From Sulfuritalea sp. (GTDB lineage Bacteria; Pseudomonadota; Gammaproteobacteria; Burkholderiales; Rhodocyclaceae): a DNA stretch of 64,000 bases. The stretch lies in contig JAUXUK010000019.1 of the NCBI GenBank assembly GCA_030680805.1, positions 1-64,000 on the forward strand, given 5' to 3'. Under the pieces are notes generated by a model. The model did not search any database, was not told where the DNA came from, and saw nothing but the letters and a program-made list of their open reading frames with translations. Position numbers and translations under genes: made by a program. Shown one piece after another: positions 1 through 64,000 of the stretch; position 1 is the stretch's first letter, and each line of letters opens with the position of its first letter.

Positions 1-783
1 CTCGTAGGCATCCTTGTGGCAATCGCCGCAACTCGCGGTGATCGCCAGCTTGGCCTTGTCGGTGGAACTGCCAACGATGTCGTGGGTGGTGTGGCAATCG
101 GAGCAGACGGCGGTCTTGAAGTTCTTCTTTTCGGTGGCCTCGCGGCCGTGTGCCGACGCCGTCCAGTCTTCCAGATGGTCCGTGTGACAGGTCTCGCCGC
201 ACACAGTGGGTACGGTAAGGTGCCAGTCCTTGCGCTCCTGCGTGCCGCGCGGCGGCACGTCGAAGCTGTGTACGTCGTGACAATCGCTGCAGATGGCCAT
301 CTGCTTGGTGGGATCATCCTTGTCCGGCTTGGCGTGGAAGGATTTCTGGTAGGCCGCAACGTTGTCGGCGACGATGCCCAGCCGCGGCTTCTCGGCGACC
401 TTGCCGTCCTTCTTCGTGGCCTCCCACAGGTCGAGATGGCATTGCGCGCATTCAACCTTCTTGACGCCAGCCGGCTTCTGGTGCGGCGTGACACTGTCGA
501 TGATGTCCTTGTGGCAGCCGACGCACTCCATTTTGGCGTGCACGCTCTTGGCGTACTTGTCCGGACCGACGGTCTTGACGTCGCGCTTTTCGCCATTGCT
601 GGCGAGCATTTCCAGCTTGCCCTTCTTGCCGTCGTGGCAAGTCTGACAGGTGGCGTTGTCCAGCTTCTGCGCGGCAGGCGCAGTGCCCTTGGTGCTGGCG
701 GCCTGGGCGGCTCCGCTGCCCAGGCTTCCGGCCAGGCTGACTGTCGCCGCCACAACCCACGCTGCAAACTTGTTGGTACGCAT
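1..783 (-). CDS. Multiheme c-type cytochrome, 3' end cut by window
   Basis: This is the N-terminal 261 codons of an exported multiheme cytochrome; the gene continues beyond the left edge. The ATG at 783 is followed by a Sec signal peptide of about 28 residues ending in AAQAA. Heme motifs follow at about residues 46 (CQTCH), 87 (CVGCH), 112 (CAQCH), 165 (CSDCH), 195 (CGETCH, a CX3CH variant), 227 (CSDCH) and 252 (CGDCH), so at least seven hemes are expected. The next gene upstream is a monoheme cytochrome on the same strand, about 117 bp away. A periplasmic electron-transfer role is inferred. The missing C-terminus could hold a cytochrome b or membrane domain, so the exact family is undecided. 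Confidence 0.85.
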   Translation of the reverse strand, partial: MRTNKFAAWVVAATVSLAGSLGSGAAQAASTKGTAPAAQKLDNATCQTCHDGKKGKLEMLASNGEKRDVKTVGPDKYAKSVHAKMECVGCHKDIIDSVTPHQKPAGVKKVECAQCHLDLWEATKKDGKVAEKPRLGIVADNVAAYQKSFHAKPDKDDPTKQMAICSDCHDVHSFDVPPRGTQERKDWHLTVPTVCGETCHTDHLEDWTASAHGREATEKKNFKTAVCSDCHTTHDIVGSSTDKAKLAITASCGDCHKDAYE

Positions 784-900
784 GATCGTCTTTCCCGATG
801 GCAGGTGATTTCAGGCGGCGCGCTCGGCGTCCGGCCTTGCGCGCAGATACTCGCCGGCCGGACCGCTGCGAGCGGGCGACGGACCGGCGCCTTTACGGGG

Positions 901-1245
901 TCAGCGCGACAAAATCCACTGCGCCAGGTTGCTCAGCTCTTTCGGGTCCCGGGTCTCGATGTTCTTGTGATCTTCTTCGGTGCCGTCTTCGAGCTTGACC
1001 TTCGGCCCGGTGGTCATTTGCTTGATGGCCTCCTTCTCGCCGAGTTTCTTTTCCTTGTACTTTGCGGCGATCTTCTGATACGAAGGGCCTTTCTTGCTCT
1101 TGGCGACGTCGTGGCACTTGAAGCAGTCATTCTTCTTGGCCAGCGCCCTGGCGGCCGCTTCATCGACTTGGGCATGCGCAGGCGCCAATCCGGCCAAGGC
1201 GAAAATCAGCGATCCGGTCAGCAGCAGGGTGGTTTGGGTTTTCAT
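901..1245 (-). CDS. Small monoheme cytochrome c (class I-like)
   Basis: A 114-residue exported cytochrome c. The ATG at 1245 has a GGAG Shine-Dalgarno about 7 bases upstream and opens a signal peptide ending AHA. The mature protein has one heme motif, CFKCH, near residue 41 and a Lys-rich chain. The C-terminal WILSR is the typical last helix of class I cytochromes, but no clear distal Met is visible in the usual position (MTTGP near residue 75 is the best candidate). It lies between two multiheme cytochrome genes on the same strand and probably passes electrons to or from them in the periplasm. Confidence 0.85.
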   Translation of the reverse strand: MKTQTTLLLTGSLIFALAGLAPAHAQVDEAAARALAKKNDCFKCHDVAKSKKGPSYQKIAAKYKEKKLGEKEAIKQMTTGPKVKLEDGTEEDHKNIETRDPKELSNLAQWILSR

Positions 1246-1321
1246 GGTTCGACTCCGAAAAAGTTGCTGAAAAAAGTCTGTGTCGCCAATCAAGACAAGG
1301 TCGGTCTGGCAACTTGACAAG

Positions 1322-1346
1322 AAACCGCCGGACATGCCGGCGGTTT
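1322..1346 (-). terminator. Hairpin terminator candidate after the eight-motif cytochrome gene
   Basis: A perfect 10-bp inverted repeat (AAACCGCCGG / CCGGCGGTTT) with a 5-base loop lies 22 bases past the stop codon at 1368. On the minus strand the 3' arm ends in TTT and runs on into CTTGTC, so the U tract is short. It probably ends or attenuates transcription of the multiheme lipoprotein gene before the monoheme cytochrome gene. Confidence 0.6.
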
Positions 1347-1367
1347 GGATTTCATGCAAAGCCTCTG

Positions 1368-3284
1368 CTATAGATTCTTTGTGTCATGGCAGGCGGCGCC
1401 GCAAGAGTTGGTGTAGGGGATCGGCATCGCCCGGCCCGGCTCCACACCCTTGACGCCCTTGTTGTCCTTGCGCGGAACATCATAGACGTGCGAGCTGATG
1501 TCGTTGACCCAGTAGTTCTTGCCGTCCTTGTTGAGCAGGCCCTTGCCGAAGCCGGCGCCGGTTTGCGCGGTCTTGGCGTTGTGGCAGTCGATGCAGGTGA
1601 TTTTGGCAGGATCAACCGTGCACTTGGCCTTGTCCGCCAGATGCTCTTTCATGTCGTCGCGATTCTTGTGGCAGGCGGTGCACACCTCGGACGTCTTCGG
1701 ATCGTGCTTCAACTGATGCAGCGATTTACCGTTGCCATGAGGATCGTGGCAGTCGGAGCAGGCTACCAGCTGGGTGCCGTTGCGATACTTCTTCGCCTTG
1801 ATCAGATCCGAGTAGGGCTGGTGGTGGCTCTTGGAATGCAGCCCGTCCGCCCAGAAGTCGGCGTCCTTGCCATCCGGTCGGGTGGTGTATTCCTTGAGGA
1901 ACTTGTTGCGCGAGGTGCCCGGCAACATCATCTTGTTGTCCTTGTTGACCGGTTGGTCGTTGTTGAGGAAGCCCTGGGGCCGGCTGTGGCACTGGCCGCA
2001 CAGGACATCGGCGCGTTCCGCCGACAGCTTGTTGGGGCTGACAATGGTAGCCGGCATGTCGATCTCTTTTGCCTTGTCGTGTACCGAACCGGGGCCGTGG
2101 CAGGTCTCGCAGCCCAGGTTGAGCTCGTTGGGCTTGCCGTCGCCGTCGATGTCCATCTCGCCGTTGCGATCGTTGACGGCGCCGGCGATGTAGTCGCCCT
2201 TGGCGTTCTTGGTCAGCGTGTAGCCGGCGTAGTGGCAGGACGCGCATTCCTTGTCGAAGGACTTGGCCTGCGGCGGATCGGTCAGTTTTTTGTTCTGCTC
2301 GTTGAAGAACCAGTCGGCGTGGTAGTCGCGCCAGGGCTTGCGGGTCCGGTCGGCAAAGCTGTCATCGCCGTTCTGGTTGAACTGCACGAAGGGGAACAGG
2401 TTGGCGCCGACGCGCACCAGATAGCGCTGCTTGTAGAGGCCGCCGCCGTAGGTCATCTCGATCGTATAAATGCGGGCCGGGTCCTTGGGGTCCCTGGCGT
2501 TCTCGGCGCGGAACTTCAGTTTGCCGTCGCTATCCTTGTAGAAGGTGGCGGTGAAGCTGACCGATGAGGCATCGGCGGGCGCCTTGGTGCTGATCTGGTA
2601 CTTGTCGAAGCCGCGCGCCTTGTCGAAGCCGTAGAACCAGAACTTGGTGCCGGCCATCAGCTTGTCCAGGCCCTTGTTGAATTCCGGGAAGCGGGAATGG
2701 TCCTGCAGCTTGCTCGGCTTGCCGACGACGGTCATGCCCAGCCGGTGCAGGGTCTTGGTAATGTGCTTCTGGTCTTCGTGGCATTCGATGCAGGCGGTGC
2801 TGCCGATGTACTTGGCATCGGGCGGCACGTTGCCGGAAATCTTGATCAGCATCGGCGCGGCACCCAGTTCATCGGTGCCCAGAGCCTTGCGCGACTTGTC
2901 GCCACCCGGCAGGTACTTGCTGGTGGCGGGTTCGACATAGACGAAATACTTGCCGCCGGGCACATCAGCAAAGCTGAACTCGCCCTTGGCATTGGTCTTC
3001 GTATTCAGGTAGCGGCCACGATTGGCGGCCAGACTGTCTTCCAGCGGCTCGTCGTTCGCGGAATCCGCCTTGACCTGGATCGGCGTTTTGCCCATCTCGG
3101 CCACGTCGTTGGCGGGAATCAGCCAGACCGTGGCATCAGCCACCTTGAGGAAGGTTTCCTTGCTGCCATCCTCGACCACGCCCTTGAACGACACGTTCGG
3201 GTAGGTCTTGACTTGCGTACAGCCGTACATCAGGAGCACGGAGGCGAGCGCCAGCAGAGTCCCGGTTATGGTTTTTTTCATCAT
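1368..3284 (-). CDS. Multiheme cytochrome c lipoprotein with N-terminal carboxypeptidase-regulatory-like domain
   Basis: A protein of about 638 residues. The start is the ATGATG pair at 3284/3281, preceded by AAGGGG. A lipobox (LLMYGC) near residue 20 predicts a lipid-anchored protein. An N-terminal beta domain with the pattern NAKGEFSF..VPGGKYFVYV resembles carboxypeptidase-regulatory-like (Ig-type) domains. Heme motifs follow at about residues 164 (CIECH), 346 (CASCH), 391 (CETCH), 428 (CGQCH), 508 (CSDCH), 534 (CTACH), 563 (CIDCH) and 628 (CGAACH, a CX3CH variant), so eight hemes are likely. Extra-cytoplasmic electron transfer is inferred; the substrate is unknown. A sigma-54 promoter and the neighbouring NtrC-type regulator suggest induced expression. 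Confidence 0.88.
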   Translation of the reverse strand: MMKKTITGTLLALASVLLMYGCTQVKTYPNVSFKGVVEDGSKETFLKVADATVWLIPANDVAEMGKTPIQVKADSANDEPLEDSLAANRGRYLNTKTNAKGEFSFADVPGGKYFVYVEPATSKYLPGGDKSRKALGTDELGAAPMLIKISGNVPPDAKYIGSTACIECHEDQKHITKTLHRLGMTVVGKPSKLQDHSRFPEFNKGLDKLMAGTKFWFYGFDKARGFDKYQISTKAPADASSVSFTATFYKDSDGKLKFRAENARDPKDPARIYTIEMTYGGGLYKQRYLVRVGANLFPFVQFNQNGDDSFADRTRKPWRDYHADWFFNEQNKKLTDPPQAKSFDKECASCHYAGYTLTKNAKGDYIAGAVNDRNGEMDIDGDGKPNELNLGCETCHGPGSVHDKAKEIDMPATIVSPNKLSAERADVLCGQCHSRPQGFLNNDQPVNKDNKMMLPGTSRNKFLKEYTTRPDGKDADFWADGLHSKSHHQPYSDLIKAKKYRNGTQLVACSDCHDPHGNGKSLHQLKHDPKTSEVCTACHKNRDDMKEHLADKAKCTVDPAKITCIDCHNAKTAQTGAGFGKGLLNKDGKNYWVNDISSHVYDVPRKDNKGVKGVEPGRAMPIPYTNSCGAACHDTKNL

Positions 3285-3322
3285 GATCCCCTTATTCGCA
3301 TTGACGTCACTGCCAAGGAAGA

Positions 3323-3338
3323 CGCAATTTCCATACCA
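3323..3338 (-). promoter_or_regulatory. Sigma-54 (-24/-12) promoter candidate
   Basis: On the minus strand the sequence reads TGGTAT, five bases (GGAAA), then TTGCG, against the consensus TGGCAC-N5-TTGCA. The invariant GG and GC are present at the required spacing. Transcription would start near 3312, giving a leader of about 28 bases before the ATG with its AAGGGG ribosome-binding site. The adjacent regulator carries the GAFTGA motif that contacts sigma-54, which supports the call. Confidence 0.7.
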
Positions 3339-3425
3339 ATCGGCATGCATATCATCCATCCAGGCCTGTTAGGCAATTGCAGCGCTGGCACTCCTTAGTC
3401 TGTCGCGAAACAACGACACCTGTCG

Positions 3426-4832
3426 CTATTCGGTGACAATGCCCCAGCGTTTCATGCGGACGTAGAGATTTTGTCGGGGAATGCCGCTCAGGCGCGCGGC
3501 CTCGGACACATTGCCCCCGGCGGTGGCGAGCAGACGTCGAAAATAGTCGCGCTCGAAATCGCCGCGCGCATCCTGATAGGCCAGCGCGGTCGTGGCTGCC
3601 GTTGCGCCGGCGAACTCGGTTCTGATGGACGGCTCACCGCCCGGCAACATATGCAGGGTATCGATCGGGCCGCCCGTGTGGAGCGCCACCGCACGCTCGA
3701 TGCAGTGCTGCAGTTGCCGCACATTGCCCTTCCAGCGGCAGCTTTCCAGCGCCTGCAGGGCAGCGGGCGTGAGCGGCCCGCAGGTCTTGCCGAATTTTGC
3801 GTTGTAAAAATCCAGAAAATGCGTGGCCAGCGGCACGATGTCGCCGGTGCGCTCGCGCAGGGGTGGCATGGTTACCGATACCACCGCGATGCGGTAGTAG
3901 AGGTCTTCCCGAAACCGGCCGGCCTTGACCTCGGCAAGCAGGGGTCGATTGGTGGCGCAGATCAGGCGAAAGTCGGCCTTGCGCGGCTCCGTGCTGCCGA
4001 TGCGGGTGAAGCTGTGGTCCTGCAGCACGCGCAGCAGGTTGCTTTGCAGCTTCGGACTCATGTCGGCGATTTCGTCGAGGAACAGGTTGCCGCCGTGCGC
4101 TTTCTCGAAGTAGCCGGCATTGGCCTGGCCGGCTCCGGTGAAAGCGCCTTTTTCATGGCCGAACAGTAGGCCTTCCAGCAGGGTTTCCGCCAGCCCGCCG
4201 CAATTGACCTCAAGGAAAGGCTTCGTGGCGCGCGTGCTCAGCGCATGGATCATCCTGGCGGCAAGTTCCTTGCCCGTGCCGCTTTCGCCTTCCAGCAGGA
4301 CCGTGGTGTCGAGGCCGGCGACCTGGCGGATCTGGCCGAGCACCCGCTCCATGGCGGGTGACTGGCCGATCACGGCGACTGTGGCGTCGCCCGCGTCAAG
4401 GCGTGCGCGCAGGCCGTCGATCTCGCGGTAGGCGCTGTCCAGTTCCAGCGCCTTGCCGATCACGGCTTCGAGCGATTCGAGGTCTTCGAAAGGTTTGGTC
4501 AGGTAGTCGAAAACGCCTTCGCGCACTGCCGCGACCGCATCGCGGACATCGGCAAAGCCGGTCATCAGGATGCCCACCAGTTTGGGGCGCCGGGCGCGGA
4601 ATTCGCGCAGCAGTTCGATGCCGTTGTCCGCCGGCAATCGCTGGTCCATCAGCACCAGGTTGAAATCCACCTCGGCGAACAGTTTTCGCGCTTCCGCGCC
4701 GTCGGACGCAAGGCTGACCTCGGCGGTCTTGCCGATCAGGCGGTCGATCAGGGTGCGTGTGTAGTGGTCGTCGTCGACCACCAGAACTCGGGGCTGCATC
4801 TTGGTTTTCGGATTGGAGGCAACAACGCTCAT
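3426..4832 (-). CDS. NtrC-family sigma-54-dependent response regulator
   Basis: A 468-residue activator with three domains. The receiver domain (about 15-130) has acidic residues DDD near 20-22, phosphoacceptor Asp near 63 in LMDQRLP, and a KPF motif. The AAA+ domain (about 155-385) has Walker A GESGTGKE, the sigma-54 contact motif GAFTGA and the R-finger region RFREDLYYR. A Fis-type helix-turn-helix (GNVSEAARLSGIPRQNLYVR) closes the protein. It sits just downstream of the histidine kinase gene, so they form one two-component system. ATG 4832 was chosen because it follows the kinase stop by 10 bases; an in-frame ATG at 4799 would lack the same junction. The probable target is the sigma-54 promoter at 3323-3338. 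Confidence 0.93.
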   Translation of the reverse strand: MSVVASNPKTKMQPRVLVVDDDHYTRTLIDRLIGKTAEVSLASDGAEARKLFAEVDFNLVLMDQRLPADNGIELLREFRARRPKLVGILMTGFADVRDAVAAVREGVFDYLTKPFEDLESLEAVIGKALELDSAYREIDGLRARLDAGDATVAVIGQSPAMERVLGQIRQVAGLDTTVLLEGESGTGKELAARMIHALSTRATKPFLEVNCGGLAETLLEGLLFGHEKGAFTGAGQANAGYFEKAHGGNLFLDEIADMSPKLQSNLLRVLQDHSFTRIGSTEPRKADFRLICATNRPLLAEVKAGRFREDLYYRIAVVSVTMPPLRERTGDIVPLATHFLDFYNAKFGKTCGPLTPAALQALESCRWKGNVRQLQHCIERAVALHTGGPIDTLHMLPGGEPSIRTEFAGATAATTALAYQDARGDFERDYFRRLLATAGGNVSEAARLSGIPRQNLYVRMKRWGIVTE

Positions 4833-4842
4833 CGGGGGCCTA

Positions 4843-6606
4843 TCAGACGGGATGCCGATCTGCCTGAGGTAGCCAGATCGCAAATAGTGTGCCACCGTCG
4901 GGTCGGTTGGTGGCTGTCACTTGGCCATCGTGCAGCAGCACGACATGAAGTACGACCGGCAGGCCGAGGCCGGTGCCGTCGCTGCGGGTGGTGAAGAAGG
5001 GCACGAAGATCTTGTCCATCACTTCGGGCGCTATGCCGCGGCCCCGGTCTGCCACGGACAGCGACCAACCCGGCGCGCCGGAATTGGCGTCGCTCAGCGG
5101 CTCGAGGCGGATGGTGATGCCGGCATTGCCCTCTGTGGCCTGGGCGGCGTTTTGCAGAAGGTTGAACAGCGCGTGGCGAATCAGGATCGGGTCGATGGTC
5201 AGCAGCGGCGGCTCGTCCGGCAACTGCACCTCGACCGGCAGATGTCGCGCTTCAGTCTGGCGAAACATCAGGACCGTGTCCTCGATCAGCGCTGCGACAT
5301 CAGTGGGTTTGCTGTCGAAGCACGATATCTTGGAGAACTCCAGCATGCGGCGTACGAAGCCGCGACAGTCCTCGCCGGCATGGCGAATATCAGCCAGCAA
5401 TTCGCGGGTTCGCGCCGGGTCCTCGGCCTCGCGTTCGGCGAGCTGGGCCATATTGACCACGCCGACCAAGGGATTGTTGAGCTGATGGGCGATGCCGCCG
5501 ACCATCGTGCCGAGCGCCGAGAGCTTCTCCACCTGAAGCATGCGCTGGTGTTCGGTGTCAAGGTGCAGCAAACGGTGTTCGAGCTCGTGTTGCCGCCGGT
5601 AGTCGCGCTCCACGCGTTCCAGCGCGGCGTAGAAAACGCCAAGTACCCCGGCGGCCACCGCAAGGCTCAGCAGGACCACGCCGGCCATGTAGTTGTTGAA
5701 GGTCGCTTCAAGCGCCGTCGCGTCGCGCATGATTGCCAGCTTGCCGATCGGATGGCCGGCGGCATTTTCCAGCGGAACCATGGCCATGTGCAGCGAGCGT
5801 TCGCCCTCGGCGATCCTTGCGCTTTCACCGTTCAGCAGGCTGGCGAGCGCGCGGTTGTCGAGTCCGGTCGGCAGCCGCGAGGTCTGCGCCAGCGTGACAT
5901 GGCTGGAGAAACGATCCCAGTCACCCTGGCGATTCATCAGGGCCTGGCCGCGCTGCCACTGCTTCCGTTCAAGGTAGCGCTTGTCGATCAACACCACCAG
6001 ATCCACCGCGAGGCTGTCACCCACTTCGTCGATCAGGTGCTTGACCTCCTCGCCGAGCTCAACGTAACCGAGGCTGTGTTCCCGCTGTCGCCAGGGCATG
6101 ACCAGCCGCAGCGTCAGGGTTCCCAGCGGGCCGAGTTCCAGGCCTTGCACCGCCTGCTTGCGGCTGTGAGCCTGCAGCATGGTGGTGCGGTCAATCCGGT
6201 CGCCGTGCTCGGCGGGGGTATGGAGGCGGTAGAGGTTGATCCGGTCCGGCCCGGTGAAGTACAGGTGGGTGATGCGGTGGTCGCTGCGCAGGGTCTCGAA
6301 CAAGTCGCGGGCATTGCGTTCCAGTCCGTCGCGATCGCCCCTGTGGAAGGCTTCCGCGATGGCCTGATTGCCCATCATGGCACGTGCCACGGCGCGCATC
6401 AGGTTGCCGTCACTATCCAGTTTGAGGGCGAAGAGCCTTGCCACCGCAGCCGATCGCTCCGCCAGATCGCGGTCGCGCACCTTGGCTTCCACCATATAGA
6501 TGGCGGTCACAAAGACCGCCATGATGAGGGTGAGCGCGATTGCGAAGTAGCCCATGAAGGCTGCTTTGACGCGACGAGGCTGGCGGGCGGGAGAAATGGA
6601 ATTCAT
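4843..6606 (-). CDS. Membrane sensor histidine kinase
   Basis: A 587-residue kinase. A transmembrane segment near residues 19-40 and a second near 310-335 flank a periplasmic sensor region of about 270 residues. That region contains an [18 protein letters not shown] stretch typical of double-Cache sensors. A coiled-coil linker leads to the dimerisation box [11 protein letters not shown] with the phospho-His, then an HATPase domain with N box (LLQNAAQA), G1 (DRGRGI) and G2 (GTGLGLPVV). This is the NtrB/DctB-like class that pairs with NtrC-type regulators. The ATG at 6606 was preferred to a GTG at 6624. The ligand cannot be read from the sequence. Confidence 0.92.
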
Positions 6607-6736
6607 TGGCGGCCAAGTGTGCACCGGTCTGCCGCTGCTGGCAACCGGTCTTCAGATCGGGTCTTCAGATCGGGTGTCGATGCGGGCGGTCATGCCGTGT
6701 CACTGTATTGCATACGAGAGAAATGATTGCGGTAGA

Positions 6737-6752
6737 CTGTATATAAGAACAG
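6737..6752 (+). promoter_or_regulatory. LexA (SOS) box upstream of dnaE2
   Basis: CTGTATATAAGAACAG matches the proteobacterial LexA consensus CTGT-N8-ACAG perfectly at both arms, with an AT-rich core. It ends 14 bases before the dnaE2 ATG, where repressor binding would block transcription. DnaE2 genes are commonly SOS-induced, which fits. Confidence 0.85.
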
Positions 6753-6766
6753 TCACCGTCTTCGCC

Positions 6767-9700
6767 ATGTCATCCCTGCCTGCCTACGCCGAACTCCACT
6801 GCCTTTCCAATTTCAGCTTCCTGCGTGGCGCTTCGCACGCCGAGGAACTGGTGGCGCGGGCTGTCGATCTGGGTTATGCGGCGCTGGCGATCACCGACGA
6901 GTGCAGCTTCGCCGGCAGCGTGCGCGCGCATTTGGCGGCGCGCGGTACCGCACTGCAGTTGATCCACGGTACCGAACTGCGCCTCGCTTGCGGCATGAAG
7001 CTGGTGCTGCTGGCGCAGAACCGTGCTGGCTACGGCAATCTCTCGGCGCTGGTGACGCTGGGCCGCCGCCGCGCGGCGAAGGGTGCCTACCACCTGACGC
7101 GTAATGACCTCGCCGGCTGGGATGGCGGCGGCGTGCCGGACTGCCTGGCGTTATGGGTGTCCGAAGCTGGCACAAGAGTCGGCGCTGACGGTACGGCGAT
7201 TGATAACGCCGACGCGCGCTGGCTGGCCGAACACTTCGCCGGCCGCGCCTGGATCGCCTACGAGCGGCACCTGCGGCCAGATGACCACGAACGCCTCGCG
7301 CATCTGCGCGAACTGGCGACGGCCGTGCAGCTGCCGCTGGTCGCCGCCGGCGACGTGCACATGCATGCGCGTTCGCGCCGCCCCTTGCAGGACGTGCTGG
7401 CTGCGTTGCGCCTCAACACCACGGTGGCGGAAGCGGGTGATGCCCTGTTTGCCAACGGCGAACGCCACCTGCGCTCGCGCCTGGCGCTGGCGCGCCTGTA
7501 TACGCCAGAACTGCTGGCCGAGGCGGTGAAGATTGCCGCGCGCTGCAGTTTTTCCTTCGACGAGCTGCGCTACGAATACCCGGAGGAAGTCGTGCCAGCG
7601 GGCGAGACGCCGGACTCCTGGCTGCGGCGGCTGACTGAAGCCGGCCTTGCCCGGCGCTATCCGGCCGGCGTAGCGGACAAGGTAGTGGCGCAGGTCGAAC
7701 ACGAGCTGCGGCTGATCGCGGAGATGGCCTACGCGCCGTACTTTTTGACCGTGCACGATATCGTCGCCTGGGCGCGCGGGCAGGGCATCCTGTGCCAGGG
7801 GCGCGGCTCGGCAGCGAATTCGGCGGTGTGCTACGCGCTCAACATCACCGAGGTCGATCCGGCGCGTGCGTCCATGCTGTTCGAGCGCTTCGTCTCGAAG
7901 GAGCGCAACGAGCCGCCGGACATCGACGTCGACTTCGAGCACCAGCGGCGCGAGGAAGTGATTCAGTACATCTACGCCAAATACGGTCGCGAGCGCGCGG
8001 CACTGGCCGCCGCCGTGATCACCTACCGCACGCGCAGCGCCCTGCGCGATGCCGGGCGGGCGCTGGGTTTTCCGTTAACTGCGATCGATCGCCTGGCCGG
8101 CAACCTGGCGTGGTGGGAAAAGCGCGACGAGCTGCCGCAACGCTTCCTCGAAGCCGGGCTCGATCCGGCCGAGCCGCGCGTGCAGCGCTGGCTGGGCGTG
8201 GCGCAAATGCTGATCGGCTTTCCGCGCCATCTGTCGCAGCATGTCGGCGGTTTCGTCATCGCGCGCTCGCGGCTCGACCGACTGGTGCCGGTGGAAAACG
8301 CCGCCATGCCGGAGCGCACGGTGATCCAGTGGGACAAGGACGACATCGACGCGCTGGGCTTGATGAAGGTCGATGTGCTGGCGCTGGGCATGCTTTCGGC
8401 GATCCGTCGCATGCTCGCGGCCGTGGCACTGCGCCATGACAAGCCCTTCCAGCTTTCCGACGTGCCGGCCGAGGATGCCGCCACGTACGCCATGGTCTCG
8501 CGCGCCGACACGGTCGGCGTGTTTCAGATCGAATCGCGGGCGCAGATGGCCATGCTGCCGCGCCTGCGGCCGGCCTGCTTCTACGACCTGGTGATCGAAG
8601 TGGCGCTGGTGCGCCCCGGCCCGATCCAGGGCAACATGGTCCATCCCTATTTGCGGCGACGGCAGGGCATCGAGCCGGTCAGCTATCCCGGCGAGGCCGT
8701 GCGCGGCGTGCTCGAACGCACGCTGGGCGTGCCGATCTTCCAGGAACAGGCGATGCAGATCGCCATCGTCGCCGCCGGCTTCACGCCGGGCGAGGCGGAT
8801 CAACTGCGCCGCGCCATGGCGGCATGGAAGCGCAAGGGCGGCCTCGGGCCTTTTCGCGACAAGCTGCTCGGCGGCATGCGCGAACGCGGCTATGCCGACG
8901 AGTTCGCCGAGGCGCTCTACCGCCAGATCGAAGGCTTCGGCGACTACGGCTTTCCCGAGTCGCACGCGGCGAGCTTTGCGCTGCTGGTGTATGTCTCGGC
9001 CTGGCTCAAGCGCCACGAGCCGGCGGCCTTCCTGCTCGGCCTGCTGAACTCGCAGCCCATGGGTTTCTATTCCGCTTCGCAACTGGTGCAGGACGCGCGC
9101 CGCCACGGCGTCACGGTGCTGCCGGCGGATGTCACCGTCAGCGCGTGGGAGAGCACGCTGGAAGGTGAGCAACTTGCCGCGGTACGCCTCGGCCTGCACC
9201 AGGTGCGCAACCTCGCTGCGGCCGCCGGGATGCGCATCGTCGCGGCACGCAGCGAGGCGTCGTTCGCCGATCTCGCCGACCTGAGCCGGCGCGCCGCGCT
9301 GGATCGCGGCGATCTCGACGCGCTGGCCGCCGCCGATACCCTGCGGCAACTGGCCGGGCATCGGCGCCAGGCGGCGTGGGCCGCCGCCGCGGTGCCGCTG
9401 CAGCGCGATCTCTTCGCCGGTATCGCCCTGCGCGAGGAGGCGGTGAGCTTCGCCGCGCCGCGCGAAGGCGAAGACATTGCCGCCGACTACCGCAGCCTCG
9501 GCCTCACGCTCGGCCGCCATCCGCTGGCGCTGTTGCGCACGCGGCTCGCGGCGAAGCGCTACCTGTCGGCCATGGAATTGCGCGGGAGCGGCAACAACGC
9601 CCTGGTGCGCTGCGCCGGCCTCGTCACCTGCCGCCAGCGGCCGGGCACCGCCAGCGGCGTCATCTTCGTCACGCTGGAGGACGAAACCGGCTGCGCCAAC

Positions 9701-9892
9701 GTGGTGGTGTTCAAGGATGTGGCGTCCCGCCAGCGCCGACTTTTGCTCGGCAGCCGGCTACTCGGTGTTGCCGGCCAGCTGCAGCGCGAAGGCGAGGGCG
9801 AGCATGCGGTGGTGCATCTGATCGCAAAGCGCCTGTTCGACCACAGCGAATTGCTCGGCAGCCTGGCGACGGCAAGCCGGAATTTTCATTGA
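6767..9892 (+). CDS. dnaE2: Error-prone DNA polymerase DnaE2
   Basis: A 1041-residue C-family polymerase, close to the usual length of DnaE2/ImuC. The N-terminal PHP domain begins [14 protein letters not shown], the DnaE2-type variant that replaces the metal-binding HxHS of DnaE1. The palm carries [10 protein letters not shown] and [11 protein letters not shown] with catalytic acidic residues, and an OB-fold follows near the C-terminus ([19 protein letters not shown]). The ATG at 6767 follows a LexA box; the reading frame stays open further upstream but has no family similarity there. ImuA and ImuB, the usual partners, are not next to it. A dispersed 23-bp repeat lies in the coding region at 7176-7197 (RVGADGTA). 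Confidence 0.96.
7176..7197 (+). repeat. VGAG-type dispersed repeat, in-frame copy in dnaE2
   Basis: A copy of the repeat GAGTCGGCGCTGACGG followed by TACGGC, read in the dnaE2 frame as RVGADGTA (about residues 136-144) in a variable loop after the PHP core. It differs from the family consensus (AAGTCGGCGCTGGCG, then ACACGGC) at a few positions. Confidence 0.5.
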
Positions 9893-9928
9893 ACGGAAGT
9901 CGGTGCCGACTCTTGCGCCGGATGCGTA

Positions 9929-9942
9929 GATGCGATAGCATC
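9929..9942. promoter_or_regulatory. Inverted repeat upstream of the VapBC module
   Basis: GATGC-GATA-GCATC, a 5-bp inverted repeat within an 82-bp gap, starts 46 bases before the antitoxin ATG. Further GATGCG and CGCATC half-sites flank it. Such dyads are usual autoregulatory operators of type II toxin-antitoxin modules; binding is inferred. Confidence 0.4.
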
Positions 9943-9974
9943 ACCGCATCACATCACGTTACAGGATCGGCATC

Positions 9975-10223
9975 ATGCGAACCACGCTGGAAATCGAGGA
10001 CGATGTTCTGCTTGCGGCCAAGGAACTTGCCCGTCGTGGCGGGACCACTGCCGGGCGGGTAATTTCCGATCTGGTGCGGCAGGCGCTGACGCAGCCGGCG
10101 GCGACGACGGCGAATAGTGCCAGGGAGCCGGCGGCGGTCTATGGTTTTCGCCCGTTTCCATCACGCGGCGCCGTGGTCACCAACGAGCAGGTCGACAAGC
10201 TGCGCGACGAAGAGGGCGCTTGA
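9975..10223 (+). CDS. VapB-like antitoxin
   Basis: An 82-residue protein beginning MRTTLEIEDDVLLAAKELAR, the ribbon-helix-helix pattern of VapB antitoxins that act on PIN toxins. The C-terminal half (FRPFPSRGAVVTNEQVDKLR) is the usual toxin-wrapping tail. AGGA lies 8 bases before the ATG. The stop codon overlaps the toxin start by one base (TGATG), so the two are translationally coupled. It is expected to neutralise the PIN ribonuclease encoded next and to repress their common promoter. Confidence 0.85.
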   Translation: MRTTLEIEDDVLLAAKELARRGGTTAGRVISDLVRQALTQPAATTANSAREPAAVYGFRPFPSRGAVVTNEQVDKLRDEEGA

Positions 10224-10651
10224 TGCGGGCCTTGCTTGACGTCAACGTACTGATCGCCTTGCTCGACAGCGATCATCTGCATCACGCACGCGCCAAGGCG
10301 TGGCTGAAGGAGAACATCAAGGCCGGCTGGGCGTCCTGCCCGCTGACGCAGAACGGCTGCATCCGCATCATGTCGCAGCCCGGCTACCCCAACGCGCTAC
10401 CCGCCGCGGCAGTGGCGGAGCGCCTTGCCGCCGCAACGGCGACAACGCATCACGCCTTCTGGCCGGACGCCGTCAGCATGCTCGATGCCGGGCGCATTAC
10501 GTGGGCCGCCGTACTGGGCTCGCGCCAGGTGACCGACGTTTACCTGCTGGCACTGGCTGTACAGCAGGGCGGGCGGCTGGTCACGCTGGACCGCGCCGTG
10601 CCGCTGAAGGCGGTGCCCGAGGCGAAAGCCAGGCATCTTGCGGTGATTTGA
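10223..10651 (+). CDS. VapC-like PIN-domain toxin ribonuclease
   Basis: A 142-residue PIN domain. The conserved acidic residues are visible: Asp in MRALLDVNVLIALLD, then a central Glu/Asp region, Asp in SRQVTDVYLLALA and Asp in LVTLDRAV. Such toxins cleave RNA in a Mg-dependent way when released from their antitoxin. The ATG at 10223 shares its A with the antitoxin stop; a TTG directly before it in frame is less likely. The TASRxxx-type VapC subfamily is suggested by GSRQVTDVYLLALA. Confidence 0.88.
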   Translation: MRALLDVNVLIALLDSDHLHHARAKAWLKENIKAGWASCPLTQNGCIRIMSQPGYPNALPAAAVAERLAAATATTHHAFWPDAVSMLDAGRITWAAVLGSRQVTDVYLLALAVQQGGRLVTLDRAVPLKAVPEAKARHLAVI

Positions 10652-10721
10652 CCGGGAACTCGAATGCCGGTTTGAGCAGGGTGTAGTCCACCTGCCTGGC
10701 GAACCCCTCATCCGCGAATCC

Positions 10722-11084
10722 TCAAGGCCCCGTGCCGCCTCGGCTGCGGTCCTTGAAGGAACAGGTCGCGGCGTGGATGTGCCCCGGATAATGCTGCTCG
10801 AAGGTGCGGCAGATGTCCGGCTTGAACAGCCACTGCTGATCCGGCGTGGTGAATAGCCGCGCGTCGATGGGCGATACCTGTTCCGCGTACACCTCGAATA
10901 TCTCGACGCCGGGCGGTGCTATCCGGTTCCTGTCCAGATGCTCGATCAGGCCGCAAATCGTGTCGGAGAAGTAGGACTTGTACTCGTCGCTTTCCTCGAA
11001 CATGCGTATTCGGGCCTCGTAGGTGTAGGGCAGACTCTTGTCGTACTTCGACTTCGGACCGAGAACTTTTTCAAGCAGGCTCAT
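10722..11084 (-). CDS. Conserved hypothetical protein, 120 aa
   Basis: The family is not recognised. The protein begins MSLLEKVLGPKSKYDK, is soluble and mixed in charge, has no signal peptide or membrane segment, and has two Cys in the C-terminal half (DICRTFEQHYPGHIHAATC). The ATG at 11084 is set by a strong GGAGGG five bases upstream that forms part of the hairpin element at 11085-11179. It lies downstream of msrB on the same strand, with the element between them. Codon use looks like that of its neighbours, so it is probably a real, native gene. Confidence 0.65.
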   Translation of the reverse strand: MSLLEKVLGPKSKYDKSLPYTYEARIRMFEESDEYKSYFSDTICGLIEHLDRNRIAPPGVEIFEVYAEQVSPIDARLFTTPDQQWLFKPDICRTFEQHYPGHIHAATCSFKDRSRGGTGP

Positions 11085-11179
11085 AATCCCTCCGCAGGGC
11101 CGCCCCAAGGAGGGACGGTAAATAAACATGGAGCGCAGCGAACCATTGTCGCCCCCTTCCTCGGGAAGGGGGATGGGGG
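11085..11179 (-). promoter_or_regulatory. Composite two-hairpin element, copy B (SD-sequestering leader)
   Basis: The element fills the gap between msrB and the 120-aa gene. Hairpin 1 is a perfect CCCCCTTCC / GGAAGGGGG stem at 11152-11172. A GTTCG box follows near 11138-11146. Hairpin 2 at 11087-11115 pairs TCCCTCC with GGAGGGA around a conserved core of TTGGGGCGGCCCTGC. GGAGGG is the ribosome-binding site of the ATG at 11084, so folding would hide it. Related copies lie at 33872-33970 and 58729-58831. Confidence 0.7.
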
Positions 11180-11243
11180 GCAGGCAGCATCAAGTATCTC
11201 CTTGGCAACAATGCTACTCCAGGAGATCGTCTTGGGCGTGCTT

Positions 11244-11744
11244 TCAGGTTCGCAGCGGGGGCAGGGTTTCGGCTTTCGCAATGAAGCGCAGCGCGACGCC
11301 GTTGTTGCAGTAGCGCTTTCCCGTCGGGCGCGGGCCGTCGTTGAAGACATGGCCGTGATGCCCGCCACAGCGCGCACAGTGGTATTCGGTGCGCGGCAGG
11401 ACGAGCTTGAAATCGGTCGAGGTACCGACCACCTCGGGCAGCGGCTGCCAGAAGCTGGGCCAGCCGGTGCCGCTTTCATACTTGTGGGCGCTGTCGAACA
11501 GCGGCTGGTTGCAGGCGGCGCAAATGAAGGTGCCGACACGCTTCTCGGCGTTGAGCGGACTGCTGCCGGGCGGTTCCGTGCCTTCTTCAAAGAGCACGCG
11601 ATAGGCGTCGGCCGGCAGCAGCTTCTTCCATTCCTGCTTGCTCTTTGCCAGTGGAAAGGAGCCGGCGGCTGTGGCCGAGCCGGCGGGCACCGCCGATGCG
11701 GCGATCAATCCGGAAATGCGGTACATCCAGTGGCGACGGTTCAT
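11244..11744 (-). CDS. msrB: Exported peptide-methionine (R)-S-oxide reductase MsrB
   Basis: A 166-residue protein with an N-terminal export signal (about residues 1-27, with an Arg pair, MNRRHW, that could be read by Tat or Sec) and a full MsrB domain. Zinc ligands are CAAC and CARC; GTGWPSF is the substrate loop; the catalytic Cys lies in RYCNNGVALRF. It reduces methionine-R-sulfoxide in proteins, here probably in the cell envelope. GAGGAGGG precedes the ATG at 11744. It is transcribed away from the sigma-factor operon that starts 142 bp away. Confidence 0.93.
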   Translation of the reverse strand: MNRRHWMYRISGLIAASAVPAGSATAAGSFPLAKSKQEWKKLLPADAYRVLFEEGTEPPGSSPLNAEKRVGTFICAACNQPLFDSAHKYESGTGWPSFWQPLPEVVGTSTDFKLVLPRTEYHCARCGGHHGHVFNDGPRPTGKRYCNNGVALRFIAKAETLPPLRT

Positions 11745-11886
11745 CGTGCCCTCCTCGTAACTTTCAATTGATTGACTCCATGCCACTTGGTCTGGCCGGC
11801 CGCGGTATTCCTTACAGGTCGATTGAGTTTGCCGATGCGCAGCATCATGAGTCAAAATGCAGCCATCTGCCTGGCAATCGAGCTTC

Positions 11887-12465
11887 ATGGAACCCGATCT
11901 CCAACAAGAACTGAACGCGCTGCGCCCCGACTTGCTGCGGTTTGCGCGCCTGCAACTGCGCGACGCGGGGGCTGCCGAGGACGCGGTGCAGGAAACCATG
12001 CTGGCGGCGCTGACGGGCAGTCATCGCTTCGAAAGCCGCTCGTCCTACAAGACATGGCTGATCTCGATCCTGCGCAACAAGATCATCGACATCATTCGTG
12101 GTCAGAGCCGCGAAATTGCCGCGACCTCGCTGGCCGACGACGATGCCGGGGACGATCTGCTGATGGAATCCCTGTTCGATCGGCGCGGTCACTGGCAGCC
12201 CGAGGCGAAGCCCGGGCGCTGGGCCGATCCGGAGGCCTCTTTCGAGCAGCAACAGTTCTGGCGAGTATTCGAGGCCTGCCTCGATCACCTGCCTGCAAAG
12301 ACTGCCCGCGTCTTCATGATGCGCGAGATCCTCGGCCTCGAGACAGGCGAGATCTGTAAGGAAACCGGCATCAGTTCGTCCAATTGCTGGGTGGTGCTGC
12401 ATCGTGCCAGAACAGGCCTGCGCATCTGTCTTGAAACCAAATGGTTCGCCGGAGCGGGAAGCTGA
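11887..12465 (+). CDS. ECF-type RNA polymerase sigma factor
   Basis: A 192-residue sigma-70 family protein with region 2 (RFARLQLRDAGAAEDAVQET ..., ending at SYKTWLISILRNKIIDIIR) and region 4 (LPAKTARVFMMREILGLETG then EICKETGISSSNCWVVLHRAR). The SSSNCWVVLHRAR helix is typical of the ECF group that pairs with short zinc-finger anti-sigma proteins, and such a gene follows one base later. The ATG at 11887 has only a weak Shine-Dalgarno. It heads a run of seven tightly spaced genes ending with glpB, which suggests that it controls, or is expressed with, the glycerol-3-phosphate oxidation genes. Confidence 0.92.
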   Translation: MEPDLQQELNALRPDLLRFARLQLRDAGAAEDAVQETMLAALTGSHRFESRSSYKTWLISILRNKIIDIIRGQSREIAATSLADDDAGDDLLMESLFDRRGHWQPEAKPGRWADPEASFEQQQFWRVFEACLDHLPAKTARVFMMREILGLETGEICKETGISSSNCWVVLHRARTGLRICLETKWFAGAGS

Positions 12466-12466
12466 C

Positions 12467-12649
12467 ATGTTGAGCTGCAAGCAAGCCACCGAACTGATGT
12501 CGCAGGAACAGGATCGCCCGCTCAGGCTCGGCGAACGCATCGGCCTGCGCCTGCACGCCTGGATTTGTTCCAGTTGTGCCAACTATCGGCGCCAGATGGA
12601 TGTGCTGCGCTCCGCCTGCCGGCGTTTCGGCGGCGGCGGTACGCCGTGA
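12467..12649 (+). CDS. Small zinc-finger anti-sigma factor (ZAS-like)
   Basis: A 60-residue protein starting MLSCKQATELMSQEQDRPL. It contains HAWICSSC, the H-x3-C-x2-C zinc motif of ZAS/zf-HC2 anti-sigma proteins, with a further Cys at position 4. The family binds the cognate ECF sigma factor and may release it on redox change. It follows the sigma gene by one base and overlaps the next gene by four, so translation is coupled. There is no transmembrane segment, so it would be a cytoplasmic regulator. Confidence 0.85.
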   Translation: MLSCKQATELMSQEQDRPLRLGERIGLRLHAWICSSCANYRRQMDVLRSACRRFGGGGTP

Positions 12650-12870
12650 GTGCCGCCGTAGCGCCAGCGCCGACCAACGTATGCCCGCAATGCGGCGCGC
12701 AGTTTCGTTGTGGCATGGAAGGCGGCGACCAGGAGTGCTGGTGCGCGAGCCTGCCGCCTTTGCTGCCGGTCCCGGTAAAGACGGAGCCCGCTTCGGGCGG
12801 GAGTGAGAGTTGTCTATGCCTGGCCTGCCTGCAAGAGAGACTGGTCGCGTCAGGAAAGCCGGGGGGATGA
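12646..12870 (+). CDS. Cysteine-rich CWC family protein
   Basis: A 74-residue protein starting at the GTG that overlaps the anti-sigma stop by four bases. It has the pattern CPQCGAQFRCGM ... CWCASLP ... CLCLACL, which defines the Cys_rich_CWC family; its function is unknown and metal binding is likely. Its stop overlaps the ATG of the HAD gene by four bases (ATGA). The gene was found by reading the frame from the GTG; a later in-frame ATG is much too internal. Confidence 0.8.
   Translation: MSAAVAPAPTNVCPQCGAQFRCGMEGGDQECWCASLPPLLPVPVKTEPASGGSESCLCLACLQERLVASGKPGG
12655..12675 (-). repeat. Degenerate copy of the VGAG-type repeat
   Basis: GCCGTAGCGCCAGCGCCGAC on the plus strand matches the reverse complement of the repeat family but lacks the flanking TT. 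It lies in the first codons of the CWC gene and is read there as AVAPAPT. It may be a chance match. Confidence 0.3.
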
Positions 12871-13703
12871 GCGCAAGGACCAGGATGCAGCCGCTGGCCG
12901 AGTTTTCGCTTCAGGCGCGATCGCGGATTGTCGGGGTGCTGGCGGACATCGACGACACGATTACCAGCGAAGGGCGCCTGACAGCGGCCGCCTATGCCGC
13001 GCTGGAGCGTCTGCACGCGGCCGGCATCAAGGTGATTCCGGTCACCGGACGGCCCGCCGGCTGGTGCGACCACATCGCGCGCATGTGGCCGGTGGATGCC
13101 GTGGTCGGCGAGAACGGCGCCTTCTGGATGCGCTACGACGGCGACTCAAGAAGGCTCAGGACGGTCTTCGTCGGCCATCCGCCGCCGGATCGACTATCGC
13201 GGATCGATGCACTTGCCGCCGAAATTCTCGCTGCGGTGCCCGGCTGCGCGCTGGCTTCCGACCAGTTCTGCCGCGTCGCCGATCTGGCGATCGATTTTTG
13301 CGAGGACGTCACGCCCTTGCCGCCCACCGCCGTCGATGCCATCGTAAGCCGCATGGAAGCGGCCGGAATGAGCGCAAAAGTGAGTTCGATTCACGTCAAT
13401 GGCTGGTTCGGCGACTACGACAAACTGAGCACGACGCGGCGCATGCTGGCCGAGGAGTTCGGCATTGCACTGGAGAACGCGACCGAGTGCGAGCGCTGGA
13501 TCTTCGTCGGCGATTCGCCCAACGATGTGCCGATGTTCGGCTTCTTTCCCAATTCGGTCGGTGTCGCCAACGTGCTCGATTTCGCCGACCGTTTGACGGC
13601 CAAGCCGGCGTGGATCACTGGCGCTCGCTCCGGGGCGGGCTTTGTCGAACTCGCCGAGGCGCTGCTGGCGGCGCGGCATGCCGGGGATGCGCGTCTGGAA
13701 TGA
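12867..13703 (+). CDS. HAD-superfamily phosphatase (HAD-IIB, sucrose-/mannosyl-3-phosphoglycerate phosphatase-like)
   Basis: A 278-residue hydrolase. Motif I is LADIDDTIT, motif II is PVTGRPAGW, and motif IV is FVGDSPNDVPMF. The cap region after VVGENGAFW matches the HAD-IIB group that includes sucrose-phosphatase-like and mannosyl-3-phosphoglycerate phosphatase-like enzymes. It dephosphorylates a small phosphate ester. Its place directly before the GlpC/A/B genes hints at a sugar- or glycerol-phosphate substrate, which is an inference. The start at 12867 overlaps the CWC stop (ATGA) and follows GGGGGG; an in-frame ATG lies further upstream inside the CWC gene. Confidence 0.85.
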   Translation: MSARTRMQPLAEFSLQARSRIVGVLADIDDTITSEGRLTAAAYAALERLHAAGIKVIPVTGRPAGWCDHIARMWPVDAVVGENGAFWMRYDGDSRRLRTVFVGHPPPDRLSRIDALAAEILAAVPGCALASDQFCRVADLAIDFCEDVTPLPPTAVDAIVSRMEAAGMSAKVSSIHVNGWFGDYDKLSTTRRMLAEEFGIALENATECERWIFVGDSPNDVPMFGFFPNSVGVANVLDFADRLTAKPAWITGARSGAGFVELAEALLAARHAGDARLE

Positions 13704-13707
13704 ACCC

Positions 13708-14979
13708 ATGACGGAATCCGCGGTGGCAAGCATCAACTTCAAGGAAGCGGCGCTCAAGCTGTTGCCCGAGGGCGCCAATTTCGAGGCCTGCCTGACCTGC
13801 GGGCTCTGTTCCTCGGGTTGCCCGGCGTCAGGGATCGAGAACATGGACCCGCGCAAGTTCATCCGCATGGCCATGCTGGGCATGGATGAGGAACTCTCCT
13901 CCACGCCCTGGATCTGGTGCTGCACGCTGTGCAAGCGCTGCCAGTATGTTTGCCCGATGAGCATCGACGTCGCGCAACTGGTTTACCTCGCCCGCGGCAA
14001 CTGGCCCGAAGACAAGAAGCCGTCCGGCATCGTGCGCTCCTGCCAGCTCACCCGGTCCAGCGATTCGACCAGCGCCATGGGCATGCCGCCCGCCGACTTT
14101 GTCGCCGTGGTCGAGGAGGTGCTGGAGGAAGTCCGCGCCACGCAGCCGGGTTTCAGTCGCTTGCAGGCGCCGATCGACAGACAGGGCGCGCACTTCTTCG
14201 TCAACCAGAATTCCCGCGAGCCGATGAACGAGCCGGAGGAAATGGTACCGCTGTGGAAGATTTTCGACGTCGTCGGCGCCGACTGGACCTATGCCTCGAA
14301 GGGCTGGGCGGCGGAGAATTTCTGCATGTTCTCGGGCAATGAGGACGCGTGGCGCGAGGTGATCCAGAAGCGGGTCGATGCGGTCAATGAACTCGGCTGT
14401 GAGGTATGGCTGAATACCGAGTGCGGCCACAGCTACTACTCGATGTGGCACGGCATCGAGCGCTTCGGCCTGCAGGCCAACTTCCGCCTCGAAAGCATCG
14501 TTACTTACTACGCCCAATGGATCCGCGAAGGCAAGCTGCCGGTCGATTCGCGCTGGAACACCAACGGCATCAAATTCACCGTGCAGGACCCCTGCATGAT
14601 CGTGCGCAAGGCTTACGGCGACGCCATCGCCGAGGACATGCGCTTCGTCGTCAGGACCCTCGTCGGCGAGGAGAACTTCGTCGACATGCAGCCCAACCGC
14701 AGCGCCAACTATTGTTGCGGTGGCGGCGGCGGCTTCCTGCAGGCCGGCATGACGGACCATCGGCGCGCCTACGGCAAGCGCAAGTTCGACCAGATCGCCG
14801 CCACGGGCGCCGCCTACGTCCTCACGCCCTGCCACAACTGCCATTCGCAGATGCACGACATCGGACACTTCTACGGCGGGCACTATGGGGTCGTGCATTT
14901 GTGGACGCTGATCTGCCTCTCGCTGGGGATACTCGGCAAGAACGAGCGCATCTACCTGGGCCCGGACCTTCGCGGCTGA
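13708..14979 (+). CDS. GlpC/HdrD-like iron-sulfur protein
   Basis: A 423-residue protein with two [4Fe-4S] clusters near the N-terminus (CLTCGLCSSGCP and CTLCKRCQYVCP) and one CCG-type cluster motif towards the C-terminus (NYCCGGGGGF with TPCHNCHSQM). This is the architecture of heterodisulfide-reductase-related proteins, which include GlpC, the subunit passing electrons from glycerol-3-phosphate dehydrogenase to quinone. The genes that follow encode GlpA- and GlpB-like subunits at 3 and -4 bases spacing, which supports the GlpC role. The N-terminal half differs from E. coli GlpC, so the gene symbol is not assigned. Confidence 0.82.
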   Translation: MTESAVASINFKEAALKLLPEGANFEACLTCGLCSSGCPASGIENMDPRKFIRMAMLGMDEELSSTPWIWCCTLCKRCQYVCPMSIDVAQLVYLARGNWPEDKKPSGIVRSCQLTRSSDSTSAMGMPPADFVAVVEEVLEEVRATQPGFSRLQAPIDRQGAHFFVNQNSREPMNEPEEMVPLWKIFDVVGADWTYASKGWAAENFCMFSGNEDAWREVIQKRVDAVNELGCEVWLNTECGHSYYSMWHGIERFGLQANFRLESIVTYYAQWIREGKLPVDSRWNTNGIKFTVQDPCMIVRKAYGDAIAEDMRFVVRTLVGEENFVDMQPNRSANYCCGGGGGFLQAGMTDHRRAYGKRKFDQIAATGAAYVLTPCHNCHSQMHDIGHFYGGHYGVVHLWTLICLSLGILGKNERIYLGPDLRG

Positions 14980-14982
14980 ATC

Positions 14983-16566
14983 ATGTCCTCCGACGCAACG
15001 ATCCTCGAAACCGAAGTCCTCATCATCGGCGGCGGCGTGACCGGCACCGGGGTCATGCGCGACCTCGCGCTGCGCGGCATCCACAGCGTGCTGATCGACA
15101 AGAGCGACCTGTGCGCCGGCGCGTCCGGCGGCAACCACGGCCTGCTGCACTCGGGCGGCCGTTATGTCTCGACCGATCCCGGCGCGGCGATGGAATGCCG
15201 CCAGGAAAACGCGCTGCTGAAGCGGCTTGCGCCGCAGTGCATCGAGACCGCCGGCGGACTGTTCGTCGCGGTCGAGGGAGATGATCCGGCGTTTGCCGAG
15301 AAGTTTCCGGCGCTGTGCCGGAATGCCGGGATCGACTGCGAGGAACTGAGCCCCGGCGAGGCCCGGAGGCTGGAGCCCGTGCTTTCGGAAAAGGTGTTCA
15401 AGGCCTTTCGGGTGCCCGATGCCACCATCGACCCGTTTCACCTGGCGATGCTGAACGTCGATCACGCCCGCCTGATCAACGGCAGCGTCTATCGCCCGCA
15501 TACCGAAGTCCTGCACTTCGAGATGGCGGACGGAGAAATCCGCGCGGCCATCTGCCACGACCATCTGCACAACCGTCCGCTCACCATCCGCGCCAGGCAG
15601 TTCGTGAACGCCGGTGGTGCGTGGGCCATGAACATCGCGCGGCTGGCGGCGTGCGCCGACGTGCACCTGCTCTACGCCAAGGGAACCATCCTGGTCAGCA
15701 ATGACCGCCTGGCGCACCACGTCATCAACCGGCTGCGGCCGCCCGGCGACGGCGACATCCTGGTACCGGGCGGAACGGTTTCCCTGCTCGGCACCACCTC
15801 CATCCGCGTCGACGAACTCGAAAACCTCGGCCCCACCGTGGAGGAAGTCGATCGCAACATCCGCGAGGGGGTCGCGATGATTCCGGCGCTGGCCGGCGCC
15901 CGCTACATCCGGGCCTTTTCCCGGGTGCGGCCGCTGCTGCAGGCCGCCGGAAATGCCGGCGACCGCGCCGCATCGCGCGGCTTTGCGCTGCTCGACCATG
16001 CATCGCAAGGCCTCGGCAACTTCTGCACCATCACCGGCGGCAAGCTCACTACCTTCCGCCTGATGGCGGAAAAAGCGTCAGACCTCGTCGCCCGCCGGCT
16101 CGGCAACGACCACGCCTGCGCGACGACCACCGTGCCGCTGCCCGATGACGAAGCCTGCAGCTGGACCGAGCCCGCCACCGCGCTGAAGCACTGGCATCGC
16201 GACCGGGATGCCGACGACATGATTCTCTGCGAATGCGAAATGGTGCCGCAATCGGCGATCGAACAGATCTTCGCCGGCTCGCCGGGCGCCGAGCAGGAAC
16301 GGACCATCGAAGCCGTGGCCCTGCGTTCCCGTGCGGGGAAGGGCCCCTGCCAGGGATCGTTCTGCGGCATCCGCATCGGCTCGTATCTTTACGACCAGGG
16401 CCATTACCGGGATGCCACCGGCCTTGCGCACTTGCGCGACTTTTTCGACGAACGCTTCAAGGGCCAGCGCTGCGTCATCTGGGGCCAGCAGGCGGCGCAG
16501 ATGGAACTGGCGGAAGCCCTGCACTGCGGGCTGCTCGGCCTCGACACGCTGGAGGGCGACCAGTGA
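14983..16566 (+). CDS. glpA: Glycerol-3-phosphate dehydrogenase, large FAD subunit (GlpA-like)
   Basis: A 527-residue flavoprotein. The FAD-binding fold starts VLIIGGGVTGTGVMRDLALRG, and GNHGLLHSGGRY and ITGGKLTTFRLMAE are typical of the DAO/GlpA/GlpD family. The C-terminal BFD-like [2Fe-2S] region with CECE and GPCQGSFCG distinguishes GlpA from the aerobic GlpD. It oxidises sn-glycerol-3-phosphate to dihydroxyacetone phosphate as part of a GlpABC complex. It lies 3 bases after the GlpC-like gene and overlaps glpB by four bases. Confidence 0.92.
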   Translation: MSSDATILETEVLIIGGGVTGTGVMRDLALRGIHSVLIDKSDLCAGASGGNHGLLHSGGRYVSTDPGAAMECRQENALLKRLAPQCIETAGGLFVAVEGDDPAFAEKFPALCRNAGIDCEELSPGEARRLEPVLSEKVFKAFRVPDATIDPFHLAMLNVDHARLINGSVYRPHTEVLHFEMADGEIRAAICHDHLHNRPLTIRARQFVNAGGAWAMNIARLAACADVHLLYAKGTILVSNDRLAHHVINRLRPPGDGDILVPGGTVSLLGTTSIRVDELENLGPTVEEVDRNIREGVAMIPALAGARYIRAFSRVRPLLQAAGNAGDRAASRGFALLDHASQGLGNFCTITGGKLTTFRLMAEKASDLVARRLGNDHACATTTVPLPDDEACSWTEPATALKHWHRDRDADDMILCECEMVPQSAIEQIFAGSPGAEQERTIEAVALRSRAGKGPCQGSFCGIRIGSYLYDQGHYRDATGLAHLRDFFDERFKGQRCVIWGQQAAQMELAEALHCGLLGLDTLEGDQ

Positions 16567-17849
16567 GCGGCGAGCCGCGACATTTCACGACGCAACTGGC
16601 GGTAATCGGCTCGGGGATCGCCGGCTTTGCCTCGTCGATATTTGCGCTGAACCGCAAGATCGCCACCGCGCAAGTCGGCAATACCGGAGCGGTGGCCTAC
16701 ACCACGGGTTACCTGGACTTGATCGGCAAGCTCGGTGGTGCGGCAAGCGTCGTCACCGATCCCTGGCAAGCCCTGGAAAGCCTGCGCGAAACGGAGCCGA
16801 AACATCCGCTCTGCCGCGTAGCCCCCGACGATATTCAACGGGCATTCACCGAATTCACGGACTTTCTCGGCGCCTGCGGGCTGGCCTACAGTGCGCCGGG
16901 GGCCGGCAATATCACGGCCCTGACCCCTGTCGGCACACTGAAGCAGACGCTCTGCGTGCCGGCCACCATGGCGGCCGGGCCGCGTGCCCTGGCCGCCCAC
17001 GCGCCCTGCGTGATCGTCGATTTCCGGGGCCTGAAGGGATTCAGCGGGGCCGAGGTGGTGGCCAATCTGCGCGACCGCTGGCCGCAACTCACGACGCAAC
17101 GCATTGCCTTTCCCGGCATGGAGCGCGGCGAGCTCTATCCCGAAGTCATGGCCCGGGCGCTGGAGGTTCCGGCCACCCGCGAAAAGCTGGCCGAGGCCTT
17201 GCGCGGCGTTGCCGGATCGGCCGAGGTCATCGGCCTCCCGGCGATCCTCGGCATGCACCGCCCGGACCATGTGCTGGCCGAACTGGAGCGACTGACGGGC
17301 CGCAAGATTTTTGAAATTCCGACCATGCCGCCGTCCGTGCCGGGCATTCGCCTGCGCGAGTTGTTCCAGCAGGTCTTGCCGCAACGGGGAGTGACCCTGA
17401 TTCCGCAGCAAAGAGTCACCGCGCTGAGCTTCGCCGACGATGGCGCGACCCTCGCCCTGCACGACAGCTATGGCCCGATCCGCGTGCATGCGCAAGCGGT
17501 CATCCTGGCCACCGGCCGTTTCCTCAGCGGTGGTCTCGAAGCGCATCCGGAGGGCATCCGCGAGCATTTGCTGGACCTGCCGGTCACGCAGCCGACGGAC
17601 AGGTCCGACTGGTACCGCGAACGCTACACCGACCCGCGCGGCCACGCTATCCATCGTGCCGGCATCGAAGTCGATGATTCTTTCCGGCCCTTGACCCGCG
17701 ACGGTCGTCGCCACCACGAACGCCTGTTTGCCGCCGGGGTCATTCTTGCCCACCAGGACTGGATACGCGGCCGCAGTGGCGCGGGCATCGCCATCGCCAC
17801 GGCTTTCAAGGCGGTGACCGAAGCAGAGCGCTTTCTGTCAGGCTGCTGA
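16563..17849 (+). CDS. glpB: Glycerol-3-phosphate dehydrogenase subunit B (GlpB-like)
   Basis: A 428-residue flavoprotein starting at the GTG that overlaps the glpA stop (GTGA). AVIGSGIAGFASSIFALN is the dinucleotide-binding loop, AVILATGRFLSGGLE is a central conserved stretch, and AGVILAHQDWIRGRSGAGIA is the family's C-terminal signature. GlpB is the FMN/FAD subunit of the anaerobic-type dehydrogenase. The gene order here, C-A-B, differs from the E. coli order A-B-C. Its stop faces that of ugpC with 22 bases between. Confidence 0.88.
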   Translation: MSGEPRHFTTQLAVIGSGIAGFASSIFALNRKIATAQVGNTGAVAYTTGYLDLIGKLGGAASVVTDPWQALESLRETEPKHPLCRVAPDDIQRAFTEFTDFLGACGLAYSAPGAGNITALTPVGTLKQTLCVPATMAAGPRALAAHAPCVIVDFRGLKGFSGAEVVANLRDRWPQLTTQRIAFPGMERGELYPEVMARALEVPATREKLAEALRGVAGSAEVIGLPAILGMHRPDHVLAELERLTGRKIFEIPTMPPSVPGIRLRELFQQVLPQRGVTLIPQQRVTALSFADDGATLALHDSYGPIRVHAQAVILATGRFLSGGLEAHPEGIREHLLDLPVTQPTDRSDWYRERYTDPRGHAIHRAGIEVDDSFRPLTRDGRRHHERLFAAGVILAHQDWIRGRSGAGIAIATAFKAVTEAERFLSGC

Positions 17850-17871
17850 TTTCAGGCAAGGCGCCGGCAAC

Positions 17872-18882
<1,011 letters not shown>

Positions 18883-18892
18883 TATCGTTTGC

Positions 18893-19741
18893 TCATTTTT
18901 CGGTTTCCACGAGTCCCTTGACGAACCATTTCTGCATCAGCACCACCACCAGCGCGGGCGGCAGCATGGCCAGCATGGCGGTCGCCATGATCAGGTTCCA
19001 TTCGTTGGCCGCATCGCCGCCGGTGATCATGCGCTTGATGCCGATCACCACCGTGTACATGGATTCCTCGCTGGTGATGAGCAGCGGCCACAGATACTGG
19101 TTCCAGCCATAGATGAACTGGATGACAAAGAGCGCCGCCATGGTGGTCTTGGACAGTGGCACCACCACGTCCCAGAAGAAGCGCATCGGCCCGGCGCCGT
19201 CGATGCGTGCCGCTTCGGCCAGCTCGTCGGGAATGGTCATGAAGAACTGGCGGAAGAGGAAGGTTGCCGTGGCTGACGCGATCAGCGGCAGCGTCAGGCC
19301 GGCGTAGGTGTTGAGCAGGCCGAGGTCGGCCATGACCTTGAAGGTCGGGATGATGCGCACCTCGACCGGCAGCATCAGGGTGACGAAGATCATCCAGAAG
19401 AAGAAATTGCGCAGCGGAAAGCGAAAATAGACGATGGCGAAGGACGAGAGAATGGAGATGGTGATCTTGCCCAGCGGCACCACCAGCGCCATCACCGTGC
19501 TGTTGAACAGCATGTCGAGCACCGCCGCCTTCGAGCCTCCGGTCGACCCGGCGAACAGCACCTGCGAATAGTTTTCGATGAAATGGCTGCCCGGCAGCAG
19601 CGGCATCGGCACCTGCATGATTTCGTCGAGCGACAGCGTGGACGCGACGAAAGTCACGTAGAGCGGGAATGCGATGATGAACGCGCCGACGATCAGGACC
19701 GCGTGCGTGATGAAGTCGAGCAGTGGCCGCTTCTCTACCAT
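18893..19741 (-). CDS. ugpE: Glycerol-3-phosphate ABC importer permease UgpE
   Basis: A 282-residue inner-membrane permease with six predicted transmembrane helices. The EAA loop is [21 protein letters not shown], the contact site for the ATPase. It begins [17 protein letters not shown] and ends [12 protein letters not shown], both typical of UgpE, where GLTxGAVKG-like ends are common in the family. It sits between ugpA and ugpC with gaps of about 10 bases. Confidence 0.92.
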
Positions 19742-19751
19742 GGCACCGCCA

Positions 19752-20639
19752 TCAGTACTGCACCTTCCGCTCGATGTATTTGAATTGAATGGCCGTCAGC
19801 GCGATGACGATGATCATCAGGATCACCGATTGTGCCGACGAGCCGCCGATGTCGGCCGACTTCACTCCATCGTGGTAGACCTTGTACACGAGGATCTGGG
19901 TCGCCTGCGCCGGCCCGCCTTGCGTGGTGGCGTCGATTACGCCGAAGGTGTCGAAGAAAGCGTAGACGATGTTGACCACCAGCAGGAAGAAGGCGGTAGG
20001 CGACAGCAGCGGCAGCACGATGGTCCAGAAGCGCCGCGCCGGCCCCGCCCCGTCAATCGCCGCCGCCTCGATCAGCGACTTCGGGATCGACTGCAATCCG
20101 GCCAGGAAGAACAGGAAGTTGTAGCTGATCTGCTTCCACACCGAGGCGATGATGATCAGCAGCATCGCCTGGTCGCCCTTGATGATCCAGTTCCAGTCGA
20201 TGCCGAAGCCTTTCAGCACGTAGGTGACGATGCCGATCGACGGCGCGAACAGGAAGGCCCAGAGCACGCCGGCGACCGCCGCCGCGACGGCATAAGGCCA
20301 GATCAACACCGTCTTGTACAGCAGCGCGACCGAGCCGCGCACCACGCGGTCGGCCATCACCGCGAGCAGCAGCGAGATTGCGATACCCGAGCCGGCCACT
20401 GCCACGCTGAACACTGCTGTGGTCTTGAACGACGCAAGGTAATGCGGGTCGCGAAACAGCGCGGTGAAGTTGTCGAAACCGACGAATTCGCTGTGCAGCC
20501 CGAACGCATCCTGCAACTGGAAGGAGTACCAGACCGCCTGTCCCGCCGGCCAGAAGAAGAACACTGCCGTGATCGCGAGCTGCGGCGCCAGCAGCAGGTA
20601 AGGCAGCCACGCCGAGCGGAAGACTACGCGCTTTTCCAT
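19752..20639 (-). CDS. ugpA: Glycerol-3-phosphate ABC importer permease UgpA
   Basis: A 295-residue inner-membrane permease with six predicted helices and an EAA loop ([21 protein letters not shown]). [20 protein letters not shown] near the N-terminus is the usual first helix of the sugar-permease group. It forms the heterodimeric channel with UgpE. ugpB starts 36 bases upstream on the same strand, ugpE is 10 bases downstream. Confidence 0.92.
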
Positions 20640-20675
20640 TCCGCTCTGCTTGCTGGCGTGCCGGGGTGACCGACT

Positions 20676-21986
20676 CTACTTGTTGGCGGCCTGGAACTTG
20701 CGCAGGATTTCGTTGGCGCGCTTGATCGCGTCGTTCAATGCCGTCTTGGCGTCCTTCTTGCCCGCGAACACGGACTCCAGTTCCTCTTCGATCACCTCGC
20801 GGCCCTGCACGAAGTTACCGAAGCGCAGGCCTTTCGAATTCGCGGTTGGCGGCTTGTTGGTGAGTTGCCTGACCGGCATGTCGGCGCCGGGGTTCTTCTC
20901 GTAGAAGCCGGTTGCGCGCGTCAGCTTGTAGGATGCCTCGGTGATCGGCACGTAGCCCGTGGTGGTGTGCCATCCCATCTGGATCTTGGGTTCCGAAAGG
21001 AAGGCCAGGAACTTGGCCACGCCCTTGTACTCGTCCGCCTTCTTGCCGCCCATCACCCACAACGAAGCGCCGCCGATGATGGAGTTCTGCGGCGCGCCCT
21101 TGACGTCGTCGTGATACGGAATGAAGTTGATCGACCAGTCGAACTTGGCCGCCTTCTTGATGCCGGCCTGGGCGCCCGCGCTGCCGCTGAACATGGCGCA
21201 CTCGCCGCTGTAGAACTTGGCGTCGCCCTGGTTGGTGCGTCCGGCGTAGGTGAACAGGCCGTTCTTCGCCATCTCGCCCAACATCGTGATGTGGCGTACG
21301 TGCAGCGGCGAGTTGATGGTGAATTCGGTGTCGAAGCCGTCCATGCCGTTCTGCTTGGTGCCGATCGGCACGTTATGCCAGGCGCTGAAGTTCTCGATGT
21401 GCATCCAGGATGGCCAGCTGGTGGTATAGACGCACTGCTGGCCGGCCGCCTTCAGCTTCTCGGCGGCGGCGAGGAACTGCTTCCACGTCGCCGGCGCCAC
21501 CGGCTCCAGGCCGGCCTTCTTGAAGGCATCCTTGTTGATGTAGAACATCACCGTCGAACTGTTGAAGGGGAAGGACAGCATGTTGCCCTTCATGTCCGAG
21601 TAATAGCCGGTCACGGTAGGCAGGTAGGCGTTTTGGTCGAAGGGTTCCTTGGCATCCGCCATCACCTTGGCCACCGGCACGATCGCGCCCTTGGCCGCCA
21701 TCATGGTCGCGGTGCCGACCTCGAACACCTGCAGCATGTGCGGCGCGTTGCCGGCGCGGAAGGCGGCGATCGCCGCCGTCATCGACTCGGGATACTGGCC
21801 CTTGTAGACGGGGACCACCTTGTAATCCTTCTGGCTCTCGTTGAAGTTCGTGGCAAGCCCGTTGAGTGCCTCGCCGAGCGCGCCGCCCATCGAATGCCAC
21901 CACTGGATTTCGGTCACGGCGTGGGCAGCGGGAGCGGCGAGGATGCCGGCAGTGAACAACGCAGCGGTGAGCGTCTTGAATTTCAT
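20676..21986 (-). CDS. ugpB: Glycerol-3-phosphate-binding protein UgpB
   Basis: A 436-residue periplasmic solute-binding protein. The signal peptide ends AAPAAHA. The mature N-terminus VTEIQWWHSMGGALGEALNG is diagnostic for UgpB. GGASLWVMGGKK and FLAFLSEPKIQMGWHTTTGYVPIT are conserved in the family. The ATG at 21986 follows AAAGGAG. It is the first gene of the ugpBAEC operon, the usual order for an importer. Regulation by phosphate would be typical, but no Pho box was recognised in front. Confidence 0.95.
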   Translation of the reverse strand: MKFKTLTAALFTAGILAAPAAHAVTEIQWWHSMGGALGEALNGLATNFNESQKDYKVVPVYKGQYPESMTAAIAAFRAGNAPHMLQVFEVGTATMMAAKGAIVPVAKVMADAKEPFDQNAYLPTVTGYYSDMKGNMLSFPFNSSTVMFYINKDAFKKAGLEPVAPATWKQFLAAAEKLKAAGQQCVYTTSWPSWMHIENFSAWHNVPIGTKQNGMDGFDTEFTINSPLHVRHITMLGEMAKNGLFTYAGRTNQGDAKFYSGECAMFSGSAGAQAGIKKAAKFDWSINFIPYHDDVKGAPQNSIIGGASLWVMGGKKADEYKGVAKFLAFLSEPKIQMGWHTTTGYVPITEASYKLTRATGFYEKNPGADMPVRQLTNKPPTANSKGLRFGNFVQGREVIEEELESVFAGKKDAKTALNDAIKRANEILRKFQAANK

Positions 21987-22095
21987 GGTGTTCTCCTTTG
22001 GGGGCGCCTGTTTCTGCAGATATCGAGGGGGAATATTAGCCGAGTATAGCTTGAACGGCTGAGGCGATTTCAAGCCCGAAAAGCAGCCGGATCGC

Positions 22096-22119
22096 GCCGT
22101 GCCGCCAGCGCCGACTTCT
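22096..22119 (-). repeat. VGAG-type dispersed repeat, intergenic copy
   Basis: Plus strand GCCGTGCCGCCAGCGCC followed by GACTTCT lies in the 170-bp gap between the ugpB start and the stop of the upstream haloacid-dehalogenase-like gene. It is a near-exact match to the family consensus. Nothing else is recognised in the gap. Confidence 0.65.
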
Positions 22120-22156
22120 GGTCGCACACCAGGACCGGCCGGGGTTGCGGGAACGC

Positions 22157-22843
22157 CTAGCGCTTGAGCAGGGCCGGCAGTTCCGAGAGGTCAACAATCT
22201 CGCCATCCGGCGTCGCCGGGATTCGCTCGGGAGCCTGGCCGAAGCGGTTGCACCAGATCACCTGAAAGCCGAAGGCTTTGGCCGAGTAGGCGTCCCAGCC
22301 GTTCGATGACAGGAAGCAGATGCGCGATGGCGCAGTCTTCAGGCGCTCGGCGGCCAGCGCATAGACCGACGGATGCGGCTTGTAGACGCCGACTTCCTCG
22401 ACCGAGAAGACGCCATCGAAGACGCCCTCCAGGCCGGAATGGGCGACCACCGCCGCCAGCATGGCCGGCGTGCCGTTGGACAGAATGGCAAGCTTGATTC
22501 CCCGGCGCTTCAACTCGCGCAGCATGGCCGGTACTTCGGAATAGGTGTTGAGCTGCAGATAGAGATTCATCAACCTGTCGCGCAGGCCGGGGCGCTCGAT
22601 CTGCAGCGTGGCCAGGGCAAAATCCAGCGCGTCGCCGGTGACATTCCAGAAGTCGGCGTGTTGCTGCGCCAGGCCGCGCAGCCAGGTGTATTGCAGTTGT
22701 TTCAGGCGCCAAAGGTCGGACAGGCGCTGCCAGTCGTTGCCCAGTTCATCCCGCGCGGCGCTGGCGGCGCTGTTGAAGTCGAACAGCGTGCCGTAGGCGT
22801 CGAAGACGCAGGCATCGATGTCGAGCTGTTGCGACTTGTTCAT
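22157..22843 (-). CDS. Haloacid dehalogenase, type II (HAD superfamily)
   Basis: A 228-residue protein. The nucleophile motif is CVFDAYGTLFDF, the typical L-2-haloacid dehalogenase form. LAILSNGTPAML is motif II, GVYKPHPSVY motif III, and FLSSNGWDAYSAKAFGF motif IV, with SSNGWD typical of dehalogenases rather than phosphatases. It would hydrolyse 2-haloalkanoic acids to hydroxyacids, though the physiological substrate may differ. ATG 22843 follows AAGGGA; an in-frame upstream ATG region is possible. It is on the ugp strand but lies 170 bp upstream. Confidence 0.87.
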   Translation of the reverse strand: MNKSQQLDIDACVFDAYGTLFDFNSAASAARDELGNDWQRLSDLWRLKQLQYTWLRGLAQQHADFWNVTGDALDFALATLQIERPGLRDRLMNLYLQLNTYSEVPAMLRELKRRGIKLAILSNGTPAMLAAVVAHSGLEGVFDGVFSVEEVGVYKPHPSVYALAAERLKTAPSRICFLSSNGWDAYSAKAFGFQVIWCNRFGQAPERIPATPDGEIVDLSELPALLKR

Positions 22844-23098
22844 GGGCTGGTCCCTTTTCAAAGCGTCAGTTTGGCGCGGGGGTTGTCTCATGTCCAGAGC
22901 GCCGCTGGTGAAGTCGGCGGTGCGGTTCCCGGGGGCGCTATTGCCTGCAGTGTGCATCAAATTTCCAGCGGCGCCCGGGACGCTCGAATCTGGCTACGTG
23001 GCATCCCTATCGTGGATGTCCACAATTGATGCCGGGAGGAAACACCGCTAGCATCGCCGATCAAAGTCCGCCTGGCGGACGAGGCGAGGAGAAGCCGG

Positions 23099-23878
23099 GT
23101 GGATTTGATCAAGCTGAGTCAGGACGGGCACATCGGCACGATTGCACTGGACAATCCGACGAAGCTCAATGCGCTCAGCCACGACCTGGTGCAGGGGATC
23201 GTCGATGCGCTGACGCGGCTCGAAGCGGCGCAGGCCCGGGTCGTGATACTGCGGGCGCAGCCGGGTGCCAGGGTCTGGTCGGCCGGGCACGATGTCGGCG
23301 AATTGCCCGAGGGCGGCCGCGATCCGCTGGGCTGGGATGATCCGCTCAGGCATCTGGTGCGCACCATCGAGACCTGTCGCATGCCGGTCATCGCGATGAT
23401 CGAGGGCGGGGTCTGGGGCGGCGCGGTGGAGACCGTGCTGGCCTGCGATATCGTCATCGCCTCGCCCGGCGCCACATTTGCCGTCACCCCCGCGCGTCTG
23501 GGAGTGCCCTACAACGTCAGCGGCATGATGACCTTCATGAGCGCAGCCAGCCTGCGCGTGGTCAAGGAACTGGCCTTCACCGCCGCGCCCGTATCGGCCG
23601 AGCGCGCGGAGCGCATCGGCATGATCAACCATGTCGTTGCCGCCGACGAACTGGAAGCGTTCACGCTCGGCATGGCGACCACGATTGCCAACAACGCCCC
23701 CCTGAGCATCGCCGTCATGAAGGAACAACTGCGGGTACTGGCCGGGGCCAAACCTGTCAGTCCGCGCGGCTTCGAAAAAGTGCAGGGGCTGCGCCGTATC
23801 GTGTACGACAGCCATGACTATCACGAGGGGATTCTCGCCTTCAAGGAGAAACGCAAACCTGTATTTACGGGCAGGTAA
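23099..23878 (+). CDS. scpB: Methylmalonyl-CoA decarboxylase (ScpB-like, crotonase fold)
   Basis: A 259-residue crotonase-fold enzyme starting at a GTG preceded by GAGGAGAAG. KLNALSHDLV, RVWSAGHDVGELPEGGRDPL, EGGVWGGAVE and VYDSHDYHEGILAF match E. coli ScpB (YgfG) closely enough to separate it from enoyl-CoA hydratases. It decarboxylates methylmalonyl-CoA to propionyl-CoA. The next gene on the strand, 72 bp downstream, is an NAD-type malic enzyme, so both belong to C4/C3 interconversion. The methylmalonyl-CoA mutase is not in the window. Confidence 0.88.
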   Translation: MDLIKLSQDGHIGTIALDNPTKLNALSHDLVQGIVDALTRLEAAQARVVILRAQPGARVWSAGHDVGELPEGGRDPLGWDDPLRHLVRTIETCRMPVIAMIEGGVWGGAVETVLACDIVIASPGATFAVTPARLGVPYNVSGMMTFMSAASLRVVKELAFTAAPVSAERAERIGMINHVVAADELEAFTLGMATTIANNAPLSIAVMKEQLRVLAGAKPVSPRGFEKVQGLRRIVYDSHDYHEGILAFKEKRKPVFTGR

Positions 23879-23950
23879 GCCCGCCGGACAGGTTCGGATA
23901 TCCCACTACTGCCGCATGAAGCATTTCACTTTGTCTGGAGGAGGATTTTC

Positions 23951-25591
23951 ATGAAACATGGTCACGACACCGCCTTGCGCGGAGCAGCGCTGCTGCATGA
24001 TCCGCTGCACAACAAAGGCACCGCCTTTACCGAGGTCGAACGCGATGCACTGGGCTTGCGCGGCCTGTTGCCGCCACACGTTCACACCCAGGAAGAGCAG
24101 ATGGCGCGGTTTCTCGAAAACATGCGCAGCCTTGCCGATCCGCTCGAGAAGTTTGTCGCGCTGAACTCCCTTCACGATCGAAACGAGGCCCTGTTTTTCA
24201 GGGTAGTCTGCGACCATGTCGATGAGATCATGCCCTTGATCTACACGCCGACGGTCGGCTTGGCCTGTCAGCGATTCGGGCATATTTTCCAGCGGCCGCG
24301 TGGCATGTTCATCAGCATCAATGACCGGGGCCGCATTGCCGACATCCTGCGCAACTGGCCGCGCAAGGCCGGCATCATCGTCGTCACCGACGGCGAGCGC
24401 ATCCTCGGGCTCGGCGACCAGGGCGCCAACGGCATGGGCATTCCGGTCGGCAAACTGTCGTTGTACACCGCCTGCGCCGGTGTCGATCCGGCCATCTGCC
24501 TGCCGGTGACCCTGGACATGGGCACCAACAACGAAACCCTGTTGAACGATCCCTACTATGTCGGCCTGCGCCGGCACCGGGTGACCGGGCCGGCCTACGA
24601 CGAGTTGATCGATGAATTCATCACGGCGGCACGCCATGTTTTCCCGGACGTCATTATTCAGTTCGAGGACTTCGCCAATCACAATGCGTTCCGACTGCTT
24701 GAGCGGTATCGCCACAAGATCTGCACCTTCAATGACGATATTCAGGGCACTGCGTCGGTTGCATTGGCCGGCGTGCTGTCTGCGCTGCGCGTCAAGGGCA
24801 CGTCGCTGGCCGACGAGAAGTTCCTGTTCCTCGGTGCCGGGGAGGCAGCCACCGGCATTGCCGATCTGATCGTGGCTGCGATGGTCGCCGAAGGTGCCGA
24901 TGTGATGGAGGCCAGAAAGCACTGCTGGCTGGTCGACTCCAAGGGCCTGGTGGTGAAGTCACGTGAGGGCCTGGCGGCGCAAAAGCTTCCCTACGCCCAT
25001 GACCATCCCCCTGTCCCGGATTTCCTTTCGGCGCTGAATGCCCTGAAGCCGACCGGAATCATCGGTGTGGCGGCGGTCGGCGGCACATTTACGCCGGAAG
25101 TCCTGCGTGCGATGGCCGACGGCAACGAGCGCCCGATCGTCTTCGCGCTGTCGAATCCGACCTCCAAGTCGGAATGCACCGCGGAGCAGGCTTACGCGGG
25201 GACCGACGGGCGCGCGTTGTTTGCCTCCGGCAGCCCCTTCCTGCCGCTGCAGTTTCAGGGCAAGACCATGGTGCCGCGCCAGGGCAACAACTCCTACATC
25301 TTTCCCGGTGTCGGTCTGGGCGCGATCGCCTGCGGCGCAACGCGCATTACCGACGAGATGTTTCTCGCGGCCGCCAACACTCTTGCGTCGCTGGTCACGC
25401 CGGCCGACCTGGATCAAGGCAGCCTGTTCCCGCCGCTCTCGAACACTCGGGAGGTATCCGCCCGCATTGCCGTGGCGGTTGCCGAAGTGGCCTTCGAGCG
25501 CGGACTTGCCTCCAAGTCGCGACCGGAAGACATGCTGGCGCTGGTCAAAGCACATGTTTACGACCCGTGCTATCGGGCGGTACATTCCTAG
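23951..25591 (+). CDS. maeA: NAD-dependent malic enzyme (oxaloacetate-decarboxylating)
   Basis: A 546-residue enzyme of the long bacterial and eukaryotic malic enzyme family. It carries LIYTPTVGLACQRF, GERILGLGDQGANGMGIPVG (NAD/malate binding), FEDFANHNAFRLLERY, TFNDDIQGTASVALAG with the metal-binding Asp pair, and FLGAGEAATGIADLI, the dinucleotide fold. It converts malate to pyruvate and CO2 with NAD+ reduction. GGAGGAG lies 9 bases before the ATG. Likely co-transcribed with the methylmalonyl-CoA decarboxylase gene upstream. Confidence 0.95.
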   Translation: MKHGHDTALRGAALLHDPLHNKGTAFTEVERDALGLRGLLPPHVHTQEEQMARFLENMRSLADPLEKFVALNSLHDRNEALFFRVVCDHVDEIMPLIYTPTVGLACQRFGHIFQRPRGMFISINDRGRIADILRNWPRKAGIIVVTDGERILGLGDQGANGMGIPVGKLSLYTACAGVDPAICLPVTLDMGTNNETLLNDPYYVGLRRHRVTGPAYDELIDEFITAARHVFPDVIIQFEDFANHNAFRLLERYRHKICTFNDDIQGTASVALAGVLSALRVKGTSLADEKFLFLGAGEAATGIADLIVAAMVAEGADVMEARKHCWLVDSKGLVVKSREGLAAQKLPYAHDHPPVPDFLSALNALKPTGIIGVAAVGGTFTPEVLRAMADGNERPIVFALSNPTSKSECTAEQAYAGTDGRALFASGSPFLPLQFQGKTMVPRQGNNSYIFPGVGLGAIACGATRITDEMFLAAANTLASLVTPADLDQGSLFPPLSNTREVSARIAVAVAEVAFERGLASKSRPEDMLALVKAHVYDPCYRAVHS

Positions 25592-25686
25592 CCGCGGCGA
25601 CAGTTCCGGCGCCGATGACTTGAGGTATTTCGCCCAAGGGATATAGTGGGGCCGTGTGAGTGCCTCTTCAATGCGGAGTATCAACG

Positions 25687-26316
25687 ATGGATCTTGCCCG
25701 CTTGCCGCTGGACTTTGCCGGGCTGCTGGCCCTGGCGGCGGGGCTCGGCTGGGCGTCGGGTTTTCGCCTCTACACCACCTTGTTCGTTGTCGGTCTCGCC
25801 GGCAAGCTGGGCTGGATCGTTCTCCCTGATGGCTTGCGCCTGCTGGAGCATCCGTGGGTGATGGGCGCCGCCGGCCTGATGCTGGCCGTCGAATTCTTTG
25901 CCGACAAGATTCCACTGCTCGATTCGGTATGGGACACGGTGCACACCTTTATCCGCATCCCCGCGGGGGCGGCGCTCGCGGCGATGGTGTTCGGCGGCCA
26001 GGGTGTCGAATGGCAGACCGCCATGGCGATCCTCGGCGGCACGGTGGCGGCCGGCACCCACTTCACCAAGGCGGGCACCCGCGCCATGATCAACGCATCG
26101 CCTGAACCGTTCAGCAACATCGCCGCGTCTTTCGGCGAGGATGTGGTGGTCCTGACAGGATTGTGGCTGATGTTCGCGCATCCGTGGCTGATGCTGGCCT
26201 TGCTGCTGCTGCTGGCCGTGCTGATCGTCTGGCTGCTGCCGAAGCTCTGGCGCGGAGTCGTCGAGGTCGTGCGCGGGTTGTCGCTGCCTCGCTCGCCGGC
26301 TAAGCTTCCGGGGTGA
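25687..26316 (+). CDS. DUF4126 family membrane protein
   Basis: A 209-residue membrane protein with about five to six hydrophobic segments. GLGWASGFRLYTTLFVVGL, EFFADKIPLLDSVWDTVHTF and GTHFTKAGTRAMINASPEPF are characteristic of DUF4126. The function of the family is unknown. It precedes the heme A synthase-like gene and overlaps its possible GTG start, which suggests one transcript. The start ATG 25687 has GGAG-like bases about 12 upstream. Confidence 0.85.
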   Translation: MDLARLPLDFAGLLALAAGLGWASGFRLYTTLFVVGLAGKLGWIVLPDGLRLLEHPWVMGAAGLMLAVEFFADKIPLLDSVWDTVHTFIRIPAGAALAAMVFGGQGVEWQTAMAILGGTVAAGTHFTKAGTRAMINASPEPFSNIAASFGEDVVVLTGLWLMFAHPWLMLALLLLLAVLIVWLLPKLWRGVVEVVRGLSLPRSPAKLPG

Positions 26317-26333
26317 CAATTCCGCTTTCGAGC

Positions 26334-27266
26334 ATGGAGAGCCATAGCGAGCGCCTGAAGAGAATCAGGAAGCTGGCGCTGCTGCTGACGGTCTTGTCAT
26401 TCATGGTGGTGCTGATCAGCGCCTACATCCGCCTCAACGGGGCAGGCTTGGGCTGTGCAGCCTGGCCCGAGTGCTACGGACAACTGCTGGCCGGAAGTCC
26501 GCATCCACATACCGGCGCCGTTCGAATCCTGCACCGTCTTGTCGCGTCGGTTTCGCTCCTGCTGGGTTTCTACATTGCATGGCAGTGCCAGCGGCCCAGC
26601 TCGATCCAGCCGGTGACGGGCTACGCCGCCTCGATTCTGGCGCTGATGCTCCTGCTCACCTTCGTCGGACTCTTCAGTTCCGACCCGCATCGGGTATGGA
26701 CCAGCTTCCTCAACATACTGGGCGGCCTCGGCCTGGTTTCACTTTCATGGCTGATCGTCGTGGCCGCCGGGCCCGCGGCTTCCCGACCCATGCCGCCGCA
26801 TCATGACAGTGTTTTGCGCGGCGGGTTGGTGGCGCTGGTGCTGACGATTGCCCTGGGGGCCTTGATAGGCGCGCGCTTCGCGGCAACTGCCTGCATGTCG
26901 ACGCCTTCATGTGCCGGTGTCTGGTGGCCGGTGGCGGAAGGCTGGGGCGCACTCAATCCGTTTGCCCGTGTGAACGCTCCCGCGGTCGCCGGTGATGCCG
27001 GCGGTGTAGCGCTGCACCTGTTGCATCGCTATTGCGCCGCGGCCGCCGCGCTGCTGCTCGGGATCGCCGGTGCGCGGGCGCTGCGCGACGCAGGCACGCG
27101 CGTCGTCGGGCGATGGATACTGGCGCTGCTGGCCGTCGAAGTCGTGCTGGGCAGTCTGACCGTGGCCAGCGGCTTCAGTCTCTGGCTGGGAGTTGCGCAC
27201 AGCGTTACCGCCGCGCTGCTGCTGGCGGCGGTGCTGGATCTTTCGGCTACAAGGCGGGCAGCGTAG
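26334..27266 (+). CDS. ctaA: Heme A synthase-like protein (CtaA/COX15 family)
   Basis: A 310-residue integral membrane protein with about eight helices. AYIRLNGAGLGCAAWPECYG near the N-terminus, conserved His in ILHRLVASVSLLLGFY, a second His in LHLLHRYCAAAAALL, and WLGVAHSVTAALLLA at the end match COX15/CtaA. These enzymes oxidise heme O to heme A for cytochrome oxidases. The ATG at 26334 is used; an in-frame GTG at 26313 overlaps the previous stop and is the alternative. cox genes are not in the window, so an isolated family member is possible. Confidence 0.82.
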   Translation: MESHSERLKRIRKLALLLTVLSFMVVLISAYIRLNGAGLGCAAWPECYGQLLAGSPHPHTGAVRILHRLVASVSLLLGFYIAWQCQRPSSIQPVTGYAASILALMLLLTFVGLFSSDPHRVWTSFLNILGGLGLVSLSWLIVVAAGPAASRPMPPHHDSVLRGGLVALVLTIALGALIGARFAATACMSTPSCAGVWWPVAEGWGALNPFARVNAPAVAGDAGGVALHLLHRYCAAAAALLLGIAGARALRDAGTRVVGRWILALLAVEVVLGSLTVASGFSLWLGVAHSVTAALLLAAVLDLSATRRAA

Positions 27267-27310
27267 CCATCGCTTGGGCCGACCGACGCCGACCCTGCGG
27301 CGCGGGAATC

Positions 27311-27364
27311 TAGAGGGAATCGCCTAGGGCTTTAGAGTGTCCGCTCTAGGCAGGCCCGCTAGAG
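27311..27364. promoter_or_regulatory. Cluster of TAGAG half-sites upstream of the phasin-like gene
   Basis: The pentamer TAGAG occurs at 27311, 27333 and 27360 and in reverse at 27344-27348, all followed on their own strand by a base and G. The cluster lies 60-110 bases upstream of the phasin-like ATG. Part of it, TTTAGAG and CTCTAGG, can also fold as a stem. It could be a multi-site operator; the binding protein is unknown. Confidence 0.35.
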
Positions 27365-27422
27365 TGGGTGCGCTGGAAGACCGGCCCTGTGGCCGGCCAC
27401 GGAACGATGAAAGGAAACCATC

Positions 27423-27914
27423 ATGCTCAAGACCCAGAAGCTGCTCCCGAAGAATCTGGCTGCCAATCAGGTCGTAGTCGCCATGCAGGAAGCCGCCGTC
27501 AATGTGCTTTCGGCCAACATGAACGTGCTCTACGTCGTCCGCGACCAGGGCAAGAAGGTATGGGTCGCGCTCGGCGCAACGACCGGCAACATGGCCGCGC
27601 AGAACCTCAAGCTTTTGAAGAAAACGGTGGCTGCGGCCAATGACAAGTCGGTCGCGGCATGGGATGTCGTCGAGCAGGCGCTTGATGCGCGCGTCATGCC
27701 GGTGCTGGACAGGGTGGGCTTGGCCGCGCCCGCGCAATTCGGCGTCGATCTGTTCGGCAAAGGCCTGCACCGGGTTTCGGCGCAGGTGGTCGAACTGACC
27801 CGCGAGCGCAGGATGGCCGCCAAGCGCGCCGCGCGCAAGCCGGTTGCGAGAAAGGTCGTCGCCACGCGCCATGCGCGCCCCGCCGCCGGCCACGGAGCAA
27901 GGCTCGCCGCTTGA
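27423..27914 (+). CDS. Phasin-like protein with basic C-terminal tail
   Basis: A 163-residue protein. The first 125 residues are mainly amphipathic helix (ANQVVVAMQEAAVNVLSANM, GKKVWVALGATTGNMAAQNL), like phasins and polyhydroxyalkanoate granule-associated proteins. The last 35 residues are a Lys/Arg/Ala tail (KRAARKPVARKVVATRHARP) like PhaM or histone H1 tails that bind DNA. A granule-surface and DNA-linking role is an inference, since no motif is decisive. AAAGGA lies 8-9 bases before the ATG. No phaC or phaR is nearby. Confidence 0.6.
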   Translation: MLKTQKLLPKNLAANQVVVAMQEAAVNVLSANMNVLYVVRDQGKKVWVALGATTGNMAAQNLKLLKKTVAAANDKSVAAWDVVEQALDARVMPVLDRVGLAAPAQFGVDLFGKGLHRVSAQVVELTRERRMAAKRAARKPVARKVVATRHARPAAGHGARLAA

Positions 27915-27923
27915 TCGCATGAC

Positions 27924-27979
27924 CCGGCCGGCCCGTGGTTGCTTCGGAATTTCACATTCCTCCGCTGCGGGCCTGCCGC
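27924..27979. repeat. 56-bp hairpin repeat, copy 1 (imperfect)
   Basis: This sequence and 28892-28947 are about 80-85% alike. Shared parts include CCCGTGG, then TTTCACATTCCTCCGC, then CGGGCCTGCCG. In this copy the outer arms (CCGGCCGGCCCG and CGGGCCTGCCG) pair only partly. The two copies flank the Phd/PIN toxin-antitoxin genes in direct orientation. Confidence 0.7.
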
Positions 27980-28177
27980 CGCCGGCCTGATCGCCGTGTC
28001 GCCATCCGCAGCGGCGAGGAGAGCGTACTTTGCTCGACCGCCTTGCTGCGCAGGGGATTCATCAGCGCCGACTTTTCTGCTCAGCTATACGGTGCTGGTT
28101 GGATTTGACCCCGATAGTTCACGAGGGCTTTAAGCGTCATTTCGAGCAGGCTTGCGTGCCGGCCAAGTCTGCCCTAA

Positions 28178-28197
28178 ACTAGTCAGCAGACTAGTCA
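28178..28197. promoter_or_regulatory. Tandem ACTAGTCA operator of the Phd/PIN module
   Basis: ACTAGTCA occurs twice with starts 12 bases apart (28178 and 28190); each has the palindromic core ACTAGT. The second copy ends 12 bases before the antitoxin ATG, next to a GGAG ribosome-binding site. This is the expected site of autorepression by the Phd-type antitoxin. Confidence 0.6.
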
Positions 28198-28209
28198 TCG
28201 GAGATCGAC

Positions 28210-28464
28210 ATGAATGCTTGGCCCGTACAAGACGCCAAAGCCCGTTTCAGCGAACTGCTCGATGCCTGCGTGAGCGAAGGCCCGCAGGTCGTCACTCGGC
28301 GCGGCGCGGAAACGGCCGTGCTGGTTCCCATCGCGGAATGGAAACGCATGCGTGACGCGGCCCGTCCGTCGCTCAAGGAACTGCTGTTGTCGGACTTCGC
28401 CCGGACGAACCTGGCGCTGCCGCCGCGCGGCAGGGCGAAACGCCGCTCCCCATCCGCGCTTTGA
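28210..28464 (+). CDS. Phd/YefM-type antitoxin
   Basis: An 84-residue protein starting MNAWPVQDAKARFSELLDAC, the classic Phd/YefM N-terminus, with GPQVVTRRGAETAVLVPIAEW completing the DNA-binding fold. The basic C-terminus would wrap the toxin. GGAG lies about 6 bases before the ATG. Its gene is 7 bases upstream of a PIN-domain toxin gene and downstream of a tandem operator, so it is a complete type II module. Confidence 0.9.
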   Translation: MNAWPVQDAKARFSELLDACVSEGPQVVTRRGAETAVLVPIAEWKRMRDAARPSLKELLLSDFARTNLALPPRGRAKRRSPSAL

Positions 28465-28471
28465 CGCCGCG

Positions 28472-28873
28472 ATGTACCTGCTCGACACCAATATCGTTTC
28501 CGAGTTGCGCAAGCCGCGTCCGCAGCCTGCGGTGATTTCCTGGCTGGAAGGCGTTGCCGATTCCGATTTGCACATTTCGGCGGTCACGCTGGGCGAGATC
28601 CAGGCCGGCATCGAAATCACGCGCGAGCAGGATGCCGCCAAGGCGGCGGAGATCGAAGCCTGGGCGGATCAGGTCGCTGCCGCCTACAACGTGCTGGCCA
28701 TGGATGCCGCGACCTTCCGGCAGTGGGCGAAACTGATGCACCGCCAATCGGATACTGTCTATGAGGATGCCATGATCGCGGCCACTGCGCGGGTACACAA
28801 GCTGACTGTGGTGACGCGAAACGTCGGCGACTTCAAGCGTTTCGGCGTGCCCTTGCTGAATCCATTTCGGTAA
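28472..28873 (+). CDS. FitB/VapC-like PIN-domain toxin ribonuclease
   Basis: A 133-residue PIN domain beginning MYLLDTNIVSELRKPRPQPA, as in FitB-type toxins. Acidic residues are in LLDTNIVSELRK, in the TLGEIQAGIE helix, in YEDAMIAATARVH and in VTRNVGDFKRFGV. It is an RNase inhibited by the upstream antitoxin. The ATG at 28472 was preferred because the open frame further upstream overlaps the antitoxin and shows no domain similarity. Confidence 0.9.
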   Translation: MYLLDTNIVSELRKPRPQPAVISWLEGVADSDLHISAVTLGEIQAGIEITREQDAAKAAEIEAWADQVAAAYNVLAMDAATFRQWAKLMHRQSDTVYEDAMIAATARVHKLTVVTRNVGDFKRFGVPLLNPFR

Positions 28874-28891
28874 GCCCCCCCCCGGCTGTCA

Positions 28892-28947
28892 CCGGCAGGC
28901 CCGTGGCTCCGTCAGGGTTTCACATTCCTCCGCCCCGGGCCTGCCGG
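28892..28947. repeat. 56-bp hairpin repeat, copy 2 (perfect 12-bp arms)
   Basis: CCGGCAGGCCCG at 28892-28903 and its exact reverse complement CGGGCCTGCCGG at 28936-28947 enclose a 32-base loop with TTTCACATTCCTCCGC. It starts 18 bases after the PIN toxin stop. On the minus strand the loop contains GGAGGAATGTGAAA, which looks like a ribosome-binding site with a start codon but opens no useful frame. Confidence 0.75.
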
Positions 28948-28953
28948 CGCCGA

Positions 28954-29005
28954 CTTCTAAAAAATTGCGCTGGGGCGTGATGTTCCGCCCAAGGACTTTT
29001 AGAAG
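28954..29005. repeat. Nested inverted repeat at the border of the DUF262-HEPN module
   Basis: CTTCTAAAA (28954-28962) and TTTTAGAAG (28997-29005) form perfect outer arms. Inside them GGGCG and CGCCC pair around TGATGTTC. It lies 61 bases past the HEPN stop codon and directly after the hairpin repeat. It could be a bidirectional terminator or a recombination site. Confidence 0.5.
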
Positions 29006-29065
29006 CTGATCCATATCGGTCGGTGGTCATAAAGTCAAATGACTCAGACCCCAATGGCATTCCTG

Positions 29066-29788
29066 CTAGGCGACGGCGCTATTCCAGGTAGCCCGAGGCA
29101 TAACGTTTTTGCAGAACCTATTCGACACACCGCGGTCGAGGGCAGCGACGAACCGCCTCATTTGGGCAAGCCGATCACGATAGTCGCTAAGGCCGAATCC
29201 CGGAGGCACGTTGCCTTCATGAGCGATATCGGTTCGAAGGTCACTCAATGACGTGAGAATCATCTCACTATTCATTCGGCCGGCTGCGCTCACAACCGCC
29301 CAAATCTGCTTCACACCTAGTCGCCTGAAGAGCTGCGGCAGATTCTTCGGTGATGGGTACTTCTTCTTCTCTAAGAATGCAGAAGCGTCAACTGCGGTAG
29401 GAATAGCGCCACCGGCACCCCAGGCAGCAATCTTTCGTGCAGTTTGTGCGAGCTTGTCGAGAATCGCTCCCTCGTCGTCATTGATTCCAAACCTTCGATA
29501 CTCGGCGCCTAGGTTCTCGCTCTTATGGAGAAGATAGGCCAACATGAGGTCCGGCCACTGGTCAAATGAAGCACCCGAGACACTCACAGCGGTGATCGAG
29601 TCTTCAACGAAACTCTTTATATAGACTTCAAGCTGCGCGAACGCAAACACGTAATATGCTGCCAACAATCGCGCACCTGCACCGCCCCCGTTTTTGGTTG
29701 CAATCTTGTACAGAGGCGTGATTTCGAGAAGCGCCTGACGGAGCTGCGTCTCGAAAGTCCTACGCGCTCGGCTACAGCGATAGCTCAT
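29066..29788 (-). CDS. HEPN-domain protein (candidate RNase effector)
   Basis: A 240-residue, mainly helical protein. LLAAYYVFAFAQLEVYIKSFVED is typical of HEPN-fold helices, and LRTDIAHEGN near residue 190-200 fits the Rx4-6H signature, the RNase active site of HEPN domains. It resembles the RiboL-PSP or MAE_28990/MAE_18760-like HEPN families, but which one is not certain. Its ATG overlaps the stop of the DUF262 gene by four bases (ATGA), so both are translated together. Base composition is clearly more AT-rich than that of flanking genes, suggesting acquisition. It is likely the toxic effector of a two-gene defence or toxin module. Confidence 0.78.
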   Translation of the reverse strand: MSYRCSRARRTFETQLRQALLEITPLYKIATKNGGGAGARLLAAYYVFAFAQLEVYIKSFVEDSITAVSVSGASFDQWPDLMLAYLLHKSENLGAEYRRFGINDDEGAILDKLAQTARKIAAWGAGGAIPTAVDASAFLEKKKYPSPKNLPQLFRRLGVKQIWAVVSAAGRMNSEMILTSLSDLRTDIAHEGNVPPGFGLSDYRDRLAQMRRFVAALDRGVSNRFCKNVMPRATWNSAVA

Positions 29789-30894
29789 AGGCCTTTAAGT
29801 AGGTTAGTAACCTTATGGATGCGGCCTTGGACGGCTGCTTTGTCGCTGGTCGCCAGCGTCACACTTCTGCTGAAGTCGGCGTTACTTTGAAGCTCCTGAT
29901 AGGCTTCCTGCACTTCGTCTCGTTTGGCTAGGAGCGCATCGAATCGCGCTGATGTAAGCTTTGAACACGCCAGCATTTGCGCGTCGAATACGGCAGCATT
30001 AAATCTACTCCGGCCGTCCTTTGAAAACGTGAACGAATGTGGTCCGAAAAGCTCGACCGCCCGTCCATGTGCAGTGCGAATGCTGATGCTCAAACCGATG
30101 AGCATCTCATCACTGGGGTTGCGATTCGTCTCCGCATAGTTCGAAATAAATGATGCTAGGGGTTTTTCGTACGCTCCGATACTTTCGCTGAGAGCCCAGT
30201 ACCGAATTACAAGCTCCTCTGCTTTCATTCGCTTGTCTTTGCGGAAGCTGAAATGGCTATCCAGCTTGAGTTCCTTCGCAATGGTAGAGGCGGTCTTCAG
30301 CAGAGTTCCAAAGTAAAGGCCATGCCGAAGTTCTTGCCGAGTCAATGCTACAGCACCAGAGTTTAAGCGTTCGAATACGTCGAACTTGACCTGTGGATGG
30401 GTTTCTTTAAGGATGACAGTACACCTCAAGACACGGTTGCTGATGTGTCGTTGGAAGCGTTTGTCGAGTTGTGAGTATTTAAGCCCGGCGAGTTCAGGAT
30501 AGCTAGTAAGGCCGGACAATGGGAAGACGTCTTCAACAAAACGTTTCAGGCTATTAAGCCTTTGGTTTCCGTCAATAACCGAAAACGACTCATCACGTTC
30601 CTGGTTCATGTAAATGACAGGTATGGGGCACTGAATGATCAGGGACTCCACTAGCCTTGACGCCTGACGATCGCTCCAAACGTAGCGCCGTTGGAAATCA
30701 GGAACTGTCACTTCTTGCTTATTCATCATGCCAATGAGCGTCGATACAGAAAAATCGTACTGCTCCGTACGCAGGATGCGTCTCTCAGGAGGTATCGAAA
30801 GGATGGCCTCTTCAAACTCATCCTCCAACTCGACTGGAAATAGTGCGTCCGCGAGTGACTCCTGATTCTGACTCAGTATTTTTTTCGTTGCCAT
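29785..30894 (-). CDS. DUF262 (GmrSD/ParB-like N-domain) protein
   Basis: A 369-residue protein. VPDFQRRYVWSDRQASRLVESL, then SVIDGNQRLNSLKRF (the DGQQR-type nucleotide-binding motif) and FERLNSGAVALTRQELRHGLY identify DUF262, the ParB-like domain shared with GmrSD, BrxU and SspE-like restriction proteins. The C-terminal HNH domain (DUF1524) of those proteins is absent; the C-terminal half shows no HNH motif. Thus cleavage would depend on the HEPN partner. GAGAGGA lies 7 bases before the ATG at 30894. Codon use is AT-richer than that of the neighbours. Sensing of phage or nucleotide signal is inferred from the family. Confidence 0.82.
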   Translation of the reverse strand: MATKKILSQNQESLADALFPVELEDEFEEAILSIPPERRILRTEQYDFSVSTLIGMMNKQEVTVPDFQRRYVWSDRQASRLVESLIIQCPIPVIYMNQERDESFSVIDGNQRLNSLKRFVEDVFPLSGLTSYPELAGLKYSQLDKRFQRHISNRVLRCTVILKETHPQVKFDVFERLNSGAVALTRQELRHGLYFGTLLKTASTIAKELKLDSHFSFRKDKRMKAEELVIRYWALSESIGAYEKPLASFISNYAETNRNPSDEMLIGLSISIRTAHGRAVELFGPHSFTFSKDGRSRFNAAVFDAQMLACSKLTSARFDALLAKRDEVQEAYQELQSNADFSRSVTLATSDKAAVQGRIHKVTNLLKGL

Positions 30895-30924
30895 GCCGAT
30901 CCTCTCGCTGTACTTTCTGTCGGA

Positions 30925-30951
30925 ACCCTTTTTAGGGTACTACAGTATCCC
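30925..30951. promoter_or_regulatory. Two adjacent dyads upstream of the DUF262 gene
   Basis: ACCCT at 30925-30929 and AGGGT at 30934-30938 form a short inverted repeat. It is followed by the imperfect dyad GGGTACTACAGTATCCC at 30935-30951. Both lie 30-57 bases before the DUF262 start, where an operator or promoter is expected. AGGGTA also recurs at the 5'-nucleotidase stop (30989). Confidence 0.35.
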
Positions 30952-30988
30952 GAATCCATACATCTGACGCTTGTAAGTCTGTTATCCG

Positions 30989-31891
30989 CTACCCTAAATT
31001 CGCCACCCCACTAACCACATGCCCCGTAGGCACCAGCCGTGACGCCGGCTCGCAGTGTCGTGTCTGGTCATCGAAGAAGAAGTCGGGTTCGAATTCGCTG
31101 AGGAAGCGTGACTTCTCCAGGCCGCCGAGGAACATCGCTTCGTCGACTTCCACCTTCCATTCCATCAGGGTGCGGATCGCGCGTTCGTGGGCGGGGGCGC
31201 TGCGCGCGGTGACCAGTGCGGTGCGGATTTTCATCTTGCAGCCGGCGCTGTCGGCGCGCAGGCGGTGCAGGGCTTCGAGCAGGGGCAGGAAGGGGCCGGG
31301 CGGCAGCGGCTTGAGTGCCTTGCGTTCTTCGTGGTCCTGGAAGGCGGCGAGGCCTTGTTCCTGGAACACGCGCTCGGCCTCGTCGGAAAACAGCACGGCG
31401 TCGCCGTCGAAGGCGATGCGCACTTCCAGCGGGTGCTTCTCGGCCTCGGTCAGCGTGGCCGCATACACGCGCGCGGCGGGGAAGCCGGCGTTGAGCGCTT
31501 CGCGCACGTCGGCCTCGTTGGCGGAAAGGAACAGGTTGGCGCCCAGCGGCTTGAGGTAGTGGTAGGGCGGCCGGCCGCGCGTGAAGACGCCGCGTTCGAG
31601 TTCGAGCCCGGCGGCGCTGGCCGACTTGAAAATGCGCAGGCCCGAGACCGGGTCGTTGCGCGAGAGGATCACAACGGCCACGCGCTGGCGTTCCGGCGTG
31701 TTGTAGGCCAGCAGCTTCTGCACCAGCGGGAAGGCGACGCCGGGCCGCGCCGGCTGGTCCATGCGTTCCTGCTGCAGGCGCATGTAGGCGGAATCGTCCT
31801 GGTCCTCGAAGACCTGGTTTTCTTCCTCGAAATCGAACAGCGCGCGCGAGGAAAGCGCGACGACGAGCTGGCCTTCGAGGCTGGCGGGCAT
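30989..31891 (-). CDS. Cytosolic 5'-nucleotidase (5'-nucleotidase 1-like)
   Basis: A 300-residue protein. LVVALSSRALFDFEEEN, VVILSRNDPVSGLRIF, RIAFDGDAVLFSDEAERVF and TLMEWKVEVDEAMFLGGLEK match the bacterial members of the cytosolic 5'-nucleotidase 1 family. The family dephosphorylates nucleoside monophosphates. DPDFFFDDQ-like EPDFFFDDQTRHC is the last conserved box. The final residues (VANLG) sit where the AT-rich module begins, so the end may have been altered by the insertion. AGGGAAGG precedes the ATG. Confidence 0.85.
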   Translation of the reverse strand: MPASLEGQLVVALSSRALFDFEEENQVFEDQDDSAYMRLQQERMDQPARPGVAFPLVQKLLAYNTPERQRVAVVILSRNDPVSGLRIFKSASAAGLELERGVFTRGRPPYHYLKPLGANLFLSANEADVREALNAGFPAARVYAATLTEAEKHPLEVRIAFDGDAVLFSDEAERVFQEQGLAAFQDHEERKALKPLPPGPFLPLLEALHRLRADSAGCKMKIRTALVTARSAPAHERAIRTLMEWKVEVDEAMFLGGLEKSRFLSEFEPDFFFDDQTRHCEPASRLVPTGHVVSGVANLG

Positions 31892-31917
31892 CAGGGCCTT
31901 CCCTGGGTGCGGCGGTC

Positions 31918-31941
31918 GCCGTGTCGCCAGCGCCGACTTCT
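31918..31941 (-). repeat. VGAG-type dispersed repeat, intergenic copy
   Basis: GCCGTGTCGCCAGCGCCG followed by ACTTCT on the plus strand, an exact match to the family consensus, lies 27 bases upstream of the 5'-nucleotidase start. Not translated in any recognised gene. Confidence 0.7.
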
Positions 31942-32070
31942 ACAAGCCGCAATGGACTGCATCAGCGAATCTCGTCGCCCGGCACTGATTCGGCTTCTGG
32001 CTCGCGGCGAGAGCCGGCATTTGGAAAGCAACCGATACCGCCCAAACCGAACCGGTTTTTGTCGCCTCAC

Positions 32071-32424
32071 TCATCCGTGCACAATCACCGCCTGCTGGTT
32101 AACTTCGACATACCGCGCACTCGCGAAACCGTGCTCGATCAGCGCGAGGCTCCGGTCAAACAAGTCGATCAGATCATCGTTGGCGATGTTGCCGGTGGCG
32201 ACGAGCAGCAAGCGACGCGGGGTGTCCTGAACCAGGAGTGTGCGCACGAAATCGTCATCCTTGGTGACCACGACGCGGCTCTCGCTGTCGGCAATGGCGC
32301 ACACATCGGAGTCCGAGCTCAGATTGCGGTGCGGCAAGTCCAATGTATGAATGGCATCGTGTCCGCGGCTTGTCAGCCAGGCGGCTACCCGTCGCGGCAG
32401 TTGCGCATCGACGAGGAATTTCAC
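32071..32424 (-). CDS. DUF5615 PIN-like toxin
   Basis: A 117-residue protein beginning MKFLVDAQLPRRVAAWLTSRGHDAIH, the standard DUF5615 (Mut7-C/PIN-like) N-terminus. Acidic residues lie in LVDAQL, SSDSDVCAIA and VVTKDDDFV. These proteins are paired with DUF433 antitoxins and are predicted RNases. The start is a GTG that overlaps the DUF433 stop by four bases (GTGA), so translation is coupled. Confidence 0.88.
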   Translation of the reverse strand: MKFLVDAQLPRRVAAWLTSRGHDAIHTLDLPHRNLSSDSDVCAIADSESRVVVTKDDDFVRTLLVQDTPRRLLLVATGNIANDDLIDLFDRSLALIEHGFASARYVEVNQQAVIVHG

Positions 32425-32654
32425 GCCGCCATCTGCCCGATGGGTTCGATCCGATTGATATGCGAGAGGCGTGCCGCGAAGTCCAGCACGGCGAGAATGT
32501 CTTCACGTTCGAGATCCTCGTAGTCGGCGAGGATGTCGTCAATGCTCATCCCGCCGGCCAGCCATTCGAGAACATTTTCCACGGGATAGCGCAAACCCCG
32601 GATACAGGGCTTGCCGTGGCAAATGTCGGGCTGCATCGTGATGCGATCATTCAT
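32421..32654 (-). CDS. DUF433 antitoxin
   Basis: A 77-residue protein beginning MNDRITMQPDICHGKPCIRG, the typical DUF433 pattern, with VENVLEWLAGGMSIDDILADY and DLEREDILAVLDFAARL. DUF433 proteins are the antitoxins of DUF5615 toxins and have a winged-helix-like DNA-binding fold. AAGGA lies about 9-10 bases before the ATG at 32654. An in-frame upstream start is possible but unlikely. Confidence 0.88.
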   Translation of the reverse strand: MNDRITMQPDICHGKPCIRGLRYPVENVLEWLAGGMSIDDILADYEDLEREDILAVLDFAARLSHINRIEPIGQMAA

Positions 32655-32791
32655 GGCAGCGATCCTTGAAAGAGACAGCGTTACTTTATACCCTCTTCGG
32701 TCAGTTGAACGATCGGGCATCCAAAGCGCTTGTTCGAAGGCGGGCCTTATCCCTGATTGGCCCAGCCATTGACCACATCACGGGACTGAGG

Positions 32792-32807
32792 CCCGCCGAC
32801 CGGCGGG
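32792..32807. terminator. Short GC hairpin between the WYL gene and the DUF433 gene
   Basis: CCCGCC-GACC-GGCGGG is a perfect 6-bp stem 42 bases past the WYL gene's stop on the minus strand. There is no T tract, so it may only be a weak or Rho-dependent terminator. Nothing else was found in this 194-bp gap. Confidence 0.35.
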
Positions 32808-32848
32808 TCCGGAAAGCCAAATCCGATTAAAGTCTTGTCAGACGCCTG

Positions 32849-33871
32849 CTAACCGCCCCGCTGCTTCCCGCCCGCCTTCGGTGCCGCAGCATACATCCGC
32901 GTCATCTTCGCCGCCTCGTCGGCAACGCGCTGGCGCAGGTCGGGCGGGGCCAGCACTTCGACGTCGGCGCCGAACTTGAGGATGTCCATGATCAGTTCGC
33001 GATGGTCGGCGTAGGGGAATTCGAGCAGCCAGGAACCGTCCGCATCAAAGCTGCCCTTCTGCTTCGGGTGCCAGGTCTCCTGCGCCACCCAGCGCGCGCG
33101 CTTGGGCGTGAAGCGCAGCTTGGCGTGCTGCAGGCGGCGCCCGGAGAAGATGCCGTAGCCGGGGCCGAGCACTTCGTCGAGGCTGCGATGCGAGACTTCG
33201 CGCGCCTTCCGCTCGATCACCGTGGCCTCGCGGATGGAATCGAGGGCGAAGTTGCGGATGTCGTTGCGCAGGTGGCACCAGGCGTCGAGGTACCAGTTCT
33301 CGCGGTAATACACCAGGCGCAGCGGCGAGACTTCGCGCTCGGTGGTCTCGCCGCTGCCGCGGGCGAAGTAGGTGATGGCGAGGCGCTTGCGGCGCAGGAG
33401 CGCGGCGCCGACTTTCTCGAAATGCGCGAGCTTGAGGTCGCGCTTGCCCAAACCGACGATCAGCACGCGGCGGCGGATTTCCTCGGCGGTGTTTTCGGCG
33501 CTGCCGAGCAGGCTGTTGAGGCGCGCGATCAGCGGCTGGATGTGGGGCGTGAGGATGCCGCCGGGGTCGAGGTCGGTCAGCAGGTGCTGCATGGTCAGCA
33601 GCGCATGCACTTCGCCGGAGTTGAACCAGAGGCCGGGCAGTTCGTACTGGGCGCCGCCGTCGGGATGCGGGGTATCGAAGCGGTAGCCGCCGCCAGTTCC
33701 ACCATGGCGATCCCAGACGATGGGCGCGTTGAGCCGGTTGCGCATGTATTCGAGGTCGCGCTTGAGCGTGGCGCGCGAGACTTCCAGTGCCGCCATGAGG
33801 TCGACGAAGGGCACCAGCTTCCGGTCGTGGATCATCTGGTCGATCTTGTAAAAGCGCTCAGTGCGATCCAT
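32849..33871 (-). CDS. WYL-domain transcriptional regulator (YafY-like)
   Basis: A 340-residue regulator. The N-terminal winged helix (FYKIDQMIHDRKLVPFVDLM ... SRATLKRDLEYMR) is of the HTH_11/DeoR type. The central WYL domain (REVSPLRLVYYRENWYLDAWC) and the C-terminal WCX extension (WLLEFPYADHRELIMDILKFG) complete the family layout. WYL proteins sense ligands, often nucleic acids or nucleotides, and some repress defence genes. The ATG at 33871 is set by GGAGGC in the hairpin element upstream. The neighbouring accessory modules make a link to them possible. Confidence 0.9.
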   Translation of the reverse strand: MDRTERFYKIDQMIHDRKLVPFVDLMAALEVSRATLKRDLEYMRNRLNAPIVWDRHGGTGGGYRFDTPHPDGGAQYELPGLWFNSGEVHALLTMQHLLTDLDPGGILTPHIQPLIARLNSLLGSAENTAEEIRRRVLIVGLGKRDLKLAHFEKVGAALLRRKRLAITYFARGSGETTEREVSPLRLVYYRENWYLDAWCHLRNDIRNFALDSIREATVIERKAREVSHRSLDEVLGPGYGIFSGRRLQHAKLRFTPKRARWVAQETWHPKQKGSFDADGSWLLEFPYADHRELIMDILKFGADVEVLAPPDLRQRVADEAAKMTRMYAAAPKAGGKQRGG

Positions 33872-33970
33872 GGTGCCTCCGCAGGGCCGCCCCAAGGAGG
33901 CTTAGCCGGAACTTGAGCGGGCCGAGCCCCCGAACCGTCGTCACCCCCTTCATGGGCAAGGGGGCGCGAG
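33872..33970 (-). promoter_or_regulatory. Composite two-hairpin element, copy C (SD-sequestering leader)
   Basis: It occupies the gap between rsgA and the WYL gene. Hairpin 1 is CCCCCTT / AAGGGGG at 33944-33964 with a 7-base loop. A GGTTCG box follows. Hairpin 2 at 33875-33901 pairs GCCTCC with GGAGGC around the same core as the other copies. The GGAGG is the ribosome-binding site of the ATG at 33871. The outer base pair is G-C here, C-G in copy B and T-A in copy A. Confidence 0.7.
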
Positions 33971-33979
33971 GGAATGTAG

Positions 33980-34831
33980 TCATTGCTCGCTGATGAATTG
34001 GCGGAAATGTTCGAGGCGGCGCGGGTGGATCACGCCACTGGCGACGGCGGCCTTGATCGCGCAGTCCGGTTCGGCCTGGTGCTGGCAGTCGCGAAAGCGG
34101 CACTGGCCGAGGAAGGGGCGGAACTCGGCGAAGCCGAATTCGATTTCCTGCGGCGTCAGGTGCTTGAGGCCGAACTCCTGCAGGCCGGGGCTGTCGATCA
34201 GCGTTCCTCCGTTCGGCAGGCGATAGAGCCGAGCGTAAGTGGTGGTGTGCTTGCCCGAATCAAGCGCAGTCGACAACTCGCGGGTGGGCGCCGCCGCACC
34301 GGGCACCAGGGCGTTGGTCAGGGTGGATTTGCCCATGCCGGATTGGCCGACCAGCACCGAACACTCTCCCGCCAGTAGCGGCAGCAGCGGCGAGGCGTCG
34401 AGCCTGGCCGAAAGTTCGACGACGCGGCAGCCGAGCGCGATGAAGGGCGCCAGCAGCTTGCGCGCGGCGGGCAGCGCGGCGGCGAGGTCGCTCTTGTTGA
34501 GGACGATGGTGGTGTGCAGGCCCTGATGCTCGGCGGCGACCAGCGCGCGGCTGAGCAGCATGTCGGAAAACGACGGATCGGTGGCGACCACCAGCAGCAA
34601 TTGCGTGGCGTTGGCCGCGATCAGTTTTTCGCGGTAGGCGTCGCTGCGATAGAGCAGGGTGCGCCGCGGCCCATGGCCGGTGATCTGCCCGTCCGGCGTG
34701 AGTTCGACTTCGTCGCCGACGGCAAAGGGGCTTTTCTTGCCGCGCGGATAGCCGGTGGCGAGGCTGCCGTCGCCGAGTTCGATCTCGTAGTGACGACCGA
34801 AGGCGGCGACGATGATGCCGTGCTTGTTCAA
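33980..34831 (-). CDS. rsgA: Ribosome small-subunit-dependent GTPase RsgA
   Basis: A 283-residue circularly permuted GTPase. The N-terminal OB fold (IIVAAFGRHYEIEL) is followed by G4 (NKSD), G1 (GQSGMGKST) and G3 (DSPGLQEF), in the permuted order. The C-terminal zinc knuckle is CRFRDCQHQAEPDC. It checks maturation of the 30S subunit by GTP hydrolysis. The gene follows the pterin dehydratase gene by six bases and is probably in one operon with it and the M48 peptidase. Confidence 0.95.
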   Translation of the reverse strand: MNKHGIIVAAFGRHYEIELGDGSLATGYPRGKKSPFAVGDEVELTPDGQITGHGPRRTLLYRSDAYREKLIAANATQLLLVVATDPSFSDMLLSRALVAAEHQGLHTTIVLNKSDLAAALPAARKLLAPFIALGCRVVELSARLDASPLLPLLAGECSVLVGQSGMGKSTLTNALVPGAAAPTRELSTALDSGKHTTTYARLYRLPNGGTLIDSPGLQEFGLKHLTPQEIEFGFAEFRPFLGQCRFRDCQHQAEPDCAIKAAVASGVIHPRRLEHFRQFISEQ

Positions 34832-34837
34832 TGAAAA

Positions 34838-35176
34838 TTACAGGCTGAGCAGGGCATCGATCTTCGCCGCGCAGATGAAGTCGTTTTCGGAAAGGCCGCC
34901 GATCGCATGCGTGGTGTAGCTGACCGTGCACTGGCCCCAGCCGACCGCGAGATCGGGATGGTGATCCTCGCGGTGCGAAATCCAGGCCGTGGCATTCACG
35001 AAGGCCATGGTCTCGTGGTAGTTCTTGAAGGTGTAGGTCTTGCTGATGATGTTGCCCTGGCGTTGCCAGCCGTCGAGGGTGGCCAGAAGTTTGGCGGCTT
35101 CGTCATCGGTGAGCGGCGGCACGCCGCCTTCGCAGGGTTTGCACCTGCCTTTGGACAAGTCGCAGACTTGGTTCAT
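34838..35176 (-). CDS. phhB: 4a-hydroxytetrahydrobiopterin dehydratase
   Basis: A 112-residue pterin-4a-carbinolamine dehydratase. The key box is HREDHHPDLAVGWGQCTVSY (H-x3-HHP), with LTDDEAAKLLATLDGW at the N-terminus and THAIGGLSENDFICAAKID at the end. It regenerates dihydropterin after aromatic hydroxylation; in bacteria it may also support molybdopterin metabolism. Phenylalanine hydroxylase is not in the window. It lies between the M48 peptidase and rsgA, an arrangement common in betaproteobacteria. Confidence 0.92.
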   Translation of the reverse strand: MNQVCDLSKGRCKPCEGGVPPLTDDEAAKLLATLDGWQRQGNIISKTYTFKNYHETMAFVNATAWISHREDHHPDLAVGWGQCTVSYTTHAIGGLSENDFICAAKIDALLSL

Positions 35177-35186
35177 GCGGGCTCCG

Positions 35187-36443
35187 TCAAGGTGTGCCGA
35201 GTCGCGCGATGCGCTGGCTGGCGGGTGGATGGGAATCGTGGAACAGCGAATGCAGCGGATCCGGCGTCAGGGTTGCGGCGTTGTCGCGATACAACTTCAC
35301 CAAGGCCGTGATCAGGTCGGCCGCGTTGGTCTGTTTCGCCGCATAGGCATCCGCTTCGTACTCGTGGCGGCGCGAGAACGCCGAAGTCAGCGGCGCCAGC
35401 GGAAAAAGGAATACCGGCAGCACCATGGAGAACAGCAGCAGGCCCATCGCCGCGCCTGACGCCGTGTCACCAGCGCCGACTTTTAGTCCGGCGAAGAACC
35501 ACGTCTGGTCGATCAGTTGCCCGAGCAGCCAGAGGAAGGCCAGGCTCAAGACGCCCGAGAGGGCGATGCGTTTGATCACGTGCCGATGCTTGAAGTGTCC
35601 GAGTTCATGCGCCAGCACGGCTTCGATTTCCTGCGGCGCGAGTTTCTCCAGCAGCGTGTCGAAGAACACGATGCGCTTGGCGCGGCCGAAGCCGGTGAAG
35701 TAGGCATTGCCATGCGCCGAGCGTTTCGAGCCGTCCATGACGAACAGGCCGGAGGAGGTGAAGCCGCAGCGAGTCAGCAGGGTCTCGATGCGGGATTTCA
35801 GCGATGCATCCTCCAGCGGCGTGAATTTGTTGAACAGCGGCGCGATCACCGTCGGGTAGAGAAACAGCACCAGCAGGTTGGTGCCCAGCCAGACCAGCCA
35901 GACATACAGCCACCAGCTCCGGCCCATGACGTCCATCAGCCACAGCACGGCGAACAGCAGCGGGCCGCCGATCAGCACGGTCAGCGCCGTGCCCTTGGCG
36001 AGGTCGACAAACCACAGCGGCCAGGTCAGCTTGTTGAAGCCGAAGCGCGCTTCGAGGCTGAAGGTGCGGTAAAGGCTGGCCGGCAGGCCGATGACGAAGC
36101 CGACCACGCCGACGCAGGCAAACAGCGCCAGGCCATGCAGATAGCCGCTGCCGAGCAGGGCGCGCAGGGCCTGATCGATCATGCCGAGCGCGCCGCCAAT
36201 GGTCAGAATCAGCAGCATGAGGGTGTCGATGGCGATCTCGATCATGCCGAGGCGCACCTTGGCCACGGTGTAGTCGGCGGCCTTGCGATGGTCGGCCAGT
36301 TCGATGCGGCCGGCAAAGTCCGCCGGCACCCGATTGCGATGCACGATGACATGGCGCAAATGCCGCATGTCGAGCCAGAGGCGCAAGGCCGTAGTGAGGG
36401 CGAGAGCCAGCAAAAAAAGCAGCGTGAATTGGGATGGGGTCAT
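35187..36443 (-). CDS. M48 family metallopeptidase (Ste24-like)
   Basis: A 418-residue membrane peptidase with about seven hydrophobic segments. The zinc motif HELGH lies near residue 280 in EAVLAHELGHFKHRH, and the third ligand region is SRRHEYEADAYA. This is the Ste24 (CAAX prenyl protease 1-like) layout rather than the shorter HtpX. It degrades or processes membrane proteins. Residues about 320-328 (LKVGAGDTA) are encoded by an in-frame copy of a dispersed repeat, in a loop between membrane segments. Confidence 0.9.
   Translation of the reverse strand: MTPSQFTLLFLLALALTTALRLWLDMRHLRHVIVHRNRVPADFAGRIELADHRKAADYTVAKVRLGMIEIAIDTLMLLILTIGGALGMIDQALRALLGSGYLHGLALFACVGVVGFVIGLPASLYRTFSLEARFGFNKLTWPLWFVDLAKGTALTVLIGGPLLFAVLWLMDVMGRSWWLYVWLVWLGTNLLVLFLYPTVIAPLFNKFTPLEDASLKSRIETLLTRCGFTSSGLFVMDGSKRSAHGNAYFTGFGRAKRIVFFDTLLEKLAPQEIEAVLAHELGHFKHRHVIKRIALSGVLSLAFLWLLGQLIDQTWFFAGLKVGAGDTASGAAMGLLLFSMVLPVFLFPLAPLTSAFSRRHEYEADAYAAKQTNAADLITALVKLYRDNAATLTPDPLHSLFHDSHPPASQRIARLGTP
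35461..35484 (-). repeat. VGAG-type dispersed repeat, in-frame copy in the M48 peptidase gene
   Basis: GCCGTGTCACCAGCGCCG then ACTTTT on the plus strand. In the gene's sense it is read KVGAGDTA, in a non-conserved loop. One base differs from the family consensus. Confidence 0.65.
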
Positions 36444-36500
36444 GGATAAGGGTCTGCTGTGCCAGAATGCGGGCTACGCAAGCACAGGCGGTGGAAAATT

Positions 36501-37046
36501 ATGGCACAGGATCAGAACGCGCTCGTTTGGCTGGACATGGAAATGACCGGCCTCAATCCCGACAGTGATCGCATCATAGAACTGGCGATGGTGGTCACCA
36601 ACTCGAATCTGGATGTGGTGGCCGAGGCGCCGACCTGGGTGGTGCATCAGTCCGACGCCGTGCTCGGCGGCATGGACGAGTGGAACCGCAACACGCATGG
36701 CAAGTCCGGCCTCACGGCACGGGTCAAGGCCTCGATCATGACCGAAGCCGAGGTCGAGGCGCAGGCGCTGGAGTTCCTGCGGCGCCACGTGCCGCGCCAG
36801 GCGACGCCGATGTGCGGCAATTCGATCTGCCAGGACCGGCGCTTCATGGCGCGCTACATGCCGAAACTCGAGGACTGGTTCCATTACCGCAATCTCGACG
36901 TGTCGACGCTCAAGGAATTGTGCAAGCGCTGGAAACCGGAAGTGGCGAAGGGATTGAAGAAGCACGGGAAGCACGAGGCGCTGGCGGACATTCTCGAGTC
37001 GATCGACGAACTCAAATACTACCGCGAGCATTTCCTGAAGCTCTGA
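36501..37046 (+). CDS. orn: Oligoribonuclease
   Basis: A 181-residue DEDDh exonuclease. [20 protein letters not shown] carries the first Asp-Glu pair, [17 protein letters not shown] the third acidic residue, and [18 protein letters not shown] the last His and Asp. It degrades di- and short oligoribonucleotides and pGpG, closing RNA decay and c-di-GMP turnover. The ATG at 36501 is preceded by GGTGGA. It is divergent from the M48 gene. Confidence 0.96.
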
Positions 37047-37059
37047 GGGCGGCAAGCCC

Positions 37060-38667
37060 TCATTCGGCGCGCCGGTACAGTCGCAGGCGCTCGCTCTTGT
37101 CACCGGGCCGCGAGGTCTCCAAGATCAGCGTCCAGCCGGGGGAATCCCTCTCGGTGCGTGGCGTCGCCTGCACGATCATGTGCCGGCAATCCTTGGCGCG
37201 CTGGCCGCTGACGGTGCGGATGCCGCTGAAGTAGTCGAGCGAGGCGCGTTGCGCCAGCCCCAGGCCGCGGCGTGCGATGCAGCCGGGATGGGCGCCCAGC
37301 GCGTGGCGAACATCGGCGCTGACGCTGCGGTAACTTTTCCCGTAGTCGATCCACGGCAGCCACAGCGTCACCAGCAGCACCCAGATGGTGGTCAGTCCGA
37401 CGCTCCAGCGCGCGGCAGCGCGCCATGGCGAGCGTGGCGTGCGCAGCATGACGGCGATCCAGCCGACAGTCGCCGCGATCGCCAGCACGATGGCAACGGT
37501 GGAGGCTTCGGCAACGAAGCCGGGAGCGGGTTTGCTGAAATTCTTGGCGACTCGCGCCGGTTCCCCGGTCAGCATGGCGATGCCGCCCAGCCAGATCAGC
37601 GCCGCGATCAGCGTGAAGGTCATCATGCCGAACCAGTCGAAGGCATTGGCCGCGCCGCGCCTGAGCCGGCCCGCGGCGGCGGCGGCCAGCAAGGTGATGG
37701 GGACGAGCGCAGGCATCAGTGCCGTCGGCTTCGGATCATCGGCAAAAAAAGCGAAGAGGGCCGTTGCGGTGGCGACCAGCAGCAAAACGGCTTGCGGCTT
37801 GAACAGGTTCCGGCGTTCCAGCCAGAGGCTCCATAGTGCCAAGGGCAGCACCGGCCAGGCGGCCCACGCCAGCAGTTCCAGATGGTTGCGACTGAAGCCG
37901 CCGCGCAGCGCCAGGCTGGCTTTCTCGGCGTTCCACCAGACGTCGAACAGGCTCGGTGCCTGCTGCCAAAGCAGGAAAGGCCATGGCAGCATGATCAGGA
38001 GGGCGACCGACGCCGCTGTCAGCCATGCCACAAGGCTGCCCCGTGTCCGCCAGGCGGGGTGCACGCCTAGTATCAGTCCTGTCGCAAGCTGCATCACGAC
38101 GCTGTCGAGACCGGCGCCGAGAAAGCCGATGCCGATCCCGGCGCCGAAGAGCAGGCCGCCCCGCGCCGGTTTCTGCCGCCAGGTGGACATGCCCCACAGG
38201 GAGATGATGAAACCGGTGATTGCAACGATTGCCGGCTGGGCCTCATGCAGCGGCACCAGCAGGCCCAGGGTGCCAATGGCAAGCAAAGGGGCGGCCAGCG
38301 CTGCGCTGGCCCCGAGCAGTTGCTTTGCCATGCGCGAAAGAATCGCCAGGAAGGCGGCGCCGAACAGTACCGAGGCGAGACGGGCGGCATCGTGCCACGG
38401 CAGCAGCCACCCCAGCAACTTGCCGCACAGGGCTGCCGTCCAGTGATACAGGGGGGGCGAAACCAGCCAGGGGTCGCCCGCGATGCGGGGCACCAGCCAA
38501 TCGCCCCCGGTCATGCCGAAGGCGACGCCGAGGTGCAGGACGTCGTCCACCTTCCAGGGGTCGTGGCCCACCACTCCGGCCAGCAGCCAGATGGCACAGA
38601 GCAATAGCGCACCCTGTCGCGCCAGGGTGGGCGTGGGGCTGTGATTGCGGTCGGTCAGGTCAGGCAC
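37060..38667 (-). CDS. Glycosyltransferase family 39 (ArnT/PMT-like) membrane protein
   Basis: A 535-residue protein with about eleven hydrophobic segments. DPWKVDDVLHLGVAFGMTGGDWLVPRIAGDP is the lumenal first loop with the catalytic acidic residues of the GT-C fold (DE/DD in the ArnT group), and PPLYHWTAALCGKLLGW follows as in ArnT. The C-terminus (about 445-535) is a soluble region. It probably transfers a sugar from a polyprenyl phosphate to a surface glycan or lipid A; the substrate cannot be told. Its stop faces that of orn. Confidence 0.85.
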   Translation of the reverse strand: MPDLTDRNHSPTPTLARQGALLLCAIWLLAGVVGHDPWKVDDVLHLGVAFGMTGGDWLVPRIAGDPWLVSPPLYHWTAALCGKLLGWLLPWHDAARLASVLFGAAFLAILSRMAKQLLGASAALAAPLLAIGTLGLLVPLHEAQPAIVAITGFIISLWGMSTWRQKPARGGLLFGAGIGIGFLGAGLDSVVMQLATGLILGVHPAWRTRGSLVAWLTAASVALLIMLPWPFLLWQQAPSLFDVWWNAEKASLALRGGFSRNHLELLAWAAWPVLPLALWSLWLERRNLFKPQAVLLLVATATALFAFFADDPKPTALMPALVPITLLAAAAAGRLRRGAANAFDWFGMMTFTLIAALIWLGGIAMLTGEPARVAKNFSKPAPGFVAEASTVAIVLAIAATVGWIAVMLRTPRSPWRAAARWSVGLTTIWVLLVTLWLPWIDYGKSYRSVSADVRHALGAHPGCIARRGLGLAQRASLDYFSGIRTVSGQRAKDCRHMIVQATPRTERDSPGWTLILETSRPGDKSERLRLYRRAE

Positions 38668-38735
38668 GGTGCGAGATTACCAGCGCCATGAAAATCGCGA
38701 GGATACCGTCCCCGCCCTTCGGGACGGGGGCATAA

Positions 38736-38761
38736 AAAAGGCAGCCCGAGAGCTGCCTTTT
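38736..38761 (-). terminator. Rho-independent terminator after rpmE
   Basis: AAAGGCAGC and GCTGCCTTT form a perfect stem around CCGAGA; on the minus strand the run TTTTTTATG follows, a good U tract. It lies 29 bases past the rpmE stop. A second hairpin (CCGTCCC / GGGACGG, 38706-38727) follows before the next gene. Confidence 0.9.
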
Positions 38762-38789
38762 CTTGGTGCGGTCAGGCCTTGACGCAGAC

Positions 38790-38999
38790 TCAGGCCGCCT
38801 TCTTGCTGTACTTCTGGCGGAAGCGCTCGACGCGACCCGCGGTGTCGACGATCTTCTGCTTGCCGGTGTAGAACGGATGGCAGGCGGAGCAGACTTCGAT
38901 GTGCAGCGGCTTGATGCTGGTGGAGCGGGTGCTGAACTTGTTGCCACAGCTGCAGGTGACTTCGATGTCGCCGTAGTTCGGGTGAATGGTGTCTTTCAT
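38790..38999 (-). CDS. rpmE: Ribosomal protein L31
   Basis: A 69-residue protein of the zinc-binding (C+) L31 form: Cys residues in [14 protein letters not shown] and [14 protein letters not shown]. The start [19 protein letters not shown] is typical. It binds at the 50S-30S bridge B1b. Gene order trxA-rho-rpmE on one strand is conserved in betaproteobacteria. A strong terminator follows. Confidence 0.97.
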
Positions 39000-39088
39000 T
39001 TCATTGTCCTTTCAAGTGCAAGCGCGGCTCGTGGATTTGGCGAACCGACAGAGCCGGGCATTATCCGCTAATTTTTGGTCCAGCGCAA

Positions 39089-40348
<1,260 letters not shown>

Positions 40349-40521
40349 GGACTACCTGCGTAGAAATCCCGGCGGGAAGCGCCGGAACAGGGGGGTGTAG
40401 GGGATGAATTCAGGAAAGAATTCGATCGGGAGGGGAATCGAATCGGCGCCATCAAGGCGTGGGCGCCTGTCTTGCTCTTCAGCGGCCCGGAATCAGACTC
40501 CGAGCCGGAAATGTAACGGGA

Positions 40522-40848
40522 TCAGAGATTGCTGTCAATGAATGCAGTAAGTTGCGATTTGGACAGGGCGCCGACCTTTTGCGCCTCGACATTGCCGCCC
40601 TTGAACAGCAATAGGGTCGGAATGCCGCGGATACCGAACTCGCCGGGAACCTTCGGATTGTCGTCGATGTTCAGTTTGGCCACGCGCAACTTGCCCGAAT
40701 AATCCTTGGCCACCTCATCGAGAATGGGGGCGATCATCTTGCAGGGACCGCACCACTCGGCCCAGAAGTCGACCAGGGTCGGTATGGCGGAGTCGAGCAC
40801 TTCGGCTTTGAAAGTGCTGTCGGTAACGTGGTGAATGTGTTCGCTCAT
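40522..40848 (-). CDS. trxA: Thioredoxin 1
   Basis: A 108-residue thioredoxin with the active site [13 protein letters not shown] near residue 33 and the cis-Pro loop [14 protein letters not shown]. It reduces protein disulfides with NADPH through thioredoxin reductase. GAGGAA lies 5 bases before the ATG. It is the first gene of the trxA-rho-rpmE run and is divergent from the ferredoxin gene; the 181-bp gap probably holds both promoters. Confidence 0.97.
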
Positions 40849-41029
40849 GGATTCCTCGGGGTTTTTTGCGCCGATTGCCGCGTTTGCGGGCGTACGGTGC
40901 AACGAATTGCTGCGACGACAGTCGCTTGCATAGCCGAATCCTAGCAAAAAAAATCAAGCATGGCGAACTCGGCCACGTGTCAATAGCGCATGGCGATGGT
41001 ACATTGTCCGCTGAAACCGGAGCCCGACC

Positions 41030-41353
41030 ATGACCTACGTTGTCACCGAATCCTGCATCAAATGCAAATACACCGATTGCGTCGATGTTTGTCCCGTGGA
41101 TTGTTTCCATGAGGGACCGAACTTTCTCGTCATCGATCCGGAGGAGTGCATCGACTGCACCCTGTGCGTCGCCGAGTGTCCGGTCGAGGCCATCTTTGCC
41201 GAAGATGACGTACCCGCCGGGCAGGAGCACTTCACTGCGCTCAATGCCGAACTGACCAAAGTCTGGCCGGTCATCATCGAGCGCAAGGAGCCTCTGGACG
41301 ACGCCGACGAGTGGGCGAAGAAGAAGGAAAAACTGAGCCTGCTGGAGCGCTGA
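41030..41353 (+). CDS. fdxA: 7Fe ferredoxin FdxA
   Basis: A 107-residue ferredoxin. [17 protein letters not shown] supplies ligands of the [3Fe-4S] cluster and one of the other; [12 protein letters not shown] supplies the [4Fe-4S] cluster. The C-terminal extension (residues 60-107) is the usual one in proteobacterial FdxA. It passes low-potential electrons in the cytoplasm. GGAG lies about 8 bases before the ATG. aroC follows 6 bases later. Confidence 0.95.
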
Positions 41354-41359
41354 CACTAC

Positions 41360-42466
41360 ATGTCCGGCAATACCTTCGGCTCTCTTTTCCGCGTCACTTC
41401 ATTTGGTGAATCACACGGTCCGGCGATCGGCTGTGTAGTGGACGGTTGTCCACCCGGCCTGGAAATATCGGCCGCGGACATTCAGCTCGAACTCGACCGG
41501 CGCAAGCCGGGAACCTCACGCCACGTCACCCAGCGGCGCGAATCGGATACGGTCGAAATCCTCTCCGGCGTGTTCGAAGGCCGCACCACCGGGGCACCGA
41601 TCGGTTTGCTGATTCGCAACGAGGACCAGCGCAGCAAGGATTACGGCACTATCGCCGAAACCTTCCGCCCGGGGCATGCCGACTACACGTACTGGCAGAA
41701 ATACGGGATTCGCGATCACCGCGGCGGCGGCAGGTCATCGGCGCGCGAGACCGCGGTCCGGGTTGCCGCCGGAGCCATCGCCAGAAAGTGGTTGCAGCAA
41801 CGCTACGGGGTGACCGTGCGCGGCTGGATGAGCCAGCTGGGGAGCATCGAAATTCCGTGGCAGGACGAGGCGGTGATCGATACCAATCCGTTCTTTGTCG
41901 CGAATGCCGGGGTTGTTCCGCAACTCGAGGACTACATGGATGCCTTGCGCAAGTCGGGCGATTCCGTCGGCGCGGAAATAACCGTCGTGGCGCGCGGCGT
42001 CCCGGTCGGCTGGGGCGACCCGGTATATGACCGGCTCGATGCCGACATCGCCTACGCCATGATGGGCATCAACGCCGTCAAGGGCGTCGAAATCGGCGCC
42101 GGGTTCGGTTCGGTGGCGCAAAAGGGCAGCGAACATGGCGACGAACTGACGCCCGATGGATTCCTCGGCAACCATGCAGGAGGGATATTGGGCGGCATCT
42201 CGACCGGCCAGGACGTGGTGGTCAGGATGGCGGTCAAGCCGACGTCGAGCATTCGCCTGCCGCGGCGTACCATCAATCTCGCCGGAGAACCGGCGATGAT
42301 CGAAACCCACGGCCGCCATGATCCTTGCGTAGGAATTCGCGCCACGCCGATCGCCGAGGCCATGCTGGCGCTGGTGCTGATCGACGCCGCCCTGCATCAT
42401 CGCGCGCAGTGCGCCGATGTCGACTGCCCGACGCCGCGAATTCCTGCCCGGCCGATAGTAAAATAG
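41360..42466 (+). CDS. aroC: Chorismate synthase
   Basis: A 368-residue FMN-dependent enzyme, the last step of the shikimate pathway. All three signatures are present: [34 protein letters not shown] (near 130) and [17 protein letters not shown] near the end. KGVEIGAGF is the flavin-binding stretch. It makes chorismate, precursor of the tryptophan produced by the trp genes about 10 kb downstream. Confidence 0.97.
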
Positions 42467-42506
42467 TTTTCAGAATTGAATTGAATCGAACAGGACTGGA
42501 ACCGCA

Positions 42507-42752
42507 ATGAACGTTGATCATCACGACCTGCATCACGAATTTCCCGAGTACGCCGAGACCATCCATGCCCTGAAAATGGGCAACCAGCATTTTTCCCGTC
42601 TATTCGACGAGTACCACGTTTTGACTGCAAAGATCGAGGACCTGGAAATCAAGGACTCGCCGGTGGCCGACGTCGCGCTCGAGGACATGAAGAAGCTGCG
42701 CGTGAAGCTCAAGGACGAGCTCTACGCCATGCTCAGGGCCGGCAAGGCCTAG
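42507..42752 (+). CDS. YdcH family protein (DUF465)
   Basis: An 81-residue helical hairpin protein: EFPEYAETIHALKMGNQHF, then SRLFDEYHVLTAKIEDLE and MKKLRVKLKDELYAML. DUF465/YdcH proteins are small coiled-coil cytosolic proteins of unknown function. The gene lies 40 bases after aroC with its own ribosome-binding site and precedes an MFS transporter. Confidence 0.9.
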   Translation: MNVDHHDLHHEFPEYAETIHALKMGNQHFSRLFDEYHVLTAKIEDLEIKDSPVADVALEDMKKLRVKLKDELYAMLRAGKA

Positions 42753-42807
42753 CTCGCACGCAAGCCTGCACCAGCGAAACCGCCAGTCGCGGTTGGCGGT
42801 ATCTCTC

Positions 42808-43959
42808 ATGGGGCAAAACGGGCGATTGTCTGCCTGGTATTTCTGGTATTTCGCGTTCATCGGCGCCTTCCTGCCGTATTTCGCCCTCTACCTGCAGTCC
42901 ATAGGACTTTCTGCCGGGCGCATCGCGGTGCTGATGTCGCTCGGGCAGTTCATGCGCCTGCTGGCGCCGCTGCTCTGGAGTTGGCTGGCCGACAGCGGCG
43001 GCAGGCGTGTGCGCATTGTCGTCGCGTCGACGGCGGCCTCGCTGGCCAGTTTTTCGGTGGTGTTCCTGACCCAGGATTTTGTCGGCCTGCTGATCGGCAT
43101 GGCGATCCTCCATTTTTTCTGGAGCGCGTCGCTGCCACTGGTCGAAGCGCTGACCCTGGGGCATCTGGCAGCCCACCCGGAACGCTACGGCCGCATCCGG
43201 CTCTGGGGCTCGGTCGGTTTCATCGTCACCGTGATGGGAGTCGGTTTCCTGCTCGATTTTGCGCCCATCCGCTCCCAACTCTGGGTCAGCTGGTTCCTGC
43301 TGCTGGGCACGCTGCTCAGTGCGTTGACACTGACCGAAGTGAAACAACACGCCGGGCAGCTGGCCGGTCCGATTCTGGACGTATTGCGCCAGCGCAAGGT
43401 GGTGTTCCTGCTCGCCGCAGGCTTGTTCATGACGGCGGCCCATGGCGCGCTCTATGTCTTCTACTCGATTCATCTCGTGGCGCAAGGCTACGGCAAGAGC
43501 CTGGTCGGAGTGCTGTGGACCCTCGGCGTGGTGGCCGAGATCGTGGTGTTCCTGCTCATGCAGCGGATTTCGCTGCGGGTTTCCATGCGGCAGATCCTGC
43601 TGGCCTGCTTTGCCCTTGCTGCGCTGCGTTTCATGCTGATCGGCTGGGCCGTCGAATTCATCGGGCTGCTGGTATTCGCGCAATTGCTGCATGGCGCCAG
43701 TTTCGGCGCGCATCATGCAGCGACCATGGCGGCGCTCAATCGCTGGTTCGTCGCCGGCCAGCAGGCGCGGGCGCAGGCCTTGTACGGCAGTGTGGCCTAT
43801 GGCGCCGGCGGTTTGGGTGGTGCCCTGCTGGCCGGTGCCTTGTGGGAAAGTGCCGGCCCGGGGATCACCTTCAGTGCCGCCTCGGCACTCGCCCTGATCG
43901 GCTTGATTCTGGTCTGGCGCGGCGTTCCGGGTGATTCAGCGGACGAGGCTGTGCGATAA
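42808..43959 (+). CDS. MFS transporter (HcaT/phenylpropionate-permease-like)
   Basis: A 383-residue transporter with twelve predicted helices. FIGAFLPYFALYLQSIGLSA at the start, RIRLWGSVGFIVTVMGVGF and the second-half SLVGVLWTLGVVAEIVVFLL mark the MFS_1-like/HcaT group, common next to DUF465 and leuC in betaproteobacteria. The substrate is unknown. The ATG at 42808 was chosen over a TTG at 42793. The stop precedes leuC by 30 bases. Confidence 0.87.
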   Translation: MGQNGRLSAWYFWYFAFIGAFLPYFALYLQSIGLSAGRIAVLMSLGQFMRLLAPLLWSWLADSGGRRVRIVVASTAASLASFSVVFLTQDFVGLLIGMAILHFFWSASLPLVEALTLGHLAAHPERYGRIRLWGSVGFIVTVMGVGFLLDFAPIRSQLWVSWFLLLGTLLSALTLTEVKQHAGQLAGPILDVLRQRKVVFLLAAGLFMTAAHGALYVFYSIHLVAQGYGKSLVGVLWTLGVVAEIVVFLLMQRISLRVSMRQILLACFALAALRFMLIGWAVEFIGLLVFAQLLHGASFGAHHAATMAALNRWFVAGQQARAQALYGSVAYGAGGLGGALLAGALWESAGPGITFSAASALALIGLILVWRGVPGDSADEAVR

Positions 43960-43989
43960 TCGCCCGTCCACGCTGACGCTTCCGAAATC

Positions 43990-45396
43990 ATGTCAAGAAC
44001 GCTTTACGAGAAACTCTGGGACAGCCATGTCGTCCATGTCGAAGAGGACGGCACGGCGCTGCTCTACATCGATCGCCACCTGGTGCATGAAGTCACCAGC
44101 CCGCAGGCCTTCGAGGGCCTGAAACTGGCCGGGCGCAAGCCCTGGCGGATTTCGTCCATCGTCGCCACGGCCGATCACAACACGCCGACCTCGCACTGGG
44201 AACTCGGCATCACCGACCCGATTTCGCGCCAGCAGGTGGAAACCCTCGACGCCAATATCCGCGAAGTGGGGGCGCTGGCCTACTTTCCATTCAAGGATCG
44301 GCGGCAGGGTATTGTCCATGTCGTCGGCCCGGAAAACGGCGCCACGCTGCCCGGCATGACGGTGGTCTGCGGTGATTCGCATACCTCGACGCACGGCGCT
44401 TTTGCCTGCCTCGCTCACGGCATAGGCACTTCGGAAGTCGAACACGTGCTGGCGACGCAATGCCTGCTGCAGAAGAAGTCGAAGACCATGCTGGTCCGGA
44501 TCGAAGGAAAAGTCGGCGCTGGCGTTACGGCGAAAGACATCGTGCTGGCGCTGATCGGTCGCATCGGCACGGCAGGCGGTACCGGCTACGCCATCGAATT
44601 CGGCGGCGAGGCGATTCGCGCACTGTCGATGGAAGGCCGCATGACGGTGTGCAACATGGCCATCGAGGCCGGCGCCCGGGTCGGCTTTGTCGCCGCGGAC
44701 GAGACCACCATCGCCTATCTCAAGGGCCGCAACTTCGCCCCCAAGGGCGACGAGTGGGACAAGGCCGTGGCTTACTGGCGCACGCTGGTGTCGGATGCCG
44801 ATGCGCGCTTCGACACCGTGATCGAGATGGACGCGCGCCAGATCGTGCCGCAGGTGACCTGGGGCACTTCGCCGGAAATGGTGACGGGAATCGATGGCAC
44901 GGTCCCGGCGCCCGAGGATTTCAAAGACCCGGTGAAAAGCGAAGGCGTCGCCCGCGCGCTGCAGTACATGGGCCTGACGCCGCGCATGCGCATCGACCAG
45001 ATTCCGATCGACAAGGTTTTCATCGGTTCCTGCACCAACTCGCGCATCGAGGATCTGCGCGCGGCAGCCGCGGTGGCCAAGGGCCGCAGGGTTGCCGCCA
45101 ACGTCAAGCTGGCGCTGGTGGTGCCGGGCTCCGGCCTGATCAAGGAGCAGGCCGAAGCCGAGGGGCTGGACAAGATATTCATCGCCGCCGGCTTCGAGTG
45201 GCGGCAGCCGGGTTGTTCGATGTGCCTGGCCATGAACGACGACCGCCTGAATCCCGGCGAGCGCTGCGCCTCGACCTCGAACCGCAATTTTGAAGGGCGG
45301 CAGGGTGCGGGCGGCAGAACGCATCTGGTCAGTCCCGCCATGGCGGCGGCGGCGGCGATTGCCGGCCGCTTTGCCGATGTTCGTCAATTGTCATAA
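43990..45396 (+). CDS. leuC: 3-isopropylmalate dehydratase large subunit
   Basis: A 468-residue [4Fe-4S] aconitase-type enzyme. Cluster ligands lie in [13 protein letters not shown] and in [29 protein letters not shown] is the substrate region. With LeuD it isomerises 2- to 3-isopropylmalate in leucine synthesis. It heads leuC-lipoprotein-leuD-leuB-asd. Residues about 173-181 (KVGAGVTAK) resemble the dispersed VGAG repeat at the DNA level, but GVTAK is native to LeuC. Confidence 0.97.
44508..44530 (+). repeat. Possible VGAG-type repeat match inside leuC
   Basis: AAAGTCGGCGCTGGCG followed by TTACGGC, close to the family consensus. In this enzyme family the KxGxGVTAKD sequence is conserved, so the match may be coincidental. 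Confidence 0.25.
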
Positions 45397-45407
45397 GGAG
45401 AAGACCC

Positions 45408-45527
45408 ATGTTCCGCGTACTCATCGTTTCCGTCCTGCTGCTCGGCCTGTCGGCCTGCAACACCGTGCAAGGCATCGGCAAGGACGTCAAGAAGGGCGGC
45501 GAAGTCATCGAGAAGTCGGCCAAGTAA
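45408..45527 (+). CDS. Entericidin-like small lipoprotein
   Basis: A 39-residue protein, too short for most gene finders. [17 protein letters not shown] is a lipoprotein signal with lipobox LSAC, followed by [20 protein letters not shown], the entericidin A/B pattern. AAGGAG lies 8 bases before the ATG. The stop TAA overlaps the leuD ATG by one base. An entericidin-like gene between leuC and leuD is common in betaproteobacteria. Outer-membrane anchoring is likely; its role is unclear. Confidence 0.85.
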
Positions 45528-46165
45528 TGGAGAAATTCGTCAGGCTTGATGGTCTTGTGGCGCCGCTCGATCGCGCCAATGTCGATACCGACGCCATCAT
45601 CCCCAAGCAGTTCCTCAAGTCGATCAAGCGCTCGGGCTTCGGCCCCAACGCGTTCGACGAGTGGCGCTACATGGATCACGGCGAGCCGGGGCAGGATTGC
45701 GCGAAGCGGATGAAGAATCCCAATTTCGTGCTCAATCAGGAGCGCTATCAGGGCGCATCGATCCTGCTCGTGCGCAGCAATTTCGGTTGCGGCTCGTCGC
45801 GCGAGCATGCGCCCTGGGCGCTGCACGACTTCGGCTTTCGCGCCATCATCGGCGAATCCTTTGCCGACATTTTTTTCAACAACTGTTACAAGAACGGGCT
45901 GCTGCCCATCGTCTTGCCGAAGGCCGAGATCGATGCGCTGTTCGGCCTCACCGAACACTCGCCCGGCTATCGCCTCACCATCGATCTGCCGGAGCAAAGG
46001 GTCGTGCGCCCCGACGGCCATGCGATCCCCTTCGAGGTCGATGGCTTCCGCAAGGAATGCCTGCTCAATGGCTGGGACGACATCGGCTTGACCCTGCGCC
46101 ACGCCGAGAAGATTCGCGAGTTCGAGGCGCGACGACGCGTCGAGCAGCCCTGGCTATTTGCATGA
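45527..46165 (+). CDS. leuD: 3-isopropylmalate dehydratase small subunit
   Basis: A 212-residue protein starting [40 protein letters not shown] and [16 protein letters not shown] are the swivel-domain signatures. It completes LeuCD. The ATG shares one base with the lipoprotein stop, so the reading frame open upstream is not used. leuB starts 10 bases after the stop. Confidence 0.97.
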
Positions 46166-46175
46166 GGGAATTTCA

Positions 46176-47240
46176 ATGAAGATTTGTGTACTGCCGGGTG
46201 ACGGAATCGGACCGGAAATCATCGCGGAGGCCGTTCGCGTCCTGAAAGCGCTCGATCTCGGCATCGAGATGGAAGAAGCCCTGCTGGGCGGCTGCGCGGT
46301 GGATGCGACCGGCAGCCCCTATCCGGATGCGACCCAGAAACTGGCGCAGGCAGCCGACGCCGTGCTGCTGGGCGCAGTGGGAGGCCCCCAGTGGGACAAC
46401 AATCCGCGCGAGCAGCGGCCCGAGCGCGGGCTGCTGGGCATACGCAAGCAGCTCGGGCTGTTCGCCAATCTGCGGCCGGCGATTTTGTACCCGGAACTGG
46501 CCAATGCCTCGACGCTCAAGCCGGAAGTGGTGGCAGGGCTGGACATCCTGATCGTGCGTGAATTGACGGGCGACATCTACTTCGGCCAGCCGCGCGGCAT
46601 CGAGATTCGTAACGTGGACGGTCAAATGCAGCGCTTCGGCTTCAACACCATGCATTACACCGAGAGCGAAATTCGCCGCATCCTGCGGGTGGCCTTCGAA
46701 GCGGCTAGGAAGCGCAGCCGCAAGGTCTGCTCGGTGGACAAGATGAACGTGCTGGAATGTACCCAGCTCTGGCGTGATGTCGCCATCGAAACCGGCAAGG
46801 AATATCCGGATGTCGAACTCTCGCACATGCTGGTGGACAACGCGGCGATGCAACTGGTGAAGAATCCCAAGCAGTTCGACGTCATGGTCACCGGCAACAT
46901 GTTCGGTGACATCCTGTCGGACGAAGCGTCAATGCTCACCGGCTCGATCGGCATGCTGCCCTCGGCCTCGCTGGATGCGAACAACAAGGGACTTTACGAA
47001 CCTTCGCATGGCTCGGCGCCGGACATTGCCGGCAAGGGCGTGGCCAACCCGTTGGCGACAATCCTTTCGGCGGCAATGATGCTGCGTTACACTTTCGCCA
47101 ATGAGGCGGCGGCGGGACGCATCGAGGCAGCCGTGAAAAAAGTCCTGGCGCAGGGTTTCCGCACCGGTGACATTTACGAGCCGGGGATGAAGAAGGTCGG
47201 CACCCGGGAAATGGGCGACGCCGTTTTGGCAGCGCTGTAA
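46176..47240 (+). CDS. leuB: 3-isopropylmalate dehydrogenase
   Basis: A 354-residue decarboxylating dehydrogenase. [20 protein letters not shown] is the start; [31 protein letters not shown] and [19 protein letters not shown] are typical. It makes 4-methyl-2-oxopentanoate with NAD+. GAGGGAA lies before the ATG at 46176; an upstream in-frame ATG at 46158 overlaps leuD. asd follows after about 20 bases. Confidence 0.97.
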
Positions 47241-47261
47241 TTTGACGATGAGATAGTGATG

Positions 47262-48371
47262 ATGAAGCGTGTAGGTCTGGTTGGTTGGCGTGGCATGGTG
47301 GGTTCGGTCCTGATGCAGCGAATGCGTGAGGAGAATGATTTCGCCCTGATTGAGCCGGTGTTCTTCACCACCTCGAATCCGGGCGGCAAGGCGCCGGAGT
47401 TCGCGGTCGGCGCGCCGCCGCTCAAGGATGCGCGGGACATCGATGAACTGAAGAAGCTGGACATCATCATCAGCTGCCAGGGCGGCGACTACACCAACGA
47501 GGTATTTCCCAAGCTGCGCGAAGGCGGCTGGAAGGGCCACTGGATCGATGCGGCCTCCAGCCTGCGCATGAAGGACGACTGCGTGATCATTCTCGATCCG
47601 GTGAATCTCGACGTGATCGAGGGCAGCCTGGCCAGGGGTGGCCGCAACTGGATCGGCGGCAACTGCACCGTGAGCCTGATGATGATGGCCCTGGGCGGCC
47701 TGTTCAAGGCCGGGCTGATCGAGTGGATGACCTCGATGACCTATCAGGCAGCCTCCGGCGCCGGCGCGCAGAACATGCGCGAACTGCTGACGCAAATGGG
47801 CGAGACGCATCGCGTGGTGAAGAACCTGCTCGATGATCCGGCGTCGGCGATTCTCGACATCGATCGCGAGGTTGCCGGCATCCTGCGCGACGACGGTTTC
47901 CCCACCGCCAACTTCGGCGTGCCGCTGGCCGGCTCGCTGATCCCCTGGATCGACAAGGATTTGGGCAATGGCCAGAGCCGCGAGGAATGGAAGGGACAGG
48001 CCGAAACCAACAAGATTCTCGGGCGCAACGCCGCGCCGATTCCGGTCGATGGACTTTGCGTGCGGATTGGTGCAATGCGCTGCCATTCCCAGGCGCTGAC
48101 CATCAAATTGACCGGGGATGTGCCGCTGGACGAGATCAACGGCATCTTGGCGGCGCACAACGATTGGGTTAAGGTAGTGCCCAACCAGCGCGAAATCACC
48201 CTGAAGGAACTGACGCCGACGGCCGTTACCGGTACCTTGAGCGTTCCGGTGGGGCGCCTGCGCAAACTCAGCATGGGACCGCAGTATCTATCGGCCTTTA
48301 CGGTGGGCGACCAACTGCTTTGGGGCGCTGCAGAACCCTTGCGGCGCATGTTGCGCCTTCTGTTGCGTTGA
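47262..48371 (+). CDS. asd: Aspartate-semialdehyde dehydrogenase
   Basis: A 369-residue enzyme of the gammaproteobacterial-type form: [20 protein letters not shown], the catalytic Cys in [29 protein letters not shown], and the substrate region [15 protein letters not shown]. It makes aspartate semialdehyde for lysine, threonine, methionine and diaminopimelate. The ATG pair at 47259/47262 gives equivalent starts; 47262 matches the E. coli N-terminus. A weak Shine-Dalgarno (GATGAGAT) precedes it. Confidence 0.97.
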
Positions 48372-48425
48372 CGCCGCGAGCCGGATGCGACCAGAATGTA
48401 ATGGGAAGGTTGAGCTTGCATCGCT

Positions 48426-48450
48426 AACATCATGATGTTATTTTGATAAC
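48426..48450. promoter_or_regulatory. Two overlapping palindromes directly upstream of fimV
   Basis: AACATCATGATGTT at 48426-48439 is a perfect 14-bp palindrome. It overlaps GTTAT-TTTG-ATAAC (48437-48450), which ends at the fimV ATG. Their position at the start codon suits an operator or a leader structure; no known regulator site was recognised. Confidence 0.4.
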
Positions 48451-51297
48451 ATGACAAAATTGCCGTCGGGAGTCACAGTGCCCAATACTGACAAGCGAAA
48501 TCGTTTCAAAGCCACCATTTTGGCGGCAGCCATTGCTGTCCTGCCTCTGGCGACACACGCTGCCGGATTGGGCAAGATCACCGTGCTCTCCGCCATGGGA
48601 CAGCCCCTCAAGGCAGAGCTCGAGGTTACGGCAACCCGCGATGAAGCGCCCTCGCTGGTTGCAAAGGTGGCTGCTGCTGATGCTTTCCGTCAGGCAGGAA
48701 TCGAATATGCCCCTGCCTTGGCGACGCTGCGTTTTTCGCGTGACATCAAGGAACGCGGCGGCCGTCGCTACCTCGAGGTGACGACAGACCGGCCCTTGAA
48801 TGAGCCGTTCATCGACATGCTGGTCGAATTGACCTGGGCTTCGGGCAGGCTGGTGCGCGAGTACACTTTCCTGCTTGACCCGCCCGACCTGGCTGCCAAA
48901 ATGCCTCCAGCTCCGGTTTCAGCGCCGGAGGTCAAGTCCGATCCCGCAGTGGCCAGACCAGCGGAAAAATCCGCGGCGGCGATGCCCGCTGAAGCTCGTC
49001 CGGTGATCGACAGTCGTCCGCCGGCGTCAAAGCCGGTAGCCGAAAAGGCGGTAGCAAGACAGGTCGCGGGAAGTTCGCGCGCGGTAGTTTCAGGGGACAC
49101 CCTGGGCAAGATCGCGGCGCAGACCAAGCCTGATGGGGTCAGCCTCGATCAGATGCTGGTGTCCCTGTTCCGCAGCAACAAAGAGGCATTTGACGGCGGC
49201 AACATGAATCGTCTCAAGGCCGGCAAGATCCTTTCGATTCCCGATGCCGACGCGGTGAGTGCGGTTTCCGCCGGCGAGGCGCGCAAGGAAATTGTTGCCC
49301 AGGCGGCAGATTTCAACGCCTATCGCAAACGTCTGGCCTCGGCTGCAGCCGCCGAGCCGGCCAGGGATCAGGGCGCCAGGCAGTCCGTCACTGGCAAGAT
49401 CGCTCCCAAAGTCGAAGACAAGGTGCCTGCAGTCGCAGGCAAGGACAAGCTGGAAGTCTCGCGTACGGAAGCGGCCAAGGATGCCAAGGGCAAGCCCTTG
49501 CAGGGCCGCATCGCGACGCTCGAAGAGGATCTGGTTGCGCGCGACAGGGCACTCAAGGAAGCAAGCGGTCGTATCGCTGATCTCGAGAAGAATCTCAATG
49601 ACCTGAAGAAGCTCGCCGAACTGAAGAGCCAGGCCGGAGCCGACCTGCAAAAGCAGGCTCAGGCGACCAAGCCTGCTGCTGCGGAAGCCAAGAAGCCGGA
49701 TGTTCCCGCACCTGCACCTGCACCCGCGGCGAAACCCGCCGAGGCACCGAAGGCGGCTGAGCCGGCGAAGCCGGCCGAGGTAGCCAAGGCCCCCATGGCG
49801 GCAGAACCGCCCAAACCGGCCGACGCCGCCAAACCGGCAGAAGCGCCCAAGTCAGGCGAGGCGGCGAAGCCTGCCGACGCTGCCGCCGCAGTGGCGAAGC
49901 CGGCGGATGGCACCAAGCCGGCCGATGAGAACAAACCGCCTCCGCCGAAGAAGAAAATCGCTCCGCCGCCTCCACCGGAGCCTGAGCCTGACTTTATCGA
50001 GGAAAACGGACCGCTCGTATTTGGTGGTGGTGCAGTGCTGGCCCTTTTGTTCGGCTGGCTGGGAATTTCGGCCATGCGCAAGAAGCGCGCCGCCGCCGCT
50101 GAAGCCAACGCGACAATTGCCGAGACCGACCTTTCAACGCATTCCGTGTTCAGCACGACGACCGTAGCGCCTCCGCCAAGTGAACAGGAGCCGAGCCAGT
50201 TCAGTTCGACCGGCATGGGCATGGCGGCGCACCAGGAAGCCGTTGATCCCGTGGTTGAGGCGGACACTTTCCTTGCCTTCGGCCGCGATGCGCAGGCAGA
50301 AGAGATTCTTCTGGAAGCCTTGAAGACGGATCCGCAGCGGCAGGCGATTCACCTCAAGCTGCTCGACATCTATTCCGCGCGCAAGAATGTTTCCCAGTTT
50401 GAGTCTGTGGCGAAAGACCTGCATGTCTTGACCGGTGGCGCCGGTGCGGGTTGGGAGAAGGCTGCAGCCTTGGGTGCGGCAATTGATCCCGCGAACCCCC
50501 TCTATGCGTCAATGCCATCCGAGGCCGAGGCTGTTGCCCCGGCCGTGGATATGGATGCGACGATGATCGTTCACGCCGCCGCGGTGGCCGAGCAGCCGGC
50601 CGCACAGGCCGTTGCCGAGGCGCCCGCAGCAACCGAGGCGGTGGCTTTGGATTTTGACCTCGATATCGGTACCGCGGAGGCGGCTGGCGCCGCCGAGACG
50701 GCCCCTTCGGCCGATTCCGACGTGGCCGCGATCGATTTCGATCTTGACCTGGGCGCACCGGAGGTGACGCAGGCGACTGCGTCCGCTGCCAAGGACGAGG
50801 CCAAGAGCGAAGCGGCTGGACTCGATATCAGTTTCGATCTGCCGACAATGGAGTCGGCACCTCCAGCGATAGACCTCCCGCTCGCTGCGGAGCCTGAAGC
50901 GCCAGTTGCACCGGCGCCAGCTGCTGCGGCGGCCGATTCCGGCGGCATCGATTTCGAGTTCGATTTGGGTACTTCCGCTCCGGCGCTCCCCGAATCATCG
51001 CCCGAGGCGTCTCTGGCACTTCCTGAGTTGGCTGCCACGCCGGCTCCGGCCGCGCTTGATCTCGGTGGGATCAGCCTGGAACTGGATGCACCGGCAGGCG
51101 CCGCAAGTGCCGATGCCGACGCTTCTGGCGGTGAGAAACCTGACAATCCCGAGGTGGCCACCAAGATGGAGCTGGCGATGGCCTATGAGGAAATGGGTGA
51201 TCGCGACGGCGCCAGAGAGCTTTACCAGGAGGCGTTGGCCGAAGGCGGTTCGGCGCAGCAGAAGGCGGCGCGCGCCAAGCTTGACAGCCTCGGCTGA
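48451..51297 (+). CDS. fimV: FimV-like peptidoglycan-binding polar protein
   Basis: A 948-residue inner-membrane protein. A signal peptide near residues 17-38 ends ATHA. The FimV N-domain follows (GKITVLSAMGQPLKAELEV), then a LysM domain at about 210-270 (VVSGDTLGKIA), a coiled coil (about 345-405), a Pro/Ala/Lys-rich linker to about 515 and a transmembrane segment (about 525-545). The cytoplasmic part is acidic and repetitive (DFDLDIGTAE-type segments) and ends in the FimV C-terminal TPR motif near 890-940 (ELAMAYEEMGDRDGARELYQ). It organises type IV pili and cell-pole functions. Compositional bias makes it long but not broken. Confidence 0.95.
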   Translation: MTKLPSGVTVPNTDKRNRFKATILAAAIAVLPLATHAAGLGKITVLSAMGQPLKAELEVTATRDEAPSLVAKVAAADAFRQAGIEYAPALATLRFSRDIKERGGRRYLEVTTDRPLNEPFIDMLVELTWASGRLVREYTFLLDPPDLAAKMPPAPVSAPEVKSDPAVARPAEKSAAAMPAEARPVIDSRPPASKPVAEKAVARQVAGSSRAVVSGDTLGKIAAQTKPDGVSLDQMLVSLFRSNKEAFDGGNMNRLKAGKILSIPDADAVSAVSAGEARKEIVAQAADFNAYRKRLASAAAAEPARDQGARQSVTGKIAPKVEDKVPAVAGKDKLEVSRTEAAKDAKGKPLQGRIATLEEDLVARDRALKEASGRIADLEKNLNDLKKLAELKSQAGADLQKQAQATKPAAAEAKKPDVPAPAPAPAAKPAEAPKAAEPAKPAEVAKAPMAAEPPKPADAAKPAEAPKSGEAAKPADAAAAVAKPADGTKPADENKPPPPKKKIAPPPPPEPEPDFIEENGPLVFGGGAVLALLFGWLGISAMRKKRAAAAEANATIAETDLSTHSVFSTTTVAPPPSEQEPSQFSSTGMGMAAHQEAVDPVVEADTFLAFGRDAQAEEILLEALKTDPQRQAIHLKLLDIYSARKNVSQFESVAKDLHVLTGGAGAGWEKAAALGAAIDPANPLYASMPSEAEAVAPAVDMDATMIVHAAAVAEQPAAQAVAEAPAATEAVALDFDLDIGTAEAAGAAETAPSADSDVAAIDFDLDLGAPEVTQATASAAKDEAKSEAAGLDISFDLPTMESAPPAIDLPLAAEPEAPVAPAPAAAAADSGGIDFEFDLGTSAPALPESSPEASLALPELAATPAPAALDLGGISLELDAPAGAASADADASGGEKPDNPEVATKMELAMAYEEMGDRDGARELYQEALAEGGSAQQKAARAKLDSLG

Positions 51298-51307
51298 TCA
51301 ACCCTGC

Positions 51308-51332
51308 TCTCCCGGCGCCCAGCGCCGGGAGA
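51308..51332. terminator. Strong hairpin between fimV and the EcfT-like gene
   Basis: TCTCCCGGCGC and GCGCCGGGAGA form a perfect 11-bp stem with a 3-base loop, 10 bases after the fimV stop. Only GTTGTTG follows, so termination would be partial; it may protect mRNA ends or reduce expression of the genes downstream. Confidence 0.6.
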
Positions 51333-51342
51333 CGTTGTTGCC

Positions 51343-51921
51343 GTGAAACACCCGAACCCCGCAAGCCTGATACTGCTTGGTCTGGCTGCGCTTTTCGCGG
51401 CCTCCTCCCGCGATGGAATGCCCTTGTTTCTTGCCGCTTTCGGGCTCGCCCTGTTGGCCTTGATTGCAGCGAGGTCGCATATCCTGTTGCTCTTGCGCCG
51501 CAGCCGCTGGTTGCTGCTCACCATGCTGGTGATGTTCGGCTGGTTTACGCCGGGAACCCCGTTGTCATTTATTCCAGGCGCGAGTACGGAAGGGCTGCTG
51601 CTCGCAGCCGACAATCTCGGGCGCCTGCTGATCGCGCTGTCCATCGTCGCCTTGATACTGAAGGCGCTATCTGCGGCCGACCTCGTGGCCGGAATGCGTT
51701 TGCTGCTGGCACCGCTGGTTCTGTTCAAGCTTTCCCGCGATCGATTTGCCGTGCGGCTGGCACTGACCCTGAACGAGGTGGAAGCCTCGAGGCAGGGGAT
51801 GAGCGGCGAACCGGGACGGGTGGAAAGCACGCTGGTTCTGCCGGCTTCCCGTTTCGGCGCAGCGGACACCATACTCGGCACATTGGCGGCTGCCCTGGCC
51901 CTTGGCGCGTGGCTGGTGTGA
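51343..51921 (+). CDS. CbiQ/EcfT-like membrane protein
   Basis: A 192-residue membrane protein with about four hydrophobic segments, starting at a GTG at 51343. LLRRSRWLLLTMLVMFGWFTP and LLIALSIVALILKALSAADL recall the T component (CbiQ/EcfT) of energy-coupling-factor transporters, but no matching ATPase lies nearby. Its role is unknown. The stop overlaps the truA GTG by four bases (GTGA), as in related genomes with a gene between fimV and truA. Confidence 0.6.
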   Translation: MKHPNPASLILLGLAALFAASSRDGMPLFLAAFGLALLALIAARSHILLLLRRSRWLLLTMLVMFGWFTPGTPLSFIPGASTEGLLLAADNLGRLLIALSIVALILKALSAADLVAGMRLLLAPLVLFKLSRDRFAVRLALTLNEVEASRQGMSGEPGRVESTLVLPASRFGAADTILGTLAAALALGAWLV

Positions 51922-52703
51922 GAGTCGCGCTCGGCGTCGAGTACGACGGTTCGGGATTCTGCGGCTGGCAGTCGCAGGCCGGCAGAGGCGCGGTGCAGGA
52001 TGTGCTGGAGTCGGCACTGTCCAGGGTCGCCGATGCGCCGACACGTGTCGTTTGCGCAGGGCGAACCGATGCCGGAGTGCATGCCATCGGTCAGGTCGTC
52101 CATTTCGATACCGCAGCCGTTCGCCCGGACACCGCGTGGGTACGTGGCGTCAACGCCCATTTGCCGGCCAGTGTGGCAGTGCGCTGGGCCAAGCCGGTGC
52201 AGGATGATTTTCACGCGCGCTTTTCGGCGCGGGGCAGGCGCTATCGCTACTTGTTGCTCAATCGGGGCGAACGACCCGGGCTCATGGCGAAGCGCGTCGG
52301 CTGGTTTCATCGCCCGCTCGACGCCGAAGCGATGCGTGCCGCGGCCGCCCTGCTTTTGGGCGAGCATGATTTTTCAGCGTTTCGCTCGGTCGAGTGCCAG
52401 GCCAAATCGCCGGTGAAGATCCTGCGCCGTGCGGATGTCGCGCGGCATGGCGACCTGCTGGTGTTCGACTTCGAGGCCAGTGCGTTTCTGCATCACATGG
52501 TACGCAACATCGTTGGCGCGCTGGTCTATGTGGGCAAGGGCGCGCATCCGCCGGAGTGGCTGGGCGAGCTGCTCGCGGGGCGCGATCGTGCTCGCGCGGC
52601 CCCGACTTTTGAAGCCTGCGGCCTGTATTTTGCCGGGGTCGATTATGATCCGGTCTGGCAACTGAAAGTCGGCGCTGGCGACACGGCGATCCTGCTTCCC
52701 TGA
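51918..52703 (+). CDS. truA: tRNA pseudouridine synthase A
   Basis: A 261-residue enzyme modifying U38-40 of tRNA. VALGVEYDGSGFCGWQSQ and VVCAGRTDAGVHAIGQVVHF (catalytic Asp) are clear, and SFLHHMVRNIVG-type SAFLHHMVRNIVGAL completes the family boxes. The GTG at 51918 gives the usual MRVALGVEYDG start; an in-frame GTG at 51909 is possible. The last residues (KVGAGDTAILLP) extend beyond the usual C-terminus and come from a dispersed repeat. Confidence 0.95.
   Translation: MRVALGVEYDGSGFCGWQSQAGRGAVQDVLESALSRVADAPTRVVCAGRTDAGVHAIGQVVHFDTAAVRPDTAWVRGVNAHLPASVAVRWAKPVQDDFHARFSARGRRYRYLLLNRGERPGLMAKRVGWFHRPLDAEAMRAAAALLLGEHDFSAFRSVECQAKSPVKILRRADVARHGDLLVFDFEASAFLHHMVRNIVGALVYVGKGAHPPEWLGELLAGRDRARAAPTFEACGLYFAGVDYDPVWQLKVGAGDTAILLP
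52665..52687 (+). repeat. VGAG-type dispersed repeat forming the TruA C-terminus
   Basis: AAAGTCGGCGCTGGCG then ACACGGC, identical to the family consensus in the sense orientation and read KVGAGDTA. It extends truA by about 12 codons past the usual end of the family. Confidence 0.7.
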
Positions 52704-52717
52704 TCTGCCCTGAAATC

Positions 52718-53362
52718 ATGACCCGTACCCGAATCAAGATCTGCGGCATCACCCGCGAGCAAGACCTCGCTGCAGCCGTCGCGGCCGGCGCCGATGCGCT
52801 CGGCTTTGTGTTCTATGCGGCCAGCCCGCGTCATGTAACACCGGAGCGGGCAGCACAATTGATCGCGAGAGTGCCCGCCTTCGTCACCCGGGTTGGTCTT
52901 TTCGTCAACGCGGAACCTCAGGCCGTGCGTGAAATCCTGGCGCAGGCGCCGCTCGACCTGCTGCAGTTTCACGGCGATGAAGACGCCGCGTATTGCGCCC
53001 AGTTCGGCAAGTCATGGATCAAGGCCGCAAGGGTGAGCCCGGGCCTCGATTTGCTAGAATACACATCCGCATTTGCCAAGGCGCCCGGGGTATCGGGCGT
53101 GTTGCTCGATGCCCACGTCGAAGGCTATGGCGGCGGCGGCAAGACCTTCGACTGGTCACTGATTCCGCGGTCCTTGCCGTTGCCCGTGATCCTCTCCGGA
53201 GGGCTGCATCCAGGCAATGTCGCGGAGGCGGTGCGCACCGTGAGGCCTTGGGCGGTGGATGTCAGCAGCGGTGTCGAGGCTGCCCGCGGCATCAAGGATG
53301 TACAGAAAATCACCGAATTCATTGCCGGAGTGCGAGAAGCAGATGCAGGACCTTCCTTATAA
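52718..53362 (+). CDS. trpF: Phosphoribosylanthranilate isomerase
   Basis: A 214-residue TIM-barrel enzyme. [20 protein letters not shown] is the N-terminal signature with the catalytic Cys; [27 protein letters not shown] (catalytic Asp) and [14 protein letters not shown] follow. It isomerises N-(5-phosphoribosyl)anthranilate in tryptophan synthesis. Its 3' end overlaps trpB by 20 bases. The gene follows truA by 14 bases. Confidence 0.96.
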
Positions 53363-54548
53363 CTTGCCCGACGCGGGCGGCCACTTCGGCCCCTATGGCG
53401 GTGTCTTTGTCGCCGAGACCCTGATGCCGGCCTTGGCCGAATTGCGCGAGGCCTATGCCGCTGCCCAGGCCGATCCTGCATTCCGTGCCGAGTATGAGTA
53501 CGACCTCAAGCACTATGTCGGCCGGCCCAGCCCGATCTATCACGCCAAGCGCTGGTCGGGCCTGCTGGGCGGCGCACAGATCTACCTGAAGCGCGAAGAC
53601 CTCAACCACACGGGCGCCCACAAGATCAACAACTGCATCGGCCAGGCGCTGCTGGCGCGGCGCATGGGCAAGCCGCGCGTGATCGCGGAGACCGGCGCCG
53701 GCCAGCATGGTGTGGCCACCGCGACCGTGGCTGCGCGCTACGGCATGGAATGCGTGGTGTACATGGGCTCCGAGGACATCAAGCGCCAGGCGGCCAACGT
53801 CTATCGCATGAAACTGCTGGGGGCAAAGGTGGTGCCGGTGGAATCCGGCTCGAAGACGCTCAAGGATGCCTTGAACGAAGCGATGCGCGACTGGGTGACC
53901 AACATCGGCAACACCTTCTACATCATCGGCACGGTGGCCGGCCCGCATCCCTATCCGATGATGGTGCGTGACTTCCAGGCGGTGATCGGCGACGAATGCA
54001 AGACACAGATGCCGGAACTCGTCGGCCGCCAGCCGGATGCCGTTATCGCCTGCGTCGGCGGCGGCTCCAATGCCATGGGAATTTTCTATCCCTATATCCC
54101 GCTCGCCGGCGTCAAGCTGATTGGTGTCGAAGCCTCGGGTCACGGGCTGGACTCGGGCAAGCATGCCGCTTCGCTGACCGCCGGCCGTTCCGGCGTGCTG
54201 CATGGCAACCGCACCTATCTGTTGCAGGACGAGAACGGGCAGGTGATCGAGACCCACTCGATATCCGCCGGCCTCGATTATCCCGGCGTCGGCCCCGAGC
54301 ACGCTTGGCTCAAGGATTCAAAGCGCGCCGAGTACGTCACGATTACCGATGCCGAAGCGTTGCAGGCTTTTCACGATCTGTGCCACTTCGAAGGCATCAT
54401 CCCCGCACTGGAATCGAGCCATGCGCTGGCCTATGCGGCAAAGCTCGCGCCCACGCTGCCTAGGGACAAGCTGCTGCTGGTCAATCTTTCGGGGCGCGGC
54501 GACAAGGACATGCATACCGTCGCCGACGCGTCCGGCATCCAGTTCTGA
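53343..54548 (+). CDS. trpB: Tryptophan synthase beta subunit
   Basis: A 401-residue PLP enzyme. The PLP-Lys box is [36 protein letters not shown] and [15 protein letters not shown] are phosphate-binding boxes. It joins indole and serine to tryptophan with TrpA. The ATG at 53343 is inside the trpF gene, with GAGAAG upstream, so the two are coupled. trpA follows 13 bases later. Confidence 0.97.
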
Positions 54549-54561
54549 ACCAAACATCACG

Positions 54562-55368
54562 ATGTCACGAATCCAGAAAACATTCACATCCCTTGCCGCG
54601 CAAGGCCGCAAGGCCCTTATCCCCTTCATTACCGCCGGCGATCCTGATCCGGACCTGAGCTTGCCGCTGATGCGGGCACTGGTTGCGGGTGGCGCCGACA
54701 TCATCGAGCTCGGCGTACCGTTTTCGGATCCGATGGCCGATGGACCGACCATCCAGCGGGCGTCGGAAAGAGCCTTGGCGCATGGCATGAGCCTACGCCG
54801 CGTGCTGGCGCTGGTGAGTGAATTCCGCAAGGAGAACGCGACGACGCCGGTGGTCCTGATGGGCTACGCCAATCCGGTGGAAGCCTATGGCGTCGCAGCC
54901 TTCGCCCGCGATGCGAGCGAGGCCGGGGTCGATGGTGTGCTGGTGGTCGATTATCCGCCGGAGGAATGCGCCGATTTCTCTGCCGTGATGAAGCGGGCGG
55001 GAATCGATCCGATTTTCCTGCTGGCCCCGACCTCCACAGAAAAGCGCTACGACGAAGTCGCGCTGATCGGCAGCGGCTACATTTATTATGTTTCGCTCAA
55101 GGGCGTGACGGGTTCCGGTAATCTCGATCTCGACGAAGTGGCGCGGCGCATACCGCTGATCCGCGAGAAAGTTGGGATGCCGGTCGGCGTAGGCTTCGGC
55201 ATTCGTGACGGGGCCACCGCCGCACGCATCGCAGCAGTAGCGGATGCGGTCGTGATCGGTAGCAGGATCATCGAGGAAATTGAGAATGGTGATGCCGCTA
55301 CGGCACCGCAGCGGGTCACGACATTCTTGAGTGGAATCCGCGCCGCAATGGATGGAGAAAAGCCATGA
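54562..55368 (+). CDS. trpA: Tryptophan synthase alpha subunit
   Basis: A 268-residue TIM-barrel enzyme. [35 protein letters not shown] (catalytic Glu) and [13 protein letters not shown] are signatures. It releases indole from indole-glycerol phosphate and passes it to TrpB. Its stop overlaps the accD ATG (ATGA), so tryptophan and fatty-acid genes share the transcript. Confidence 0.97.
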
Positions 55369-56225
55369 GCTGGTTACAGAAACTGCTGCCACCCAAGATC
55401 AAGCGTTCCGAAGGCGTACGCAAGTCGATTCCCGAAGGGCTGTGGGCGAAATGCCCGGCTTGCGAAGCCGTGCTCTACAGCACCGACCTGGAGAACAACC
55501 AGAACGTCTGCCCGAAGTGCAGCCATCATCTTCGACTGCGTGCCCGCGTCCGCCTCGATGCCCTGTTGGATCCCGAAGGCCGCTTCGAGATCGGCACCGA
55601 AGTCCTCCCGATGGATCCGCTCAAGTTCAAGGACAGCAAGCGCTACGTGGACCGCCTCGCCGCCGCGAACGAGGACACGGGCGAAGCCGATGCCATGGTG
55701 GTGATGCAGGGCGCGATCAAGACCGTGCCGGTGGTGGTCGCCTGTTTCGAATTCGAGTTCCTCGGCGGTTCGATGGGCGCCGTGGTGGGCGAGCGTTTCG
55801 TGCGCGGCGTCAAGGCGGCGATCGAACTGCAATCGCCCTTCATCTGCATCACCGCATCGGGCGGTGCGCGCATGCAGGAAGGCCTGTTCTCCCTGATGCA
55901 GATGGCCAAGACTACGGCGGCCGTGACGCAACTGGCGCACCACCAGCTGCCCTTCATCACCCTGCTGACCGATCCCACCATGGGCGGCGTTTCCGCCTCC
56001 TTCGCCTTTGTCGGCGATGTGGTGATCGCCGAGCCCGGAGCATTGATCGGATTCGCCGGGCCGCGGGTGATCGAGCAGACGGTGCGCGAGACCCTGCCCG
56101 AGGGCTTCCAGCGCGCCGAATTCCTGATCGAAAAGGGTGCGATCGACATGATCGTCGACCGGCGCGAACTGCGCGACAAACTGGCGTCACTGATCACGCT
56201 CCTGCAACGCGTTCCAGCTGTTTGA
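55365..56225 (+). CDS. accD: Acetyl-CoA carboxylase carboxyltransferase beta subunit
   Basis: A 286-residue protein. The zinc ribbon is [20 protein letters not shown] with CPKC later; the crotonase-like core has [34 protein letters not shown] and [20 protein letters not shown]. With AccA it carboxylates acetyl-CoA for fatty-acid synthesis. The start overlaps trpA by four bases; folC overlaps its stop by one base (TGATG). Confidence 0.97.
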
Positions 56226-57511
56226 TGCCGTCGACGCTGGACGCATGGCTGGCGCAGATCGAAGCGCTCCATCCGCGCGGCAGCGCCGGCATCGAACTCG
56301 GCCTGGAGCGGGTCGCGGCGGTCAAGGCGCGACTGGGTCAGCGGGAGACCTGTCCGGTTGTTCTGGTGGGCGGTACCAATGGCAAAGGTTCGACCTGCGC
56401 GATGCTGGAGCGCATCCTGCTCGTCGCCGGCTATCGCGTCGGCCTATACACGTCACCGCACCTGCTGCATTACAACGAACGCATCAGGATCAATGGTGTC
56501 GCCATCGACGATGCGCGTCTTTGCGATGCTTTTGCGCGAGTCGAACAGGCGCGCGACAACGTCGCGCTGACCTATTTCGAGTTCGGCACCCTCGCCGCCT
56601 GGGAGGTGTTCGCCGCTGCCTCTCTCGATGCGATCATTCTGGAGGTCGGCCTCGGCGGCAGGCTCGACGCCACCAATGTTTATGAACCGGCCTGCACCAT
56701 CGTCACTGGCATCGATCTGGACCACATGGATTTCCTCGGTCCGGATCGCGAGGCGATCGGTCGCGAAAAGGCCGGGATCTTTCGCGCCGGAATTCCGGCA
56801 ATCTGCGGCGATCCGCAGCCGCCGCAATCCCTTGTGGCTTACGCCGAGGCCATCGGCGCAGGGCTCAGAATCATGGGCCGCGATTTCGGCTATCAGCGAC
56901 AGGAGCAGCAGTGGCTGTACTGGGCGCACCCGGTTGGTGCCGGAGAAATTCGTCGCGGCGGACTGGCTTTCCCGGCCTTGCGCGGCGAGCAGCAACTGGC
57001 CAACGCGGCCTGTGCGCTGGCTGCACTCGATGCCCTGCACGCGTGTCTGCCGGTGGCCATGAAGGACATCCGGCAGGGATTGATCGAGCTTGAACTCGCG
57101 GGACGTTTCCAGGTCCTGCCGGGCCGCCCGGCCGTGGTGCTGGATGTCGCCCACAATCCGCAGGCGGCGCGTGTTCTGGCCGCGAATCTGGGCAACATGG
57201 CATTCCACCGCAACACCTGGGCCGTGTTCGGCATACTCGAAGACAAGGACATCGATGGCGTGATCGATGCCATGAAAGAGCGCGTGACGCACTGGCTGCC
57301 TTGCACGCTGCAAGGGCGCCGTGCCGCCAGCGCCGACTTTCTGGCGGCGCGTCTGAAGGCAAGGGGGATGCAGGTGGTGGGCGAGTTCGCGTCGCCTGCA
57401 GCAGCACTCGCTTGCGCGCAAGAGAACGCGGGCGAAGATGATAGAATTCTCGCCTTCGGATCCTTCCTCACTGTTGCTGCGGCCATGCAAACGCTTGGCC
57501 GACCAGCGTAA
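56225..57511 (+). CDS. folC: Dihydrofolate / folylpolyglutamate synthase
   Basis: A 428-residue Mur-ligase-type enzyme. VVLVGGTNGKGSTCAMLERI is the ATP loop; YTSPHLLHYNERIRING and LEVGLGGRLDATNV are signatures, and VVLDVAHNPQAARVLA starts the C-terminal domain. It glutamylates dihydropteroate and folates. The ATG at 56225 shares one base with the accD stop. A dispersed repeat lies in antisense orientation in the C-terminal domain (about residues 364-372). Confidence 0.96.
   Translation: MPSTLDAWLAQIEALHPRGSAGIELGLERVAAVKARLGQRETCPVVLVGGTNGKGSTCAMLERILLVAGYRVGLYTSPHLLHYNERIRINGVAIDDARLCDAFARVEQARDNVALTYFEFGTLAAWEVFAAASLDAIILEVGLGGRLDATNVYEPACTIVTGIDLDHMDFLGPDREAIGREKAGIFRAGIPAICGDPQPPQSLVAYAEAIGAGLRIMGRDFGYQRQEQQWLYWAHPVGAGEIRRGGLAFPALRGEQQLANAACALAALDALHACLPVAMKDIRQGLIELELAGRFQVLPGRPAVVLDVAHNPQAARVLAANLGNMAFHRNTWAVFGILEDKDIDGVIDAMKERVTHWLPCTLQGRRAASADFLAARLKARGMQVVGEFASPAAALACAQENAGEDDRILAFGSFLTVAAAMQTLGRPA
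57318..57341 (-). repeat. VGAG-type dispersed repeat, antisense inside folC
   Basis: GCCGTGCCGCCAGCGCC then GACTTT on the plus strand. Here the repeat is read from the other strand, as RAASADF in FolC, showing that the element is not merely a conserved peptide. Confidence 0.65.
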
Positions 57512-57516
57512 CCACG

Positions 57517-58218
57517 ATGGCGGAACAAGACACATCGCCTGACGCAGATTTGCAACTGAAGAAGCGTGCTCGCCGCCGTCTGGTCGGCGCCGTCGCGCTG
57601 GCGCTGTTTGCCGTCATTGTCCTGCCGATGGTGATGGATCGAGAGCCCCGTCCCTCGAGTCAGGATATCCAGGTCCGTATCCCGAGTCAGGACTCGACCG
57701 GGTTGGCGTCGAAGATCATTCCAGGCAAACCTGCGGCGACTCCCATGCCGGCACCCGAGCCGAAGCCGGCTGTCGAACTGAAGGCTGAACCTGCCCCTGC
57801 ATTGGCTCCTGTGCTGCCTCCCGTCGCGCCCGCGGCCGTCAAGGCGGCCCCTGCGGCGACACCCGTTCCCGCGGCAAAGCCCGCCGCCAAGCCTGTCGAG
57901 AAGCCGGCAGCGCCCGAGAAGAAGATCGAGCCCGCGGAAAAGCCAGTGGCAATACCGGCGGCAGATGCCAAGCCGATTGTCGATGGTTCCGGTCAGTGGG
58001 TGGTTCAGTTGGGCGCCTACAAGGAGGCGGCCAACGTCAAGCTGTTGCTGTCCAAGTTGAAGGGTGTGGGCGTGCCGGCATACACCGAAAAGCTTGATTC
58101 ACCGCAAGGGCCGCGCACCCGTGTTCGGGCGGGACCCTTTGCCAGTCAGGACGCTGCGGAAAAGGCCCGCGCGAAAATCAAGATTATCGGCGTAGACGGT
58201 CCGGTGGCGCCAAAGTAG
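57517..58218 (+). CDS. dedD: SPOR-domain protein, DedD-like
   Basis: A 233-residue bitopic membrane protein. KKRARRRLVGAVALALFAVIVLPM holds a short cytoplasmic end and one transmembrane segment (about 18-36). A Pro/Ala/Lys-rich linker follows (about 65-155), then a SPOR domain (about 155-230, WVVQLGAYKEAANVKLLLSK to TRVRAGPF). SPOR domains bind denuded septal peptidoglycan, so it acts in cell division. Position between folC and cvpA is conserved. Confidence 0.9.
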   Translation: MAEQDTSPDADLQLKKRARRRLVGAVALALFAVIVLPMVMDREPRPSSQDIQVRIPSQDSTGLASKIIPGKPAATPMPAPEPKPAVELKAEPAPALAPVLPPVAPAAVKAAPAATPVPAAKPAAKPVEKPAAPEKKIEPAEKPVAIPAADAKPIVDGSGQWVVQLGAYKEAANVKLLLSKLKGVGVPAYTEKLDSPQGPRTRVRAGPFASQDAAEKARAKIKIIGVDGPVAPK

Positions 58219-58222
58219 GGCG

Positions 58223-58714
58223 ATGACCGCGTTCGATTACGCCGTGCTGACGGTCGTTGCGGCGTCGGTGCTGTTGGGTTTGTGGCGCGGCGTGGTGAGC
58301 GAGATTCTGGCGCTGGCGGCTTGGGTGGCGGCGTTTTTTGTGGCGCGCGCCGAGGCGTCGGAGGTGGCGGTTTGGCTGACCGGACAAATCGCCGAACCGG
58401 GCATGCGGCTGGCTGCGGCTTATGTGTTGATCTTTGTCGGGGTATTGCTGCTGTTCGCAATTGCGCGCATGCTGATTTCCCTGATGCTGAAGGCGGTGGG
58501 TTTGGGATTGCTGGACCGCTTGCTGGGCGCTGCCTTTGGCGTCTTGCGCGGAGTTCTGGTGGTATGGGTGGCAGTGCTGGTGGCGGGCATGACGCCGCTG
58601 CCCAAGACAGACTGGTGGCGTGATGCGATACTGTCGCCGCCGCTGGAAACTGCGGTGATTGCGGCAAAACCCTGGTTGCCGGCGGATGCGTCAAAACGGA
58701 TTCGGTTTCGATAG
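58223..58714 (+). CDS. cvpA: CvpA family membrane protein
   Basis: A 163-residue protein with four predicted helices. FDYAVLTVVAASVLLGLWRG and EILALAAWVAAFFVARAEA are the typical start; LLDRLLGAAFGVLRGVLVVWV is the third box. It is needed for colicin V production in E. coli and is linked to envelope stress and purine metabolism by its constant position before purF. A two-hairpin element lies between it and purF. Confidence 0.93.
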   Translation: MTAFDYAVLTVVAASVLLGLWRGVVSEILALAAWVAAFFVARAEASEVAVWLTGQIAEPGMRLAAAYVLIFVGVLLLFAIARMLISLMLKAVGLGLLDRLLGAAFGVLRGVLVVWVAVLVAGMTPLPKTDWWRDAILSPPLETAVIAAKPWLPADASKRIRFR

Positions 58715-58728
58715 AGGAAGATGACCAT

Positions 58729-58831
58729 CCCCCTTCCCCCTTCCCGGGGAAGGGGGCGATAATTGTTCGCGGGCGTTGCCCGTTCCATGTTCTGGCTGCT
58801 TCTCCTTGGGGCGGCCCTGCGGAGAAGGACC
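58729..58831 (+). promoter_or_regulatory. Composite two-hairpin element, copy A (SD-sequestering leader of purF)
   Basis: It occupies the cvpA-purF gap. Hairpin 1 pairs CCCCCTTC (58736-58743) with GAAGGGGG (58749-58756). A TTGTTCGC box and a GGGCG/CGTTGCCC region follow. Hairpin 2 at 58799-58827 pairs CTTCTCC with GGAGAAG around the core TTGGGGCGGCCCTGC. GGAG is the ribosome-binding site for the purF ATG at 58832. Folding would hide it; the paired bases differ from copies B and C but keep pairing. Confidence 0.72.
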
Positions 58832-60373
58832 ATGTGCGGAATTCTGGGTGTGGTGGCCACCACACCGGTGAACCAGTTGCTCTACGACGGCCTGCAGGTG
58901 CTGCAGCACCGCGGTCAGGATGCGGCCGGCGTCGCCACCGCCGAAGGTGGGCGTTTCCACATGCACAAGGGTTCCGGCCTGGTGCGCGACGTCTTCCGCA
59001 CCCGCAACATGCGCAGCCTGGTGGGCAACTGGGGCATCGGCCATTGCCGCTATCCCACCGCCGGCTCGGCCGACAACGCCGCCGAGGCGCAGCCCTTCTA
59101 CGTCAATTCCCCCTTCGGCCTGATGCTGGCGCACAACGGCAACCTGACCAATGCCGATCAGTTGAAGCAGGACATGTTCCTGCAGGACTTGCGGCACATG
59201 AATACCAACTCCGATTCGGAGGTGCTGCTCAACGTCCTGGCGCACGAATTGCAGGCCGCTTCGACCAAGTACCAGGTCGATGCCGAGACCATTTTCAAGG
59301 CGGTCGCCGGCGTGCACCGCCGCGTCAAGGGCGCCTATGCCGTGGTGGCGATGATTGCCGGTTACGGACTGCTGGCTTTCCGCGATCCCTATGGCATCCG
59401 TCCGCTGGTGATGGGGCGCAATGAGACCCCGGACGGCATGGAATACATGGTGGCCTCCGAGAGCGTGGCGATCGATACGCTGGGATTCAAGATGCTGCGC
59501 GATGTCGAGCCGGGCGAAGCGGTGCTGATCGACATGCGTGGCAACTTCGTCAGCCGGCAATGCGCCGAGCGCACGCTCCATGCACCCTGCATGTTCGAGT
59601 TTGTCTATCTGGCGCGCCCCGATTCCGTGATGGACGGCATTTCGGTGTACGAAACCCGGGCCAAGATGGGCGACTACCTGGCCGACAAGATCCGCCTGAC
59701 CATGCCGCATCTGGCGATCGATGCGGTGATACCGATTCCGGATTCCAGCCGCCATTCGGCGATGGAACTGGCGGCCCGCCTCAATCTTCCGTATCGCGAA
59801 GGCTTCGTCAAGAACCGCTACATCGGGCGCACCTTCATCATGCCGGGCCAGGCGACGCGGCGCAAATCCGTGCGCCAGAAGCTCAATGCCATCAGCCAGG
59901 AGTTCAAGGGCCGCAACGTGCTGCTGGTGGACGATTCCATCGTGCGCGGCACCACCAGTCGCGAGATCATCATGATGGCGCGCGAAGCCGGCGCGAAGAA
60001 GGTCTATTTCGCCTCCGCCTCGCCGCCGGTGCGCTTTGCCAATGTCTATGGCATCGACATGCCGACGCGCAGCGAACTGATTGCCGCCTTCCGCAATGAC
60101 GAGGAAATCTGTCTCGAGATCGGCGCCGACGCGCTCATCTATCAGGATCTCGATGACCTCAAGGCAGCGGTGCGCTCCATCAATCCGACGGTGACGCAGT
60201 TCGAAACCTCCTGTTTCGACGGCAGCTACATCACCGGCGACGTCACCGCGGCGTACCTGCAGAACATGGAGCACAAGCGTTCTTTGCCTCCCCTGCCGAA
60301 AGTGGATGACCAGGATGGTTTCGACGGACCGGACGGAGAACAACTCGACCTGAATCTGGTGCAGGCGGGATGA
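58832..60373 (+). CDS. purF: Amidophosphoribosyltransferase
   Basis: A 513-residue Ntn-type glutamine amidotransferase. MCGILGVV exposes the N-terminal catalytic Cys after Met removal; QHRGQDAAGVAT and HNGNLTNADQLK mark the glutaminase domain. The PRPP loop is NVLLVDDSIVRGTTSREII. It makes 5-phosphoribosylamine, the first step of purine synthesis. The start is set by the Cys and by GGAGAAGG upstream. metZ starts inside its stop (ATGA). A PurR box was not recognised. Confidence 0.97.
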   Translation: MCGILGVVATTPVNQLLYDGLQVLQHRGQDAAGVATAEGGRFHMHKGSGLVRDVFRTRNMRSLVGNWGIGHCRYPTAGSADNAAEAQPFYVNSPFGLMLAHNGNLTNADQLKQDMFLQDLRHMNTNSDSEVLLNVLAHELQAASTKYQVDAETIFKAVAGVHRRVKGAYAVVAMIAGYGLLAFRDPYGIRPLVMGRNETPDGMEYMVASESVAIDTLGFKMLRDVEPGEAVLIDMRGNFVSRQCAERTLHAPCMFEFVYLARPDSVMDGISVYETRAKMGDYLADKIRLTMPHLAIDAVIPIPDSSRHSAMELAARLNLPYREGFVKNRYIGRTFIMPGQATRRKSVRQKLNAISQEFKGRNVLLVDDSIVRGTTSREIIMMAREAGAKKVYFASASPPVRFANVYGIDMPTRSELIAAFRNDEEICLEIGADALIYQDLDDLKAAVRSINPTVTQFETSCFDGSYITGDVTAAYLQNMEHKRSLPPLPKVDDQDGFDGPDGEQLDLNLVQAG

Positions 60374-61563
60374 GCGTTCTCGACACCGCTTCTGACAAAC
60401 CCGGCTGGTCCTTCGACACGCTGGCCGTGCGCGCCGGTCAGGAGCGCAGCCAGTTCGGCGAGCATTCGGAGGCTCTCTACCTTACCTCCAGTTTCGTCTT
60501 CCAAAATGCGGCACAGGCGGCGGCACGCTTCTCGGGCGAGGAGCCGGGCAACGTCTATGCACGCTTTACCAACCCGACGGTTACTGCGATGCAGGAGCGC
60601 CTGGCAGCGCTGGAGGGCGCCGAGGGCTGTGTCGCTACCGCTACCGGCATGGCTGCCATTCTGTCCACCGTGATGGCGCTGATGAGTTCGGGCGAGCACA
60701 TCGTCGCCTCGCGCAGCATCTTCGGCGCTACGCAGCAACTGTTTGGCACCATCCTGCCGCGCTTCGGCGTCGATACCAGTTTCGTCGACAACAACAGTGT
60801 GGACGCGTTCCGCGCCGCCGTACGGCCGAACACCAAACTGGTGTTCATCGAGACGCCTTCGAACCCATTGACCGAAGTATTCGATATCGCGGCACTCGTC
60901 GAGGTGGCACATGCGGCCGGGGCATTGCTGGTAGTGGACAACTGTTTCTGCACGCCAGCACTGCAGCGTCCGCTGCAAATGGGCGCTGATCTGGTGATAC
61001 ATTCCGCCACCAAGTATCTGGACGGGCAGGGGAGGGTGCTGGGCGGCGCAGTGTGCGGCACCAAGGTGTTGACCGACGAAGTCTTCAAGTTCCTGCGCAC
61101 TGCGGGGCCCACCTTGTCGCCGTTCAATGCGTGGGTAATTCTCAAGGGGCTTGAAACGCTTTCAGTGCGGATGACGGCACAGTCGGCCAATGCGCTGGAA
61201 CTTGCGCGCTGGCTTGAAGGCCAGCCGCAGGTGGCACGGGTGCATTACCCCGGATTGGCTTCGCACCCGCAGCACGCGCTGGCAATGCGGCAACAGGCGA
61301 GTGGTGGCGCCATCGTCTCGTTCGAGGTCAAAGGCGGTCGTGAAGCGGCCTGGCGCGTAGTGGATAACTGCCGCCTGCTCTCGATCACGGCGAACCTGGG
61401 CGACACCAAGACCACCATCACGCATCCGGCGTCCACCACCCACGGCCGGATTGCCGCCGAAGCTCGCGCAGCCTCGGGCATCGCCGAAGGGCTGTTACGG
61501 ATCGCGGTCGGGCTGGAAAGCGTGGCCGATCTGCAGGCCGATCTGGCGCGGGGTTTGGGCTAG
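60370..61563 (+). CDS. metZ: O-succinylhomoserine sulfhydrylase
   Basis: A 397-residue PLP enzyme of the Cys/Met metabolism group. GEHSEALYLTSSFVFQNAAQ, ATATGMAAILSTVMALM and LVIHSATKYLDGQGRVLGGA (PLP Lys) are signatures; RVLGGAVCG separates MetZ from MetB. It makes homocysteine from O-succinylhomoserine and sulfide. It overlaps purF by four bases. Its stop overlaps that of the convergent lpxH by four bases. Confidence 0.95.
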   Translation: MSVLDTASDKPGWSFDTLAVRAGQERSQFGEHSEALYLTSSFVFQNAAQAAARFSGEEPGNVYARFTNPTVTAMQERLAALEGAEGCVATATGMAAILSTVMALMSSGEHIVASRSIFGATQQLFGTILPRFGVDTSFVDNNSVDAFRAAVRPNTKLVFIETPSNPLTEVFDIAALVEVAHAAGALLVVDNCFCTPALQRPLQMGADLVIHSATKYLDGQGRVLGGAVCGTKVLTDEVFKFLRTAGPTLSPFNAWVILKGLETLSVRMTAQSANALELARWLEGQPQVARVHYPGLASHPQHALAMRQQASGGAIVSFEVKGGREAAWRVVDNCRLLSITANLGDTKTTITHPASTTHGRIAAEARAASGIAEGLLRIAVGLESVADLQADLARGLG

Positions 61564-62306
61564 CGCGAGAGGTCGATGCGGCGCACGCCCGCCGCGCTGA
61601 TTTCCAGAGCATCGCCGCGTCCGGTATCCCAATCCGACAGCACCCAGCGTTCCCCGCTCCCGGACGCCAGCTGAATCGCTTCGTGTCCGGGCCGGTGAGT
61701 ATGGCCGTGGATCAGGCGGCTGCAGCCATGAGCCGTCAGGGCCCTGCGGATTGCATCGGGATTGGCGTCCATGATCGCGGCCGTCTTGCCCTGCATGGCC
61801 TCGGCGCTGCGGCGGCGCAGGCTTTCCACTTCGGCACGGCGTTCGCTCAGCGGGCGGGCGAGGAATGTTCTCTGCCAATCTCCGGCGCGCACCATGCGCC
61901 GAAACTCTTGATAGGGAAGGTCGTCGGTGCACACGGTATCGCCATGCATCAGCAAAGTCGCCGTACCGCCAGCGCCGACTTTCTCGATCTCATTGAGCAG
62001 GCGCATGCCCGCTGCAGCGGCAAACGTTTCGCCGATCAGGAAATCGCGGTTGCCGGCGATGAACAATATCTGCGTGCCCCGGTCCGCCAGCTCACGCAGA
62101 AGTTTGCACACCCGTGCATTGAACGGATCGACCAGATCATCGTCACCGATCCAGTACTCGAACAGGTCGCCGAGGATGAACAGCGCCTCGACCCTGGCCG
62201 CGGCGGTATCGGCGAGAAAGGCAGCGAAGCGTTCGGTGAGGTCGGGCCGTTCCGCCCGAAGGTGCAGGTCGGAAACAAGACGGGCAGTTCCGGCGATGGT
62301 CAGCAT
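61560..62306 (-). CDS. lpxH: UDP-2,3-diacylglucosamine diphosphatase
   Basis: A 248-residue metallophosphoesterase of lipid A synthesis. Motifs: LVSDLHLRAERPD, FILGDLFEYWIGDDD, FIAGNRDFLIGETFA, LLMHGDTVCTDDLPYQEFR and LIHGHTHRPG. The ATG at 62306 was taken; the frame open upstream lies over ppiB. An in-frame copy of a dispersed repeat encodes KVGAGGTA between GMRLL and the HGD motif (about residues 107-115). Confidence 0.95.
   Translation of the reverse strand: MLTIAGTARLVSDLHLRAERPDLTERFAAFLADTAAARVEALFILGDLFEYWIGDDDLVDPFNARVCKLLRELADRGTQILFIAGNRDFLIGETFAAAAGMRLLNEIEKVGAGGTATLLMHGDTVCTDDLPYQEFRRMVRAGDWQRTFLARPLSERRAEVESLRRRSAEAMQGKTAAIMDANPDAIRRALTAHGCSRLIHGHTHRPGHEAIQLASGSGERWVLSDWDTGRGDALEISAAGVRRIDLSR
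61960..61984 (-). repeat. VGAG-type dispersed repeat, in-frame copy in lpxH
   Basis: GCCGTACCGCCAGCGCCG then ACTTTCT on the plus strand. In lpxH sense it is read EKVGAGGTA, in a loop between two conserved motifs. One to two bases differ from the consensus. Confidence 0.65.
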
Positions 62307-62323
62307 GGAACTGCCCCGATCGC

Positions 62324-62812
62324 TCAGATGATTTCGGCGCGCTCGATGACGACGTCTTCGGCAGGAACGTTCTGATGGAAGCCCTTGTTGCCGGTCTTCA
62401 CCGACCTGATCTTGTCCACCACATCCTGACCTTCGACGACGCGGCCGAAGACGCAATAGCCCCAGCCGTCCTGGCATTTGTCGTTGTCGAGAAAGTCGTT
62501 GTCGCCGACATTGATGAAGAATTGCGCGGTGGCCGAATGCGGGTCGCTGGTGCGGGCCATGGCGACGGTGTAGCGCTGGTTTTTCAGGCCGTTCCTGGCT
62601 TCGTTCTCGATCGGATCGCGGACCGGCTTCTGTTCCATGCCCGGCTCGAAGCCGCCGCCCTGGATCATGAAACCGTCGATCACGCGATGGAAGATCGTGT
62701 TGTCATAGTGGCCCGATTCAACGTAGGCAAGGAAGTTGGCGGCGCTGTTGGGCGCCTTTTCGGCATCGAGTTCGAGCGTGATGGCGCCGAGGCTGGTGGT
62801 GAGCTTGATCAT
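62324..62812 (-). CDS. ppiB: Cytosolic peptidyl-prolyl cis-trans isomerase B (cyclophilin)
   Basis: A 162-residue cyclophilin without signal peptide. [39 protein letters not shown] and [18 protein letters not shown] are typical. It catalyses prolyl isomerisation in protein folding. The ATG at 62812 lies 19 bases after the stop of a second cyclophilin gene; the pair are probably paralogous. Confidence 0.95.
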
Positions 62813-62831
62813 GGGGTTCGTCCTGTGTGGA

Positions 62832-63413
62832 TTACTTTTTTGTCGGCGTCGGTGCCGGTGCCGGCAGCAGCTTGACGGATTCGATGAGAATCGGCGTGGC
62901 CGGCACGTTCTGGTGCGGGCCGGCATTGGTTGTTTGCACCGTGGCAATCTTCTGCACGATGTCGAGGCCCTGCACCACCTTGCCGAATACGGCGTAGCCC
63001 CAGCCATCGCGGCCCGGATAGTCAAGGAAACTGTTGTCCTTGAGGTTGATGAAGAACTGGGCGCTGGCCGAATGCGGATCGCCGGTGCGGGCCATGGCCA
63101 GCGTGCCCATTTCGTTCTTGAGACCGTTCTTGGCTTCGTTCTGGATCGGGGCGCGCGTTTCCTTCTGCTTCATGTCCGGTGTGAAGCCGCCGCCCTGGAT
63201 CATGAAGCCCGGAATCACGCGATGGAAGATCGTACCGTTGAAGAAACCATCCTTGGCGTATTGCAGGAAGTTCTCCACCGACTTGGGCGCCTTGTCCTGG
63301 TACAACTCGATGGTCAGGGTGCCTTGCGAGGTCTTTACCTCAAGTTGGGGATTGGCGGCATAGGCGACGACGCCGGACATGAGTGCAAGGACAAAAAGAA
63401 ACAGGCGATGCAT
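62832..63413 (-). CDS. ppiA: Periplasmic peptidyl-prolyl cis-trans isomerase A (cyclophilin)
   Basis: A 193-residue cyclophilin with a signal peptide ending [25 protein letters not shown] and [20 protein letters not shown] match PpiA. It folds exported proteins. It shares high similarity with the cytosolic ppiB next to it, a tandem common in betaproteobacteria. The C-terminal [10 protein letters not shown] tail is disordered. ATG 63413 follows GGAGG-like GGAGGCTCC. Confidence 0.93.
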
Positions 63414-63476
63414 GGAGCCTCCGGGGTTTGGATGTGAATAGGGGATGTGTGAAACGCGGCGCGGGAACGCGAAGCT

Positions 63477-64000
63477 TTAGGCCGCGCCCTCAAAGACGAT
63501 CTTCCAGCGACCGCTTTCCTTGATCCAGTACTGCCGCTTCTTCATCTGGTTGGAGAGGTTGCTGGAGCGGTAATCCTGCTCGAAGGTGACGACGACATAT
63601 TCTTCCTTGCCGGGATTGCGGAACATGCTGATATTGCCGGTGCCGACCTTGATCCAGCTCTTGGCCGCATTCACTTTGCGCTTCTGGTCGATCCAGCCCT
63701 GATAACCGTGGCCATCGGCGTTGAACTTGTGCGAGTAGTGCCGCGCGTAGTGTTCGGCGTCGCGGCTCTCCCAGTCCTGACGCCATTCCTCGATCATCTT
63801 CAATAGCGAGCTGCGTTCCGTTTGCCAATCGTCAAGCGAAAGCCATTCAATGCTGTTGCTGATGATGACCGGGGTCAGCCCCACTTGCAGGCTCTTCGAC
63901 AGACTGTCGAGATCCTGGTTGGCCAGCACCACGCAGCCGTCGGAGGCCTTGGGCGGGCGCGAGAAGGTGTCGGACGGCGTGCCGTGCAGCCAGATGCCGT
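63477..64000 (-). CDS. L,D-transpeptidase (YkuD) with C-terminal NTF2-like domain, 5' end cut by window
   Basis: The C-terminal 174 residues of a larger protein whose start is beyond the right edge. The first residues hold the end of a YkuD catalytic domain: WLHGTPSDT followed by SDGCVVL, the His and catalytic Cys motif. The rest (about 100 residues, EWRQDWESRDAEHYARHYSH to YWIKESGRWKIVFEG) resembles the NTF2-like domain often found at the C-terminus of such enzymes. It cross-links or anchors peptidoglycan in the periplasm. Confidence 0.87.
   Translation of the reverse strand, partial: GIWLHGTPSDTFSRPPKASDGCVVLANQDLDSLSKSLQVGLTPVIISNSIEWLSLDDWQTERSSLLKMIEEWRQDWESRDAEHYARHYSHKFNADGHGYQGWIDQKRKVNAAKSWIKVGTGNISMFRNPGKEEYVVVTFEQDYRSSNLSNQMKKRQYWIKESGRWKIVFEGAA

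Follow-up and report, generated by a model that had tools for sequence, protein, structure and literature searches.

The repeat analysed here is a non-autonomous mobile element of about 105-120 bp that mainly occupies tight junctions between co-directional genes, often NTGA overlaps of a stop codon with the following start codon. Our preferred reading, to which we give a probability of roughly 0.75, is that of a BRE-like mobile mini-cistron of MIRU type, which would sit at operon junctions, bridge gene to gene by re-initiation and cost its host little. What the data show directly is the copy number, the empty sites, occurrence in both orientations, the statistics of frame and overlaps, enrichment of Shine-Dalgarno sequences, peptide conservation that is weak at most, and pairing of the hairpin arms.

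A multi-copy family of structured repeats

The window, i.e. the whole 64,000-nucleotide stretch of DNA that was analysed, contains three copies (Table 1). The first-pass annotation had reported three intergenic copies, each in the sense of its downstream gene, and the sequence check agrees on place and orientation. The constant core likewise holds: an exact 15-nt core, TTGGGGCGGCCCTGC, lies at 11094-11108 (-), 33881-33895 (-) and 58806-58820 (+), with downstream starts 9, 9 and 11 nt past it. Two hairpins per copy had been proposed. The consensus fold of 47 copies contains two helices only, whereas the fold of the purF copy adds a third, short hairpin; this element probably starts at about 58721 rather than 58729. 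The Shine-Dalgarno sequence of purF lies inside the right arm of hairpin 3 (58821-58827). Folding energy of the three copies alone is unimpressive (z -2.76, -0.28 and -1.77), and allowing up to 3 mismatches gives no excess of cores in the window (5 matches vs 6.63 expected).

Table 1. Copies of the element, their parts and neighbouring genes in the window
Feature	Position	Strand	Basis or remark
120-aa protein, downstream of the 11085 copy	10722..11084	-	no Pfam match at E 0.001
Sense copy between SelR (msrB-like) gene and unknown 120-aa gene	11085..11190	-	
ORF of the 11085 copy	ATG 11190 to 11071	-	overlaps downstream start by 14 nt
SelR-domain gene, upstream neighbour of the 11085 copy	11244..11999	-	Pfam
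WYL/WCX regulator, downstream neighbour of the WYL copy	32849..33871	-	Pfam
Sense copy between rsgA and WYL regulator	33872..33983	-	
Mini-ORF of the WYL copy	33983 to 33858	-	ATGA overlap with rsgA stop at 33983; overlaps WYL start
rsgA GTPase, upstream neighbour of the WYL copy	33980..34831	-	Pfam
ATGA overlap of trpA stop and accD start (empty site)	55365..55368	+	Pfam Trp_syntA, Carboxyl_trans
cvpA (Colicin_V), upstream of the purF copy	58223..58714	+	Pfam
Sense copy between cvpA and purF	58721..58831	+	empty sites in L052, L055
Mini-ORF of the purF copy, truncated, MTIPLPPSRGRGR*	58721-58762	+	
Hairpin 1, purF copy	58729..58756	+	folds and pair counts
Hairpin 2, purF copy, short	58769..58783	+	single-copy fold; absent from 47-copy consensus fold
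Hairpin 3, purF copy	58799..58827	+	folds and pair counts
Hairpin 3, left arm	58799-58805	+	
Hairpin 3, constant core	58806-58820	+	
Hairpin 3, right arm	58821-58827	+	
purF (glutamine amidotransferase + Pribosyltran), downstream of the purF copy	58832..60373	+	Pfam

The exact core occurs seven times in the own genome, its reversed pattern not once. It is present in 34 of 61 genomes, a set in which the reversed control matched twice, once in G011 and once in G016. A search of 300 genomes from the wider order found CCTTGGGGCGGCCCNGCGG in 23, the control being zero in every row. A covariance model was built from 47 copies (set A1), three from the window and the others from the genomes searched; since all A1 sequences were chosen for their exact core, invariance of the core within A1 is no result. 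Search with this model, in which 150 candidates per genome were scored and counts are lower bounds, retrieved at least 69 matches with E <= 0.1 in the own genome, at least 43 of them below 1e-6. Three congeneric genomes gave at least 41, at least 63 and at least 91 matches below 1e-6. These searches, together with the empty sites described below, bear out the earlier proposal of a structured, apparently mobile family with many further copies.

Among 50 matches fetched from the own genome, 38 gave a core in the pattern scan; some model matches have none (L201, L206, L208, L212). Core variation among model matches is paired, as in TTGGGGCGGCCC versus TTCGGGCGGCCG. A shorter related form, called type B (GCCCCCACGC ... 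GCTGCCCCCCGAGGGGGC ... arm-core-arm), has the 3' end in common with type A of the window and is also found in the own genome (L216, L219). Type B matched 12 records of the plasmid collection, among them Azoarcus and Acidovorax, and gave no match against phages. No match was obtained with blastn of one type A copy against the plasmid collection, nor with tblastn of one mini-ORF peptide against plasmids. Rfam at gathering score found nothing in the window and nothing over an element in 14 loci. The sole Rfam match in these loci is 5_ureB_sRNA at L128:4213-4495 (119.3 bits), with a copy of the element nearby at 4645-4768.

Several peculiarities of individual copies were noted. In G027, a subfamily of 15 rows carries the TTCGGGCGGCCG core (loci L271, L272, L282, L283, L286, L289, L292, L294-L296, L298, L300, L301 and L303); where orientation is listed, it is mostly antisense to the flanking genes, L294 being sense. 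A second sequence, probably another dispersed hairpin element (CCCACGGC...GCACAGCC...GCGGAGCAGTGCTCCGCGAAACCCTGCC), is nested in the hairpin 1 region of several copies (L196, L197, L198, L202, L207, L209 and L210 in the own genome; L020, L048, L049 and L129). Two further copies of the own genome, L204 and L205, contain a different nested insert (ACGCAGTTTCAGTGCAGGCTAA...GCGGCCGAAACTAAAA). In locus L345 (G330), three type B copies lie within about 1.7 kb between genes that by eye resemble a general secretion (gsp) operon.

Insertion at co-directional junctions

Genomic context and reading frames were analysed for 123 copies from four genomes, each of which matched the core pattern, passed a C-run test and formed 4 or more of the 9 arm pairs. 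They derive from 50 loci of 69 matches in the own genome (G000), 10 loci of 63 in G025, 20 + 10 for the 41 matches of G002, and, for the 91 matches of G027, 60 stretches and 10 loci, some of which overlap. The copies fetched come from the better-scoring part of the matches listed, and the context counts describe these copies rather than all model matches. Gene starts were taken from a home-made caller favouring ATG.

Between co-directional genes, 58 copies lie in sense and 54 in antisense orientation; 4 are in coding sequence and 7 elsewhere. Co-directional placement (112:6) exceeds that of gene pairs in the window (52:13, Fisher p 0.004). The downstream start is found 6-14 nt beyond the core in 54 of the 58 sense copies. 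Among the 54 antisense copies, 39 have their core at a distance of 5-10 nt from the upstream gene's stop codon.

Flanks of 213 copies were blasted against all collected loci. Clear empty sites were present among the 226 candidate pairs (a number that includes self and tandem matches) and correspond to an insert of about 105 bp. The purF junction lacks the insert in L055 and L052, where it reads TTTCGATAGAGGAAGACCATG and TTTCGATAGAGGACGACCATG. The trpA-accD junction, empty in the window, contains in L008, L052 and L055 an ATGA at the upstream stop, 103 bases and the ATGA of accD, with a 36-codon ORF between. In L065 the upstream stop of this junction is GTGA, and the ATG-only scan gave no such ORF.

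Tandem arrays of 2-6 copies occur in several genomes, and some copies lie inside coding sequence. Tandem periods of 113 bp (L158, L041) and 86 bp (L069) fit the ATGA-to-ATGA period. Other periods (60, 81, 82, 84, 87, 91, 94, 108 and 111) are not 2 mod 3; these include two 108-bp pairs in the congener G027. The same junction may carry different arms in different genomes (L025/L230; L061/L223; L108/L117/L166/L224), pointing to preferred junctions that were entered more than once. A target duplication extending beyond NTGA is unsupported when each locus contributes one copy, though a looser test hinted at one.

No transposase or donor was found for the element. With REP/RAYT and other IS200/IS605-derived repeats, as treated in PMC2817692, it has in common the abundance of small hairpin repeats between genes. 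No GTAG box of REP type was noticed at the ends of the element. The own genome (86% complete) yielded only one Y1_Tnp match and, unlike the REP/RAYT arrangement, there is no core in its 3.3-kb locus. A RAYT as mover was rejected, as this single Y1 transposase carries a different repeat. In its locus (L220; G000 contig C1, about 3465-3797) two identical 70-bp tandem copies of that repeat precede the transposase. An inverted 20-nt part, 85% complementary, follows downstream, and the whole is perhaps the transposase's own REP-like element.

Pairing of the hairpin arms

Concerted changes in the outer stem, seen by the first-pass annotation in three copies, were confirmed in the alignment of 47. 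Pairs are formed in 94.3% of cells versus 83.0% after shuffling, both-sided changes affect 108 cells versus 32.3, and the covariation score is 0.308 versus 0.102; none of 500 shuffles reached any of the three measures. When the partner is slid by 1-3 columns, the score drops to 0.063-0.109. RNAalifold and pair counts agree on two conserved helices. Of the outer 8 pairs in the outer stem of the 3' hairpin, 7 show changes in both partners. Arms also match their own partner much more closely than they match arms of other copies: 7.89 vs 3.63 +/- 0.28 in the own genome (n=37), 7.65 vs 3.65 +/- 0.22 in G027 (n=57) and 7.78 vs 4.02 +/- 0.34 in G002 (n=27), in a test with no arm-pairing filter and with orientations pooled.

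This covariation had been taken as a sign of translational control, exerted by a leader whose 3' hairpin hides the Shine-Dalgarno sequence of the downstream gene and which is selected at each gene. Many sense copies do have the Shine-Dalgarno sequence as their right arm and its complement as their left arm; strong covariation between loci and the regular distance from core to start codon are also what such a leader would display. About half of the copies are antisense, however, and their arms pair as well, although the host Shine-Dalgarno sequence is absent there (7.31 vs a null of 3.95 for antisense and 8.45 vs 4.96 for sense copies, all pre-filtered for at least 4 of 9 pairs). Antisense arms adjoin the stop codon of the upstream gene. 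In that position they cannot hide the Shine-Dalgarno sequence of the host gene that follows, whereas contact with the mini-ORF's own start is conceivable.

Comparison within loci points in the same direction. It covered 93 copies from 31 loci, each with two or more copies after removal of tandem ones. Departures from the consensus are one-sided in 34 of 43 cases, 19 of which break a pair; at purF, for example, the left arms CTCCTCC, CTTCGCC and CTTCACC face a constant GGAGAAG. The remaining 9 are paired double changes, as expected of a selected leader, but some of them, L025 and L230 for instance, give the impression of independent insertions whose arms differ. Between loci, on the contrary, double changes that preserve pairing dominate. 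Because antisense arms pair and within-locus changes are mostly one-sided, the covariation belongs mainly to element lineages, and a leader selected gene by gene is unlikely. We infer that the hairpin serves the element itself, in mobility or spreading or in stability of RNA or DNA. Sense copies may also hide the Shine-Dalgarno sequence, which would agree with coupling, as the stem would be opened by a ribosome translating the mini-ORF.

Reading frame, proposed mechanism and comparable repeats

Regarding the element as a leader only overlooked its reading frame: a mini-ORF with NTGA overlaps to the flanking genes is usual in both orientations. The ORF analysis used 51 of the 58 sense and 40 of the 54 antisense copies, those within position limits. 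An ORF starting with ATG or GTG and ending at the downstream start is present in 39/51 sense and 34/40 antisense copies and missing in 12 and 6 (about a quarter and a seventh, respectively). The stop of these ORFs forms an NTGA overlap with the downstream gene in 33/39 and 29/34 cases, and an overlap of their start with the preceding stop is seen in 24 and 31. With ATG as the only start and an end within -20 to +25 of the downstream start, ORFs number 36/51 and 26/40. As background, -4 spacing is seen in 5 of 52 co-directional gene pairs of the window.

The frame agrees with that of the downstream TGA in 31/34 and 23/24 cases (p 3e-12 and 2e-10 against one third), and each of the genomes tested obeys this rule by itself (p 0.012 to 1.4e-9). 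Because copies inherit their length, they are not independent trials in these statistics. The distance from NTGA to NTGA is 2 mod 3 in 22/25 sense (107-122 bp) and 29/29 antisense copies (110-122 bp), over several lengths. A strong Shine-Dalgarno sequence precedes the downstream start in 28/51 and 25/40 copies, compared with 9/64 genes of the window.

Maintenance of the frame over several lengths and in both orientations, the NTGA overlaps at both sides and the excess of Shine-Dalgarno sequences argue against a plain REP/MITE-like repeat, whose intergenic placement would be due to purifying selection and whose frames and Shine-Dalgarno sites would be by-products. We consider such a repeat improbable, although it would account for mobile, tandem and nested copies, for some copies within coding sequence and for the small degree of peptide conservation. 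Differences by codon position are flat (301/279/300 and 525/597/580), and the synonymous share of single-change codons slightly exceeds expectation (0.379 vs 0.315 sense, 0.326 vs 0.304 antisense). The frame is kept and the peptide hardly; some constraint on the peptide is possible, weak at most. A conserved leader peptide (PPWGGPAE or similar) acting as sensor, for instance by polyproline stalling, was rejected on account of the flat codon positions and of copies in which the core falls in a different frame (L175, L182). A Pfam search of three mini-ORF peptides also gave no match. The same peptide recurs in many sense copies and the small synonymous excess remains, but a sensor peptide is very improbable.

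No more credible are arms written from the target at insertion, by guide pairing or snap-back copying, so that the stem records the target: the left flank of type A resembles the right arm (6.45 vs 4.99 +/- 0.14; n=95, orthologues and tandems included; gltB-gltD and L066 are examples), but with one copy per locus and NTGA excluded the signal is non-significant (sense 4.23 vs 4.05 +/- 0.14, 29/300 shuffles as high; antisense 3.91 vs 3.73 +/- 0.12, 24/300), and in G027 7 of the 15 rows with the TTCGGGCGGCCG core have identical arms GGCGCCCC/GGGGCGC (two of the 7 being one tandem pair), and this reading too was rejected.

The copies of the window, that at purF above all, are imperfect examples of the mini-cistron family. 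The ORF of the purF copy is truncated and the purF start is not ATGA; in several purF orthologues the ORF continues into purF in another frame. ORFs of the WYL and 11085 copies overlap the next start by 14 nt, not 4.

Typically, then, the ATG or GTG of the element often overlaps the stop of the upstream gene, whichever its orientation. A frame of mostly 36-43 codons then traverses the hairpins, its stop usually overlapping the downstream start. Directly ahead of that start there is often a Shine-Dalgarno sequence, supplied by GGAGG in the 3' arm of sense copies and by GGGGGGAGGG at the 5' end of antisense ones. In the mini-cistron reading, ribosomes that terminate and re-initiate could move on from one gene to the next and would unfold the stems on their way, so that insertion would be cheap for the host. 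The constant core and the paired arms on either side of it would be the element's own structure, the arms co-varying between its lineages. From these data we infer that the frame is translated and coupled, that copies survive because they cost little, and that the hairpin plays a part in mobility. The bridge probably works in both orientations. It is a tentative extension, possible rather than probable, that two antiparallel frames and two opposed Shine-Dalgarno sites are under selection, which would let the element enter operons either way round, and that the co-varying terminal hairpin is recognised by a putative mobility system acting on ssDNA or RNA hairpins.

By comparison with its published description, the element is probably a longer relative of BRE (Beta-proteobacterial repeat element), a repeat of about 90 bp from Betaproteobacteria. 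In Hot et al. 2011 (PMC3110155), BRE is described as dispersed and GC-rich, with tandem copies, mostly intergenic and sometimes within genes; mobility is suggested and function left open, and no coding sequence is predicted in the sRNA regions, which include the repeat. Tandem arrays are a feature of our family as well. Type B agrees with this description; its array periods are 80-94 bp, the reported BRE length being 75-91 bp. Azoarcus and Acidovorax, two genera among the type B plasmid matches, appear in the BRE table; further genera named for BRE are Bordetella, Polaromonas, Delftia, Rhodoferax and Verminephrobacter. Outside coding sequence lie 119 of our 123 copies, nearly all of type A; L150 and L162 were judged intragenic by reading. 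Type A of the window differs from BRE in its length of about 105-120 bp, and shares with type B mainly the arm-core-arm end. Our literature search found no paper with a mini-cistron or hairpin anatomy of BRE.

The working principle would be that of MIRU (mycobacterial interspersed repetitive units). A review (PMC12548453) portrays these as short, apparently mobile repeats that enter genes at their start codons and contain an ORF coupled to the gene at -4 nt, so that the host gene is likely spared. Insertion at start codons is indicated here too, by empty sites and ATGA junctions, and an ORF at -4 is found in 33/51 usable sense and 29/40 usable antisense copies, a likeness in spacing only. MIRU belongs to another phylum and membership is not claimed; our element differs by open frames, NTGA overlaps and Shine-Dalgarno sequences in both orientations, and by a constant core with co-varying arms.

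The analysis provides anatomy and a testable role for a probable relative of a betaproteobacterial repeat that was described without function, and MIRU-like entry into operons would now be met in another phylum. There is also a warning in these data: strong covariation over dispersed copies can stem from a repeat's own biology and not from regulation of each downstream gene. For the genus, our results suggest that start-codon neighbourhoods of many genes have been remodelled by insertion.
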